This document shows positions 1 through 64,000 of a stretch of DNA of 64,000 bases, piece by piece. The stretch comes from Paralvinella palmiformis (Eukaryota; Annelida; Polychaeta; Terebellida; Alvinellidae). The DNA lies in NCBI GenBank assembly GCA_025642065.1, contig JAODUP010000046.1, positions 587,501 through 651,500 on the forward strand, written 5' to 3'. Positions within the stretch are counted from its first letter, which is position 1; the number at the start of each line of letters is the position of its first letter. Under the pieces are notes generated by a model. The model was not told the DNA's origin. It searched no databases and worked only from the letters and a program-made list of their open reading frames with translations. Made by a program: the position numbers and the translations under genes.

Positions 1-250
1 TTGTATAAATAATAGAACAACGGTGACACATACTACCCGGGAGTTACTAAATGTACTTGATTCACAGGTCTAAGTGTAATCAAGTAACATTCCAAGAGTT
101 GGCCAGAAAGTAAATATATTGGTTGAGATCAATAAAGTTAACCTCACTCTATAAATATGGAAATAAATAGTTAAGAACATGGCGTATACGGGAGATCATC
201 AGCGAAGTAAACCTTATTGTCTCATAAGTGTACCGTATTAATACATTAAA

Positions 251-510
251 TATAATAATAATAATAATAATAATGGTCTAAATGACAGTTGCATATGGTA
301 TGTAATTTACAGCTTCCCCACGGAGACTATTTCTAAATAAATTTAGAAATTTCAATAGATGGCATATTCGATGGAGAAAACCTTGTCAGTTGCCTGATTG
401 GATGAGAAACTCCTCCTACTATAGTACATGCGACCTCCTACACAGAATCACCATAGTCATAGGTAAATAGTCTGACGCTCTACCTATGAGGCTAAAGAGT
501 AACAGTTAGA
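251..510 (-). mobile_element. tRNA-derived SINE, family A, copy 1
   Basis: In minus orientation the unit starts with a tRNA-like head (near 480-500, containing the complement of a 'tagagcgtcaga' D-arm-like stretch), runs through a body and ends in a (TTA)n tail at 251-274. The body matches 9305-9568 nearly end to end and is the reverse complement of 10672-10905. The internal RNA polymerase III boxes are eroded here. The tail composition is that expected of a LINE-mobilised SINE. Confidence 0.75.
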
Positions 511-597
511 TAATCCTTTTATATGTTTAGTTGTTAATGTATAGTTTGATATTATTATTCGTCTACCAAGTAGAAAGGGTTTTTGTTTTTTCTTTGG

Positions 598-745
598 ATC
601 GTTTAGTTCGTGGTATTTGGTGGTTTAGTTCGTGGTGTTTAATTGTTTAGTTCGTGGTGTTTGGTTGTTTAGCTCGTGGTGTTTGGTCCTTTAATTCGGG
701 GGGGTTTTTTTGGTTTTGGGGGTTTAGTTCGTGGTGTTTGGTTAA
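598..745. repeat. Minisatellite with 24-27 bp unit
   Basis: About six imperfect units of the type 'gtttagttcgtggtgtttgg' lie in tandem, interrupted by a G-rich stretch near 695-720. No gene is seen across 520-1600 apart from this repeat; the short open frames there are chance frames in AT-rich DNA. Confidence 0.8.
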
Positions 746-1640
746 TGAACACATTGTATTTACAAATGGGACCCGGGATACCTTTAGTATTTCATAAACA
801 ACAATGTTATTCCTGCTTCACGTTTCTTGGCTACTATCCTATTGTGAGGTATTATGGTCACTGATAGATTTATTACAAATGGCTGACTTCTGGCTGTAAT
901 AAGTTGGCGTGGATGGCGAAAAGTGAACGTAATGGCTACAACATGCTGTCAAAAAATATGTTTGATTTATGGCTGATAATCAGAAAATTATTCATCTTTA
1001 ATATATCTATGTATATCATGGGCCGGGGACCACCAACATAATAGAGAAATTTAGTATGTGGACATTTCAAATCACAAACGATCAAAGTTGTCAAGTGATA
1101 GTTTGTCTCTATATGCAAGCCTAATAAACCAACACTGTTCAGTACATGCTATATCTTGTGTCTTTGAAGAGAGAACATGCAGCTCTATTGTAGAAGAGTG
1201 TTGTTTGTATACCCAGTGAACCACCTACCATGACATCATATACCCAGCCTCAGAAGAAATACACACAACTACTGATACCCGTCAGAAGGAAATGAATGCC
1301 GCACTCGTTAATTACATTGCTGGGGGTACCTTCTGGCGCTTTTTACTGTGGATAGTGAGCACTTCCAGAATTGTATTCATCTCCTTGACCACGTTTCGTC
1401 ATGCCCAGCAGGATGCACTTGTCCTCTACCCTCATCGACAACAAGTGTGACTCCATTTCCAGACAGCTAATCTCTCAGAACAATATTTACTAGTCTTGTC
1501 TTTTCTTGCAGACAAACATATACACCCAATTACGACATACACCGCACAGAAAATTTTAATATAAATATATCTAGATACATTTGGAATGTAACTGTAAATT
1601 ATCTAGATAGATTTGAAATGTATCTGCCTCAGGTCCGTTC
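746..1640. other. Unassigned intergenic DNA
   Basis: I see no splice-flanked exon, RNA gene or repeat match in this stretch. Two imperfect copies of a short 'atctagatagatttgaaatg'-like sequence sit near 1565-1622, just outside the terminal repeat of the next element. Confidence 0.4.
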
Positions 1641-1649
1641 ATAGGATGA

Positions 1650-2055
1650 TAAAAAAAGATATGGGGGGATGTTATTGTCAATTTTAGGTTTCAATGTCAT
1701 AAAGGTGTATTTATCTAAGTAGTTTATAATTGCAGCAGAAGCATGATAATTGGCACCAAAATGTTTTGAACCATTCTTCAAGTCCATATAAGTAAGCATA
1801 TGAAAATCCAAGATGGTGGCCACTTTTTCTAAGATGGTCACCACTCGTTTTTCCAAATGGCGGCTAAACATAACTTTGCATATAATCATTCGATTTGAGT
1901 CATCTTGGTGTCTACTTGTATGTTTTCAAGCATGTTGAAGCCATTTATGTTATCCTAAATCCTCTCCAGTATACCAGTACTTTCGGTTCAGCCATTTAAA
2001 CACAATCTTGAAGATGACCGTCTTTATACTGTACGGGTACATGTAGATCAAGCCA
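1650..2055 (+). repeat. Long terminal repeat-like end of XPG-type element, copy 1 (left TIR)
   Basis: This stretch aligns over about 400 bp with the reverse complement of 16750-17130 and, more loosely, in direct orientation with 13745-14065. Shared landmarks include 'tgtcaattttaggtttcaatg', 'tgcagcagaagcatgataattgg', 'aagatggcggccac' and 'aatcctctccagca/tata'. It is therefore the end of a repeated element whose internal coding fragments follow at 2205-3480 on the same strand. No partner inverted copy is found to the right of 3480, so this copy is truncated there. Confidence 0.75.
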
Positions 2056-2204
2056 CACATCACCGACACACACCCTGCCCCGCACAGTATTTTAAATTTA
2101 AATTACTACCAACGATACTCACAGGCTATGCGTCAGTTAAAATTTTTATATATTCTACATATAACAATATACATACATGTTTTAATTGCTAGACATATCT
2201 ATTA

Positions 2205-3480
2205 TTTGACCTATGAACTGGGGCAGTGTAGATGGAACCAACACCACTCCAACCATGCTGGATGGCAAAGTCACGGCCCATTTAGCCTACCATGTGCCAA
2301 ACAGTGGCCATAAAACACCAAGCATCACCACTACCGTACTGTCAGAGGACAACAACTTACATACCAAGCTATTTGGCAGCTCAATTGGCCAATGAGCAAG
2401 TCATGGCTGGCTGAACATGCCCATGAACATGATGTGGCAGTTTAAGGGTTCGCCTAAAGTGTGAGTCAGATGTTGAAAAAACACAACAACGCTAACCATA
2501 AAAAAAAACCTCTGCACTGCAAATGACCAGTTGTCAGATGCACTTCGTTATGAGGCGGTAGTAACCCTCATGGAGGAGTTTGACCAATCACTATCTGACA
2601 AGCCAAATTTCATGTTGTGGTTGCCTTATATGAGCATGATTGAGATCCTGCTAGACCTCATCAGAGCTGACAGGGATAGTAACTGGATTCTACACCTAGA
2701 AGCATTTACTGAGATGCTACCCTGGCTCACAATATATTACCACACAAACTTTGCACGATGTGGGCCAGTAAGCCTTGCCGACATGAAACTCCTCGAGAAG
2801 ACAGCACCAGGGGTCCATTTAGGATTTCTTGATGCAACTTTTGTAGTGAAAAGAACTAAACGGCTATTCAACCAAGTCCCTGCAATTCAGGGAACTATAT
2901 GGATCAACAGGACATGCAAGTTGCATAATGGCATCATCGGCATCACAAGACATGACCAAGCAAGACACAAGTTTTGTGTCATTGCCTTGCATGAAAACAA
3001 GGCTGATCTTGCCCGGTTCTCATCAGATGTAATCATGATAAAAGGCAAAGACATACCAGAGTTGGTGACAGTAGGAGGATTCACCAATGCTACAGATGCA
3101 AGGTCAACGAGACGAGATCAAACCAAGGTTTCAGGAAACCACGAAGAAACGGACATGAAGTTAATCCTGCATGCCTGTGAAGCAGATGTCCTGCTGTTTC
3201 TGGTACACTTCATGTCTGTAGTTGAAGTGTTGATGATCGGTGGGACAGCCAAGAAACAGATAAGTTACCTGGTACATAAGGTATCTCAGCGACTTAGTTG
3301 GTCATGGTGGAGAGATCGCAACAGTTGAAGAGTGCCTATGTTACCTATGTGCCACACCGGAACAGCCAATCGCCAACCATGCCAGACTGCAGCTGTTTGG
3401 TGAGGGCAAGAAGGGTCTGAAGATGTTGCCTTCAACTATGGATGCCCTGGAACTTCATTTATTACGTTCCAACTACCAGG
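2205..3480 (+). pseudogene. XPG/PIN-nuclease-like protein of a repetitive element, decayed copy 1
   Basis: A 265-codon open frame (2531-3328) plus flanking out-of-frame pieces match the minus-strand remnants at 14200-16740. In order: an N-terminal piece containing 'TPTMLDGK' (2213-2275); a middle piece with 'NWILHLEAFTEMLPWLTIY'; then 'GGFTNATDARSTRRD', 'NHEETDMKLILHACEAD' and 'VLLFLVHF'; and after a frameshift a C-terminal piece with 'LHLLRSNYQA' (to 3482). The acidic E-x-D followed by D-V-L-L pattern resembles the XPG-I/PIN acidic centre, but the segment joining them in the family has been deleted. A 65-bp SINE fragment interrupts the N-terminal piece at 2271-2335. The full-length family is much longer, so this is a relic with internal deletions. 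I recognise the family as a high-copy hypothetical protein of aquatic animals. Assignment to the Academ superfamily, which is known to carry an XPG-type nuclease, is inference. Confidence 0.65.
2271..2335 (+). mobile_element. SINE family B, 3' fragment inserted in the nuclease-like pseudogene
   Basis: The bases 'ggcccatttagcctaccatgtg' and 'agtggccataaaacacca' are the diagnostic 3' part of SINE B seen at 23225, 36640 and 48205. The insertion splits codons that are contiguous in the copy at 16400-16440 ('LDGKA' followed by 'AVRG'), so it came after the coding sequence. Confidence 0.75.
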
Positions 3481-3559
3481 CATAGATCTGATAACAGGCA
3501 AACAAAGAACACACAGATAGTCCACCCTCAGTTGCCACCACGGCTTGTAATATGCAAAA

Positions 3560-3800
3560 AATATGTAGCATTAACTGGATGCAATACTCAAATGTTGACA
3601 GGAAGTGATTTGTAGCATTAACCGGACACAATACTCAAAAGTTGACCGGAGGCAATTTGTTTGTAGATTGAAAACTAAATGAGCTGATAGAAGCTGCCAT
3701 AATAAGACGGAAAGCTTGGAGTAAAACGAGACATAATTGGTATTGACTCTGTGGCATTAACCGGATACAACACTCAGTTAGTGAATACATTGCGAGGGCT
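3560..3800. repeat. Three diverged units of a short repeat ('tagcattaaccggaYacaatactca')
   Basis: Units of the pattern 'tagcattaaccggacacaatactcaa' occur near 3568, 3613 and 3752. The first two are in near-tandem at about 45 bp and the third is separated. The function is unknown. The rest of 3480-4700 shows no gene or RNA that I can support. Confidence 0.5.
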
Positions 3801-4699
3801 AACTGTAATCATCATGTGCTTGATAAAGTATGTGGAAAACTCTTGATCGAATTAATATAAATGAAGATCATTGAATAGGAATTACCGAAACATCGACAAA
3901 TAAAGCAATTTCTCACCAATTCACTTCAGTCTCTTCTCGGTATATCTTGCGTAATATAACTCGTTATAGTTCAGATGATGATATTTATAATAAATTGTGA
4001 TATCTCTATTTAACCATCCGGCCCACCAACTAAACGTTCACCGTGATATAATGATATGGTCACAACTGACCAATATCGCTAATTCTATGTAAGGTGTTTT
4101 GTTGTGGACAAATATGTAATCGATTCCAGAAGGAACCTTCAACCTGGAGACAGTATCCGTCTCATCAGATGCCACAACAAAATATATATATGAGCGTAAC
4201 TCGACAAGAAAATAGTTCGACGCCCTACAGAAATATTCAGACGACATGAAGACAGAACCATTCTGTTTCCAGTAGATCTGGTCTATTCGCCGTATCTAAT
4301 CCTAAAATGAAGAACTATATAAAGATGGTTATCATGATGCAAGAATAAGAAGAAATATTGTTATTTTGTTCTTGCCAATTTCATGATGTCTAATAACATA
4401 AACAGAGTGAATATTAGATACACTATGGCTTAGTATGAATGCCGATTGACTTATTATGTACCAACAATTTGAAATAACTTTTATTATTGCTAAACGATGT
4501 ATTGTTGTGTTTAGAATATGAATATGATATATTTAAGGGTACATAGAATATTCGTTGTCATCGCAGTGCATTATTCATAAACTAATTTACAGCGATATTA
4601 TTCACTATGGCAAATATAGTAAGTCAACGTTACGTAAATTACTGGAATGGTAATAAAATGTGAACATTTGTGGGATATTATGCTTAGATGATCATAGAT

Positions 4700-4970
4700 C
4701 TATCTATGGCCTAGTGGGTAAGAGCGTGGGACTTTCATAATAATAATGACAGGACTTCTATTGCGCCAATATCCTCGAAATGAATCGAGCTCAGTGGCGC
4801 TACTAGTACAGCAAACTCACACTAAATTTAGTTAGAACCATTAAATTACGAACCTACGCGTCTCCCTCACTTGAGGTAACTAAGCCACGTAAAATAACTG
4901 ACATTTCAGCCAATATTATTATTATTATTATTATTATTATCGTCATCATCATCATCATCATTATTATTAT
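4700..4970 (+). mobile_element. tRNA-derived SINE, family A, copy 4, with ATT/ATC tail
   Basis: The head 'ggcctagtgggtaagagcgtgg' is tRNA D-arm-like. The 3' part ('ctccctcacttgaggtaactaagccacgt') matches the 3' part of the copy at 9305-9568 read on the minus strand. It ends in an (ATT)n array followed by (ATC)n at 4913-4970. Confidence 0.65.
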
Positions 4971-5284
4971 TTATAGAATATGGTTGTCTAATGGCACCGT
5001 GACTGACAGAATATGCATCAACACAAAGACCAAAATTTAGCTCACTCTGATTTGAGTTAACAGAAAATGTAGTAATCACATACGTTGCCCTTCGGGATCT
5101 GTTGTTATTTTTGGCTTCCTAACTTCCTAGAGAAAACAGAATTAAGGGATACCTAAAATTCATAAATGTGTTATGGATAGTAGTAGTCGTAGTCGGGGGT
5201 GTTATTCTTTGAATTATTGTATGAGCGATTTCTAGGAAGTCCAGTTTCGTATTTGTTCTAAATATAGTTCAACGTAAATAAGGT

Positions 5285-5440
5285 GTTGGTAATTACACAC
5301 AGAGGTATAGAGAGATGTACCTTTAATTACACACAGAAATAAAGAGAGATGTACCTATAATTACACACAGAACTATAGATATATACCTATAATTACCCAC
5401 TGAACTATATACAGATGTACCTAAATAATTACACATCCTA
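5285..5440. repeat. Minisatellite, about 38-bp unit, four copies
   Basis: Four imperfect tandem units of 'aattacacacagaactatagagagatgtacctat' are present. No coding frame spans them. The following block to about 7200 is AT-rich DNA in which I see no exon, RNA gene or repeat match. Confidence 0.8.
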
Positions 5441-7204
5441 TAATGGCACAACTCAGTCTGAACAGTTGCTATTTTTCATATCGTTAGTAATATTGTAGTT
5501 GTTGTTTGTTGCTAATAAATGAAATATTTGTGTCTGAATATAATTAGAAAAATACGGATGCCTTAAATTGATATAAAGCCATTTTTGCTAAATGTTTATC
5601 TTTTTTTCTCCGCTTTGTTTATTTAACTGACTGACTAATAAAAACTACTTCTGATCAACAAACATCGTTAGATATAACAAAATGTTTGTATTTTCTTTTC
5701 AAGTTGATGATATAGTTAGCTTTCCGCATCTAGAGTTAGTTTTTTATACTTTATTGATCTTCTACAAAGATTTGTGGTAAGTAATTTCACCTGATACTTT
5801 ATTTATTACCCGCCATTTATGTTCATGTGTTCTATCAGCACAACACGCTCGTGGATGTGATTTTATTCCTCATTCTATAACACTTTTTAAATCCTCCATT
5901 TTCAAATCCCAGGTTAGAGCAATCAAAATTTGTACCTGTAAACTACTAAAAGGTTTGGTTGTTGTTTCTCCCCCACCCCCCAAAAAAAGGATTATTCTTA
6001 ATGTTGAAACACATTAATTGTACTGGTGTCATTTACAGATACATAAATGGAAGACGACTGTAATATGACACAAGTGACACATAATAATTAAAACAAAATA
6101 AAGAACTGGAATTCCATTCCAATACTTGACTCGTAGCAGATATCGTTTTAAGGTATTTTACCTTTTCCCAGCAATTCATTTCTTAACTAGAAATATTGCT
6201 ATCCTTCTGACATTATAAAAGAAAAAACTTTTGTTTTTGGGGGAATTAATAAATAATGTTTAAAAAAAGCTAATCCTAATAAAGAAATGGTCAGAAACAT
6301 CCTTCTGATAAACATTAACTAACTATTTATATAAAACATTTGAAATCAGAAAATATAATAACAGATGACGAAAACACAATTTTCACAGAAATACAATTTT
6401 AGATTGTTTCAAAATATTTCATGGCAAATTTGAGAGGAATATTAATGAGTGACAATGCTACAATTAATTTGAACGGGTAATTAACTGTCAATATAGGCTT
6501 TATAGAATTGGAACGACTTAAATAGTTTCTTTCTAATTTACAATCAATAAAGACAGTGTATGTTGTTGCACGACATTCCACAGAAATGTGGAATGATTTA
6601 AGATTATAATCTAAAACATTTTTCTCATTTTAAATAAATTAATCATAGTTATTAGTCTTTACTGTATTGTTTATATCTAGTGTTATTGTCATGTGTGAAA
6701 ATATTACAAAGTCGCACCTGCTTCTGTTTATTTCTGGGAATTATATTTTGGTATAATATATAACAAGAAGATGAAAACTGGATGGAAGATCTCGCAAAAT
6801 ATAGCCTTTGTGCTTCTCAAACTTTTTTTTTTTGTTTGTATTTTTTGTTTGTTTGTTAGGGGATATCTAACGTTGTTTGCTTTGTAACATTGGCACATAA
6901 CAATCGATTAATATATTATATGTGTTGAAACGTGAAAATGTTATAATACTTCATTGGTTTAGTTGTTTGTGACTAGGTGATGAATTAATTTGATAATTAA
7001 ACGTATCAATGAAATATACTGGTACTTAATAATAGCTGGTGTGTTTATTGTTCTTTTTGCAAGGGACCATATCATGGCCAATGTCACATTTTTTACAAAG
7101 GAGATTTAAGTTTCAAAAGGTTCCTGATATTATACAGTCAGAATTACTATTCTGACGTCCAAAGTTACCTTTCCGACGTCAGAATTACTTTTCTGACGTC
7201 ATCA

Positions 7205-7555
7205 CCGCACATCTAATCGTTGTTGTAGTTAACTGACTCAAAGAACTGGATGCGATCATCATCATGGAAACCTATTTACTGGCTCCAGTTCAAAAACATT
7301 TGTTTATGCCATTTCCTCGTTTTCGCTCATCTGCTTCGCATCCTTTTGATCTGCTCAGGTAAGAGATAGCTAATTATCGAATTGGTGTTATTGATGCTGT
7401 ATCTTGATGGGTTTACTCAGAGGAGTAACGTGGACTACGTCACTGCCAGGTTTCACGTTATTAATTATTCACATTTGACAAAGAAAGCTTTATAATGTTA
7501 CCATAGAAATCGACAGATAAATGATAAACAACTTCTAAGTGTTGATAATAGAGTA
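7205..7555. repeat. Dispersed repeat G, copy 1
   Basis: About 350 bp align in direct orientation with 20935-21290. Shared stretches include 'atcatcatggMaacctattta', 'ttgatctgctcRRgtaag', 'tgttattgatg' and 'ctttataatgttaccaYagaa'. No terminal repeats or coding capacity are clear, so it is an unclassified interspersed repeat. Short repeats of 'ttctgacgtc' sit just upstream (7140-7200). Confidence 0.65.
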
Positions 7556-7675
7556 TCATCAACAGGAATTAAAGTAAATATGACTGTTCTTGAACATGAT
7601 CAGTACACAGCATAGAGGTATGAAGTTTGAAATAATTCGGTTCAATATTTCGATATATTTCCTATTAAATTATTA

Positions 7676-7797
<122 letters not shown>

Positions 7798-8292
7798 CGG
7801 AACATACACACAATCATGCAATTTGCCCACAAAACTAAAATTTATATAGGTATGTTGGTATGCAAGTACGCATATAGAGTTAACATAAATATTTGTACTA
7901 ACACACCTCGAGTCTATAAGTGAAGTGGAAATTTATGGTCGCTATCCAATTATTGGAATATCTGAACAGTCACACGGCGACTGTTATAAACAATGTAGAC
8001 AAATGAAAGAAAGACAATGTATCAGCTATAATCTTTACTTATCTTGTAAAACTGAGGATGACTCGTTATATTTCAGATGTTGATATTTATAATAAATTGT
8101 GAGACCCCTATTTAACCATCCGGCCCACCAACTAAACGTACCACGTGATATAATAATATGGTTAGAACTGATTATTTAGAATGGACGTCATTTTGTATAT
8201 TGTGTTGATGTTTATATCTTCCGTCATTTGTTTTTGTTATTATCATCAGATGGTAATCAGAACACGAAAGAAAAACTTAAAGATACTACGGA

Positions 8293-8294
8293 GC

Positions 8295-8336
<42 letters not shown>

Positions 8337-8390
8337 GTTGTTGTTGTTGCTGCTGCTGCTGCTGCTGTTATTGTCGTCGTTGTTGCATAA
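8293..8390. repeat. Compound trinucleotide array (TTA)n then (TTG/TGC)n
   Basis: A run of TTA changes into TTG, TGC and TCG triplets. All frames are open because of the repeat, giving fake poly-Leu, poly-Tyr or poly-Ile proteins. No gene is inferred from it. From 8400 to 9300 I see only AT-rich unassigned sequence. Confidence 0.95.
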
Positions 8391-9304
8391 TATCATGTTG
8401 TTTAAAAATATAAACTGAGTGAAACGTATTAAATGATAAAGCCTTAGTGTACAAAGCAAACTTTTATGTGCTAATAAATCGAAGTGACATCGAATATGGT
8501 AAGCGAGAAATTGGTGAGTTGAGAATGAGAACATAATATCTTTGACGGAATATAAAATATGTTATCGTGATCGAAGCGTGTTAATCCTAAACATTATTTT
8601 ATTATGTACGATGTCTCAAAAAATGAGTAGATAATTTACGTTGACAATATATACGTTGCTGGACTGTTAGTTGAATAAGAGAAGTATATAGAATGACCGT
8701 GTTTAGGAATATCTATCTATCATCAAAAAACCTTGTATATATACATTCTCTGCTATCATTACATGTGAATAGACCAGCCAGCTTCACGCCTCTCATATTG
8801 TGCTTCAGGTTTAAAACTGAACGCACTCCGCTCCACAAACAAATGTAGAAATAACACACATTCTGCCATTTTCGAATCTCCGTAACGAAACCAAACACAA
8901 ATATGAGATAAATAGTTCATAAAACCAGCTAACATGGAGGTTTGGCTAAACATAGACGTGTTAAGGATAGTCCGAAGGTGAAGGTCAGTTATTCTTTCAT
9001 ATAATGTCTGAACCACTTCTAGGAAGTTGTGTTTAAGGTTTATACTGAATACATTTGAAGGCGAATATGTAATATCCATGTCTTTGTACGTACACACAGA
9101 CTGGCATGATGATTTATAGCTAAACGAGTCAGTCAAGTCAACTTGTAATACGGTTTATGGTACTTCTGTTGTTGGATGCAAACAAATCTAGTATTTATAT
9201 ACTAATACAATTATTAATATAAACATTAATTAAATCAATACAAAACAATCTCTCTTAATATTAGTATTCAATCTGTCTTTTATATTTTTATTCTGTGTTG
9301 TTTT

Positions 9305-9568
9305 AATAATAATGGTCTAAATGCAACTTTTAACGTGGCTGGCAACCTCAAATGAGGGAGATGCATATGGTTTATAATTTATAGCTTCCCCATGGAGACT
9401 AATTCTAAATAAATTTAGAATTTAGAATAGATGGCATATTCGGTGGAGAAAACCTTCTCAGTTGCCTGGTTGGATGAAAAATCCTCCTACTAAATAGACC
9501 TCCCCCACAGAATAGCCATAGCCATATGTAAATAGTCTCACGCTCTACCCAGGAGGCCAAATGGGCGG
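9305..9568 (-). mobile_element. tRNA-derived SINE, family A, copy 2
   Basis: This is the best preserved minus-oriented copy. The tRNA-like head lies at 9540-9568 (complement of 'ggcctcctgggtagagcgtgag') and the TTA-type tail lies at 9301-9316. It matches 272-510 in the same orientation and 10672-10905 in inverse orientation. Confidence 0.8.
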
Positions 9569-9607
9569 TTTTCTGTTAAACCATCAGCTACATATAATAC
9601 TTTTTAT

Positions 9608-9790
9608 CGATATATCTTCAAGTGTAATATTTACACCTGTCAAAAATTAAGTAGCTCTAATCATACAGGCTTTTATATAAACATGGTAATTAATATCTGG
9701 GTAAGGCCTATTAATCTAGTATAATATTGTTATATACATGACATCAAGTCGTTAATAATATTAATGAAAAATGTCACTAAAGTTTAAATT
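9608..9790. repeat. 183-bp direct duplication, unit 1
   Basis: This block is repeated at 9958-10140 with no length change and, by eye, four substitutions. The units start at 'cgatatatcttcaagtgtaa' and end at 'actaaagtttaaatt'. A 167-bp spacer separates them. The near-identity contrasts with the decay of neighbouring repeats. Confidence 0.9.
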
Positions 9791-9957
9791 CTCTCAGTAA
9801 TTAATTTTAAATATCTTTAGAGTTACATTGTTTATATTGTTGGCATTTCGATATGTCTTAAAGTAAGGCGATATATTAAATTAATTCTGGACTTCAACCA
9901 GTTGTTCATCCGATGTTAAGAGATAATAACTTGTAACGAGATTTATCTTTTAAAAAG

Positions 9958-10140
9958 CGATATATCTTCAAGTGTAATATTTACACCTGTCAAAAATTAA
10001 GTAGCTCTAACCATACAGGCTTTTATGTAAACATGGTAATTAATATATGGGTAAGGCCTATTAATCTAGTATAATATTGTTATGTACATGACATCAAGTC
10101 GTTAATAATATTAATGAAAAATGTCACTAAAGTTTAAATT
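9958..10140. repeat. 183-bp direct duplication, unit 2
   Basis: Second copy of 9608-9790, offset by exactly 350 bp. It could be a recent local duplication or a pair of short terminal repeats. No primer-binding site, polypurine tract or coding content lies between them, so I favour a duplication. Confidence 0.85.
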
Positions 10141-10232
10141 GATTTCTAATCAGAGATTATTTTATGTTACTACTTGAGATGAAGGAAAATATTCATATTT
10201 CAAAGCAAAATAGAATATTATAATATTATTAA

Positions 10233-10436
10233 TAGTAGTACAAGTAGTACTTGTAGTAGTAGTAGTAGTAGTAGTAGTATCAGTATTAGTAGTATTAGTA
10301 GTAGTAGTAGTTGTTGTGGTGATTATATAAATCTTAGTAGAAATAGTAGTAGTAGTAGGAGCAGTAGTAGTAGTAATAGCAGCTGCAGTAGTAGTAGTAG
10401 TAGTAGCAGCTGTAGTAGTAGTAGTAGTAGTAGTAA
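10233..10436. repeat. (TAG/AGC)n trinucleotide microsatellite
   Basis: About 200 bp of TAG-type triplets with AGC and TTG variants. The poly-Leu open frame on the minus strand is an artefact of the repeat. Confidence 0.95.
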
Positions 10437-10671
10437 ACAGTTACAGCATGATTTTCTACAATGGGGATGCTGCCGGCACTTTGAAATCAAATGGTATTTT
10501 GTTTTAATCTTTACTCCCGTTGAAGTCGGCATGTGTACAACTACTGAGCGTCCACAGGTGTATACTTTATGTCAGTAAAGCATCGTGCTCACCTATCACC
10601 TATAATTGTTTACCTCCGACGGATACCTCCCCATCCCTCTTCCTGCTGAGTGGTGTATCTAGATTATTCTT

Positions 10672-10905
10672 CTGCGGCCCGGTGGAGTACAGCGTGGGAC
10701 GCCTTACTCATGGTCATACTGTGCGGGAGGTCGGAGGTTCGAATCCCGGCCGTGGCACGATAGTAGAAGAGGTTTCCCATTCAAACAAACAACTAGAAAC
10801 CATTTATCAGCCGAATATGCCATCTATTGAACATTCTAAATTTATTCAGAATTAGTCCTCGTGGAGAACTCCTTCACCGTCCACGGGGCCGCACTTCAAA
10901 AATAC
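10672..10905 (+). mobile_element. tRNA-derived SINE, family A, copy 3 (best box B)
   Basis: This copy shows both halves of a tRNA-type promoter: 'ggtggagtacagcgtggga' as box-A-like sequence and 'ggttcgaatcccgg' at 10735-10748 as a canonical box B. The body then matches the other family A copies in inverse orientation. The open frame running through it is not a gene. Confidence 0.85.
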
Positions 10906-11394
10906 GGAGTGCATACATACGAAGTGGATGACTGACAGAGTTGTTTACGTCATCAGCACACATTCACCAATACACTCTAATACGATGAACAGAAAACGTG
11001 GAACCAATGCTGCCACTTTCTATAAACACATCAGATATGATTCACTAGTAACGATTGTACAATGACTTTTAGAACACTTACCTTATATGTTGTGTTTACT
11101 TCAAATGGAGCTGGGATATAAACATCACATATACAAAGATGAAGTGGGATAAATGATGTGCGTGTGACGAAAAAACCCCAGTATGGCTGACATGGGACAA
11201 TACTGAAATAAATTATATACCGAAATAAAGAAATAAAGGTCTTGGAATTGTGTCTTTTAACAATATTCTAAGCGCCATCTTTGAGATAGTCAGAAATGGA
11301 GATTAGATCATTTCCAACAACAACAATTGATGCCTTCGATGTTTTTATCCATCAAATTGATACCATATTGAATACGAACAATTTCTGTGTTGAA

Positions 11395-12060
11395 AATGTA
11401 TTTTCAAATTAGTAAACACTGAAATACGTTGTCATTGACTATGTGAATAGAAAATATCAATTGTAGCTCTCTCTCTCTCTTTCTCTAGAATAACTAGCAC
11501 ACTTTTTTTCCATTCTATATGGTTCATCTTTCAACTGTTATTTCGAATATATCTCTTTCATTTGTTTTCAAATCTTACCAAAGGACAAATATCAATATTG
11601 TCTTCATGAATTTTACAAGAAACTAATTTGATATATTTTGCTGCTGTGAGTGAATACAGGAATAAAAATTGACCGCTGGGTGTTAGCATGTGTGTGTGGG
11701 TGTGTGGGGAAGGGGGATGTTTTAGCCATGTTGAATAAGACACTGGCACAGATAATCTAGAACCGTGAATTCAAACTCTGATCTATTCTTCAGGGGACTG
11801 AATACATGGTGGGGATTTTTCATGCTGAGACATGTGTAATGTCTCACTAGTCCCTTTAAAATGTTTGAGGCGCATTATGTGTTATTGTTTATGTCTACTA
11901 TTAACACAAAACTGAATATGTCCTATTGATATGCATCGATGCTTTAAATAATCTACAATCATATTTTTGTAATTAGCCATTTTCCAGGCAAATCATGAAT
12001 ATAGAAATGAACTGAATATTTATGATATTATGTGCTAAAGACACATATAAACTTATTTAC
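11395..12060 (+). repeat. Dispersed repeat H, arm 1 of an inverted pair
   Basis: About 600-650 bp align with the reverse complement of 19385-19990. Shared landmarks include the CT/GA microsatellite, 'cagataatctagaaccgtgaattcaaa', 'aggggactgaatacatggtgggga' and 'catgctgagacatgtgtaatgtctca'. No coding frame is shared. The class is unknown; both arms carry a microsatellite near one end. Confidence 0.8.
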
Positions 12061-13159
12061 AAACATAGCCATTATTATTTGATCCAATAGATCAATAGAA
12101 CAATGGATCACAGATGTATCTCACAAATACGGACATGAATCAGTTTCGAAACCAAAACTCGGAATTTTGCATCACAATGATGTTATCGATGTGCTATCTG
12201 AGAGCTCTGAAGCAAAATAATGAATGGTACAACTAAATCCCACATAAAAATCAGCCTTTACCAACTTGATATAAAGAATATTAAAAAGATTGGGAAAAGA
12301 ATTTTAAAAATACCCGAAAGAAATTAAAACAAACTCTCCATGATCCTAGTATATGTTTCTGTTGACTCAAGGCTATGTTACGCAATGTCTTGGATAAAGC
12401 GGATCGACGTTAAAACATGAGACCAGCTTAACAAAACAAGTTTACGATATCCAGAACTATTTGTTGTTGGTGTTGAAAGAATTGAGTAGATAAAGTTTAG
12501 TCTACGACGTCAACTTAATTGGCGGCTCTTTGATATATGTATACTGTTAGATATATGTCAGTAACCGAGAAAAATATATCACAGTTGCCTGTGACCTAAT
12601 ATTATCCAGATAACAAAGACAATTAATCTGAATTGTTTCCATGCTAGGAGAAGATTCATTCATGATGAAATATCTGTTCTCTTGGCAAATAATTCCACTG
12701 ATCGTAAGTTGTTATCTGACATCTTAATATGAGAGTATCTACTTTTGACACCCAACCTACTTTACTCTCGTCACACTGTATAGTAGACCGGGTCTAGGAA
12801 TAAATGTGTCCTTTTCGTTGGTAAAAATCTCGATTTGTATTTCTTTCCATGTCATGTTTAAAATTACGTGTGTTACTTTTAAGCAAAAAGAATCCACAAT
12901 TGGAACTAGGTATTCATTAATGAACTGTAGTGCACTTAGGTTGTCTGAATGGCAACCTTAGCCGTGGATGCTGGTAAAATAATTATCCAAACCGTCCCGT
13001 TTCAACCTACATTTAATCTGACTTTTAATGAATTCAAAAGCAGTAACCGAATTCTGGAATTTTAAACTAAAACTAAATGTCAGGTATTCATTTATAACTT
13101 TCTTATAATAATCATGAATCATAATAGAGGGTAAGAGTATAATATTTACATTAATACTG

Positions 13160-13200
<41 letters not shown>

Positions 13201-13740
13201 GCAGATCTTAACTAAATACAACATCCAGTAGGAGAAGATTATCTATTGGTTTACAAGTTAGTTAGTGGTAAAGAAAGTATTTAATGTTTTGTCAATAACA
13301 GTTATACTCCTCTATAAGCTGAGTACCTGTATGATTGTAAACGTCAGCCAAGAAACATTTTATAATTAAATATCACTACGAAATAAGGTTGTATGTCAAA
13401 GTGCTTAGAGCATCTTTTTTATGAATGAAGAATGGCCAAGACAACATAATACTAATGCTGTTTCTTCTATTACTACTGCAACTACAGCGGCATATGCCTG
13501 TTTTCTTGTACTTACCAACACGTGTACATTGCTTGTTAGTGTTCAATTACATTTAGAAGAAATGATTTGAAGCTCGACTTCCTAGAAGTGGTTCAGAGAT
13601 TATTTGAAAAATATTAATGACTTTCTACTCTTCATAATACGTGTTTCTTTACCCAAACGTCTCTAGGCAAATCTTTTTCACGACAGACATTGTTTGTTAA
13701 TAGCATACATCAATGTGGAATCAATCACTCATAGGAGAAC
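12061..13740. other. AT-rich unassigned DNA with a (TA)n tract
   Basis: The block contains a (TA)n microsatellite at 13161-13199 and otherwise nothing I can assign. Open frames are short and lack flanking splice sites or codon structure. Confidence 0.4.
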
Positions 13741-13744
13741 AAAA

Positions 13745-14065
13745 ATGTCATTGAGTTTTAGGTAACCAAGGTCAAATATGCCGTTTTCACAAGTTTATTT
13801 GTTTAAGTAGTTTATTATTGCAGCAGAAGCTTGATAATTGGCATAACAAGGTATTTTAAGCCTTTCGTCAAATCCAAATAAGTGGATATTTGAAAACCTA
13901 AGATGGCGGCCACTTTTTCCAAGATGGTGACTAGGTTTGCACTTTTGAACATACTGAGATTCATTTAATTTGAGATAGTGACGTCTATTTGTATGTTTTT
14001 GCATATGATGAAACCGTTTATGCTCTTTTTAGTCCTTTTAAATATATAATTACCATATTTGAAAC
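13745..14065 (+). repeat. Left terminal inverted repeat of XPG-type element, copy 2
   Basis: The segment matches 1650-2000 in direct orientation and 16780-17130 in inverse orientation, including 'tgcagcagaagcttgataattgg' and 'aagatggcggccactttttc'. It brackets the minus-strand coding remnants at 14200-16740, so it is one of two long inverted terminal repeats. The outermost bases are not defined; a weak shared 'ctcatagga' lies just outside at about 13730. Confidence 0.7.
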
Positions 14066-14169
14066 TATTTTAACACAATTGTTTATGCACATATATCTAG
14101 GGTACAGTAAAGGGCAAAGTATATAGATGTCTATTGTCCAACTAGATTGCAGCAACCGACTTAATCACA

Positions 14170-16740
14170 TCCACATTTTGCAGTTCTTGAAGCAGAAACA
14201 TTGGACAGCCTTGCACTTTGGGGTGCACCTGCATGTCACCACTTTAACGCAGGCATCTGAGGGTAGAATATATATGTGTTCTTTATTTGCTTGCAATCAG
14301 ATCTATGCGAGGTAGTTGGCACGTATTACATGAAGGTCCAGGGCATCTATTGTTGGAGACATCTCCAGACCCTTCTTGGCCTTACCAAGCAGCTGCAGCC
14401 TGGCATGGTTGATGGTTGGCTGTTTCGGTGTGCCATATAGGTGACACACAAACTCTTCAACTCAACTGGTGCGGTCTCTCCATCATGACTAAGTCTGCTG
14501 ACAAGAAATCGGTGCTTCTGGAATGTTTTCCAGCAAGACTTCTTCCTATGACCACTCAATGTTGAGGAAATGTTACAGCCTATGAGTGCATGGAAGTAGT
14601 GTGTTCCTCATAGGATGTGTGAGTCGCTCAGATACACCAAGTACTGGGTAAGATTTCCGTTTCTTGGCTATCTTTGCGATCATTCACACTTCAACTACTG
14701 ACATGAAGTGCACCAGAAGCAGTAGGACATATGTGTCTCTACAGATGACAAGTACTCATTCATGTCCTCTGTCATCTCTTTCACATGCAGGCAAGATTAA
14801 CCACGTGACCGTTTTTTTGTCCTGAAAGCTTGGTTTGATCTCTTCTCGTTGATCTTGCATCTGTGGCAATGATGAATCCGCCTACCGTCACCATCTCATA
14901 TCACTTTAGTTGGTCTTTGTTTTTAATCATAATGACATCCGATAAGAACCAGGTAAGATCAGCCTTGTTTTCATCCAAGGCAAAGAAGATGCTCCATACG
15001 ATGTGGGAGCGGGCCACGTGGTCCGTCAATAAACTTGCGAATTGTCTTCTGTTTGCCCACTCTCTTTATCGTACCAATTTGCATGAAACACACCAGCTAT
15101 GTCCTTAAACGTATAGCATCCATTGGGCTTCCCAGGGGATTGGATCAGTACATGCCCATCAATCAGCATACAGGTCTTTATGTCATCATCTGTATTATCA
15201 GAGGGAGTGTGAAGTCCAGCCATCAAGATGCTGATCAAGTCTGCCTTTGATGTTGCGTTCATCTCTCATCCGGTCTTCGCTAATGATTGTGGGAATGGAG
15301 ACAGCTCATGCTTAAGCACATTAACTATTTCTACTGTTCGACCTGCGATGACAACATTGACCAGACGATGCAGTAACTTCTTGCCAGTTTTGATTGTTTT
15401 CTCTACATTCTGTGTAGTAGACACTTTAGCTTTGTACAGGTCAACAAAAGTCTTTGATTGAACCTCGTGGTTTCCTCCGCTAGTCGCTCATTCATATTAG
15501 TAATGACTGCCTGCATACCTCTCTCTTGTGCAGTTAAATGATCACTGACCACCTCACGTGATGCAGTGTCTTTTATTGCCAGATACACCGGAGGATTGTC
15601 CAGTCTCTGACTAGGTGTCTCCATCCTCTTCTGCTGATTTCATGTGTAACTGGACACATCTAATCTTTGGAGTTGCGTAGCAAGCTTCTTCACATCATCA
15701 GCATCACGCCTAGTTCGAACATGAAGACTGTCAATACGGCAGAAACCAGTCTCCTCATCGCCATCTTCTAGATTAAAGAGTGACCTGGTTTCTTGTAAAT
15801 GCACAATCGTTCTGACCATATAACATAAAACTTGTCTCTGGCTTGGTCATTTCTTTTTATGGCGATTATGTCATTATGCATCTTGAATGTGATGTTGGTC
15901 CATTCGGTTGCCTAATCAACATGGACTTGGTTGAATTACCTTTTGGTCCTCTTCAATATAATGTTTCCATCAAGACATTCTGAATGGACCATTGGTACAG
16001 TCTTCTCATGCATAGTGTGTGTGGTCATTATTGTGAGCCATGGCAGCATCGCATTGAATGCTTCTAGGTGTAGAATCCAGTTGCGATTCCTCTCAGATCT
16101 GATGAAGTCCAGCAAGATCTCAACCATGCTCATATAATTATCAAAGTGTGCTTGGTCAAACTCCCCCCAGGGAGGGTGAAGTGCATCTGACAGATGGTCA
16201 ATTGCAGTACAGAGGTTTGCTCTATGGTCAGCGTTGTTGAGCTCCTTAAACAGTTGACCCACACTTTGGGCGAACTCTGCAACTTCCACATCATGTTCAT
16301 GGGCATGTTCAGCCAGCCATGAATTTGAACGTTGGTTACTTTATGTGCCAGAGAGCTTCGTATATAAGTTGATTTCCTCTGACAGCATAGTAGTAGGCCT
16401 TGCCATCCAGCATAGTCTGAGTGGTGTTTGCTGTATATACACCTGCCTCAGTCCTTAGGTCATCCAGTCCTGCACTGTCCATGTGTTGGCCAATGCTTTT
16501 GAAGAAGTTGAACTTGTGATTTTCCCACACCAATTCATACATAGCCCATGCTGTACAGTGGTTGGTCAGTAATAATGAGTGTGTGCTTCTGGCCCATGTG
16601 GTGTGAAATAGCCATAAAACGACTGATCACTGTGTTGAGTGTACTATTGTCATCTGCTGGTGCCTGGAGAATGGACAGCATCCATGCGGTTGTTACAGGG
16701 TGGGGGGCTGGTTAATGACACTGGTTGTTCTGTTCATTGT
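14170..16740 (-). pseudogene. XPG/PIN-nuclease-like protein of a repetitive element, decayed copy 2
   Basis: On the minus strand the protein family is recognisable in several frames. In order: an N-terminal region with 'FFKSIGQHMDSAGLDDLRTE' and 'TQTMLDGKAYYYAVRG' (16542-16370); the 'NRNWILHLEAFNAMLPWLT' segment (about 16080-16030); a 'LIDGHVLIQSPGKPNGCYTF' segment (15170-15110); 'YVLLLLVHF' as the D-V-L-L acidic-core region (about 14730); 'KKSCWKTFQKH' and 'VTYMAHRN' equivalents (14540-14430); the C-terminal 'LDLHVIRANYLA'; and a cysteine cluster 'CVKVVTCRCTPKCKAVQC' of CXC/tesmin type (14255-14200). Many stops and frameshifts make it non-functional. The gene lies between inverted repeats at 13745-14065 and 16750-17130, which suggests that it moves as a DNA transposon. 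Confidence 0.65.
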
Positions 16741-16749
16741 TCCCCAGGA

Positions 16750-17130
16750 AAGAGTAGGTGATGTGTTGTCTAATCTACATGTATACGTACACATAATGAC
16801 TGTCACCTTCAGAATTTACAATGTTTACAATGGCTAAAACTAAAGTAATATTATGCTGGAGAGGATTTAGAATAGTATTAATGGCTTCAGCTAGCTTGAA
16901 AACATTCAAATAGACACCAAGATATTGGACATGGTGGCCGCCATTTTGGAGTTTCAAATGTTCACTTATTTAGATTGGAAGAATGCTTTAAAACATTATT
17001 TGTGGCAATTATCATGCTTCTCCTACAATTAGAAGCTACTTAGACTTGTAAAAACGCCACTTATGACCTTTATGACCTTGAAAATTACATTGAAACCTAA
17101 AATTGACAATGACATCAAATTGTCATCTTT
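16750..17130 (-). repeat. Right terminal inverted repeat of XPG-type element, copy 2
   Basis: The reverse complement aligns closely with 1650-2055, sharing 'tcattgtcaattttaggtttcaatg', 'agaagcatgataattg' and 'aatcctctccagca'. Together with 13745-14065 it gives the element long inverted ends of roughly 350 bp and a total span of about 3.4 kb. Confidence 0.75.
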
Positions 17131-17356
17131 GCAGAAGATGACAAGGTCTATGGGGGAGACTATGTTTCTGTGTTCTTGCACATGCTGCCTGGGATTGGCT
17201 GATTCGAGAAAATCAGCCGGTTGTCTGGTATCTGAATACCTGTGACAATTATATGAGACACCTTTTCTTAGTTGGATGGATCGGTAAATAATAAACCATA
17301 TATATATATCAACTGATAGTTTCCAAGCAAATGAATTTCACATTTCAAAGACTTAC

Positions 17357-17544
17357 CGAATAGAATGCCTCCTCTCTCATCTTTTTGCGAATCCAACCTC
17401 TTTGATGGAATGAATATCGACCTTGGGTCACATCGCTAATAGATTTCTGGTCTAAAATATGACCAGTCAACCAAATCTCCTTCATAACAAGATCATCGAG
17501 ATCCATATCTTTTATCTTTAACAGCATCAGATACCTCATCACAT
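17357..17544 (-). CDS. Internal exon of an unidentified gene
   Basis: This exon of 188 bases is bounded on the minus strand by a pyrimidine-rich acceptor ending 'ctgtaatag' and a consensus donor 'gtaagt'. The only open frame skips two bases after the acceptor and encodes 62 residues ('...DLDDLVMKEIWLTGHI...GRYSFHQRGWIRKK...'). It begins in phase 1 and ends in phase 0. The peptide is rich in charged residues, has no repeat match in the window and is unlike the surrounding transposon debris, so I take it as a real or recently lost host exon. I do not recognise the family and found no sister exon nearby. Confidence 0.55.
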
Positions 17545-18097
17545 CTATTACAGATAGATAGGCAATTTATAAAGATTAATATTTACATTTTCTACGTTCA
17601 TATTCGTCACATAAGAAGGTATTATTGGTACAGTGATCAAATTACTTGTATTAGTTTCTATATGCGTCAACAGATCTATTAATATGAAAATAACAATAAC
17701 AGAAACTAATCAAAGGTAAACAATTAAATGCAAATAGCCATTAAATAGATATTATATAATAGCTCAAGTACACCAGTTTCACGTGTGTACTCAATCTCAT
17801 AACTGAATCATCCGGGAAATACTCCGATGCCATAACGTCGACATTTCCTCAAATGGATGCAGCTGGTAACGTATTGTACATTTATAGGTGACGGATCTGA
17901 ATCCCTAAATTGTCAGTGACTTCGACTTGATCATCTTATTTCTCGGGAAATTAATCCCAGAGACATTTTATTCCGGTGTGATTAATAATGAATAACTCTC
18001 ACATACTAAAACTTTCACTTTACTTATAATTATTAGTTTAATTAAATTTAATTCGTGTTATAATTCAATTTTAATCTGAACAGCGTTGTACATGTAG

Positions 18098-18275
18098 GTG
18101 GTTTGGTGTTGGGTGTTTTACGGCCAATTCGTGCACAGGGTAGGCTAAATCATCCGAGCAACTGCCAGAAGTGAAGTGAAACGCCTTTCAAACATGTCTA
18201 CACCAAGATTGGAACTCAAGTGGTTGAGATATGTGGCCAACGGCGATAGCAATTGGCTCATGGAGGCGCCCCATA
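18098..18275 (-). mobile_element. SINE family B copy
   Basis: The minus orientation starts at 'ggggcgcctccatgag' (complement of 18262-18275) and ends with the family's 'ggccgtaaaacacc' tail (complement of about 18110-18125). The tRNA-like box B is degraded. Confidence 0.75.
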
Positions 18276-18465
18276 CATATAGATAATAAAATAAGTAATT
18301 TAGCACAAAGCAGGAAATAACCATCAAATCTTAATAGGTATTTTTCGTGTATTCAAATTAATTATTTGAAGGCTTGGACTTTTATATGATATTTAAAGCA
18401 CCATTACAGCGTATTGATTGTCTACTCCTACAATAACTATCTAATCCATGTATATCCTAGCACGT

Positions 18466-18600
18466 TCTAGTTGTCCTGTGTATCATCTTCCTTTATCTTC
18501 ATCTCGCTGATGGAAGCCGACGAGTTACTAACAATAACAATTAACTCATTACGTGGATACATTAGTCGGCTTATGGTGTTTGTGGCCCACTTAAGAAAAT
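18466..18600 (+). repeat. Dispersed repeat J, copy 1
   Basis: About 130 bp match 23350-23485 in direct orientation, sharing 'tacgtggatacattaSt' and 'ccacttaagaMaa'. It has no coding content and its class is unknown. From 18600 to 19380 I see only unassigned AT-rich DNA. Confidence 0.6.
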
Positions 18601-19384
18601 AAATCACTATATACACACGTAAAGTGAGCGGGACAGGATATGTAAGGCGTTCTGTTCGAAAATAATTGTGTGAAAGAACAGATTAAGCAGTGTTTTAAAT
18701 GTTTAGTGCTCAATCACAAAAACAATATTATCAGTAATTTGTAATGCAGTTCTGAAGTGCTCATCAGTTACTAAATTATTTAAACATCGAAATGTGTAAC
18801 AGGAAGCAATCGATCTGCTATTTACACAAAGAGTAGGTGGAAAGCATTTATGTTCCGCACAAATCGCATAAATTTGCAAACTACGTGAATTAAACCACTG
18901 ATAGTACTAATTTCAAAGAGAAACAAATACTGTATTCCATCATAAAGTTTGATGTCAACTGTCTTCCGCGGGTCATCCATTTTAGTCCCCAAAAATTCGC
19001 TAGAATGACTCGCGCATTTTTATAAAACACTACGTTCCAAGAATGACAACATTGTTGTATTGTAAAGGCAGATACCTTATTACCAAACCATCTAGTATAA
19101 TCTCCCCGACCTTAACGAGCAGAAACGGATATTTAAATATTTTTGCATGATTCCTAGATAATGAAAAGTGAAGGTCATGCTGGACCCCTAAGAATATTAG
19201 TAAGCTATATTCTAACGGTGCTTAATAAGTAATAAACTGAAGGTCACTCGTGTAACAACACAAACTACAGACGTGATACAGGAATTTCAGACATGGAAGA
19301 ACAAGGAATAATATCCATATTGTACAGCGTTTAGAGCTAAAAATTAGCATCATTGTAGATCTGGTGTTATCGTCTTAAACTATT

Positions 19385-19870
19385 AAGCGTAAATATTCAG
19401 TTCATTTGTATATTCATGATTTGCTTGGAAATGGCTAATAACATAAATATGAATGTATATTATTTAGAGCATCGATACATATCAATAGGACATATTCAGT
19501 TTTTTGCTAACAGTAGACATATACAATAACATATAATGCGCCTCAAAAAATGTTAATGGACTGGTGAGACATTACACATGTCTCAGCATGAAAATCCCCA
19601 CCATGTATTCAGTCCCCTGAAGAATCGATTAGAGTTTGAATTCACGGTTCTAGATTATCTGTGCCAGTGCCTTATTCAACATAGCTAAAACATCCACCCT
19701 TCCCCAGATACTAACATACACATACTAACACCCAGCGTTAAATGTTGTTAAATTCCTGAAAACTATATTGACATTTTTGCTTTGGTAAGATTTTAAAACC
19801 AATGAAAGAGATATATTCGATATAATAGGTAAATATGAACCATAAAGAATAAAAATGCGTGCTATTTATT

Positions 19871-19906
<36 letters not shown>

Positions 19907-19990
19907 CAATTTATCTTTTCTATTCACATAGTCAACGACAACGTGTTTCAGTGTTTACTAATTTGAAAATACATTTCCAAACCAGAAGCG
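19385..19990 (-). repeat. Dispersed repeat H, arm 2 of an inverted pair
   Basis: Reverse-complement match of 11395-12060. Its internal microsatellite is (GA)n at 19873-19905. The arms lie about 7.3 kb apart, with several other repeats between them. Confidence 0.8.
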
Positions 19991-20193
19991 GTTCCTATTC
20001 AATATTGTGCCGGCGGGCGGTCGGTTGCCGACCCATATGACTTAAATGTGTTATATGTTGTGACTTAGGGGAAATATGTTAAATTACTACGGCATGTGTG
20101 TATAAGCGCGTGCATGCGTGTGTATGTGTGTCCGCGCAAGTCTATGTGTATGTGATAAGGGTTTATGTATGAAGTAATGACGTGATATTTGCA

Positions 20194-20235
20194 TAGAGAG
20201 AGAGAGAGAGAGAGAGAGATAGAGGGGGGGACAGT

Positions 20236-20325
<90 letters not shown>
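20194..20325. repeat. (GA)n and long (GT)n microsatellites
   Basis: A (GA)n tract and a G-rich spacer are followed by about 43 uninterrupted GT units. The alternating purine-pyrimidine run could adopt Z-DNA. Confidence 0.95.
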
Positions 20326-20327
<2 letters not shown>

Positions 20328-20934
20328 CCTTAAGCTTTAATGTTTTGATTGAGGGAACCTGATATGTCTGTTAAATGTATTACAAATACTCTAGTACAGT
20401 CATCTAAATTATTCAAGTAAGATATACTTAATTCCCATCCACGTCTTCGTTGCAGTCAATAGAATGGTTATATCAAATTTATGCAATTGTTTCGAGTATC
20501 AGTAAATAAAGCTCAACACATTTGCAAACGATGATACGGAAATGTCATCAAAAACAAAACTTCGTCAAGAAATATGTCTTCAATAAACTATAAATTATAA
20601 ACAACTGGCTAATTATTCAGTTCGTTGTTATATAGAGATATTTGAATGAGTCTCGTATATGTTGACGTTCAGTACAAACAAACATACCATGGAATAAAGG
20701 GCACCTTCGACAGTTAATACATTAGCATATTAAATATATCTAATATCTACCAAAAAACTGTTGCTACAAGTATCCTCTTGTCAGATATTTAACCTATTTT
20801 TATGTAATGCTAAACATTTAACACGCCCATAATGCCTCCTTCCTTGTCCTGATGTAGCGTTTGTTGGACGCCTCTGGCATCAGCAACCTTATGTAGAATG
20901 TCAAACGATTTATAATATAATATCCCTGTAATAA

Positions 20935-21290
20935 TTGTAGCGGATGACTGACGCGAAGAATCGGAAACAGTTATCATCATGGCAACCTATTTACCAGATC
21001 GAATTCAAATGATAGTTTGTTTACGCCGTTTCCTCGCTGTTAAGATAACATATTTACTCTTCTCCTTGGCATCCCTTTGATCTGCTCGAGTAAGGAACCT
21101 AAACTCTCCAATTTCTGTTATTGATGTAATACTCTGGTTGGATTTGTTTACAATGGGAAATGTCGCGTAAACTGCGTCACGGACACGTTCTGGAAAATTA
21201 ATTATCGACATTTGGCAAAGAAATCTTTATAATGTTACCACAGAAGCCTATAGAGAAGAGATTCACAACTTCTAAGTGTTTATAATGGGT
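20935..21290. repeat. Dispersed repeat G, copy 2
   Basis: Direct-orientation match of 7205-7555. On the minus strand it contains a 68-codon open frame (21211-21005) ending in a basic stretch 'ARKRRKQ' that is not open in the other copy, so I do not call it a gene. The preceding 20340-20930 block holds nothing that I can assign. Confidence 0.65.
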
Positions 21291-21775
21291 AATTAACAGC
21301 TTGGCCAATGATACTGCAGCATTTTGAGGTAATCCGGGGACACTAAGACAGCTGTCAAAGCTGTCTGTTCTGAATCATCACCATTAGACGGCATTTGTGA
21401 AATAATACTATTGCAACTGTTACATCGATATTCACACAGGTGTCTATTATTCCCTTATCATTGTAAATTTCAATGCACATTTTTCAAGTGTTTTAATTCG
21501 TCAACATCTTACGAGGTAGCCATTTAATTCAAAACTTTGCCCTTAGAATGGTTCACCACTTCATAATGTACCTTTGTTTTCTTACTCAGCGATTTAAAGC
21601 GTCTTCGGCACAAGCTGTTAGAAAAGATCGGCTGCATTGGTCACGGGGTTTACAACATTTCAGAATAAATCTGTTTTCAAATTGCTGCCTGAACGTGTTT
21701 GCAATATTCTTGTACTGTCCTCTGTTGTAAATGATCTGTTAATGTATGCGCTGATGCTAGAGTTGACATTTTGGT

Positions 21776-21950
21776 TTAGTTTTTACAGCCAATAATTTTG
21801 TTCGCACGGTATGCTTAATGGACTGAGTGACCTGTAAGGCTAATGAGAGGACGTGAAAGATGAAACACCCTCTTCTGATATATCCCGACCGCGGTTGGAA
21901 CCCGGGAACCATAAATCTGTGCTACCAATTAGACCACGAAGGCACCCCAA
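21776..21950 (-). mobile_element. SINE family B copy
   Basis: The minus orientation reads 'ggtgccttcgtggtctaattgg' at its head (21948 downwards), has a box-B-like 'ggttcccgg' region and carries the family tail near 21790. The body shares 'aagatgaaacaccct' with other minus-oriented copies. Confidence 0.75.
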
Positions 21951-22145
21951 TGATGGACACAGGGATTATGATAAGTTAGGTATAAGTTCATTATCTCAGT
22001 GTGAGCTGCCAAGAAGTGTATGTTTGAAAAATCCAGTTTGTTGTATAATCATTACCTACCTATCTGTAAAAGGTGTTTCTGTCTGTACTTATGTTAGAAA
22101 TATAACTGAAATACACTCATTCTAACTCTTTATGTCTATCTGTCT

Positions 22146-22301
22146 CCACACACACACACACACACACACACAATATATATATATATATATATATATACTA
22201 TGTATATTACCTGAAATATTCAGTAATACGTCTATTGCTAACTGAGATTACTTGAACATTTTAGACAATATACATATTACCTGATTTTACAGATTAACTG
22301 T

Positions 22302-22340
<39 letters not shown>
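22146..22340. repeat. (CA)n(TA)n and (TA)n microsatellites
   Basis: Two dinucleotide arrays (22146-22195 and 22302-22340) lie in otherwise unassigned DNA. The block from 22340 to 22900 shows no feature. Confidence 0.9.
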
Positions 22341-22346
<6 letters not shown>

Positions 22347-22924
22347 GAGTGTTAACTGTGTTTATGTGGGAGGTCTACCCATTGAGTAACCCTTCAGCCA
22401 TATAACCTAAATGTAGTCATCCCCGATAATAAACAAGCATCACTCGCCTACTCACTCACTCCCTGACTCACTGTGACACCGCACACCTGTAGCTCATTTA
22501 ACAACATTTATCACATAGTACATTTCGCCTTCGTTTATTTAATATCCTATCAACACATCCATTTCAAGCACATCACGTAGATAATCTACGAACTTACACC
22601 GAGCCAGCGAGTTTCTTGTTTACTAAACAAATGTCAGACGGACTGATGGGTTATATCTGAGTGATTAATTATTAACATTTGCCGAAATTGGAATCACCTC
22701 ACCTTACTCTAGATTAATATCGTTATCTGGATCAATCTTTATGGGCTATGGGAACGATCATTCGGATACATGACTAATTTCAAATGGGATAAGCTGTTAA
22801 TAACAGATTACAGTGTTATTGTTATTATGTCAATCACGTTAGTCATTATAAATGATGTTAACTGTTAACTCTATAAATATCTCAAGTTAGATAATAGACA
22901 TCTATTAGGTTACAACTACAGTAT

Positions 22925-23080
22925 TATCAAATTACTACTACTACTATTACTACCAATATTATTACTACCACTACTATTACTACTACTAATGTTACTACTA
23001 CTATTGTTGTTACTACTACTATTACTACTACTACTACTATTACACAGAGAGAGAGAGTGTGTGTGTGTGTGTGTGTGTGG
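22925..23080. repeat. (TAC/TAT)n trinucleotide array and (GA)(GT)n tract
   Basis: Imperfect TAC-type triplets are followed by GAGAGA and GT runs. It is purely low-complexity sequence. Confidence 0.9.
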
Positions 23081-23132
23081 ATACTAACATTTTTTAATTA
23101 TCAAACGTCACTATTCAATATTTAATCCGTTG

Positions 23133-23285
23133 TCGATCTTAGCACGTGGGTTCGAATTTCGGCGTAGGCATATCTGAAGGGTGTTTCACCTTCGACTTCG
23201 CTTCATTACCATTGGAGGTCATTCGGCCCATTTAGCCTACCATGTGCACAAACGTGGTCATAAAACATCAATCATCATCAATCCT
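23133..23285 (+). mobile_element. SINE family B copy
   Basis: Box-B-like 'gggttcgaatttcgg' is followed by the diagnostic body 'ggcatatctgaagggtgtttcacctt', 'cttcgcttcattacc', 'cggcccatttagcctaccatgtgcac' and the tail 'ataaaacatcaatcatcatcaat'. The 5' head is truncated. Confidence 0.85.
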
Positions 23286-23349
23286 AGCACACCTTTTTTT
23301 GGGGGGGGGGGGTAAAATTTATAGTTCACAGGAGCTATCTCATCCGTGT

Positions 23350-23490
23350 ATGTCCAATCGTGTTCTAGCTCTTCTCTATATCGTATTCTATCTTCGAATG
23401 GCCAACAAATCATTAACATCAATTAGCACACTACGTGGATACATTACTAGCCTTGCGTTGCCATTAACGTACCACTTAAGACAACGGTGA
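23350..23490 (+). repeat. Dispersed repeat J, copy 2
   Basis: Direct match of 18466-18600, ending at 'taccacttaagacaa'. It lies between a SINE B and a SINE D copy. Confidence 0.6.
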
Positions 23491-23502
23491 TGATTGATGA
23501 TT

Positions 23503-23660
23503 GATGCCATTAAAGGAGCAAAGCGTTACTCAAACACATAGCCACCACGTCCTGTCAGGTTCTCATTTTTATGGATGAGTGAACCAGTCGCCATATGACG
23601 GGATCGCAGCTCATGGAGTCTCGAACCAGAGCCCGGAAGCTCCTGAATGCTGACGTCACT
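23503..23660 (-). mobile_element. tRNA-derived SINE, family D, copy
   Basis: The minus orientation carries a box-B-like 'ggttcgagactcc' region and the body shared with 47446-47740 and 60963-61240 ('acttcatccataaaaat', 'cctgacaggacgtggtggctatg', 'gtttgagtaacgcttt'). The tRNA-like head is only partly recognisable. Confidence 0.75.
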
Positions 23661-24744
23661 TGAACGCATCCGTTTGACCTGAAGTCTGTAGAACCCGTAC
23701 AAAAGCATGTAAAGCAATAATTATTCTAGAACATTACGCAATTATCATGTTAAAATTAATGACATACAGCCATATCAGTTTGAGCCAGAGGGAACCTTAC
23801 AAGAGGAAGATGATTCAAAATGGCTCAGATATTAATCCTCAAGAGAAACTATAATCCGCGTCGTCTGAGATCGCCGTTTCCGGGTTTCAATCTGGCTTCC
23901 GGTGTAGCCATAATGGCGGTCCTCCAGTAATTTGGATTATTTCCCTATATCAGGTATATTTCATGATTATTATTGTGGAATTTTTGGTTTCTGTTTAACC
24001 ATTAGATACTTTAAAAATATTTTCTGAGGGTGAACTGTCCCTTTAAATACGTTTATTAGTATCTAGTCTAAGTGAAACTGACAATTATAATATAATAGAA
24101 TTTAGATTTATTTGGCGTTCTTTTTTAACTTTTAAAACAGTTCATTATGATTCTGATTCTATATTTACCTGGATTAAACTAGCCACAATAACAATCTCAT
24201 TAGGACTGTTGTCTCCTCACATAAATAGATAAACTGTTTATTGTGTCGTAATTATCTATAGAAATCTCATAGACGTCGAAGGTAATTTAATTAAAAATAC
24301 ATCTGAAAATTCCGATATAAACATTCGAGTTATTTAAGTATTTTGATGACATATTTTATCGATATTTGTTTGACGGATGCCTTAAATTTGGGAGAGAAGA
24401 TTTCTTTTATTTTCGAGTGTGTCATAGCCATAATCTTTACAAATCATTTTCCCGGTATAATTACCTAATAACAAGACTGTCATATGTCAGACACGACTGA
24501 CGTAAGTGTGTTAGCCAAAGCCAATTAGGTAATCATCCCGAGGGGAATTACTAACGTCATCTCTAAATAAGTAACGTCCGGATTTATGTCTCAAGGTAAG
24601 TCGTTCACTTCCTGTAGATCGATATCTTAACGGACAACCTTTCTAGAAGCGATCTCCAATGTATTAATGTTTTGTTTTAATGGTTGGCTATTGTTGCCTG
24701 AAGCTGGTCATGTAATACAGGTTTTATTGTATATTTGTTTATTT

Positions 24745-24792
24745 TGTGAGTGAGTGTGTGAGTGAGTGGTGAGTGAGTGAGTGAGTGAGTGA
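24745..24792. repeat. (GTGA)n microsatellite
   Basis: Tandem GTGA units with small interruptions. The preceding block 23700-24740 holds no feature that I can support. Confidence 0.9.
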
Positions 24793-24794
24793 TT

Positions 24795-24950
24795 GTTTAC
24801 CTCGACGCTGATCAACCTGGGACATATGATCAAAAGAGTAACCTGAAGAAAACATCCCACAAGCACATATAACACCGACATCGGAAACCAAACCTAGAGA
24901 TTTCCAGGTGCAGCGCTCTAGCTACCCGACCATAGGAGTGGATATGTGTA
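24795..24950 (-). mobile_element. tRNA-derived SINE-like element, family F
   Basis: The minus strand has a tRNA-like head 'atggtcgggtagctagagcgctgca' with 'ggtttggtttccga' in the box B position, then a body ending 'aggttgatcagcgtcgaggtaaac'. Only one copy is present in the window, so the family boundary is uncertain. Confidence 0.5.
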
Positions 24951-25633
24951 CGGTGTGAAAACGTGTTTAAGTTAATGGCACATCTACACACACGCGCGCG
25001 CGCGCGCGCGTATAAATAACAGAATATCTCAAATATCAGATGATGTTTATTGCACACGATACTTCTGTAACATTTTATCAATCCATAAGCCCACAGATAC
25101 ACAACCAAACTTAAACGGGGAAAAGGTGTATATCCAGACGTTTAACATTTGGAATCGAAATTATCAAATGTTTTCAGACCATCGGCTCAATAAACACACC
25201 TCCGGTGCCTCCTTTAACCGACCATATATAAATGAAACGATAAGGGAACTCAATAATGTGTATGGGGGCGGGGGGGGAGAACAACAATATTAGTTAATTG
25301 CATATTTATTAAAAACGTTGATTAAATGTAAAGACTCGGTCCATTACCATTTGTAATTGTTAGTTTATGATGTTAAGCCAATCACGGTTTTATATAGGAC
25401 TTACTATTTTTATTCGGGGAGGTACTAACTTTACTTAGTGATCATAACGTCAAATAAATAAAGTAAGATTAGACATTTATTGGGTAAACGTAACATTATG
25501 ACGACTATATTGACTTGTTTATCAAATTTTCCTTGATGCAATAATCAACTACTATTTCTTAACATAAAAATAATTGATTAATACCTACACATACCAGACA
25601 CCTTAAACACTAGTAATAACAATAAATAAATTA

Positions 25634-25671
<38 letters not shown>

Positions 25672-26162
25672 TTAAATAAACAAGTATAAACATGATTCAG
25701 AATGTAAACATTGCATTTTTATTTGAATAAAACTAATAGAATATCAAGAAATGTGACAGAATATACTTTGGCAAGAAGAATTAAAAAGTGATAAATATTA
25801 AGAACATATTAGTAATGTTTCATATAGAATACAAATAAATAAACGTTTTCATACACTATGATCATAAAAGCCTTCAGTCAGTCAGTCATTTCAAAACAAC
25901 ACATGATAGAATAACAACACTTCATAGTGCCATTTGTAATCAAACCGAATCAACCACTTAATACTAAACGGTATGCGAAGGTATTCACAGTTTTATAGTG
26001 AATCCAGTTCTGTACAAACGAAATATAAATGTAACAGTTGGCACTTTTTTTATAATAGCTCAATTATAACACTGAAAACATGAAATGCATCATTCATAAT
26101 ATTAACATTCTATACACATTACTTGCAATTCATAACTTAATAGTTAAGTCTTAATTATTATG

Positions 26163-26163
<1 letters not shown>

Positions 26164-26222
<59 letters not shown>
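26164..26222. repeat. (TA)n microsatellite
   Basis: About 29 TA units lie downstream of the terminal exon of the five-exon gene, together with shorter TA arrays at 25637-25672. The rest of 25110-26160 is AT-rich with no assigned feature. Confidence 0.95.
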
Positions 26223-26226
<4 letters not shown>

Positions 26227-26324
26227 AGTGTGGGTACGCAAAGCAATTAATGTGTTAAGTAAATATAGCAATATAACACATGTATCACAGACAAGTGCAA
26301 ACATTTACAATAATTGTTCAAGAA

Positions 26325-26360
26325 TCAGTGTGTGTGTGTGTGTGCGCGCGCGCGCGCGTG
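26325..26360. repeat. (GT)n(GC)n Z-DNA-prone tract next to the stop codon
   Basis: Alternating GT then CG dinucleotides begin immediately 3' of the TAA of the five-exon gene on the minus strand, so they would lie in its 3' UTR. Similar tracts occur at 24989-25010 and 26553-26586. Confidence 0.85.
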
Positions 26361-26364
26361 TCCA

Positions 26365-26471
26365 TTAGCCCAACAGATGTTCCCTGCCATTTTTCCTATA
26401 TCTATTATAAAGTACACGATTTCCTGAGATCCTTTTGTTATCTGGTCTCCAAGCCTCCCCGGCATCTTCAC
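26365..26471 (-). CDS. Five-exon gene, exon 5 (terminal)
   Basis: The acceptor 'aaatacccacag' is followed by two bases that complete the split Gly codon from exon 4, then 34 codons ('EDAGEAWRPDNKRISGN...REHLLG') and TAA at 26367-26365. The stop is followed within six bases by an alternating GC/GT tract. Confidence 0.7.
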
Positions 26472-29400
26472 CTGTGGGTATTTTAAAATGATAAATTACT
26501 TGTTCAATAAAAAACAAACATTTTATCTCCTTACCACACACATTCACGCATGCGCACGCACACACGCACACACACACACACACACAATTGGATATGCTTT
26601 ATTAATAACACTTTAATACAGGTATTTATAGTCATCTTCGTTCCAAACTAAAATAGATTGTTGAGGTAGTTTGGCTGGCATTTTATGGACAGGTAAGTGT
26701 TTAACAATACATTATAGTCAACACAGAAACCAAGATCAAAATATTCAATATGAATGTTAATGGACGTTTTAATGGTTGATAAATAACCACATAATGACTA
26801 CAACAACACTAGCCTCAAATAAATTATAAATATTCTTATTATTGGCTGATATAAAGAATTTGTTTCTAAACACAGAATTCACTACATAAAAAATTAACTC
26901 ATGCACTCATCTTAGCCAAGTACTCCCCCGTGGTTGAGTAATGAGTGTTCCTATGTTTAGATGCATTCATTCGGTAATGTTTAATGATTGGCTAAAACCA
27001 TCTCCACAGATGAAACTGAAATACTGTTGGAGCGTTCCACATCCTCATACAAGTGGTTCTTGGCCTACTCTAACAGTCTAAATAGAACACTCCAATAGTG
27101 AAGTGATTACAGTCCTCCACTAAAAACATCTAGGTCAGATTTTAGATTGAATCAGGTCATCTGTATTTTGTATAAACAATCGGAAAGGACAAACGTGACG
27201 TCATCCTTTAACCTTTCTAAATGAATTCCATATGTTGCAACATGATAATTGTGTACGTGGACGTATGTGTATGAATGTGTGTGTGTGTTATTTCGCTTTA
27301 TATATTATTATAGTTATCCTTATCAATCTAGACATCCTAAATAAGTATATAATATACTATATATATATATATATATATATATAAATCTGAGGTTAATCAA
27401 CCAACTCACTCACTCACTCACCACAACCCAATGAGTTGGCAGCACAGTTTGACGCAGATGGCCACCCACCATAAGGAACCTGACAAGTAATGTTTTAACC
27501 CAAACAGATTATTTCTGAAATTATTTGACTGACACGAGACAACTTTTGCTGTTCTGTTATTATTGACTCTTGCATCAAAACAAAACCTGTGATTCGAGCA
27601 ATATTTATCCAACCACTTAGACTATTAGAGATTAGCAAAAGCATCCAAATCTATTATATTCGTGTTTGAAACTGGAAGAACTCTAACATAAAAGCAACAA
27701 AAAAGACAAAAGAATCATCTATTATTCTCCTACTGGTTCTTTGCACATTAACATATTCCAAAATTCAAAATCAGCATCTCTATGATATATGTGAAGATAA
27801 GTATCTCTTTAAAAAATCAGTAAGCATTTTGTTTAACCTTTGCTCTGGTCACATCTGGTACATGTTGTCTAGAGGCATTCGAGAGGAAAGCATCCCATAA
27901 TTGCAGGTATCAATCAGATTCAAGATCAGACCAGGAGGTTTACAGCACAGTTAGAACTCTATCCGAGCACCTTATATCAGGGGTCAATTCAATTCTGGAA
28001 TCGCTTATTTAAAAAAACTGGAATTGGAATTGATAAATTTGGAATTGAAGTTTGCTGCAAAACATTTAAATCCATAAATTAATTTTTTAATTCAGAAATA
28101 TTTCTTCCATGACAATTCTACCTGAAATATAACCTACTCAGTGTAGGTATTCCAATTAGGTACTCAGAGTACCTACTCCAATCACTCAAAAAAATGGAAT
28201 TGGAATTGATCAATTTGATGTGGAATTGACCAAATGGAATTGGAATTGATGAAATTAACCCTATGTCTGCCTTATGAATTGATAAAATTGACCCCATGTC
28301 TGCCTTATTACCCCTAAAGACCCCACATAAGCATACTTCTCTGGGTCAGAAAAGTTAAACCATCAAAATCCACATACCATTGAGGGGGTTGTATTGTCGT
28401 CGTAATGGCTTCTCGTGGGGTACGCCAGGTCCAAGGATCACGCCAAGCTTGTTGTGTACTCTGTTGTACTGCGACCAATACTGACTGGTATTTTGTTCAC
28501 CTGGGGCTGTCATGACGCGTTTTAGTCCTGCTCCCTCGGACATGTTCATCCGATTTTCAAAAGAAGGAAGATGTAACTTGGCAGGCTAAAAAGAAAACAC
28601 GTCAATACTTTTATGATATAACAGAACTGCTTGATGGCTAAACGTCAACATGTAATCTACTTAATAATAACATCACACTAATATGTGAACCTCGGCATGA
28701 TAAGCACATATTGTGGTGTATCTGTAATAAATGATTTAACGACACTGCTAATATTGCTGTATACATTTACGAACTTCATTCACTTTCACTGTGTTGGTTC
28801 AGAATGACTACATAATTTAGCGTATATCTTTCCAAATGTCACTAACAAGGACTTATGCTATTAAAATAATGGCTAACAAAATTTCACAAACATACAACAA
28901 TAATAAAGCTTTAATGTAAAGAAAGACTTATTCAAACAATGATCTCAATGCCAAATTTGGCAAGTTTATGACACAATGTCAAAAACTGCGGATTAATCCA
29001 GGGTTTAGGGCTTCATGCCATAAACAGGTTTATGACATGATACCATCATAAACTGTCAAAAGCTAAAAACAAATTAATATTGGCATAGCCAACAGATTTG
29101 TGGCATAATGTGAAAAGTAATTTTTAGAAGGGCTTAAATTATTAATATGTTATTAATATAATCTTGTAATAATCAAAGTAAAATTATTATACAATAAGTT
29201 AGGGCCTCATTATTAGACTATAGTAATCATATACTGGTATTGTTTGTAACCAAAATCAATTGACTTCATTGATCTGCTATTTGTTTCTTAGAGCTTAGGG
29301 GGCGGCACTAATTCAATAGAACTATTTATTCAATTAGACATTGCCCTCTTGGGTTGGTGCAGGGGCGCCTCCGTTGTCTAGCGGTAGCGTGTTGGACCAC

Positions 29401-32400
29401 AGATCACTACCACCCATGTTCGAATCCTGTTCTAAGACCAGTCATAAAATTGGATGATTAACATATGGCATATTTAGCATAGACATAACCATCATATTCT
29501 AAGTGGTGATGTAATTACCATCCCATTGGGAATATTACTACAGTAAGAGAGACCAACATAAAATATTATTTTACATTCATGTTTGTAATATATAAATATA
29601 CTACTTCTGATATAATGATAATTCACAACTGATTCTAAGCAAAACAGATCAAAGGCGAAAGTTAGAAAAAAAATCACAAAATTTAGTGAACAGAGGTTTA
29701 TGACAGTTCATGATGGCATAAAGGTATTTACGAAGGGTTTATGACACTGTCATAAACAGGTTTATGACTGTCATAAACCCAACCCTGCTGACTATTGCAT
29801 ATTTTTACTTTGACATCTATCTTGTTGCTAAATTTCCTTGCTCCTGTAATAATCTTTATGTGTGAACCGTTGCTCTTTCATAGCCACTTGTGTGTATATG
29901 GTTGACTAAATGGCCCAAGATGAAACACCCTTCGGACACGCCCAGGCCAGACTTTGAACCCAGATGGTAGAGGTACATGTTTGTGGCCAACTAAACTACC
30001 ATTTTGTCAATAGAGGCCCCCTAATCTTTAAATATAAAAACCAGTCAAATATCTAAATCCTGTTTCTTACTTCAGCAGACTATCAAAATTCGAGCGCAAA
30101 TTTTCTTATTCCAGAAATTCAACAGTTACCGGATTTGGTGAACAGTTTCTAATGAGTGTTCTAAAAGCAGATCATCCGACACATTATGCTTGGGTCAGTT
30201 TATAATAATAATTAACATGTACTCGAACGTGGACCATCTGATAATACTGTGAGTCGTGATGGCTCAGTGACGAAGGTGGTCAACCAGGAAAGTGGAAGGT
30301 CCCCGGTCTGAATCCATCAAAACACCACTCGATCACTTTTCATAAGCTCACTGGTTGTTGAGTCGTTTTAACCTCGGCCCTGATCAGATCTGGAATCTAT
30401 AGATGAGAGACAACTGCCAGAGGAAACTTATTCTTCAAACCCAGACTCGAAACGATCAGTAGTTGTTGACTCAATGATATGACATGAGCAGTTGATGTTA
30501 GACGCTGATGGATTACTGTGGATTATGGACCTGTAATGGATAGCTGGAAACAAAATACCTGTATGGTGACGATGACTGTATAGGGCCATTATTACTGGGC
30601 GGGGGAGGAGGGGTGGGTGAAATCAAATAAAACTGTAAATATTGTTGTTTTACGGCCACTTTTGTCCACATGGTAGGACAAATGGGCCGAGTGACCCCCA
30701 AAAGTAATGAAGCAAAGTCAAAGATGAAACACCCTTCAGATATGCCTACGCCGAGATTCAAACTTGGGTGGTAGTGATCTATGATCCAACACACTACTGT
30801 TAGACCATGGAGGCGCCCCGTGCCCGCCATTTAAAGGCAATGATGTGAAGAGAAAGATGAAACATCCTTTTGACATTTCTTGGCTGGGATTTGAACTCAG
30901 GTGCTACAGATCAGTGACAGTTGAAATAAAGTAAAACGCTTAGATTTAACCAGGGGATGTCAAAACCTCGTAATAGCACACCTTGTTTTCAATTATAAAC
31001 CTCTAAGTAACTAAGAAAACACTGTCATAGCAGGACAGTGACACTTTATCTATATTATTGACAACTTTAAAATAACATTTGTGTAGCTCGTCATCATGTA
31101 GCATATCCTTATTAGCTCATCCTAACGCATCTTATCATCAGGTATCTCGTAATCATCATTGTAGCTCACCATCAGCTCACTGAAGGCCATGTTGTCATCA
31201 GCAAGTACCTGACCACTGCCACCTTCTCCACAGTGTATCCATGTTCACACACACACACACACACACAGAGAGTCTTAATACCCAGCACCAAGACCATCAG
31301 ATATAAAAGGAAATCGACAAGCTTCAGTAGATCATAGTATACTCTCAAGACCATGGACTTAATGTACTGTGCTGATCTATTTTAATATGGTATTCTATAT
31401 TGTTGTATATGTCGCTGTTCTCACTCTGAGCACATCACAAGAGTCCTTTCTCATAGATGTTCACTTCGCTGACAACACATTATAGACTATCCATATTCCA
31501 TACATTGTTCAAACAGAAAATAGTCATTCGGCACTGGAATGAGTTGAGTTGTTTAGCCTCAGCACTGGTCAAACCTAAGACATACGGCTGGGGGGCGACC
31601 ACCTTGGGAAACAAATCCCACAAAAACAGAATTGAACCCACAAATGGAATATTACAGGGCAGTCGTCTTACCCACTGTGCCATTGGAACACAGCGATTTT
31701 GTATATTGGATTACATATTGAGGTTGACAGCCCAATCATTGGACAAAGAAAAAACAAATGTTCTTTCTAAAATTTATTTCTGATAAACCCTTCTCTTGTC
31801 AAAACAATCATTTCGGAATTAGACGGGTCTACTCTCAGTTTGTTTATTCGACTAAGTTTAATTATTTCATAATTAATGCCAACTGAGATAGTCAATTGTG
31901 TCAGGCCAATCAATTCAGGATAGTCATCGTAAAATGGTTGAAGAGCTACAGGATTTCCTAATATGTAAAGCTATGAGGTGGTAATATAATAATAATCTTA
32001 TTCCATTATCCTATGCCTCTATATATGCACAGCCACATTCATCTATTCAAGCAAAACATTCTGCCAATCTTACAAGATGACCCCATTCTTAAGAAAAGCA
32101 TGGATCAATTCAGTGGATATCTCGCAGTGTTTGCTCTAAGCCTGTCAAGATTAAATACAATGAACCTCGTGGAAAATATGACAAGAGTTCACACTGCACG
32201 CTCCAGCGACCATTATGATACTTTAACTACACCCGCTTCTCATAATACAAAGGTCTAGTCGGCGATAGTACTAGAAGCTACCTGCAATATCAACCAAAAA
32301 TAGTTACCTTTTGTAAGCCATAAACCAGTCTGATCTCCTCGACAAACTCTGGTCTAGCCTGACACTCAGGATAGCCCTTGGGTATTGAAAATCAATCAAT

Positions 32401-34139
32401 ATATTGATTGGTTTCTAGACACAGACTGTTTAGCATATTTGCCGATCTATAAGTCCTGTACATTAAACACGAATTAATCTTCAGGTAGCCAAGTTTGTAA
32501 AACAGCTTAGCCCTAATGTGGTCCAACAGCTTTTGTGTCTCTGTCGAGTTACACAACAAACACAAGTCAGCAGTTCTTTTTTACGGCCAAATCTAAATAT
32601 TTATAATACACAAGATCCAGGTTTTTAGCAAAGGATCAACTGTTCAGACAAGTATCATCTAAGACAGCCAACTTTCCAAATATTTCTTTTGGATAAAGTC
32701 TAGAACCTCTTCCATAAGAGGTAGCAGGCATGTAACTTCATATATAGGAAAATCGGACACCGGCAATTTTATTTCTCCCAAAAGACATTTGACTACTTTG
32801 GGATCTTTCAAGATTACAAAGAAGTTTACTATAGGAATATATATATATAAGAAAGCAATGTATATGATATTAAAATCTATAGGTATACACACTTGTCTAC
32901 TTACTGGATCAACTTCTCTTTTAACAAAGTTATTTACGTAAGAACTTTTCCATTCAGGCGGATCGTCACCAAATGATAATTGTGACACATGCTGACTACC
33001 ACATTTCTTGCTCCTCTCTGGATGACTGATTCCTCCCAAATACTGGAATTAATCAAATGTATAACATACAATTATAAACAAACAAACTAAACAGCAACAC
33101 TAGCAAAAAAATTGTTTTTTCTTGTGTTCCAATTATCCAAAGAAGAAAAAGATTAAGTTAAAACAAAATAAAACACTGTTTCTGAGAATTGTATAAAAAT
33201 ATCACAAAACTGCGTAGCAGAAATATCTGCAAACAAATTTGGCAGTGTTTTAGCCTTTACTTAAAATCTTTTTATTTATGTTGAGAATGTGCAGAGAAGA
33301 TATTTTATAATAATAATAACAACAGAGGTACAGTAACAATGTTTTCTCCACTGACAGGTCATATATTCCAAATTATATTGGTCTTCCATGTACCGCTCCT
33401 TTATTAGAGTCAGACAGCCATGTAAAACAGTTATCATACTGACCATTCCATGTTAATTAATACAAACTAGGGATTAAGCCATGACAATATAGCTTTCTTC
33501 GACATCTTGTAAAAAGGTCTAAACCACAGCACACCAGTGGTTTATGCTTGGGCACACAAGATGTTAAAATCTGGAGGTTGTATCCCACCATTAAAATATC
33601 GAGCAAATTTAGAAAATAATTTCTATATTTGGTAAATATAAATTTAAAAAATACACAAAAAAACATACATGATAGACATATCCAGACTGAGCCATTTAAT
33701 AATATATGCGTAAAGATAAACTAATACATATCAAACAATACTGTATATTACCCATGCACCTCTTTTTAGTAACATAATGATAACTTTACTGATATAATTT
33801 CTTCGGAATACCTAACATCAAATGGGTGGCAGCAGAGATTGCTGCACCAGAAAAGCCAGATACCTGTTTAGATGTTGTCAGATAGTCAGTATAGGGCTGC
33901 GTTGGTAGGTGGAGAGTAGTCTGATGCATTGGTCTAGTTCCGCGCCCATACGTCGCTGGTAGGTGTCTACTTCTGATCTTGTACGGGACATCCGTAACAA
34001 ACGTGACCAGGTCTCCTTGATCTGCTATAACAGAGGTGGCACATTTTCCCTGTCCAAAGCCGACATATCCATTTGATTTAGTTTCCATGCCAGATGATTC
34101 ATATACCATTCTCTCTTCAGAAATGGCCGCCGAAGCCAT
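26365..34139 (-). CDS. Five-exon gene, 265-residue uncharacterised protein
   Basis: Joining five minus-strand segments (34139-33864, 33042-32905, 32376-32308, 28585-28378, 26471-26365) gives 798 bases, that is 265 codons and TAA, with no internal stop. All four introns are GT-AG with matching phases (0, 0, 0, 1). The start ATG at 34139 has G at -3 and +4. The protein is soluble, with no signal peptide or membrane segment. It has short Tyr/Trp/Pro-rich motifs such as 'GYVGFGQGKCATSV' near residue 24, 'WKSSYVNNFVKRE' near 123 and 'SQYWSQYNRVHNK' near 193, and a basic C terminus ending 'HLLG'. Such spaced Tyr/Trp motifs are common in small proteins bound along ciliary or sperm microtubules; that link is a guess. 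I do not recognise the family. Introns 3 and 4 are swollen by SINEs and MITE-like repeats. Confidence 0.75.
27978..28308. mobile_element. MITE-like element with GGGGTCAATT ends
   Basis: The left end 'ggggtcaattcaatt' and the right end 'aattgacccc' are inverse copies. Between them are many 'ggaattggaattgat' repeats in both orientations. The last 40 bp are partly duplicated ('ccctatgtctgccttat' twice). It has no coding capacity and lies in intron 4 of the five-exon gene. Confidence 0.65.
28378..28585 (-). CDS. Five-exon gene, exon 4 (residues 162-231)
   Basis: The strong acceptor 'ttttctttttag' and donor 'AATG|gtatgt' bound 208 bases encoding 'PAKLHLPSFENR...' to 'RRQYNPLN' plus one base (phase 1). 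It is the longest internal exon and carries the Trp/Tyr cluster. Confidence 0.75.
28955..29795. mobile_element. MITE-like element with TTTATGACA subterminal repeats
   Basis: The ends (28965-29065 and 29690-29790) are inverse copies rich in 'cataaacaggtttatgacatgatac' and its complement, so each end is itself palindromic. The middle is AT-rich and contains a SINE B copy at 29362-29455. It lies in intron 3 of the five-exon gene. Confidence 0.6.
29362..29455 (+). mobile_element. SINE family B, 5' part (best box A)
   Basis: The tRNA-like head is well kept: 'cgttgtctagcggtagcgtgttggacc' followed by 'gttcgaatcctg' as box B. The 3' half is missing or diverged. Confidence 0.8.
29878..30021 (-). mobile_element. 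SINE family B copy
   Basis: The minus orientation has the head 'gggggcctctattgac' at the high end and box-B-like 'gttcaaagtctgg' near 29960. It shares 'agatgaaacacccttcggaca' with neighbouring copies. Confidence 0.7.
30245..30510 (+). mobile_element. tRNA-derived SINE-like element, family C
   Basis: The head 'gatggctcagtgacgaaggtggtcaacc' and 'ggtccccggtctgaatcc' look like the two Pol III boxes of a tRNA-type promoter, followed by a unique body. Only one copy is seen in the window. Confidence 0.5.
30641..30820 (-). mobile_element. SINE family B, near full length
   Basis: The minus orientation reads from 'ggggcgcctccatggtctaacagtag' (30817 downwards) through 'gtttgaatctcggcgtaggcatatctgaa' to the tail 'ggccgtaaaacaacaat' at 30641-30657. 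All family B blocks are present. Confidence 0.85.
30842..30918 (-). mobile_element. SINE family B fragment
   Basis: A partial minus-oriented copy ('aagatgaaacatccttttgaca', 'gatttgaactcaggtgctac') directly follows the copy at 30641-30820. Confidence 0.6.
31590..31692 (-). mobile_element. tRNA-derived SINE-like element, family E
   Basis: The minus strand shows 'atggcacagtgggtaagacgactgccctgtaa' followed by 'tgtgggttcaattctg', a tRNA-like head, and a short body. The overlapping open frames on both strands are shadows. It lies in intron 3 of the five-exon gene. Confidence 0.6.
32308..32376 (-). CDS. Five-exon gene, exon 3 (residues 139-161)
   Basis: A 23-codon micro-exon ('GYPECQARPEFVEEIRLVYG...') lies between acceptor 'caatacccaag' and donor 'AAG|gtaact'. 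The acceptor has a weak pyrimidine tract. Support comes from phase 0 at both ends, matching its neighbours, and from the open coding-like composition. Confidence 0.6.
32905..33042 (-). CDS. Five-exon gene, exon 2 (residues 93-138)
   Basis: The acceptor 'ttccag|TAT' and consensus donor 'CCA|gtaagt' bound 46 codons ('YLGGISHPERSKK...VKREVDP'). Phase is 0 at both ends. Confidence 0.75.
33864..34139 (-). CDS. Five-exon gene, exon 1 (residues 1-92)
   Basis: The exon starts 'MASAAISEERMVYESS', runs 92 codons and ends 'DYLTTSKQ' at a donor 'cag|gtatct'. The phase is 0. The frame stays open into the intron for eight further codons, but the acceptor at 33043 and frame continuity favour splicing here. 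Confidence 0.75.
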
Positions 34140-34227
34140 GGCTAAGTCATTTGTATCCCAACATATAAATCAAATCCTACTTCGGACATATGTTTATGTT
34201 CCCCACTCAGCGCCTACAGTAAAATAG

Positions 34228-36310
34228 AAACAAATATGGTAGATTATACTGTAGACTGGTACAAGTTAGCCACAGAAGGTTTACCTATTTCACAAAATAT
34301 ACTGCATTAGATAATATTATAATACTATGAAATTAACTGATCACTCACATTGTAAAGACGAACTGATAAACCACTCAAAACATCAAGTGGTTACCAAGTA
34401 CAGCAATATAAGAGCAATAAAACACTACTCTAGAGTTATAGTTGGACTCTTAATGATATCTAGGTAAGTCTGCTACATCTGTATTAAGTACCTCTTTAAG
34501 CACCTTAAGTATAATCTTCTTACAGATAATACAGTGCATTATGCAAATTTGGTATATCGTCATTATTATTTATCTCAAAATAATATTCTATTTACTGGAA
34601 AACACACTCTGACCAGGCAAGTTTACAAAAGTTGCATTACAGATCAGACACACAGAGTTTACAATTATATGGACATAATATATAATGACAGAATAGTCAT
34701 TACACAGACAAGTTATAGGGAATCTATTAAGCAGCAGGATATTTACTCAGTTTACACAGTTCAAAATATTAATCTATTTCACATCAGACAATTTAAAATT
34801 TTTGTTCACAGATTATTTACTATAATAATAACACTTTAAATAAATATCATAATGTAACAATCTGGGTTAATCATATTACTGAATTACTTACTATTTAATT
34901 TACGAATAGAAAAGAACTCCAGTTGGGAGTAATCAATATATATATTACCACGGATTTACTCTATCTTGCTATTCAAATTATTACTTACTCAGTAATAGCA
35001 TACAAATATTATCCTCCTTCGAATTTATGAAATAAAAAGTAATAGGCTATGTGATAACAAAAATTATGAAGTTTTTGCTACATAAAGTTTATATAGTTTT
35101 CTCATAGCTCTGAAAATGAGAAGAAAAAATTATGGAATCACACGATGAACAAGTTTTCTTATATTATAATAGATTTTGCTTTCACTTTTGACTCTTTAAT
35201 TAAAATAGCACTTCATTAACAATAATGTGTGATAGTTTCATTTGTTTAGATTCATTCATCGCTTTTCAGATCTGATACGGATAGGTCATAGGAGAAGTGA
35301 TAAATGAGTCTTAAATTTATAAATGTCGTAGATTTCATGTTACATATGAATTAAAAAACTTTCTATTTCTCCTTTTCTTATGTGAAAAGCTGATTCTAAC
35401 AGTATAATCTAACAGTCAATACTTCTATGACTATCACTGTGTCACAGTGTATGAGTATGTCTCGATGAGTATGTTGTACTTACTAACTTACTGTCATAAC
35501 TGCAACTAGTAGTACTAGATATATAATGATAGTCATAGACGCAATGAGATATAGGCCTATGTCAGTATGGCTATCACTATGTTAGTTGTTACTATGTTAT
35601 GTATGAGTATCTACTATCTGAGTATCAGTATGTCACTATGTCACGTATGTGAAAAATAATAACATTAAATTAATTATCAATATCGCCACCGATTAAAAAG
35701 TCATACATACGCTGGAGAGAAAATGTTGCGGAAAACAAACATGCCTATACATCTTACCCTTTCAAGCCATGACAAACACACGAAACACTTTACTAACAAA
35801 ACAAATCACCACCCAATGTCAACAACACGATGGTAGAGGCATGATTGTATAACAGCCTTAGCACAACCAAGCTAATTTCTTCATACATAAGAAATTCGCG
35901 TATATAGTTCCATGCAAGACACTTACTAAACCTAACTAAGCGTAATATAATTAACAGATTATGCCACATACATTTATATCTATGTTCCTCGACAGTTATT
36001 ATAATCAGTATTTGCATGTTATATGAGATTACTATAAAAAAATAACTTGGCGCATAGATACAGAGCCATCGTCATGGAAATAACAAACTATTCTGCCTAT
36101 TACGTTCTTGCCATGTTTACCAATTCCATCATAACGTATTACATAATACTTTTTTAAAACATTCAACACCATACTGTTATGACATTTCACAAAATTGAAC
36201 TGGATATCACCATGAGAGATAGAGTAAAGGGTTCTAGTTCTGATTATAGTGGTGTAAAATAAAAATAAACTTAGCACGTGAACCAATATCCCGGAGAGCA
36301 GTTGTCCTTG
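34228..36310. other. AT-rich upstream region of the five-exon gene
   Basis: This region upstream of the start codon would hold the promoter, but I cannot place a TATA box or initiator with confidence. A diverged repeat of 'gtcactatgtta(t)gtatgagtat'-type units spans about 35420-35650. Nothing else is assigned. Confidence 0.4.
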
Positions 36311-36510
36311 GTCTGGTCTAATAAGTGCTGGATTAACCATTAAGCAAAATAAGCACGTGCTTTGGGTAAATGGTTTACGGCACAAAAGAAATAACTTATG
36401 GTTGGAAATATAATTTCGAAGTGTTCACGGTGTCCTAGTGACGTTATATAGAATTGTCCAAGACTAAACTTGACTGATTTCTTCACGCAAGTACCACAAC
36501 ATGATATACT

Positions 36511-36692
36511 GGCGCCTTCGTGGTCTACCGGTAGTGTGGTGGATCACAACTCACTACCACCTGTGTTCGAATCTCAACTTGGGCATATCTGAAATTTGTT
36601 TCATCTTTGAATTCTCTTCATTACCTCTGGAGGTCGCTCGGCCCATTTAGCCTACAATGTGCACAAAGGTAGCCGTTAAACATCAATCATCA
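36511..36692 (+). mobile_element. SINE family B, near full length, nested in the hAT element
   Basis: The head is 'ggcgccttcgtggtctaccggtag', box B is 'tgttcgaatctcaac', and the body and tail ('ggcccatttagcctacaatgtgcac', 'ttaaacatcaatcatcac') are all present. Confidence 0.9.
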
Positions 36693-36999
36693 CAACATGA
36701 TATACCGATCAAGGATTAAAACCAATCTCCGACATCAGAACTGGACACAAATACCACTTTGATCACTTCAAAATAAAAATATGATGATCTTGGAGGGTGG
36801 GTTATGGTATTCACCATCAACAGAATCAGTTTATTGTTTTGTTGGTAAGCTGTTTGTTTTTAAACATTTCTCACATTTTGTTACAAGAGAACTGTTCTGT
36901 GACTGGCGAAATTGATCCTAATTAAAAAAAGAACTACTCACCTAGACTCTATGTTAACATACTTAACTCTCACAAGGCTTAGGGTTGGGGCAACAGTTG

Positions 37000-37570
37000 G
37001 AAGAGTGTGATTACTGGGAACATGTCATGGGACGTGTCGTAGCTGTAATTCGTACGTTAGCTGAACGTGTCTAGGGTTTTCCAGGAACAGAAGAAAGGTT
37101 TGATTCATTGAAAAATGGGAATTGTTTAGGGTTGTTTCAGCTATTCAGTCAGTTCGATCCATTTTAGCGGGTCACATTTCGAAATATAGAAATTCTGACA
37201 AAGGAAATCTTTCTTATCTGTCCAAAACTAACTGTGAGCAACTCTGTCAACTGATGGCTCAAAAGGTCCACGCAGTTACTGTTAACGAAGTAAAATCTTC
37301 TGGTTATTTTAGTTTGTCAGATGATTCAACACCAGATCTGTCATATATTGGTCAGTAAAGTGTTGTACTTAGGTACTTAAATAATGGACAGACTATTGAA
37401 CGCTCTTTAACCTTTCTGGAAATGAAATTCATACCAGTGAGGAAATGGCGAATCAGGTGTTGCAGTACTTACGTGAAGTTTATAAGCTAAACTTTTCAAA
37501 ATGTAGGGATCACTCTTACAACAACCCGGCTAACAAGTCTGGGCCTAAGGATAAGGGAATGCAGAAACAT
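37000..37570 (+). pseudogene. hAT transposase fragment (ZMYM1/TTF-type hypothetical class)
   Basis: After small frameshifts the translation shows 'YWEHVMGRVVAVIRTLAE', 'GHISKYRNSDKGNLSYLS', 'VKSSGYFSLSDDSTPDLSY' and 'KCRDHSYNNPANKSG'. These correspond to the family's 'SVDSTPD' and 'CRGQSYDNAxNMSG' catalytic-core blocks. The first catalytic Asp environment is present as 'SDDSTPD', while the C-terminal dimerisation region is missing. The flanking hAT ends support the assignment. Confidence 0.75.
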
Positions 37571-38049
37571 ATTTGAGAAACAAACAAGTTTGCTATTTTA
37601 TGTTTTATTATTGTTTATATTTTTAATTGCATACCTATATGGGGTCACCAAAATCTTTCAAGTTCTTAGGGCCTCTATAGGTCTTAATCCGGCTGTGTGG
37701 TCTAATCAAGTCGTCCTCTATTCAACATAGATCTAGTGAATTTGTCAGATATGGCCATAAGGAAATTAATAGTTTGAGCTGATGAATGCTCAAACACCTG
37801 CGTTTTGTCATTATAATGTTTGTAATTTTCGTCGTGTACGTAATAATAATAATAATAATAATATACAAAATATATATAGCATCATATATAATCTGAAAGA
37901 AGATTACTCTAAGAAACTTAATAAGGTATATAATATATAGATGTAGGATATTTAAATCTTTTCTTAAAAACAGACGCAGCTAAATATATATCGTATTCAA
38001 ATCAGAAAAGTTGTAATAAAAAGATTATATTTTAGTTTTTTCTTGAAAC

Positions 38050-40250
38050 TTCTTGATGGTCAGTGGAAAAATTGTTAGACACGGTCGCTGCAGTCTTTCT
38101 GAAACACCAGGACATTGTACTGCGACTTGTATATGATTGGAATCCAATGCTGGGTGTTCAGTATTAGTGCTATATTGTCGTCTCCTTTATAAGTACCGTA
38201 GGACTGCTAAATAGTCGGGACGTTGAATTATGTACGCTTTGTAGACGTGTCACCAGTGTGCTTGGTTGGCCATATATAGGAGAGCATTGCAGTGATGTTA
38301 TCAGGGCATGTACCGGTTATCTGCAGGCATTCCTTACGATATATGGTCTGATATAGCCAATATTATGAATATGGAAATATCCGGTTTTAGATATTGCATT
38401 TGCATGCCTCTCCATGGTCAGGGAAGTATCAAAGTATACTTCTAAAGTTTGGTTTATTGACTGTACTACGCAGACAGTTGTTAGTTGTTTTTACCTACTC
38501 GAAGCCGGATTTCCTCAATTATCTCAACCTGTCTGGTGTTTTGGTTTGAAGTTAATGAGCTCTGTCTTTCGTGGTTCGATATAAGGCATTGATATCAGCC
38601 AAATAAACTTCTAGTTTCTACGTTTCGTTTGGATAATATAACCAAATAAACTTTGGTATCATCTAACTAACAATGATAGAGCAAATTTTGTCGGCTACAT
38701 ATTATGTTGCAAATAGGCTTTAAAGACAAATGGTACCTAACCAATCCCAGTACTGATCCTTGTGGTACCCCGGAATTCAAGCGCTTACCTTATGAAGTAT
38801 TCATTCCTACAGCAAGACACTGAGATATATCACTCAACTAGGACTTTATCCAGGAGAGGGCAAATATGGTCATCCCAAAAGAGTATGACAGTATGCTCCA
38901 TGACACCAAAAGCAAGTAACAAACAAGACAAGCAAGCCATGCACTTGTCCTCTAATGCTTCAGCAACATCATGATGAACCTTCAAGAGTGCAGTCTCAGG
39001 AGAGCGACATGTACAGTAAACGGACTGAAGATTATATTGTAAACTGTGAGTAGTCAAGTGATATTCTGTGGGCTAAGCAACCACTTTCTCAATGACAAAA
39101 GGCAAGTTAGACATCGGTCAGTAGTTTTTCAACACCTCTTTATCCAGATCCAGACTTTATCCAGATCTTAAGCAGTGATATAATATTTGTTTTAAATGAA
39201 ACTTTGAACTCTAACAGTGATATGATTAAGATCACAGTAATCAAGGAAAGTATTATTCCACCATTTGTTCCAACGGAGTAGTGGACAGTGGGTCAAGTTT
39301 ACAAGACCTACTTTGATGCGAACTTCAGGATGGTATCACGTATCTCATCCTGAGTAGCAGGTGACAATGATGTTGTTAAAGGCTGACCTACAAATGTGAA
39401 TTCAACACTCACTACAACAGTGTCACTCAATGGAGACTTATGACTATCAATGGTGTCCCTGATCGTTCAACCTTCTTCCTAAAGAGGTTAGCTCCTCATC
39501 GGATTAGCAACTTCGCAAAATAAGTCCTCCTTTGTGTCCCAGAATATTCTTCGTGATCTTAAACAGACACCTCTGACTGCCTCCACACCCTTCTTTTGGG
39601 TAATAGGTCCTCTTTGTTTTGATGATTAGCTTTCCAACCGCACAATACTGTTCCATATATAGCTGCTGATGGAATGTCAGCTTGGTTTTTCTGTACAGTT
39701 TTTCAGCTTTCCGACGTTCTTGCTTTGCATTTCGGATTTCCTCGCTATAACAGGAGCATTTTGCTCGGCTATCTTAGAGCCATTCTATGTGGAAGCTAGT
39801 GAACGATATATCACATGCAAAGTCTCACCTGGACCTTACAAGCATTCACTTAACACTCCTTGTTTTCAAAATGTGCAAATATTCCGTCCTTAGTGGAATG
39901 AATCACCCACAGGCCTAACCATTCTTTAGAGCTGTATGAGCATGGATAAGGTTGTACATCCACACCGATAGATAACATTGCTGACAGGATATTAATAAAA
40001 GTATTGGCAGCATTCCCAGGAATACCGAGTACGGATAACTTATCCTGCTGCTGTCCGACTGCACACAAGATGGTAAGATTAAATCTTATGGGCGACATTA
40101 GGCCTAAGTGGTGACATTCAGTGACAGAATTTGCACATAATAGCAAACCAGAATGAAACGCTAAGAGTTTGTGCGACCAATCCATGGTGGCATGTTGTTT
40201 ACACATCACCACGTAAATCCAAAATGACATCAAGACGATGAGCACAGATG
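38050..40250 (-). mobile_element. L2/CR1-like LINE, degraded (reverse transcriptase region)
   Basis: On the minus strand, from high to low coordinates, I read an EN-to-RT linker ('RRKAEKLYRKTKLTFHQQLY', about 39720-39660), 'SVYCTCRSPETALLKVHHDV' (about 39015-38960, equivalent of the QSAY-x-STETALLK block), then 'GVPQGSVLG' (about 38770), 'VYFDTSLTMERHANAISKTG' (about 38430) and 'VHALITSLQCSPIYGQPSTL' (about 38310). These are in the order of an L2/CR1-type RT and thumb region. Stops and frameshifts are frequent. A 131-codon open frame at 40245-39850 lies upstream but does not clearly read as endonuclease. Confidence 0.75.
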
Positions 40251-41935
40251 ATGGTAATTTGATACATTACATTCTTATATAATTCGTCTAATCACTCCCT
40301 CATCAGTCTATCAACACATCAGATCTAGTCCAAATATAGTAACAAGTTTTGAGCGATACTTTCACAAACCAACAAAACAACAAACAAGGAGGTAGACTTC
40401 GGGCAATTTTTGGCAACACACGTACGATAGTTTATATGAAACTAAGCAAAACATCTGTTGTTATTGGCTTTATGGTAATTTGATTTGGTTCTAATTCAAC
40501 AGGATTGATTTGGGGCATTTTTCGTGCAACTTCCGTCAGCATCCAGAAATATAGCTTGTAACACAGCTTTTAACACTAATAAAAACGAAAGTATAACATA
40601 TATTTATTATTTAACCGAGTCAAATGCTTTGATTACTGGGTACCATTTCTATATTTATAATGTCATGAAATTGTCAATACGATTAATTGTCGAATTACGG
40701 TATTGTAGCTCTTTTATGGATCCTCCTTTACTTTGCAAGTCCGTCATGTGATTCCAACAATTGCTTGTAAACAGAAAGAGGTGGGGTTTTAGCGAAGTGA
40801 AAATGCCACGATTGGATTGATGTAATAAATTCGTAGCTGTAAGCCAATCCCGAAGTTTGTATGGAGTGAAAAGATAATTGCTTGAACTTACCTCTGTCTG
40901 CCAGAAGTAATTCAGCATAATTTATTCTAATAATTGAAATAATTTGTGCACACTCGCGCGTTCATATACAAACAAACACAGACGCATTTCGATCCAGATT
41001 CCTTATTTAACAAATGTAAATAACATGTTTTACAATAGTAGCAGCTATAAGCCATCAGCTATCAGCTAATCTGTATAATTGTCCTTTTATGTGGTCATGT
41101 GAAGCGACCTTTTATTAATTAGTTTGTTATTCCGCTAGACATATCGGGCATTATGCTGCGGGCAAAGGATTTTTCCTCCATATAGTTAGTGATTATGTCA
41201 CAATAATATAGGGAAATTGTTGAATCTATAACTATTATAATCCCTACATGTTATTCACAGTATCGAAGATCTGCCTTAAATTTTGTGTCCTCCATTTTTA
41301 CGCGGATAGGCGCTTTAATTTATAATATATATAATTATATCCCACCACACCTATGCTTAGAAACGTTAAATTATTGACGTTGATAAACGTTCACTAAGTG
41401 ATGAACGCAAGCATACGAGGATTTTGTTGTTAGCTTTGAGTAAATCATTTACTCTGGATTTAATTCTAGTCTAGTACTAATCAATTGTGCATTATTCCTA
41501 CCTTGATTTGAGCTGAGTCATTTGGCTGCTTCTGTGTGTAGGGAGAGTGTACACAGACTACAGACTTGCGGCGCGAAATCTTTAGGACCTCTGTTTGTAC
41601 CACTTATATAGGTAGCATTTGATTAGCATAATGAAGCTCAGGTCGGCATCAATGATGTCGAAATGTTCTGATATTTAGGTTAATTTTGAACCACAGCAAA
41701 TTGCTACTGATTGTATGCTGTGGTGTCAAAGTAGTTATCTTGTATATGCATTAGTTTATTGTGGAATTACGGATAGGTGGTCTTTACTGCGAGCTGTCGT
41801 GTCAAACTGTACTTTTTTATGTGTTTGTTTGCTTCCCTGTATGCCTGACACGTTTATCACGTACGAAAAGAGGATTCGCTGGGGCCTACAGGCTGATCAG
41901 TTGCACATACGTATTATCAATATTTATGGTTTATT

Positions 41936-41936
41936 T

Positions 41937-41988
<52 letters not shown>
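41936..41988. repeat. (CA)n(GA)n microsatellite
   Basis: A CA run is followed by a GA run. The open frames crossing it are artefacts. From 40260 to 41930 I see nothing assignable. Confidence 0.95.
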
Positions 41989-42284
41989 TTAAATATCACA
42001 GACAGATATCACGTTCATATAGCTTAATAATAGCAAGTGTTTTTCTACTATAGTGTTAGCAAATATGAATAAGACAGTTGTATAAATACCAAAATGTATA
42101 TCACTGACAGTATATAAACCTGTTAATAAAAATGTTCGAGTAAAATGCTCGAACTATCTGGTCACGATATATCAACTTATTCGAAATGCCCCGTTTATAT
42201 TAATCAGATTAAACTATTATGTAAACGTTCTGCAATAATTGGTTAATTTTCGTAAAAGATTAATATTTTGAATTAAGCTGGAAA

Positions 42285-43450
42285 ACAAATGCTATTTATT
42301 ATTGAATTAGCAAGCATCTTTCTTCTTGCATGCTTTTCTTCGACAAAGCAGCAAATTATTTCCCTGTGGAGTGAATCTGTTTCTGAAGTCCAAATCTCAT
42401 GGTATGGCCAGATTTTGTGTGCATGCCCGGAACGCGATGATATAGCTACTTCAATATTTCACAATTCAAAATGTCTTAAATATCCGTGAATTCAGAGAGT
42501 TGATTAATCTGCGGTTCATCCGGAATGGATCTCAAGCTAGGAGACCCCATGAGGAAATCACTGCTGAAAACAAATCCTTCGCCAGTGCCGTTTCCCGTGA
42601 GACAAATAACATTAGCACTATGTGGTATTTTTGAAGAGGGTAGATTCCAGATTTATCGCTATTAAGATCGTATCAGGATCTGTAGACCGGATAAAGAGCT
42701 CTAGTACGAAGAACGTAAATAATAATATAATGCACGTACTCTTTTTGATCGAAGGATCTCTTTCGATCGGTGATCCCTACTGCCATCTTTGTTCCTATTC
42801 GATGCTTAGTCTTTCGAGCTTTATTAAGTAGCCCTGTCCAGTCAATTACCATACAGGGGTGCTGTTAAATATTGTCATCAGATATATATATATATACCAA
42901 CTAGGTGATGCTCCGCGGCCACGAACCTTCGAACTCTTCCCGATGAAGCCGTTGTTGTGGCGTTTCCTGTTAGGCTGGCTTCGGTGGCGTTCGCTACCGA
43001 AATGTCTTCTACAAAATGAAGCCGCGAGAGCTTTTGTTAATTGCCGACGACGATATCAAACAAAATTGTGTCCAAATATTTGAAGTACGGATTTCGATTA
43101 ATATAGTCATGAAGCGTACGAGCAGGTGGTGATGGTGACAACACTCAAGTGATGTGGGGTGTTTTTCATGTTGGTGGAGAAATGTATTGCATCATTCCGG
43201 ATGGCAAATTACCGTTCGACAGAAGTACGTTTCAGAACAACTCCGTGCACCAAGACGACATATCTCGTATGGTGTTCAATTTCCATGTACCAATGTACAG
43301 CTATTCGGCCAATATCTGATGGAGTCATGGTAAGATATGCCTCTGGATGTTCTAAAACCAATCAGTCAGTGTATGCGTTGTCTTGTAGAGGCACTACTCG
43401 TCGGCCGCTGAGGTCACACGACTGTTCCTTTAAAAAAATAATGACCTCAT
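42285..43450 (+). other. GC-richer, coding-like but unassigned block
   Basis: This block stands out from its AT-rich surroundings. In separate frames it reads 'REFRELINLRFIRNGSQARR' (42486-42545, continuing to about 42630) and 'VMWGVFHVGGEMYCIIPDGK' (43153-43212). The second segment is vaguely like the central 'VMVWG' block of Tc1-type transposases, but the following residues do not fit. I cannot name the family. It may be a decayed transposon or a host pseudogene. Confidence 0.35.
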
Positions 43451-43827
43451 GAAAGGCATTGTGAAATTTCATGTTGCTATAAATAGCGAAATATGAAATT
43501 TATATATTTGAAGTAAGCATTGTGTAAGTTCGAATTAAATATTGTTGTTTAGATTATACTTAGGTAAACTTTGTCTTATTTGTCATATTCGGTGAGTTTA
43601 TGGCCCACCGTCGTTTGATTACATAAAACATTATTCACAAATACCGTAATCACTACATGTTGTAAAAAAAGATAGTTTAAAGATGAGGGTAAATCACAGA
43701 CAACACAATTGTTTTCGTGTTTGTAGCATTCTTATATTGTTATAAATATAGTAAATAATTAATATATTGATATATAATATTCCATGGATATTAAGGGCAT
43801 ATTTTTAGAGGAAAGGCATAGACAAAT

Positions 43828-43872
43828 AATTGGCGCAATGCCATTAAAAATATTATTGGCATTGTGCCATAC
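43828..43872. repeat. Short perfect-arm hairpin 'tggcRcaatgcca'
   Basis: The arms 'tggcgcaatgcca' and 'tggcattgtgcca' flank a 12-bp AT loop. It may be a MITE remnant or regulatory hairpin; there is no other support. Confidence 0.5.
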
Positions 43873-44454
43873 TTACGCTACTTTATAATCAACATTAGGT
43901 AATATTTATGTACTAAAGTTATTTGTGAATTCTGAGCGATATTGATTTTCTCGTTGTACACAGGTGTGAAGTAAAGGTAGAAAATAAAAGTTATTGTAGC
44001 ACAAAATATAATAACCAAGAAGACAATGCACAAAATTCTGGATGGCAGTGTGTCGCCGCTTGATAAACCTCAGGCATGTAAACAGACAATAATGTCATTA
44101 ATAAATGATAAAACTACACAATATTGACAATCCCAGTTTTTACCAGTATTAAAAATTGAATTACGATGATTCTATAAAAAAAACCAGTTCGCTTCAGCTG
44201 AAACACTGTATAACAAAGTGAGCTTTCAAAAATAGGTTAGCAAAATTAAGACGAGTCTTAAATATCAGTAAGAATCAGCTCAAACATGTATACTAAATTT
44301 TAGCACTCTTACAGAACTTATTTCAATACCACACCGTATTAACATATAATTGTTTATCTTAAATTCATCAAAGATACACAAGGTGGTGACAACTTGTAAT
44401 GATAATGTTCTGCAACTATATCAATTGTCTCTTAAATCATGGGTTAAGTCATGA

Positions 44455-44645
44455 CTAAATAAGTAAAGGAAATATCGCGAAGTAAGTGAAAATAACGAAG
44501 TAAAAAGTAGCGTTGCCGCAAATAAAACTACTTCGTTACAAGAAAAGGTAATTGGTTGAAATCTTACTTCAATACTCCCAGTTACTTGGGAAAACACTAC
44601 TCAAGTAGAGTAACGAAGTAGGTTTACTTCGTTACATGAACTTAC
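44455..44645. mobile_element. MITE-like element with 'gtaacgaagta' palindromes
   Basis: The motif 'gtaacgaagta' or its complement occurs repeatedly, ending in a perfect hairpin 'gtaacgaagt-aggttt-acttcgttac' at about 44609-44635. It has no coding capacity. It abuts a LINE fragment on its right. Confidence 0.6.
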
Positions 44646-44696
44646 CAGTTAGATATGGCGTTCCTTAAGGTTCCACCCTTGGCCCACTCCTTTTTT

Positions 44697-44734
<38 letters not shown>

Positions 44735-45295
44735 ATGATATCTCAGATAGAACAACTGAAAATATTTGGTCTTTTGCAGATGACATGACAGTGTTTCTGA
44801 TGCCAATCCGGCAAGTTTGTTTAATAGGCCAAATTCATCTTTGGAAGCTATTTTCAATTGTTTTTTTTGCGAATAAATTATCTCTAAATGCAACAAAAAC
44901 TCAATATATGGTGATACAACCAACCATTGAAAAACGTGATCATTCCGAATACTCTATAACAATTAATGGTGCAATCTTGTCCCAAGCGACCTCTTGCAAA
45001 TTCCTCGGTATAACAACAGACTATTGATTCTGCTGAAAAAGCCTTTGTCTAATATACATAGTAAGATATCCTGAGCTATTTTTGCTATAAAACAAATAAA
45101 GTTTTCTCTCCCAAAAGATAGTTTGTGTACTCTTTATTTCTCACTAATTCACCTACATTTAACATATGGAATATTGGCATGGAGTAGCGTCTCATCTAAT
45201 TTACTAAATAAAACAACAATTTTACAGAAACGAGCGCTTCGAGCCATTTACAACAAACAATATATTAGTCACACAGGGCCTCTCTTCAAGTAGTG
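44640..45295 (+). mobile_element. LINE fragment (same family as the 54-59 kb LINE), RT and thumb
   Basis: In order the frames read 'VRYGVP' then 'GSTLGPLLF' (RT block), a (TA)n tract at 44697-44731, 'FADDMTVF' (the x-ADD catalytic motif), 'LSLNATKTQYMVIQP', 'SCKFLGITTD' and, after a shift, 'LPKDSLCTLYFSLIHLHLTY' and 'LQKRALRAIYN'. The C-terminal blocks match the LINE at 58380-58800. The copy stops at a SINE B head at 45300. Confidence 0.8.
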
Positions 45296-45299
45296 TGGT

Positions 45300-45327
45300 G
45301 GGCGCCTCGTGGTCTAGCGGTAGCGGA
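45300..45327 (+). mobile_element. SINE family B head fragment
   Basis: Only the tRNA-like 5' part 'ggcgcctcgtggtctagcggtagcgg' is present, at the junction between two LINE fragments. Confidence 0.7.
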
Positions 45328-45369
45328 AATAAAAATATCACATCATATCATATCAGATCATGACATCCC

Positions 45370-46980
45370 TGGTTGTACATCACCCTAGCACAATGTTTAA
45401 ACCAGCCTCACTTACTGAAGTTGCTCAGCTGGTTTTAACATCCCCTAATAAGTCCCGTGAACTTGATTCTATGTCTACATTTCTGCTAAAATATTTTCTT
45501 CGCACACTAATTGTTCCAATAACTAAGATAATAAATTGATCACTAAGCTCCGGAGTGTTCCCTTCTCATTTTAAACATGCCGATGTAAACCCCCTTCTTA
45601 AAAAACCTTTACCAGTCAATGACCTAAACAGCTTTATACCTATTTCTAATATATCTTTCATATCTAAGGTATTTAAAAAAGTCGTATCCAGTCGTTTGAA
45701 CGTTTACTTAAACTGTAATCACTTGTATAATGGTTTTCAATCAGCTTACAAACGCTTTCACTCTACAGAAACCACTCTACTGAAATATCACTAAACATGG
45801 ACATAGAAACTCTCACAGCACTAACACTATTATATATATCTGAAGCTTTTGACACCATTGATTATTCTGTTCTTCTAGATCGCCTTTCTGGTGATTGGTA
45901 TGGCATATCAGGCACAGTACTCACTTGGACCCGCTCATTCTTAATAAATTGGTTTCAATCAATAAAATAAGGAACTGTTTTTCAAAGGCAGCCCCTTGTT
46001 TTGCGACCTTCCCCAGAGCTCTGTTATTGGGCCGCTGCTGTTTACTCTAAGCGCTCTTATTCACGGCCACAAATTAGACCATCATTTATGTGCAGATGAC
46101 ATCCAAGTATACATATCTTTATCTACAACAGACACATATGTTTCTCCTACACTATTAAGTACCTGTCTCAGTGATATATCTGGCTAGATGACAATCAATA
46201 TACTTAGACTCAATGCGAAAAAACAAACAGATTTTATCATTAAAAGGCACATCCATACAACGCAGCAAACGTACTTGTTTTTTCACTGCGCCCCTCCTTA
46301 ATCATTGCATCACATATTTTACGCAATCTTGGTGTTACATCTGATAGTAATTTTAATCTCAGAAAACATGTTTCCCTGACATATTGCTGCTGCTTGTATC
46401 ATATTCGTGACCTTCGCCGTATTCGGCGCTATATTTCTCTTTCAAGCGCCAAAACCATTGCTACAGCAACTTTCTTCTTTATAACATTGCATCTAAGGAT
46501 ATTCTAAAACTGCAGTGTGTTCAGAACTGCTTACCCTAGGGTTGTCACCCCGGTCTCCTCGGTTTTCCCATTCTGTGCCACTTTTGAAATCTCTTCATTG
46601 GCTCCCTGTTGAATCTCGCATCATTTTCAAACTCTCTACCATTGTCTATCAAACTCTATCTTCTGGAGAACTTTCGTATCTATTTTCCGTTCATCTGGTT
46701 TTCACTTGTTGCCCTGTTCCCGGGGTTAACACTCATGCTGGCACTCGCACTTTTTCAGTTGCTGTCCCTACTCTTTGGAATTCACCCCCAAAACATGTTA
46801 AGTCATCAATTAGCGTTGTTTCTTTACGTCACCATTTGAAAACTCACCTTTACAGACTTGCTTATCCTTCCTAAGTTTCCTAAGCTTCCACTGCATCCGA
46901 TCATTTGTTGGTGAATTTTGGATCCTACCTTTACTATGAGATTGGCCAACCCCTGTACTAGGTACGCATTATTATTATTA

Positions 46981-47018
<38 letters not shown>

Positions 47019-47035
47019 GTTATTATTATTCTGGA
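45370..47035 (+). mobile_element. L2-like LINE, 5'-truncated, with (ATT)n tail
   Basis: The RT region starts at 'FKPASLTEVAQLVLTSPNKS' and continues with 'SGVFPSHFKHADVNPLLKKP' (45550-45610), 'FQSAYKRFHSTETTLLK' (45737-45787), 'DTIDYSVLLDRL'-like sequence (about 45850), 'VIGPLLFTL' (46025), the degraded 'CADDIQVYISL' (x-ADD) at about 46090, and the L2-type C terminus 'LLKSLHWLPVESRIIFKL' to 'LKTHLYRLAYPS' (46584-46871). A (TTA)n array at 46968-47030 is its probable 3' tail. Several frameshifts and stops are present. Confidence 0.85.
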
Positions 47036-47099
47036 AGAGTATGCGGAACAATGTGGTTTACCTCGTAATGTCACCATAGAAAGCTGTAACGAGACGATC

Positions 47100-47375
47100 C
47101 AGATGTCAGTTTTACACGGAATCGTCTGGATGGTGACACGTGACCAAATTATAATAAAAAGAAATAAAATGGCTAAATCAATATTATCTAATAAACAAAT
47201 TACCTTTTGGACAGAAGCTAGTCAAATCGATAATCAAAATAACTCTTTTCTAAATACGATTGATGGTGCTATGAGTGATGAGATTGTACCTGAAACATTT
47301 ACGGATAAATATAAAAACGTATTAACTCTACTTGTGATACTGGTGATACTAGAGATACCATATTTTATGTGAAAC
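47100..47375 (+). mobile_element. LINE fragment, endonuclease-RT linker
   Basis: An 89-codon open frame contains 'KMAKSILSNKQITFWTEASQ', 'NNSFLNTIDGAMSDE' and 'TFTDKYKNV'. This is the linker between endonuclease and RT in a large class of invertebrate LINEs. It is truncated on both sides. Confidence 0.6.
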
Positions 47376-47445
47376 ATGGTATTAAGGGTGTATCAGGTTA
47401 AATAAATGAACGGACTATGTTTATTGTTAATATTGTTTATAGAAC

Positions 47446-47740
47446 CGTGATGGCGCAGTAGTTAGAGCATCGGACTCGTAGACGAAGGATCGCGGGTTCG
47501 AGACTCCGGAGCTGCAATGTCGTCAGGTTAACTCATCCATAAAAATTGGTGCCTGACAGAACGAGATGGCTATGTGTTTGAGTAACGCTTTGCGCCTTTA
47601 ATGGCAGCATGCGTCGTATACTCCCTTATGGGTTGAGATGTATGTTGTGTGGAAAGAGATCGGAGTCAGGGATAATAATACTGTACAGAGCCTCAGAACA
47701 GGGTTACCTGGTTCTGGCTTTATATAAACATACATTATTA
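47446..47740 (+). mobile_element. tRNA-derived SINE, family D (V-SINE-like), best copy
   Basis: The tRNA-like head 'aaccgtgatggcgcagtagttagagcatcgg' and box B 'gcgggttcgagac' are well kept. The anticodon-arm-like 'ggactcgtag' suggests a tRNA-Thr(CGU)-type source. The acceptor stem does not pair, so it is not a tRNA gene. The body 'cctgacagaacgagatggctatg' and 'gtttgagtaacgctttgcgcc' is shared with the copies at 23503 and 60963. Confidence 0.85.
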
Positions 47741-48077
47741 TTATATTAATAGATTTTACCCGTAAGTTTTATGACTTACTATATGTGATATTAAATATAA
47801 TATCATATTTATTACATTTATTTATTATATATATATATATATATATATATGTACAAATATTTAAATGTCAAATGGAAAAATTGGATGCAAAATATGTTTC
47901 AACGTCTTGAACAAAGTCTAGAACTTGTAGAGGTTATAAACTATATTATATGTTATTTAGTAAAAATGGATGGAATGATATTACGATTTAGCCAGTTTGA
48001 GTATATAACTGTAGATTTGGTTATGTTTATTATAGAGCCTTCTAATACGGAGATGACGTTTCTCTTCTGGCCATTGT

Positions 48078-48249
48078 GGGTGCCTCTGTGATCTTGGTAG
48101 CGCGCTGGATTACAGACCACTACCACCCGTGTTCGAATCTCGGCGTGCGCATATCTGAAGGTTGTTTCATCTTTGACTTCGCTTCAATACCTTAGGAGGT
48201 CGCTCGGCCCATTTAGCCTACCAGTGCACAAAAGCGACCGTAAAACTTA
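48078..48249 (+). mobile_element. SINE family B, near full length
   Basis: Box B 'gtgttcgaatctcgg' is followed by 'gcgcatatctgaaggttgtttcatctttgacttcgcttc' in pieces, then the 'cggcccatttagcctaccagtgcac' block and the A-rich tail. The box A region is eroded. Confidence 0.85.
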
Positions 48250-48267
48250 AATAATAATATCGTATAT

Positions 48268-48330
48268 AATATTGTAAAGCACCTTAGAGCAGCTTCTAAC
48301 TGAATAGGGCGCTATATAAATATCACATAT
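48268..48330 (+). repeat. V-SINE/LINE-type 3' end fragment ('gggcgctatataaat')
   Basis: The motif 'ttgtaaagcaccttagagc...tgaatagggcgctatataaat' is the common 3' end of many animal SINEs and their partner LINEs. Its complement also terminates the SINE D copy at 60963-60995. Confidence 0.65.
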
Positions 48331-49544
48331 CATTATATTATAATCATCTTCTGGCCCTTGTCTACATACGTACTTCTAAAATGGATGATGTTGTTTTGTC
48401 CTATGCCCGTGGATTGACATTTTGACATGCTTCAAAATGTCAGCTTGTTAATTATTGCAATGGCTTTAATAAAGGTTTTTTTTTTTATGCTTCATTACAG
48501 AATCCCTGACTCATGATCTATTATTGGGTAAAATACCTGAACCTAACAAATTAAGGGAAGTCATACTAGAAGCATGACATATTTTAATTCATCAAACTAA
48601 CAATGTATTGTATCATTTTATACATCGTCCTGTACTCAATATTAGTGTGTATAACTTATAAACATGGGCCACAATGTTACGTCATTGCGGAAATCAACCA
48701 GAAAATTAATAAATTTCCATTTAAGACATATTGTCAGTTATTATCAACTAAAACAAATTCTAAAAAACAACTTATTTGTCGTACTGCTCAGTTTAAAAGA
48801 AAAATCTACTTTCCCTAGTAAAATACACGTATCAATTTATATGCAATGGAAGGTGGGCGACATTAAGCATCGACATTAATTTGACCAGATACTATCTTAT
48901 ACACTAAATGTTTATGGGGAAGCTATACCAAGACAAATACATAAAATACGACAATTATTATAACTGATTTTGATTCATTTTTATTAAGTGTTCGGGAAAG
49001 TGTGCACGTGATGTGATATACGAGTAGGAGAATTCTCAAGTTATTATCTGATAAGACCTTATTGATATCTTGTTGGTGTCTTATTTATAAACAAAATTGT
49101 CTTATTAAAATTTTCTTCGATTTTATAGAACATGTGTTGTACTTTATGGGCCACGAATAAACACATTATTATAAGTGCACAGAATATTGCAGGTTGTTTC
49201 AACTCTATACGTTGAAGAACGCCAAATAATACAGATAGGGCTCTCTGAAATCTCCCTTCTGGATCAGAATACTTATCAACTTCAATAAAGTCACAGATAT
49301 CAACAATCAACATCATTGAAAATTGTACCTAAACAAATATTCTTTGTTCAGGACTCACCTGCGTTTTCTTTGATCTTTCTAACAATAGATCCGACAATGT
49401 ATTTACTAACACTAACAGTCTACGTTGATATTTTATCGCAGGCTGACAAACAAATGACAGGCACAGACTTTGACTAGTTCGATATCGGGTAGCATAGATG
49501 ACATATCAGACTGAAATCCAAGACTAATTCCTACACTAATACAT

Positions 49545-49682
49545 CAAATGTCGGTTGAACATCAAATGTCGGTTGAACATCAAATGTCGGTTGAACATCA
49601 AATGTCGGTTGAACATCAAATGTCGGTTGAACATCAAATGTCGGTTGAACATCAAATGTCGGTTGAACATCAAATGTCGGTG
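49545..49682. repeat. 18-bp minisatellite, about 7.5 units
   Basis: Perfect tandem units of 'atgtcggttgaacatcaa' are present. Because 18 is a multiple of three both strands stay open, giving repeating MSVEHQ on plus and MFNRHL on minus. I see no reason to call a protein. Confidence 0.95.
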
Positions 49683-49973
49683 ATCGAGCGAAAAGCAGAC
49701 GATTATTTTGCTGGTGAAGAGATTGAATTTACTAAGACTTCGGAATGGATATATTGGTTTAAAATATGATACATTAATGTGTGAGTGATACAAGAACTGA
49801 TTTATTTTACTTAAATGGCAAATTTCTGACGATTAGACACGGAAAATTCAATGTTTTATTGATGTGAAATTGGAATATTGTACATAAAGTGTGTGTACAT
49901 CAGGCGTGATGACTTGGCTCATTTACTTCGGAAGTCACCAACTGATCACCCTGTTGAACCTCGTCTATCGAAA

Positions 49974-50402
49974 ATGTCTGCCAACAAAACTGGCATAGCA
50001 AAATAAATTCGGATTTCGGATAGCAGCCCTGACTCGGTCAAACTGGAGACAAAAAGGCACAAAATATACAAAACTCTTGAGTTTGAGGATAAAACTTCTG
50101 GCAGATTATTAGAATCGGTTATCATTGGTGTCGACACCGTGGATGACTCCGTGATCCTTAGCAATTCGTCGGATTCAACATCGAGATTTCCGAACACTGC
50201 TGAAGGTAAGCTTGATCACTTGATTCAAATAGTTACAATTGTACGAACCAAGATAAAGGCAAACGGCGAAGAACTTAAAACTCTCTCAAACAAACTGGAT
50301 AGAAAGTTAATTGTGGTAAATAGTCGACTGAGCGATCTTGAAGCTGAAACCAGAGAGGTTAAATATATAGAGGCGTTACTCTTGCCGCGCTATGTTGAAT
50401 TT
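49974..50402 (+). pseudogene. LINE ORF1, N-terminal coiled-coil part
   Basis: The frame starts 'MSANKTGIAK', has one in-frame TAA at 50004-50006 and then stays open for about 130 codons. After a Ser-rich stretch ('ILSNSSDSTSRF') comes a heptad-like region with 'KANGEELKTLSNKLDRKL' and 'SRLSDLEAETREVK', typical of the trimerising coiled coil of L1-type ORF1 proteins. It breaks off at 50402 where the inverted-end insertion begins. Confidence 0.6.
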
Positions 50403-51229
50403 TGAACCAGTGGCGCCTCCAGCGACCGGAGGTATTTCTCAGATAAAAAAGCTCTCTGGTTGTCCACATGTGATCGTGTACATGAGTGCGCATGGTTGAA
50501 ATGAATTGCCAATACTAGTACTATATGTTACATGATCACATACTCTTTTAGTAATTAACACTTTAATTGTGCACACATGATATCGAAGGAAACAAAGCTC
50601 TAAAACTCTTAATAAATAATTAAGTGATTTCACAGCCCAGTCACTTAATTAATTCATAGCCTACAATTTGCGATCACTTGACAGCTGATCAGAAAATAAT
50701 TTAACGTGGTTTAGGTTATTTCACAGCTTTGTGTGTGGAAGGCGTAATTTTCACAAGTTTTTTTTAATGAAAACAATTAGGTATATATGAGGTAAATGCA
50801 TACAAACATAGTTTCATCATGTCAGTTTATCATAATCCATAACTTTTTATTTATTTGGATATATACAAATAATGATATATACAGCTATTATAACGCTCCC
50901 ATAACATAATTCACCATATATTCATCACGTCCGTTTATCATATATTAACTAAAAAAATTATAAGTTCATTTAAAGTCTAAACCTTAATAATATAGATCAT
51001 GCAATATATCAGCCTGCACAGCTGAGAACAAAGAATATACATGGAATATTAACAAAGATTATACATGGAATATTAGTAATGTTTATGTTTGCATTCATAC
51101 AATAAGCGGCATCAACTCTCTTGTGTCACGGGTTCATCTATAGTTACAATCAGTCATTTGTTATCAAATGGACAGAATAACCCAAATTGCTTCCAGCTCT
51201 AAACAACCACTACTACAAAAATATGACAT

Positions 51230-51385
51230 TTAGTCCAGATCAGTGAACTGTTTAAAGTTAGACAGAATATACCCAGAGATGTAATAGACACATGCATTGA
51301 CTACTGTAACAGATAACACCAGTAAATCTGTAACCAAGAGGTTGGCCTGTTTACATGGTATCTCATCATCGTAGAACTTCAAGGA
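51230..51385 (-). pseudogene. Possible C-terminal exon of a P-type (THAP9-like) transposase
   Basis: A strong acceptor 'attattctgtttcag' precedes 51 codons and a stop. The peptide starts 'SLKFYDDEIPCKQ' and contains 'VVNACVYYISGYILSNFK', similar in pattern to the 'YIAGYIxRKxK' block near the C terminus of P-type transposases; the following Cys pair is missing. The alternative reading is the last exon of a membrane protein, because residues 15-40 are hydrophobic. The location inside the inverted-end insertion favours the transposase. Confidence 0.4.
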
Positions 51386-52355
51386 CTGAAACAGAATAAT
51401 ACCTTGTAAAATAATGACTTGAACCAAGTGCATACACAATATGTAAACACATGTTTTCCTTTTTTCAAGTTGGTTAAAGAATTTGATTTGATATGCATTT
51501 AAGTTATGAAGAGAAATATACCAATTAAAGCACATGAGATGAACATTCAAGTACTAATTTAGGTGCTGGTAATCCTTTTTTGTATTAATTAATTAAGATA
51601 TGAAATGGGCTGACAAAATTTCATGTGTTTGATGCCTTGTTTCTTATTTAATTAATTTTATAATACCAATTTTCACAATTAATATTTATAAATATTAATT
51701 ACCATCACAGCTGGCCCTGTCTCCTGTATAGGTCTCCTATATGTTAATACCTTCCTCTTTGATTTCAGCGGATGAATGCGGTGGATTTGATACATCAAAA
51801 ATAGTTAGAATAGCAGTTTAGATAAGTTGTCTGGTTCATGAATTCCGTTTCAGTGAAATACATTCTACATTTAGTATTCAAGTAATTTAAATCTTTCCTC
51901 ATCATATATCTGCCCAACAACAATTAATAACCCATCTTTTACTTCTGTCAATAGAAAAAATAACAAAATGAATGTTTCTACCACTAGTTGAGATATTTAA
52001 TAATTAATTTCATAACATTTAAATTATATAGAAGTCCATATATATATATATATATATCAATAAGTACCAATTGCTTACATTTAAAAATAAATATGGATGC
52101 AGGTAATCATGTAAATACTCAGCTACTTATAATTATTGTAATTAGGGAAAAATTTAGTCTGAAACAAATATAGATCTAGATAGATCCTGCTTGGGCCTAC
52201 TGAATGGGTCATGTCAAATAGGGGCGTGTCTACTTCAAATTGTTATGCTTATTTTTTAAATATCATTTATTAAGTTTATTTTTTTTAAAGCCAGATCATA
52301 TAAACATTTTACACTAGAATTGATTTCCTTTCGAGAATGTCTTTATTTGTGCATA

Positions 52356-52412
52356 CTTTTTCTGTTACTGCAGCCGAAAGCGGCGCAGAATGAACCAGTG
52401 TCATTAGGCGCC
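52356..52412 (-). pseudogene. THAP zinc-finger start, exon-like fragment
   Basis: ATG at 52412 on the minus strand opens 'MAPNDTGSFCAAFGCSNRK', followed by a possible donor 'AAAAA|gtatgc'. The C-x4-C spacing and 'GCxNR' are typical of THAP domains, whose second half is normally in the next exon; that half is not found here. Confidence 0.5.
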
Positions 52413-52529
52413 ATGTTAACGAAGGGAGCTGTCCGTGACAATCTACCTCCGGTCGCTAGGGCCCTGGCGCTCCATGAATTCAAAATGGCGTCCCATGTTA
52501 AAATGTCTTGTTATAAATAGTCTTTGCTG

Positions 52530-52830
52530 AAACATCGGATCTGAAACTTGCATTGGACCAAATGTCGTACACCCGATGCAAACAGGAGATCTCGAAACGG
52601 TTGAATGTAAATCCAGGATCCAGATTGTAAATGTTCCTGAAAATAAGTCCGAATATATAAAAAGTGTGATTTTAGCCATCTTTGTAGAAATAGGGATAGA
52701 TTCGGTCAATGATAGAACTATTGTAGACATTTACAGGATGGGTCGCTTCATAACAGGAAAAATACGTCCCATTATGGCAAAATGTCACCACCCGATGGGT
52801 AGAGAGCAAGCATGGAAACACTGACAGTCA
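52530..52830 (+). pseudogene. LINE ORF1, RNA-binding (Transposase_22-like) segment
   Basis: A coiled-coil remainder in one frame ('AETSDLKLALDQMSYTR') passes by frameshift into the frame at 52576, reading 'KSRIQIVNVPENKSEYIKSV', 'IFVEIGIDSVNDRTIVDIYR', 'MGR' and 'KIRPIMAKCHHPMGREQAW'. The blocks 'NVPEN', 'HRMGR'-equivalent and 'RPIxAK' are characteristic of the RRM/CTD part of L1-type ORF1 proteins, which bind the element's RNA. Confidence 0.7.
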
Positions 52831-53500
52831 TCGGGCGAGTCCTGATCATTTCCGTCAACAATACACGGAGGATATACAACAACGGAGAAGGGTTCCACAG
52901 GCCATCGTAAATTACGCAAGAAACAACGACGATTTCGAAGGGAATACATACCTGAGGAATGATAGAATTGTTGTAAAAGGCAAAACGTACAGCCTGGATA
53001 CCCTGCACGGTCTACTCAGTGCTCTACAAACTCCAGTTGGATGTACTACTAATGATGAACATGTATATTTTTATGGCACCCAAAGTCCATTCTCTAATCT
53101 AAGATGGCGGTTGACCATACTCCATTCAAATGTGTTGAGCAAGCATATTTTTACGTGAAATCATTTCACTACAAAAACTACACGAAGGGCTCGCAAACCC
53201 GGGTAAAATAAAGAAACTTGGTGGCTCCTTCGGTAAGACACATTGGGATAGTTCAGGGGCCAGCGACAGAATCGTGGATGATACTGTATTTAAGAAATTC
53301 GCGAAAATCGCTATCTCACCTCTGTTCTGCCGTCGACAGGCGCAAAAACACTGGTAGAAGCTAACCCGTATGATTCCTACTGGGACGCATTGTCCAGTGC
53401 AACTCATGCCATAGAAAACAACAATAAATGGACCGGGATCAACGCCCTTGGTGATATCCTGATGCGAGTTCGAGAGAAGCAGCGCCTCGTGCTTTCAGAC
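52830..53500 (+). pseudogene. NADAR domain (YbiA-like) fused to LINE ORF1
   Basis: The linker 'NNDDFEGNTYLRNDRIVVKG' leads into 'FYGTQSPFSNL' (53069-53101), the conserved NADAR opening. Then come, in shifted frames, 'FKCVEQAYFYVKSFHYKN' (E of V-E-Q at 53137), 'HEGLANPGKIKKLGGSFGK' (53181-53237), 'DRIVDDTVFKKFAK', 'STGAKTLVEANPYDSYW' (53331-53383) and 'NKWTGINALGDILMRVREK' (53423-53479). Order and spacing fit the whole domain of about 150 residues. Known family members cleave N-glycosidic bonds, in riboflavin intermediates and in ADP-ribosylated guanine. At least three frameshifts inactivate this copy. Confidence 0.85.
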
Positions 53501-53559
53501 AATTCTTACTATGGACACAATTGTTATACTTATGCCACCAGATGTCACTATTGTATTAT

Positions 53560-54410
53560 CCATCTATGTATTATATAATGATTTATTTTGGCCTCCAAGC
53601 TACTAAATAATAATAACTAAATCTATTACTGAAAAAAACGGTTTTTTGTATTGAAATAAAATAAGATTGTGTTGTGTATCAAGTTAATTGTGATGTGTTT
53701 GGATAATTGGCCTGTTTGTAGTAGTTTACAAATTGGTTAGTGATAAGTGTTATCAATGTCATTTATGAAATGTGTATGTAATTGACATGTGATAGTTGTA
53801 GACTATGCTGATTTATTAAATGTGTAAATAATGTGACTTCTGATAGGCGTATACCATGCTGATTTATTATTTAAAATAGGTGTAGACTATGCTGATTTAC
53901 GATAGGGATGACTATGTGATATCAGATAGTGTAGACTATGTGATTTATGATAGATATGGACTCCGTGAATTGGTGATTGGTATTGACAATCATACTAATG
54001 CTATGTGTAATAATTAGCCAATAATGAGACAATTTGACCATAATTACACCCGGATAATTAGTATAAAAAATTAAACTAATGATCGGAGTAAACTATTAGA
54101 CTGATAAACTACAATTATGATGTGTGTGAACTATTATTGTGATAATAATGAATATAGGTATAATCAATTAGACTATATTAAATAAAGAAATAATTGAACT
54201 GATGATATGTGTAAACAATTAGATTGGTGACATTTTCCAACAATTAGTTATAAATATACAGGTGCAATTAGATTAGGTGGAACTATTTAGACCAATTAAT
54301 ATATTTTACCCTAAGTAGCCATTGTTCTCTTATGTTTTCATAATGTCTCTGACATTGTTTTAACTTATTATCTCCACACAAACTCTCTACCAGTATCATG
54401 TTAGGTGTTG
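53560..54410. other. ORF1-ORF2 spacer with diverged repeats
   Basis: The spacer is AT-rich and non-coding. Between about 53780 and 53970 imperfect units of 'gtgtagactatgctgatttatgata' recur at 35-60 bp intervals. No splice or promoter signal is convincing. Confidence 0.5.
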
Positions 54411-54589
54411 TTTGGATAGGAAAATCATGGTACACTATAATACCATAATATTCAAATCCATGTTGATCCTATATGGTGATAGGATTAATTATCATCATGA
54501 TATGTTTGTCCTTGTTGCTTGGTTACGTTTTGTTGTGAAGGTGTTGTTCGACATTGGTCGGATCGTGTCGGGGTGGCGATGTTCAGGGA

Positions 54590-55521
54590 TGATGGTTAAT
54601 AGTACACTAGACCAGATCAGAACCGAGAATAATTGCAATTTGAAATATCTCTTCGACGATAGCAGTGATTACCATGATTCCCGATTACAATATAATAATG
54701 ATTATAGTTATTTAGAACCTGATCAGTTTGCCAATCACGCGGAGAACTTAAATAGACAGTCTTACTTTCACTTTAATTGTCGAGGATTATCCTCAAACTG
54801 GGAATCATTTCGTGATCTACTTTGTGATCATTTCTCTTTTGACGTCGTAGGCATAAATGAGGTATTCGGTTGTGACAATGATAAGCGTATATATTTACCG
54901 GGATATCAGAACATATTTACACGTAGTCGTGATGACGGCAATCGAGGCGCGGTGGCTTTGTTTATCAAAGATAATATTCAATTTAAGATAGGTGAGGATA
55001 TCAGAGTCTTCATTCCGCAAATATTTGAGTCATCGTTTATAGAAATCGATACATCCAAAGGTGGTAAGGCAATAGTAGGCGTAATATACAAACCTAATAC
55101 TGCTCCCAGAGCAGACTTATTTACATCTACAATACGGGACATAATTAACATAATAAATACAGAAGGTAAACATGGGATAATACTGGATGATATGAACATA
55201 GATCTACTAAAATATGATACTTATACTAAAACAAATGATTGTTTGGAGTCTATGTTTTCAATCGGTTTCTCACCTGTCATTACATTACCTACAAGATTAG
55301 CATCCAGTTCGGCAACTCTGATAGACCATATAGACCCTAACAGAACGCTATCAACTAATTCGGGAATTGTAAATACTGACGTAGCAGATAATTTTGGTGT
55401 CTTCCATATAACCAAAAGTCTGAATCTACTGTTATTAAACAAGCGAGATTGTTTTTACAAAATAACTGCGAAAGGCTTAGTACCTATTTATAAAAACTTA
55501 ATTTTGATCCTCGCCTACACA
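54590..55521 (+). pseudogene. LINE ORF2, APE-type endonuclease
   Basis: The open frame 54412-55521 carries from Met at 54589 an N-terminal leader ('STLDQIRTENNCNLKYL'), then 'FHFNCRGLSSNWESFRDLL' (N of the first APE block), 'FDVVGINEVF' (catalytic E block), 'RGAVALFIKDNIQFKI', 'VGVIYKPNTAPRADLF', 'ILDDMNIDLLKYD' (normally G-D-x-N; here the Gly is Asp) and 'TLIDHI' (normally followed by a catalytic block with Asp/His). It is unbroken for about 310 codons, the best preserved part of the element. It would nick target DNA for target-primed reverse transcription. Confidence 0.85.
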
Positions 55522-55859
55522 TAAAATGTCTCAATGAAGCATATCATATCTTCACTCAATTATATTTGAACGCAATATTAAAAGTAATAAAAAAATTATT
55601 AAAAAAGAACCATTGACGACTACCGGTTTATTAACTTCATCGAGAACTAAGGCAACGTTTCCAATGAAAAAACTAAATAAACCAACCGAACACCAAATAA
55701 GTCAGTAGAGAATATCTAACAACAAGTTTAACCAAATCAAACGGTCAATGAAAATACAATATTACAATACACTACTTGAAAAAAAACCTCGATAAATCCA
55801 GTCTTCAGAAAGAATTTAAAACAGATAACAACTCTGAAACTGACAAATCGATAGCAAAT

Positions 55860-56870
55860 AATTTTCAACGAATATTTCGCAAATATCGGACCAAAAACAA
55901 GCCAGAATATGCCCATATCTAAGAGTATGTTTCTCGATCCAGTCGATATGTTCAAGGTCGTAGTAACAACTAATAAATTGAAGATCAAGACTAGTTCCGG
56001 ATATGATGAAATATCTACAAAGTTACTGAAAGAAACTATACATAATATAAGCATACCGCTAACCCAAATTATAAACCAATCTTTACAAATTCCGATCGCT
56101 AAAGTTGTCCCGGTGTATAAAGCATCTGATCCCTCTTTATTAACAAACTATCGTCTCATAAGTGTTCTTATTTCATTTTCGAAACTACTAGAAAAACTGA
56201 TGTATGACAAGGTGATTAAATTTCTTACAATAAACAATATATTCTACGAACACCAGTATGGGTTCCGACCTAAATATTCTACAATTCATGCCATCATCCA
56301 CCTACTCAATAAGTGTGCAGAATCAAATAACAAAAGGAAGAAAGAACTAACTCTAGCCGTTCTTTTGAGATCTTTCCAATGCATTCTATTTTATTAGTCA
56401 TAAAATAATCCTCCGAAAGTTAAATAATTATGGTGTACGAGGTATAATAAACACGTTGTTTCAGAATTACCTCATGGATAGAACTCAAAATGTGGAAATT
56501 GAAGGAAGTGGACCAACCTCACGCCAAATGCAATGTGGCGTTCCACAAGGTCCTCTGTTCTATTTAGTTTATATAAATGACATATCCAAATCCAGTAACA
56601 GCCATATCCTATCTTTTGCTGACGATACAATGATTATGTTACTGATTCTGACATATTGTATAAGAAAGTTGACACAGAAGTGAATAATCTTTTCAATTGG
56701 TTTTGTGTGAATAAATTGTCACTAAATTCTGAAGAAAACAATATTGTTATTAACCACATATGAAACAATTAAATTTGAATAGCATAAACTCAAAATTAAT
56801 GGCACACCTCTATCTAGAGTAGGGCATAATTTAAAGAAACAGCCATCAAATTCCTAGGCATATTCAGACA
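55860..56870 (+). pseudogene. LINE ORF2, reverse transcriptase palm/fingers
   Basis: Open segments read 'KIKTSSGYDEISTKLLKETI', 'AKVVPVYKASDPSLLTNYR' with 'PIS' changed to 'LIS', 'HQYGFRPKYSTIHAIIHLL', then after a frameshift 'GVRGIINTLFQNYLMDRTQN', 'CGVPQGP' and 'SFADDTMIM' (catalytic x-ADD at 56615-56626), and 'WFCVNKLSLNS'. The order is canonical for Jockey/CR1-group RTs. The lost D of the first catalytic block ('LAVLLRSFQ' in place of 'DLSKAF') and several stops make it inactive. Confidence 0.85.
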
Positions 56871-56887
56871 TGAAAATAAATATGGAA

Positions 56888-58300
56888 TATATTTTGTATC
56901 AGTTGCATTATTTTGTGAAACATCATATTAGGACTAGTTGGTTAGTGTTTATGATCTGTTCAGTGGTATCAGCGTAATCATTGATACGTGACGAGTATTT
57001 TGGCGTACGTTTTCAACAGTGGCAGTGATTTGAGTGAGTGGGTGACCAATAAAACACCCAATTCCAAGTGGCATATACTAGCATAAAATAAGGAGGTAGA
57101 TATATCTATTGTATCAGATATGCCAAGTCCGACCCTTTTGTGACATTTTATGGTCACTAGTTGATCTAGTGAATCTGATGATCCGTCAGGTTACTGCAGG
57201 AATGTATCAACGAGTTCAAGCATGACGTACAGTTGGGCACGAGTATTTTGGCGTACGTTTTCAACAAGTGGCAGTGTTTTGAGTGAGTGGGTGACCAATA
57301 AAACACCCAATGTCCAAGAGGCTCTATAAATAAGGAGGTAGATATATCTATATATCTAGATATACCAAGTCCGCAAACACCCTTTATGCTGAGTGGTTAT
57401 GGTTCACTAATACCCCTGTATCCAGAATGCTAGTGAATCTGCGATTGATCCGTGCAGGTTACTTCGCCAGGAGACCTTTGAAGAAACGTTTATTGTTGCA
57501 AAGACATCGACAGGCGCGTATGGATTGGGCTAGAAACAATCTCCGCTGGCCACCATGGATTCCTGCTTTACCGGATAGATGGTCTTATCCGGGTCCGCAG
57601 ACAGCAACATGAGACCTATAATGAAGATTGCATCGTACCTAGAGTCCAAGCAGGGGGGGGGGGTGAAGTTACCATATGGGTTGCTTTCCACCAAGGTTGA
57701 AAATGTGACCTTCATATCGTCGATGGAAACCTGGATCAGTATCAGTACCTACAGTTTCTGGAGGAAATGTTATTGCCATTTGCTCGTCAGACATTTGGGC
57801 ATAATGTTGTGTCCCAGGATGACAACGCCAGGCCTCACAGAGCTCGCACGGTGGTCAATTGCATGGAAACTGAAGAGATTGAACACATGGAATGGCCAGC
57901 AGTGTCTGCGGATATGATTTCTATAGAGAACTTGTGATCCAACCAGCCTACTAATCTGGCTGAATTGCGACAGGCAGTCATTGATGCATGGTAAGCTCTA
58001 CCTCTTCAAACCCTGGCAACCCTGATTGACAGCATGCCTGTGATTAGTGTGCCTCATTGAACACTCTAGATAATTAGATTGTTTGAAGTCGATTTCCTGA
58101 CAAATTCCTTTATATATTTAGCATTTTGGCAATAATAATCATAGTTCATTATATTCACCATGATCCTGAATACCCATAGTCTGTGAAATGCATGAATATA
58201 TTCCTCATAGGATAATTATATCGATAAATTAATAAAATTCACATATTCTGATACTTTCGCTGGAAAAAGATAGTTCTAAATAAGAAATAACAAACAATAA
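56888..58300 (+). mobile_element. Tc1/mariner (DD34E) transposon inserted in LINE ORF2
   Basis: The insertion separates the LINE 'FLGI' block (about 56860) from 'DKFLT/LKN' and following RT-thumb blocks (from about 58310). It contains Tc1-type transposase remnants at 57427-58060. A tandem duplication of its 5' region is present: 56985-57190 and 57230-57440 share 'acgagtattttggcgtacgtttt' and 'gagtgagtgggtgaccaat'. Terminal repeats and a TA duplication could not be defined by eye. Confidence 0.65.
57427..58060 (+). pseudogene. Tc1-type transposase fragment
   Basis: The frames read 'RAGYFARRPLKKRLLLQRHR' and 'QARMDWARNNLRW' (end of the DNA-binding region), 'YNEDCIVPRVQAGGGG' after a shift, 'VVSQDDNARPHRARTVV' (second catalytic D at 57821-57823) and 'DMISIENL' (E at 57926-57928). 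Exactly 34 residues separate the D and E, the DD34E signature of Tc1. A poly-G run at 57653-57663 marks one frameshift. The first catalytic Asp region is not intact. Confidence 0.8.
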
Positions 58301-58950
58301 AATTACATTCCATATATATTTTCAAGTCTGTACATTGACAAATTTCTTACCTGAAAAATACATTTAACAAACGTAAATTAAAAAATTTCAAGCGCAATCT
58401 ATTCCATTAAACAATTAAAAAATGTTTTCCCCTGTAACAATCTAAGAACCTTATATTTTGCACCCGCATATTTCGTATGGAATTTTAGCATGGGGCAATT
58501 AAGGCTTCACCAAAAATACTTTAAAAAAACTGAAATACTTCAAAAGCGTGCAGTTCATACGATAAATAAAAAAGCATATAACAGTCACACTGAACCTCTC
58601 TATGAATATTCTAAAATTCTAAAAATAACAGATCTGTACGAATACCAAGTAAACCTTTTATGTATGATTTCCACCATAAATTACTGCCAATTATATCACT
58701 CCATCTTTAAATACAATCACGAAAACCAAAGTTGTCCAAAAACGACAGTCGCATCTATTTCACATAGAAAGATGTCACATTCGCATTCTCATCAAACTTA
58801 CCATTATATACATTCCCTATAATATCTAACAAGTATTCAAAATATGTAAGAAATACCATTAGTTCTCTTTATAAGAAAAAAATAAAGAACCATTTCATTA
58901 AGAAGTATACTAGTACAATAAAATGCATTGTACAGATCTATCTATATCTA
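58300..58950 (+). pseudogene. LINE ORF2, thumb and C terminus
   Basis: After the Tc1 insertion the LINE resumes. 'IPLNN' and 'MFSPVTI' frames lead to 'HISYGILAWGN'-like DNA (about 58470), then an open frame with 'LQKRAVHTINKKAYNSHTEP', 'YEYSKILKITDLYEYQVN' and 'YHSIFKYNHENQ' up to 58822. These match the fragment at 45120-45290 of the same family. The 3' end is AT-rich with no clear tail. Confidence 0.8.
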
Positions 58951-59287
58951 TCTACAAACAAATTACACAGGAAAGAACATGCACATATACATAAATATAT
59001 TAAATATATTATATAGACACAAATATTTAATAGAACTATTCAAAGACATTACCAGAAATACCATTTATAAAACAAAATCACCAAATCATACACATATAGA
59101 TTTATAAACATTTAGTTGATCAATTATACTAACATATAAGGTCAACATAAAGTATGTCATATGTATCTATAAATGTTAATGCTCTTAAGTAATAATAGCA
59201 TATGTTATTCGTCTCAATGTATGAGGGAAATAGGAAACATTTAAGCTTTCAGAGTTCATCTCACTATTAAACCACAATGGCACTTCT

Positions 59288-59393
<106 letters not shown>

Positions 59394-60264
59394 TAGTATG
59401 ACTAGATTGATAAGGATAATTATAATAATATATAAAACGGAATAACACACATAGACACACACACACATATAATATATACATCATACATACATATATAATA
59501 TATACATATATATATTATATACATACACATATACAACGTCCACGCACACAATTATCACATTGCAACATGTAGAATTCATTTGCAACGGTAAAAGATGACG
59601 TCACGTTTGTCCTTTCCGATTGAAACAAATCTAACAATAATTAGAGAAACCCCTCAATTGCATCACCAACGTACAACCGTTATGATTCTGAAGAAGAGCA
59701 CGATCATGTTATCACACACAAACGTAAACACGCACGGGAGCAACGACGTGTGAACCAAATTTAATTTAATACATTATTTACGAACATTTTAGCTAAACAA
59801 ATTTTCACTATTAGATCATTCGTAATTTTGCTCAGTATAAATATCGTGGAAATCAGAAGGAACGGATCATAAACCGAGTATAAAGAGAACCTTTAAGGTA
59901 TAAACGATGGGCGGGGATAAAATATATCAAATCTGGAGTAATTTGTGTGAAATGTTATCGAAATAAATAGCTAAATTTAACAAAGAAAATACTAACTCTG
60001 TTGAAGTTGCAATCTTTAAGGAAGATGAACCTTTAAAATTATAACTGATTAGCATTATTATAGTCATTTTCTTGTTGTTGTTGTGTTGTTGTTTAGATGT
60101 TATTTCCTGCGCGAAGTATAAGAATTGAAATTTTTTCCAGGCTCACAATTTACATACTAATCCGACCATTCTACGTGATTAATCCATATGTTTGCTTGAG
60201 TACTATTTACAAATCAAAATTAATGCTAAATAACCTTAGTTCGTGCTACAAATTATATCACGAT

Positions 60265-60350
60265 ATCAAGGTAAGCCAATAATAGTTGTTCTCCTGGACC
60301 TATCTACTGCGTTTGATGTAGTTGACAATAATGCGGTTTTTTCTCCACTT
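60265..60350 (+). mobile_element. LINE RT fragment (L2/CR1-like)
   Basis: A short frame reads 'PIIVVLLDLSTAFDVVDNNA', the catalytic 'LDLSxAFDxVDH' block of L2/CR1-type RTs. Nothing else of the element is readable on either side. Confidence 0.7.
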
Positions 60351-60469
60351 GTAGGACTTTGTTGTCAATTATAAGGTGAGGTACAGGACGTGTTCAGAAT
60401 GTAACGTGTTCTCAACGTATCATTCAACTGCAATATATGGCGAGCTGAATATCACCTAAGGGCTGTTGA

Positions 60470-60470
<1 letters not shown>

Positions 60471-60548
<78 letters not shown>
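60471..60548. repeat. (CA)n(TA)n microsatellite
   Basis: Compound dinucleotide array; a second similar array lies at 61554-61622. Confidence 0.95.
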
Positions 60549-60551
<3 letters not shown>

Positions 60552-60647
60552 CACATTGGAACATCTTCCATTCCCAGTAATAGGTCAATACAAATTCCTG
60601 AGTATTATTCAATGAACACGACACACTATTATGCCTCGTTAGAAAAT

Positions 60648-60832
60648 GTTGTTGCTGTTTTACAGCCACTTTTGTGCGAACGATAGATTAAATGTGTCGA
60701 GCGACCTCCTAAGGTAATGAAGCGAAGTGAAAGATGAAACACCCTTCCCACACAGCCATGGCTGAATTTGAACCGAGCTACTAGAGGTATGTGGCCAACC
60801 ACACTGCCATCTAGGCAATGGAGACGTCCCTC
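60648..60832 (-). mobile_element. SINE family B, near full length
   Basis: The minus orientation starts with 'agggacgtctccattgcctag' at its head. The body keeps 'aagatgaaacaccctt' and 'ggttcaaattc' in the box B position, and it ends with the 'ggctgtaaaacagcaac' tail at 60648-60666. Confidence 0.8.
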
Positions 60833-60962
60833 TACCGTCTTCAGAAATCATTTTGAGACACAAGAAGAACTGGTTACAGAAGTCCGTGCCTTTTGTAGCA
60901 TCTCGTATATACTATTGTAACTCTTCCTGGTTCAGCTCGCAGTGATAATTATAAAATAACAA

Positions 60963-61240
60963 TAATATGTGACACTTATATAGCGCCCTATTCACCTGAC
61001 CGAGACCCGTTCCAATCCAGGACACATCTCAACTCCCAATGAAGCATACAACGCGTGCCGCCATTATAGGCGCGAAGCGTTACTCAAACGCATAGCCATC
61101 GCGTCCTGTCAGGTACTCATTTTTTTACGGATGAGTGAACCAGTCGCCACATGACGGCATTGCAGCTCCCGGAGACTCGAACCGGCGACCCTTCGGCTAC
61201 GAGTCCTACGCTCTAACTAACTGCGCTATCACGGTTCGGC
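60963..61240 (-). mobile_element. tRNA-derived SINE, family D, copy with complete 3' end
   Basis: The minus strand starts with 'aaccgtgatagcgcagttagttagagcg' (61237 downwards), box B 'ccggttcgagtctcc', the shared body, and the 'gggcgctatataagtgtcac' end at 60965-60990. It is the longest family D copy here. Confidence 0.85.
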
Positions 61241-61564
61241 TTGAGATCAATAGAAAAAAATATATAATTATATCACTCAATTCCTCAATAATAACTGCCA
61301 GTGAGGGAGCAAAACCATTTCAAAATATTACTGGCTATAAATTTATCAGTGAGATTCTTCTTGAATCTCACTGTGATCTCTGATCCATGACCAAGTCAAT
61401 TTATAAGCTCGAGTCATCCATCCAGTTAGATACTATTGCTCATATCGTATTAACTCATGACCGGGTCTCTAGACTTCAATCTTTCACCCGACTACAGTTG
61501 ACAGCTCGATCCTAGTACGGTAGATACTAGTCCGCACGCGCACGCGTGCGCTCACACACATACC

Positions 61565-61623
<59 letters not shown>

Positions 61624-61849
61624 GGTAAATACACATATATATGTATCACTACGGCTCAGAATGCAAAGTACTTTTAACTATTGGAGCCCTAGGGCGCTGG
61701 TAACAGTTCCTCAACAAAACAAAATTGATGGGCTCCTAGTCCCTGCGGGGTCCTTAGGCTTCGGCTTAATCAGCCTCATGGATAATACGGCTGCAACTAT
61801 TGTGGATACCTGTCTTAGTTAGAGTCATGTGACAATCTGGCATTTAACG

Positions 61850-61965
61850 TGGGAACCCCTAGTTTGTGAAACAAGTTGCCAGAGGAAATGAGAAGTGTCG
61901 TCTCTTGAAAAGTTTAAATCTGTTTAAATGTTGTGTAGGTTTAGAAAGATCTTGATTGGACAAAG
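61850..61965 (+). mobile_element. LINE ORF2 C-terminal relic
   Basis: In shifted frames 'NKLPEEMRSV', 'LEKFKS' and 'CVGLERS' recall the 'WNxLPxEVRxxxSLxxFKxxLK' end of CR1/L2/Rex-type LINEs. The flanks 61630-61850 are unassigned. Confidence 0.55.
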
Positions 61966-62124
61966 GTCGACTAAGTTTAGTACACTTTAAACGTTATTCA
62001 TGCTGTATGCATAGCTTCGCCACTAGTCCAATTCGGAACGTGTCCCTCTGGAAATGAGCTGATAAGTTCGAAATACTTTACTGAATGATGAAACATCTCA
62101 CAGACACATTTCTAGAAAACGTTG

Positions 62125-62295
62125 TGCGCCCCATTGGCCAAACTGATAGCGCGGTTAGCCACAGATCTAGAGCATCTGGGCTCAAACCCAAGCCCGGCTT
62201 TTTCTGAAGAACGTTTCATATTTCAATTCGTCTAATTATCTCGATCAACCCATTTAGTCTCCCTTCTGCACGAAAGTGGACATAAAACAGCAATA
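62125..62295 (+). mobile_element. SINE family B, diverged
   Basis: The head 'gcgccccattggccaaactgatagcgcgg' and the 3' blocks 'acccatttagtctcccttctgcacgaaagtggacataaaacagcaat' in pieces identify it. The box B equivalent is 'ggctcaaaccc'. Confidence 0.65.
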
Positions 62296-62559
62296 TTTAC
62301 ATTTTACTAAAAAACCATATCGATATTTAGTCGCAATAGATACACTAAATATTAATGAATCTCCTTAATGTACATTGGATGAGGGACTAACGACCAAACG
62401 AATGAGCCTTCTTCTATTAATATAACATATGAAAAAGATATATGAGAGTTCGCAGTAGAACGTGTTTCGTGTCAGATGCCGTTGTCGTAAAACGTTTACA
62501 AAGAGCCACTTGTTAACATGGGCGTGTTCCGGTTTGTAGACCTGCTCCAAAGAACATCG

Positions 62560-63614
62560 ACTCTCCTGCTTATCTTGAAATGGCGACGTGACTGACCGTT
62601 AGGCAAATCTCCGAAGTTTCCTCCTTTCGTGGTTGAAATATCTCACCAAAAGAAGGATCCCTGCTTTGACTAGAAAGAGCGCAACCATTTGTCGTATATT
62701 TCCCGTTCTGGGAATTTGCCGCAAATAGTTTCTATTAGTCGTTTTCAAACTGTAAACAAAGATAATTCATAAATACTCGGAAGTGATGTATCAGACGAGA
62801 TCAGTTCGTAAACGATTAGTCTATAAGTTGGCCGAACGAGTTAACTGTTGTCGTTAGCAAGGTATCCAGATATCATATAAACAGCGGATATTCCCATAAG
62901 ACAACCATTCTCTATCCGGAGAACTTCTGATGGGACGTATAAACCTTCTGCACCAATATACAGGTGGACTAGCACAGATAAGGAAGATAAACCACAGTCT
63001 GGATTGGCTCATCTTCTTCTTCTTCTTCTCAGATACCCAAGCGAAAGAAGTTCAAAAAGATTAGGTAATTTTTGTTATCCCAGGGTTAAAAACGAAAGCC
63101 TCACCAAATACCTGTAGATTGTCTAGCAAGTAAACACCGAAAACATCAACAGAGACAAAGGACGTCAGTTACGGCAGGGGGCGTTTCGTTCGCACTTAAC
63201 AGCCATTTGCCAGTTGGAAAGCCAAACCAATAAACTAACCAGTCCGGGTCCAGAAGAACGTCAAACCGTCGGAAAAAAGTGTGAAGAGAACTTTACGAGA
63301 GTAACTGCTCCAGAGTCGAGATAAGTCGGTCGGTGGCAGGGCAATCTGCCCGCTAACAAACTGGATCGGTGAGGATTCCTTATGGTGGGCGCTTCTCGTC
63401 GCCAGAACAACAACAACAACAACAACAGTAGCAACAGCAACAACATTCGACTCCTGGTAATGGATCCTGATGGGCCTCTTATCGGGCGAGGTTACGTTGT
63501 TCCGGCCGAAGACATGGCCATAGAGCAACAGGCTCCCGGATACACGGGATACACATCCAGACTTCAAGTGTCATAAGTACTGGCGGCGTCGACGGTCGGA
63601 GACAGTTCGGCGCC
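62560..63614 (+). promoter_or_regulatory. Promoter and 5' UTR region of the right-edge gene
   Basis: This block is unique in the window, GC-richer than average and free of SINEs, as expected for a promoter/5' UTR. It contains a (TTC)n tract (63009-63030) and an (AAC)n tract (63405-63445). I cannot place a TATA box or initiator with confidence. An upstream 64-codon open frame (63382-63576, containing poly-Asn from the AAC tract) ends 38 bp before the main ATG and could act as a uORF. Confidence 0.45.
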
Positions 63615-64000
63615 ATGGACTCTTCAATAAATTCCGGATCGTCAACGGCGCTCAGCGGGAGGGCCGTTATCCGGGCACTGATCGTAATCCACGTATTCCT
63701 GGCGTCCGGGGCGTCGTGCAAGCCATCGGGATTTGAGGAAGACGGCGAACGCACTCCGGGGCCGGGAATCCCACCCGGGGGCGTCCGGGATGTCGATGAC
63801 TCATTCCGGGATCATTACTACGGCGATCAGGATCCGGGAGTACTGGACGAGCTGGCCGAGCCGGCGCCGGTCGTTCGGCAATTGCCGTTCGCCGGCGACT
63901 TCGTGTCGAATCATATCCCGGTGAATCCGGAAGGACACCAGGACAAAACATTCGTCAATCCGCTGCTTTACCCGGATGCTGACCCGAAGGTGAACGCTCG
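63615..64000 (+). CDS. N-terminal part of a secreted protein (runs off the window)
   Basis: ATG at 63615 lies in a good context (G at +4, 'cgcc' before it) and opens an uninterrupted frame of 128 codons to the window end. Residues 1-16 are Ser-rich and basic ('MDSSINSGSSTALSGR'). Residues 17-34 form a hydrophobic stretch 'AVIRALIVIHVFLASGAS' followed by Cys-Lys-Pro, a likely signal peptide with cleavage near residues 33-36. The mature N terminus is Pro/Gly/Asp/Glu-rich ('FEEDGERTPGPGIPPGG', 'DHYYGDQDPGVLDELAEPAP') and has no Cys, as in pro-regions of secreted factors. Codons are GC-rich, unlike the flanks. I cannot name the family without the rest. Confidence 0.75.
   Translation, partial: MDSSINSGSSTALSGRAVIRALIVIHVFLASGASCKPSGFEEDGERTPGPGIPPGGVRDVDDSFRDHYYGDQDPGVLDELAEPAPVVRQLPFAGDFVSNHIPVNPEGHQDKTFVNPLLYPDADPKVNA

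Follow-up and report, generated by a model that had tools for sequence, protein, structure and literature searches.

What is a NADAR domain doing between RNA-binding and endonuclease blocks in an annelid genome, and does it belong to a retrotransposon? The window, which is the whole stretch of 64,000 nucleotides that we analyzed, is from contig JAODUP010000046.1 of Paralvinella palmiformis. An earlier note, made from the letters alone, had read a coiled coil, RNA-binding blocks, a NADAR domain, an endonuclease (EN), and a reverse transcriptase (RT) as one non-LTR retrotransposon (LINE) whose ORF1 carries NADAR. It had also proposed that the NADAR domain has a counter-defense role.

A decayed LINE with two later insertions

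We found all of these blocks on the plus strand, in this order and close to where the earlier note had placed them. They form one decayed LINE, which runs from 50007 to at least 58927 and is broken up by two younger insertions (Table 1). Position 58927 is the minimum 3' extent of the element, where the sister stretch that we compared ends. We are nearly certain of the overall anatomy, which is a two-ORF non-LTR retrotransposon with NADAR fused C-terminally to ORF1.

Table 1. Parts of the element, and insertions into it, with positions in the window.
Feature	Position	Strand	Evidence
ORF1, N-terminal part (coiled-coil region)	50007..50350	+	Open frame 50007-50405; 50077-50350 is 87% identical to C1740 (L036)
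Insertion inside ORF1, not element DNA	50351..52525		Missing from sister copy C1740 (L036)
L1 ORF1p-type RRM-like block of ORF1	52526..52824	+	Aligned with intact relatives; DNA 83% identical in L036
Decayed CTD-like C-terminal block of ORF1, with the beginning of NADAR	52754..53158	+	Alignment to relatives
NADAR, C-terminal part	53294..53575	+	PF08719, E = 1.7e-13, profile 103-161 of 163
ORF2, APE-type endonuclease	54601..55521	+	45% identical to L020 EN (54601-55419); collinear in L042
ORF2, reverse transcriptase, in two frames	55855..56703	+	PF00078 in both; last part from comparison with sister-family ORF2
Insertion in ORF2	about 56867..58330		Missing from sister copy C2131 (L042), which sets the borders
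ORF2, C-terminal end	58331..58927	+	72% identical to L042, where it adjoins the RT

The NADAR domain that had been called from motifs was found by Pfam as well: the match in the window scores 51.6 bits, which is above the curated cut-off for PF08719 (35.1 bits), and a profile search of the genome recovered it with E = 1.2e-10. For the coiled-coil and RRM blocks of the window taken alone, Pfam gave no reliable score; we assigned these blocks by alignment to relatives. The EN frame of the window had no Pfam match at E = 0.1, while the EN of L020, which represents a sister family, matches PF03372 (E = 2.5e-05). The RT has two matches to RVT_1 (PF00078), at 55855-56394 (E = 1e-07) and at 56369-56680 (E = 7.3e-10), and is 52% identical to the RT of L020 and 57% identical to that of L039.

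Because the RRM block and the CTD/NADAR start are in different frames, the window copy must be frame-shifted, and with the RRM and NADAR parts in separate frames and interrupting stops, we consider it to be dead. The catalytic segment of NADAR is not readable in this copy. The insertion in ORF1 is bounded by an 8-bp direct repeat, GCTGAAAC (50343-50350 and 52526-52533); in C1740, the N-terminal part of ORF1 directly adjoins the RRM part. The insertion in ORF2 holds a fragment of a Tc1-type transposase (PF01498, E = 4.1e-9, 57334-57609).

Intact relatives of ORF1-NADAR

Intact ORF1-NADAR relatives are known as proteins, without their flanking DNA. For instance, P0001 has ORF1 and NADAR in one chain of 419 amino acids (127.1 bits for PF08719). 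Both modules are present in 71 of the 120 relatives that we examined, ORF1 precedes NADAR in 71/71, and 50 are near complete. We also scanned viral contigs for relatives with genomic context and found none. The claim of a LINE with a C-terminal NADAR on ORF1 thus holds, as the unit recurs in several copies (see below) and is a single chain in the intact relatives.

A 50-row profile of intact relatives of P0001 matched structures of LINE-1 ORF1p (2YKO/2YKP, E = 4.9e-13; 2LDY, E = 2.7e-09), coiled-coil chains, and NADAR structures (8BAU, E = 3.1e-36; 2B3W, E = 1.6e-24). Judging from these similarities, ORF1 is of type II (L1 ORF1p-like), with a predicted coiled coil, RRM, and CTD; for the window copy, this assignment is by alignment to relatives. 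The Pfam model Transposase_22, which the earlier note had suggested, matches just 1 of the 50 members.

In the alignment of intact relatives, the catalytic glutamate is present in 49/49 filled rows and a lysine seven residues on is present in 45/49. Both are kept across proteins with as little as 28% identity to P0001. Given the seven-residue spacing and the alignment to 8BAU, we equate the two residues with E88 and K95 in the E. coli C7 NADAR. As described in PMC11543638, K95 is needed in that protein, and E88Q inactivates it, while E88A has little effect. Among copies, dN/dS of NADAR is below 1 in 12 of 15 pairs and above 1 in the other three (the pairs are not independent). On sequence grounds, NADAR is quite likely to be catalytically active in living relatives.

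Possible role of the NADAR domain

The NADARs described here resemble those of bacteria and oomycetes (DarT1-linked antitoxins and YbiA) in their profile family and in the Glu-Lys spacing (PMC11543638, PMC11125620). They differ in being fused to an L1-type RNA-binding protein.

Taking the evidence together, we lean slightly towards the explanation that ORF1p-NADAR strips ADP-ribose from guanines in the element's nucleic acid and so counters modification by the host. By analogy with L1 ORF1p, ORF1p would coat the element RNA in cis. A host ADP-ribosyltransferase would modify guanine bases in this RNA or in the single-stranded target-primed cDNA, and NADAR would hydrolyze ADP-ribose off those guanines, its putative substrate. 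Reverse transcription and second-strand synthesis could then go on, which would be the presumed counter-defense. As for the individual step, that NADAR acts on nucleic-acid ADP-ribosylation is a serious possibility that falls a little short of probable. PMC11125620 describes NADARs that cleave guanine-ADPr in vitro and yet give cells poor protection, so activity need not mean counter-defense.

It is possible, but we doubt, that the NADAR of ORF1p works instead on small molecules or RNA ends, such as free ADP-ribose derivatives, NAD-derived RNA caps, or repair products. Soluble ADPr derivatives or by-products of RNA processing have been proposed as targets of viral NADARs, and NADARs are stated to act on riboflavin intermediates (PMC9503650); that source proposes macromolecular targets mainly for the NADARs of eukaryotic RNA viruses. 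However, all of the NADARs tested in PMC11125620 cleave guanine-ADPr, and the RNA-binding fusion partner would make a bound nucleic acid the more natural substrate.

Alternatively, the element might retain NADAR purely for binding or structure, as a reader of ADP-ribose or as an additional contact with RNA, with no catalysis. We consider this unlikely given the conservation of the glutamate and the lysine in such diverse proteins, although glutamate occupies position 413, within the final conserved block, in only 21/47 filled rows. This position is the candidate equivalent of a charged residue that is conserved in the last strand of the YbiA family, as described in PMC11125620.

If the nucleic-acid explanation is right, it would be a sign that retroelements are restricted by an ADP-ribosylation system of the host. 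The physiological role of eukaryotic NADARs, including those of animals, is called unclear in PMC11125620. A NADAR that retains its catalytic residues within a selfish element's RNA-binding protein would have a concrete and testable role: shielding the element's RNA or cDNA from ADP-ribosylation.

Copies elsewhere in the genome

Two other copies are collinear with the window. C1740 (L036) is collinear across ORF1-NADAR, and the 3.1 kb past the shared part contains neither an EN match nor an RT match. C2131 (L042) is collinear from NADAR through the gap, EN, and RT to the end of ORF2, at 72-79% DNA identity, and itself lacks 55661-56514. Other copies are collinear with each other: C870 with C1902 (5.3 kb, from ORF1-NADAR to RT), C932 with C2593 (4.4 kb, also from ORF1-NADAR to RT), C394 with C2078 (over ORF1-NADAR and RT), and C89 with both C2138 and C2292 (from NADAR into EN). 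Among the copies that we read, we saw none with intact ORF1-NADAR and ORF2 together. By eye, no target-site duplications were recognized at the ends of C870, C1902, C932, C2593, or the window copy. In C870, the copy has an AT-rich repeat after its 3' end.

Across the genome, 22 EN-NADAR pairs lie within 6 kb. In 20 of them, NADAR shares the strand of EN and precedes it; in the other 2, it follows EN on that strand, and in none is it on the opposite strand. Similarly, among the best 17 NADAR loci by score, 11 are followed by EN or RT on their own strand and 0/17 have either on the opposite strand. (The first count rises to 12/17 if C2078 is included; its RT had served as a query.) In the control strand-segments for this test, EN or RT was present in 0/22 and 2/24. 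The family is dispersed and multi-copy, with 118 EN rows at 109 places and 98 RT rows at 92 places.

The earlier note had considered a fixed host locus for NADAR. The genome has at least 150 places with NADAR above the cut-off (150 of 364 candidates were scored, and LINE, Penelope-like, and host-like NADARs are pooled), which rules out a single host locus; the host-like NADAR genes are at C1470 and C2403 and belong to another lineage. Despite these host-like genes and the many related EN copies without a listed NADAR (see below), it is extremely improbable that NADAR, as a host gene or as part of an unrelated element, lies next to a LINE by chance, and we reject this because of the collinear copies at independent places and the bias in strand and order, with the intact single-chain proteins also against it.

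NADAR is limited to subfamilies of the EN/RT group. For 89 of the 109 EN copies and 85 of the 92 RT copies, the 6 kb upstream contain no listed NADAR on the strand of the copy, which rules out that NADAR is obligatory for the whole RT group. The EN copies with no listed NADAR include C962, C1711, C2045, C2314, and C2051; some copies of this kind are relatively intact, such as C962, with a frame of 832 amino acids without stops. The expectation that copies of the EN-RT element would carry NADAR is borne out for close copies and not for distant ones: among the copies that keep the start of EN, NADAR is on 5/7 close and 5/34 distant copies.

Association with several types of reverse transcriptase

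From its motifs, we tentatively place the window RT in the Jockey superfamily. The RT of L020, which is a sister of the window RT and not the window RT itself, scores 51 bits against L1 ORF2p and 40 bits against R2; the RT fragment of C2078 scores 76 and 18 bits, respectively. These motifs and the weaker match of the sister RT to L1 ORF2p make the window RT look unlike L1/Tx1. In the same genome, the NADAR element of C394 and C2078 has an RT of the L1/Tx1 type, and ORF1-NADAR was found together with three RT types. Also, the nearest kin of the window NADAR differ from those of the window RT; the RT tree gives the window no firm place, and in the first NADAR tree many deep forks are weak (46/117 inner branches are open). 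The three RT types and the discordant nearest kin suggest that the ORF1-NADAR module may have been exchanged between ORF2 types.

NADAR in a LINE ORF1 is already in print for the oyster Crassostrea gigas, whose Tx1 LINEs have it in ORF1; PMC12477816 also describes Gypsy elements of the brown alga Ectocarpus with NADAR in Pol. Our element shares with both a YbiA-family NADAR within a retroelement protein, and with the oyster elements its place in a LINE ORF1. It differs from oyster Tx1, which we compared by description only, in that the window RT looks unlike L1/Tx1. LINEs of the CR1/L2 lineage are similar in having an ORF1 with coiled coil, RRM, and CTD, an APE-RT ORF2, and ORF1 modules that are swapped between lineages, but the extra ORF1 domains that the available text of PMC4120745 names for them (PHD, esterase, zinc knuckle, and zinc finger) do not include NADAR.

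We speculate, while thinking it rather unlikely, that retroelements took up NADAR repeatedly as an anti-restriction enzyme, in two lineages that would both erase the guanine ADP-ribosylation that a host transferase would place on retroelement nucleic acid. If so, nucleic-acid ADP-ribosylation would be revealed as a genome defense in invertebrates. In this scenario, and just as tentatively, one lineage would be fused to ORF1p and have moved between three or more types of LINE ORF2, and the other would be carried by a Penelope-like element, in its first ORF. A separate NADAR lineage does adjoin an RT in the same genome that we presume, from its motifs, to be Penelope-like; a GIY-YIG domain in the tail of this RT, likewise presumed from motifs, was not found by Pfam. 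The apparent exchange of ORF1-NADAR among ORF2 types, together with this second lineage, suggests recurrent selection instead of a single accident.

NADAR is carried by the ORF1 protein

P0001, an intact protein of 419 aa, has an open frame with the NADAR domain at its end and is 75% identical to the ORF1 of the related locus L007. With P0001 as the seed, we aligned 50 relatives. The first part of the resulting profile matches structures of LINE-1 ORF1p (E = 4.9e-13) and the last part matches the NADAR structures 8BAU and 2B3W; Pfam's NADAR is present in 49 of the 50 members. Among the best 120 of 128 relatives, 71 contain both modules, and 50 of these are near-complete two-module proteins. 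NADAR alone was found in 39 and the ORF1 module alone in 10, several of which are fragment-like. The earlier note had placed NADAR in the ORF1 of a LINE, and the relatives bear this out: all 71 two-module proteins have both modules in one chain, with ORF1 first.

A glutamate is conserved in all 49 filled rows of the alignment, and a lysine seven residues later in 45 of the 49. Because of this spacing, and the alignment to 8BAU, we take them as the putative counterparts of residues E88 and K95 in the C7 enzyme from E. coli (PMC11543638). Of 15 within-family pairs, 12 gave a NADAR dN/dS below 1 and 3 a value above 1; some copies are common to several pairs, and the majority of copies are decayed.

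Some ORF1-NADAR relatives (P0057, P0062, and P0074) are on contigs of 4.1–5.7 Mb and others share as little as 28% identity. The family therefore probably occurs in several animal genomes.

ORF1-NADAR and ORF2 form one unit

ORF1-NADAR and ORF2 are one unit, rather than chance neighbors: independent copies keep the order at the DNA level. Contigs C870 and C1902 have 5.3 kb in common, from ORF1-NADAR to the reverse transcriptase (RT), as do C932 and C2593 (4.4 kb). C394 and C2078 share DNA over ORF1-NADAR and RT; in C89, C2138, and C2292, the common DNA extends from NADAR into the endonuclease (EN); and C89/C2305 and C1552/C2005 share NADAR and part of the downstream sequence.

At the 17 top-scoring NADAR loci, where 1.5–5.9 kb of downstream sequence was examined, EN or RT lies 3' of NADAR on the same strand in 11 cases (12 if we count C2078, whose own RT was a query and was excluded for itself) and on the opposite strand in none. 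Among control strand-segments, EN or RT was present in 0/22 from the window and 2/24 from host-NADAR loci. Of the five loci without EN or RT, four (C2416, C2005, C2082, and C2305) match the ORF1-NADAR DNA of a copy that has one, and the fifth (C1740) is a sister of the window copy. Genome-wide, among the matches listed, there are 22 EN-NADAR pairs within 6 kb: NADAR is upstream on the same strand in 20 (gaps of at most 2.1 kb), downstream on the same strand in 2, and on the opposite strand in none. The corresponding numbers for the 12 RT-NADAR pairs among the matches listed are 7, 3, and 2.

NADAR marks some LINE subfamilies

NADAR is a mark of certain LINE subfamilies and is not universal. 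Among the matches listed, 20/109 EN copies and 7/92 RT copies have a NADAR at most 6 kb upstream in the same orientation; 5'-truncation, which is frequent in LINEs, bears on these counts. Some NADARs may be missed because the matches are the best 150 of 364 and the best 150 of 330 candidates for NADAR, the best 112 of 2,421 for EN, and the best 93 of 14,615 for RT. The earlier note would have abandoned the fusion if intact EN-RT copies lacked NADAR. Among listed matches that retain the start of EN, this does not hold for close copies (at least 65% identity to L020, from a sister family), as 5/7 have NADAR, but it does hold for most distant ones (5/34 have NADAR). Among the matches listed, C962 is one of some NADAR-less copies that are nevertheless fairly intact.

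The copy in the window

The window copy is dead. Pfam matches only the C-terminal portion of its NADAR and two pieces of RT, and its EN was detected by comparison with the sister EN. Window 50077–50350 and 52526–54166 match the sister copy L036 (on C1740) at 87% and 83% identity. Because these blocks adjoin in L036, the sequence between them is a later insertion. Another sister copy, L042 (on C2131), aligns to 53336–55660, 56515–56866, and 58331–58927 at 72–79% identity. RT and the end of ORF2 are directly joined in L042, which implies a second insertion in the window; the counterpart of 55661–56514 is missing from L042 itself. The span claimed earlier, 49974–58950, agrees with the element including its insertions, with 58927 being where the compared stretch of L042 stops and not necessarily the 3' border.

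Two kinds of repeats were also seen. One plus frame of the 18-bp tandem repeat gives a repeated peptide. The ~180 bp repeat is MITE-like, and is palindromic, as it matches both strands at one place.

Locations of insertions, repeats, and NADAR genes
Feature	Location	Remarks
Later insertion	window 50351–52525	flanked by an 8-bp direct repeat; missing from L036
Second insertion	window ~56867–58330	contains a Tc1-type fragment; absent in L042
18-bp tandem repeat ACATCAAATGTCGGTTGA	window 49541–49666	seven perfect copies; immediately upstream of the element
~180 bp repeat	window 30641–30822, 36511–36692, 48083–48263, 60644–60826; L007 417–595, 2438–2625	dispersed over many loci
Penelope-like NADAR copies	L009 4643–8934, L010, L012, L013, L014, L027, L028	on C888, C2321, C2185, C1440, C49, C324
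Host-like NADAR gene clusters	C1470:527154–536649, 363252–364808 (L023–L025); C2403 (L021, L022)	

Possible exchange of modules among LINEs

In the NADAR tree, the window and C1740 cluster with C932, C2593, C2416, C2082, and C1884 (support 98/94). The nearest RT relatives of the window are in C1552 (57%) and C89 (52%). These different nearest kin suggest, from sequence comparison, that modules may have been exchanged between LINEs; exchange of ORF1 among LINE lineages is already known (PMC4120745).

We tested groups that were chosen after the identities were known, with rows from broken copies and a window NADAR row of 61 residues. Placing the NADARs of the window and C1740 with the C1552/C2005 family was rejected (p-AU = 0.005), also with the C89 family added (p-AU = 0.002), as was placing the window's RT with C932/C2593 (p-AU = 0.009). 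The RT clade of the window, C1552, C89, and L018up is absent from the best tree and was not rejected (p-AU = 0.33); the RT tree does not fix the window's position.

A third type of RT lies 3' of ORF1-NADAR in C394 (L002 and L031) and C2078 (L006 and L032). It is of L1/Tx1 type and nearer to L1 ORF2p (76 bits over a fragment, versus 51 for L020). These elements are of the kind reported from oyster, and coexist in this genome with the window's other type of RT.

Previous reports and possible role

NADAR in retroelements is already known: PMC12477816 describes it in the Pol of Ectocarpus Gypsy elements and in ORF1 of several Tx1 families of Crassostrea gigas (from Repbase), and proposes a role in processing RNA intermediates. 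A limited search of open-access literature, which covers neither subscription journals nor Repbase reports, yielded this one paper on NADAR in retroelements and no mention of the domain in Penelope-like elements or in LINEs other than Tx1. The word NADAR is absent from the main text of a paper on gastropod non-LTR elements (PMC11203168) and of the Alvinella genome paper (PMC12403961).

NADARs strip ADP-ribose from guanine and serve as antitoxins (PMC11543638 and PMC11125620). An RNA-binding ORF1p could carry such an enzyme to the element's RNA and single-stranded cDNA. Shellfish possess guanine-ADP-ribosylating enzymes that are related to pierisin. The natural opponent of the element's NADAR might be a similar host enzyme.

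A putative Penelope-like element with NADAR

NADAR also lies in a 662-aa ORF whose 3' neighbor, an overlapping ORF, encodes a reverse transcriptase (RVT_1). Judging by motifs, we take this RT to be of Penelope-like type with a GIY-YIG-like tail, and the first ORF to contain an SGNH-type hydrolase besides NADAR; Pfam gave no confirmation of the GIY-YIG tail. Among 52 listed relatives of the first ORF, 49 have NADAR, 5 have a precomputed GDSL-type Pfam domain, and 5 have an L1-type ORF1 module and hence are of the LINE kind.

Penelope-like RT sequence is on the same strand, 3' of the NADAR ORF, at 9 of 10 loci (L009–L016, L027, and L028). L011 and L016 have just its first 53 and 37 residues, adjoining the ORF, and in L015 the sequence passes into N. 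C888 has two copies, head to tail.

In a small tree, the NADARs of Penelope-like elements cluster with host-like NADAR genes (L021 and L023), separate from the NADARs of LINEs (99/98). Perhaps the host-like genes are domesticated element genes, or else the source of the Penelope-like element's domain. Some of them have two NADAR domains, and by eye, their second part is SGNH-like.
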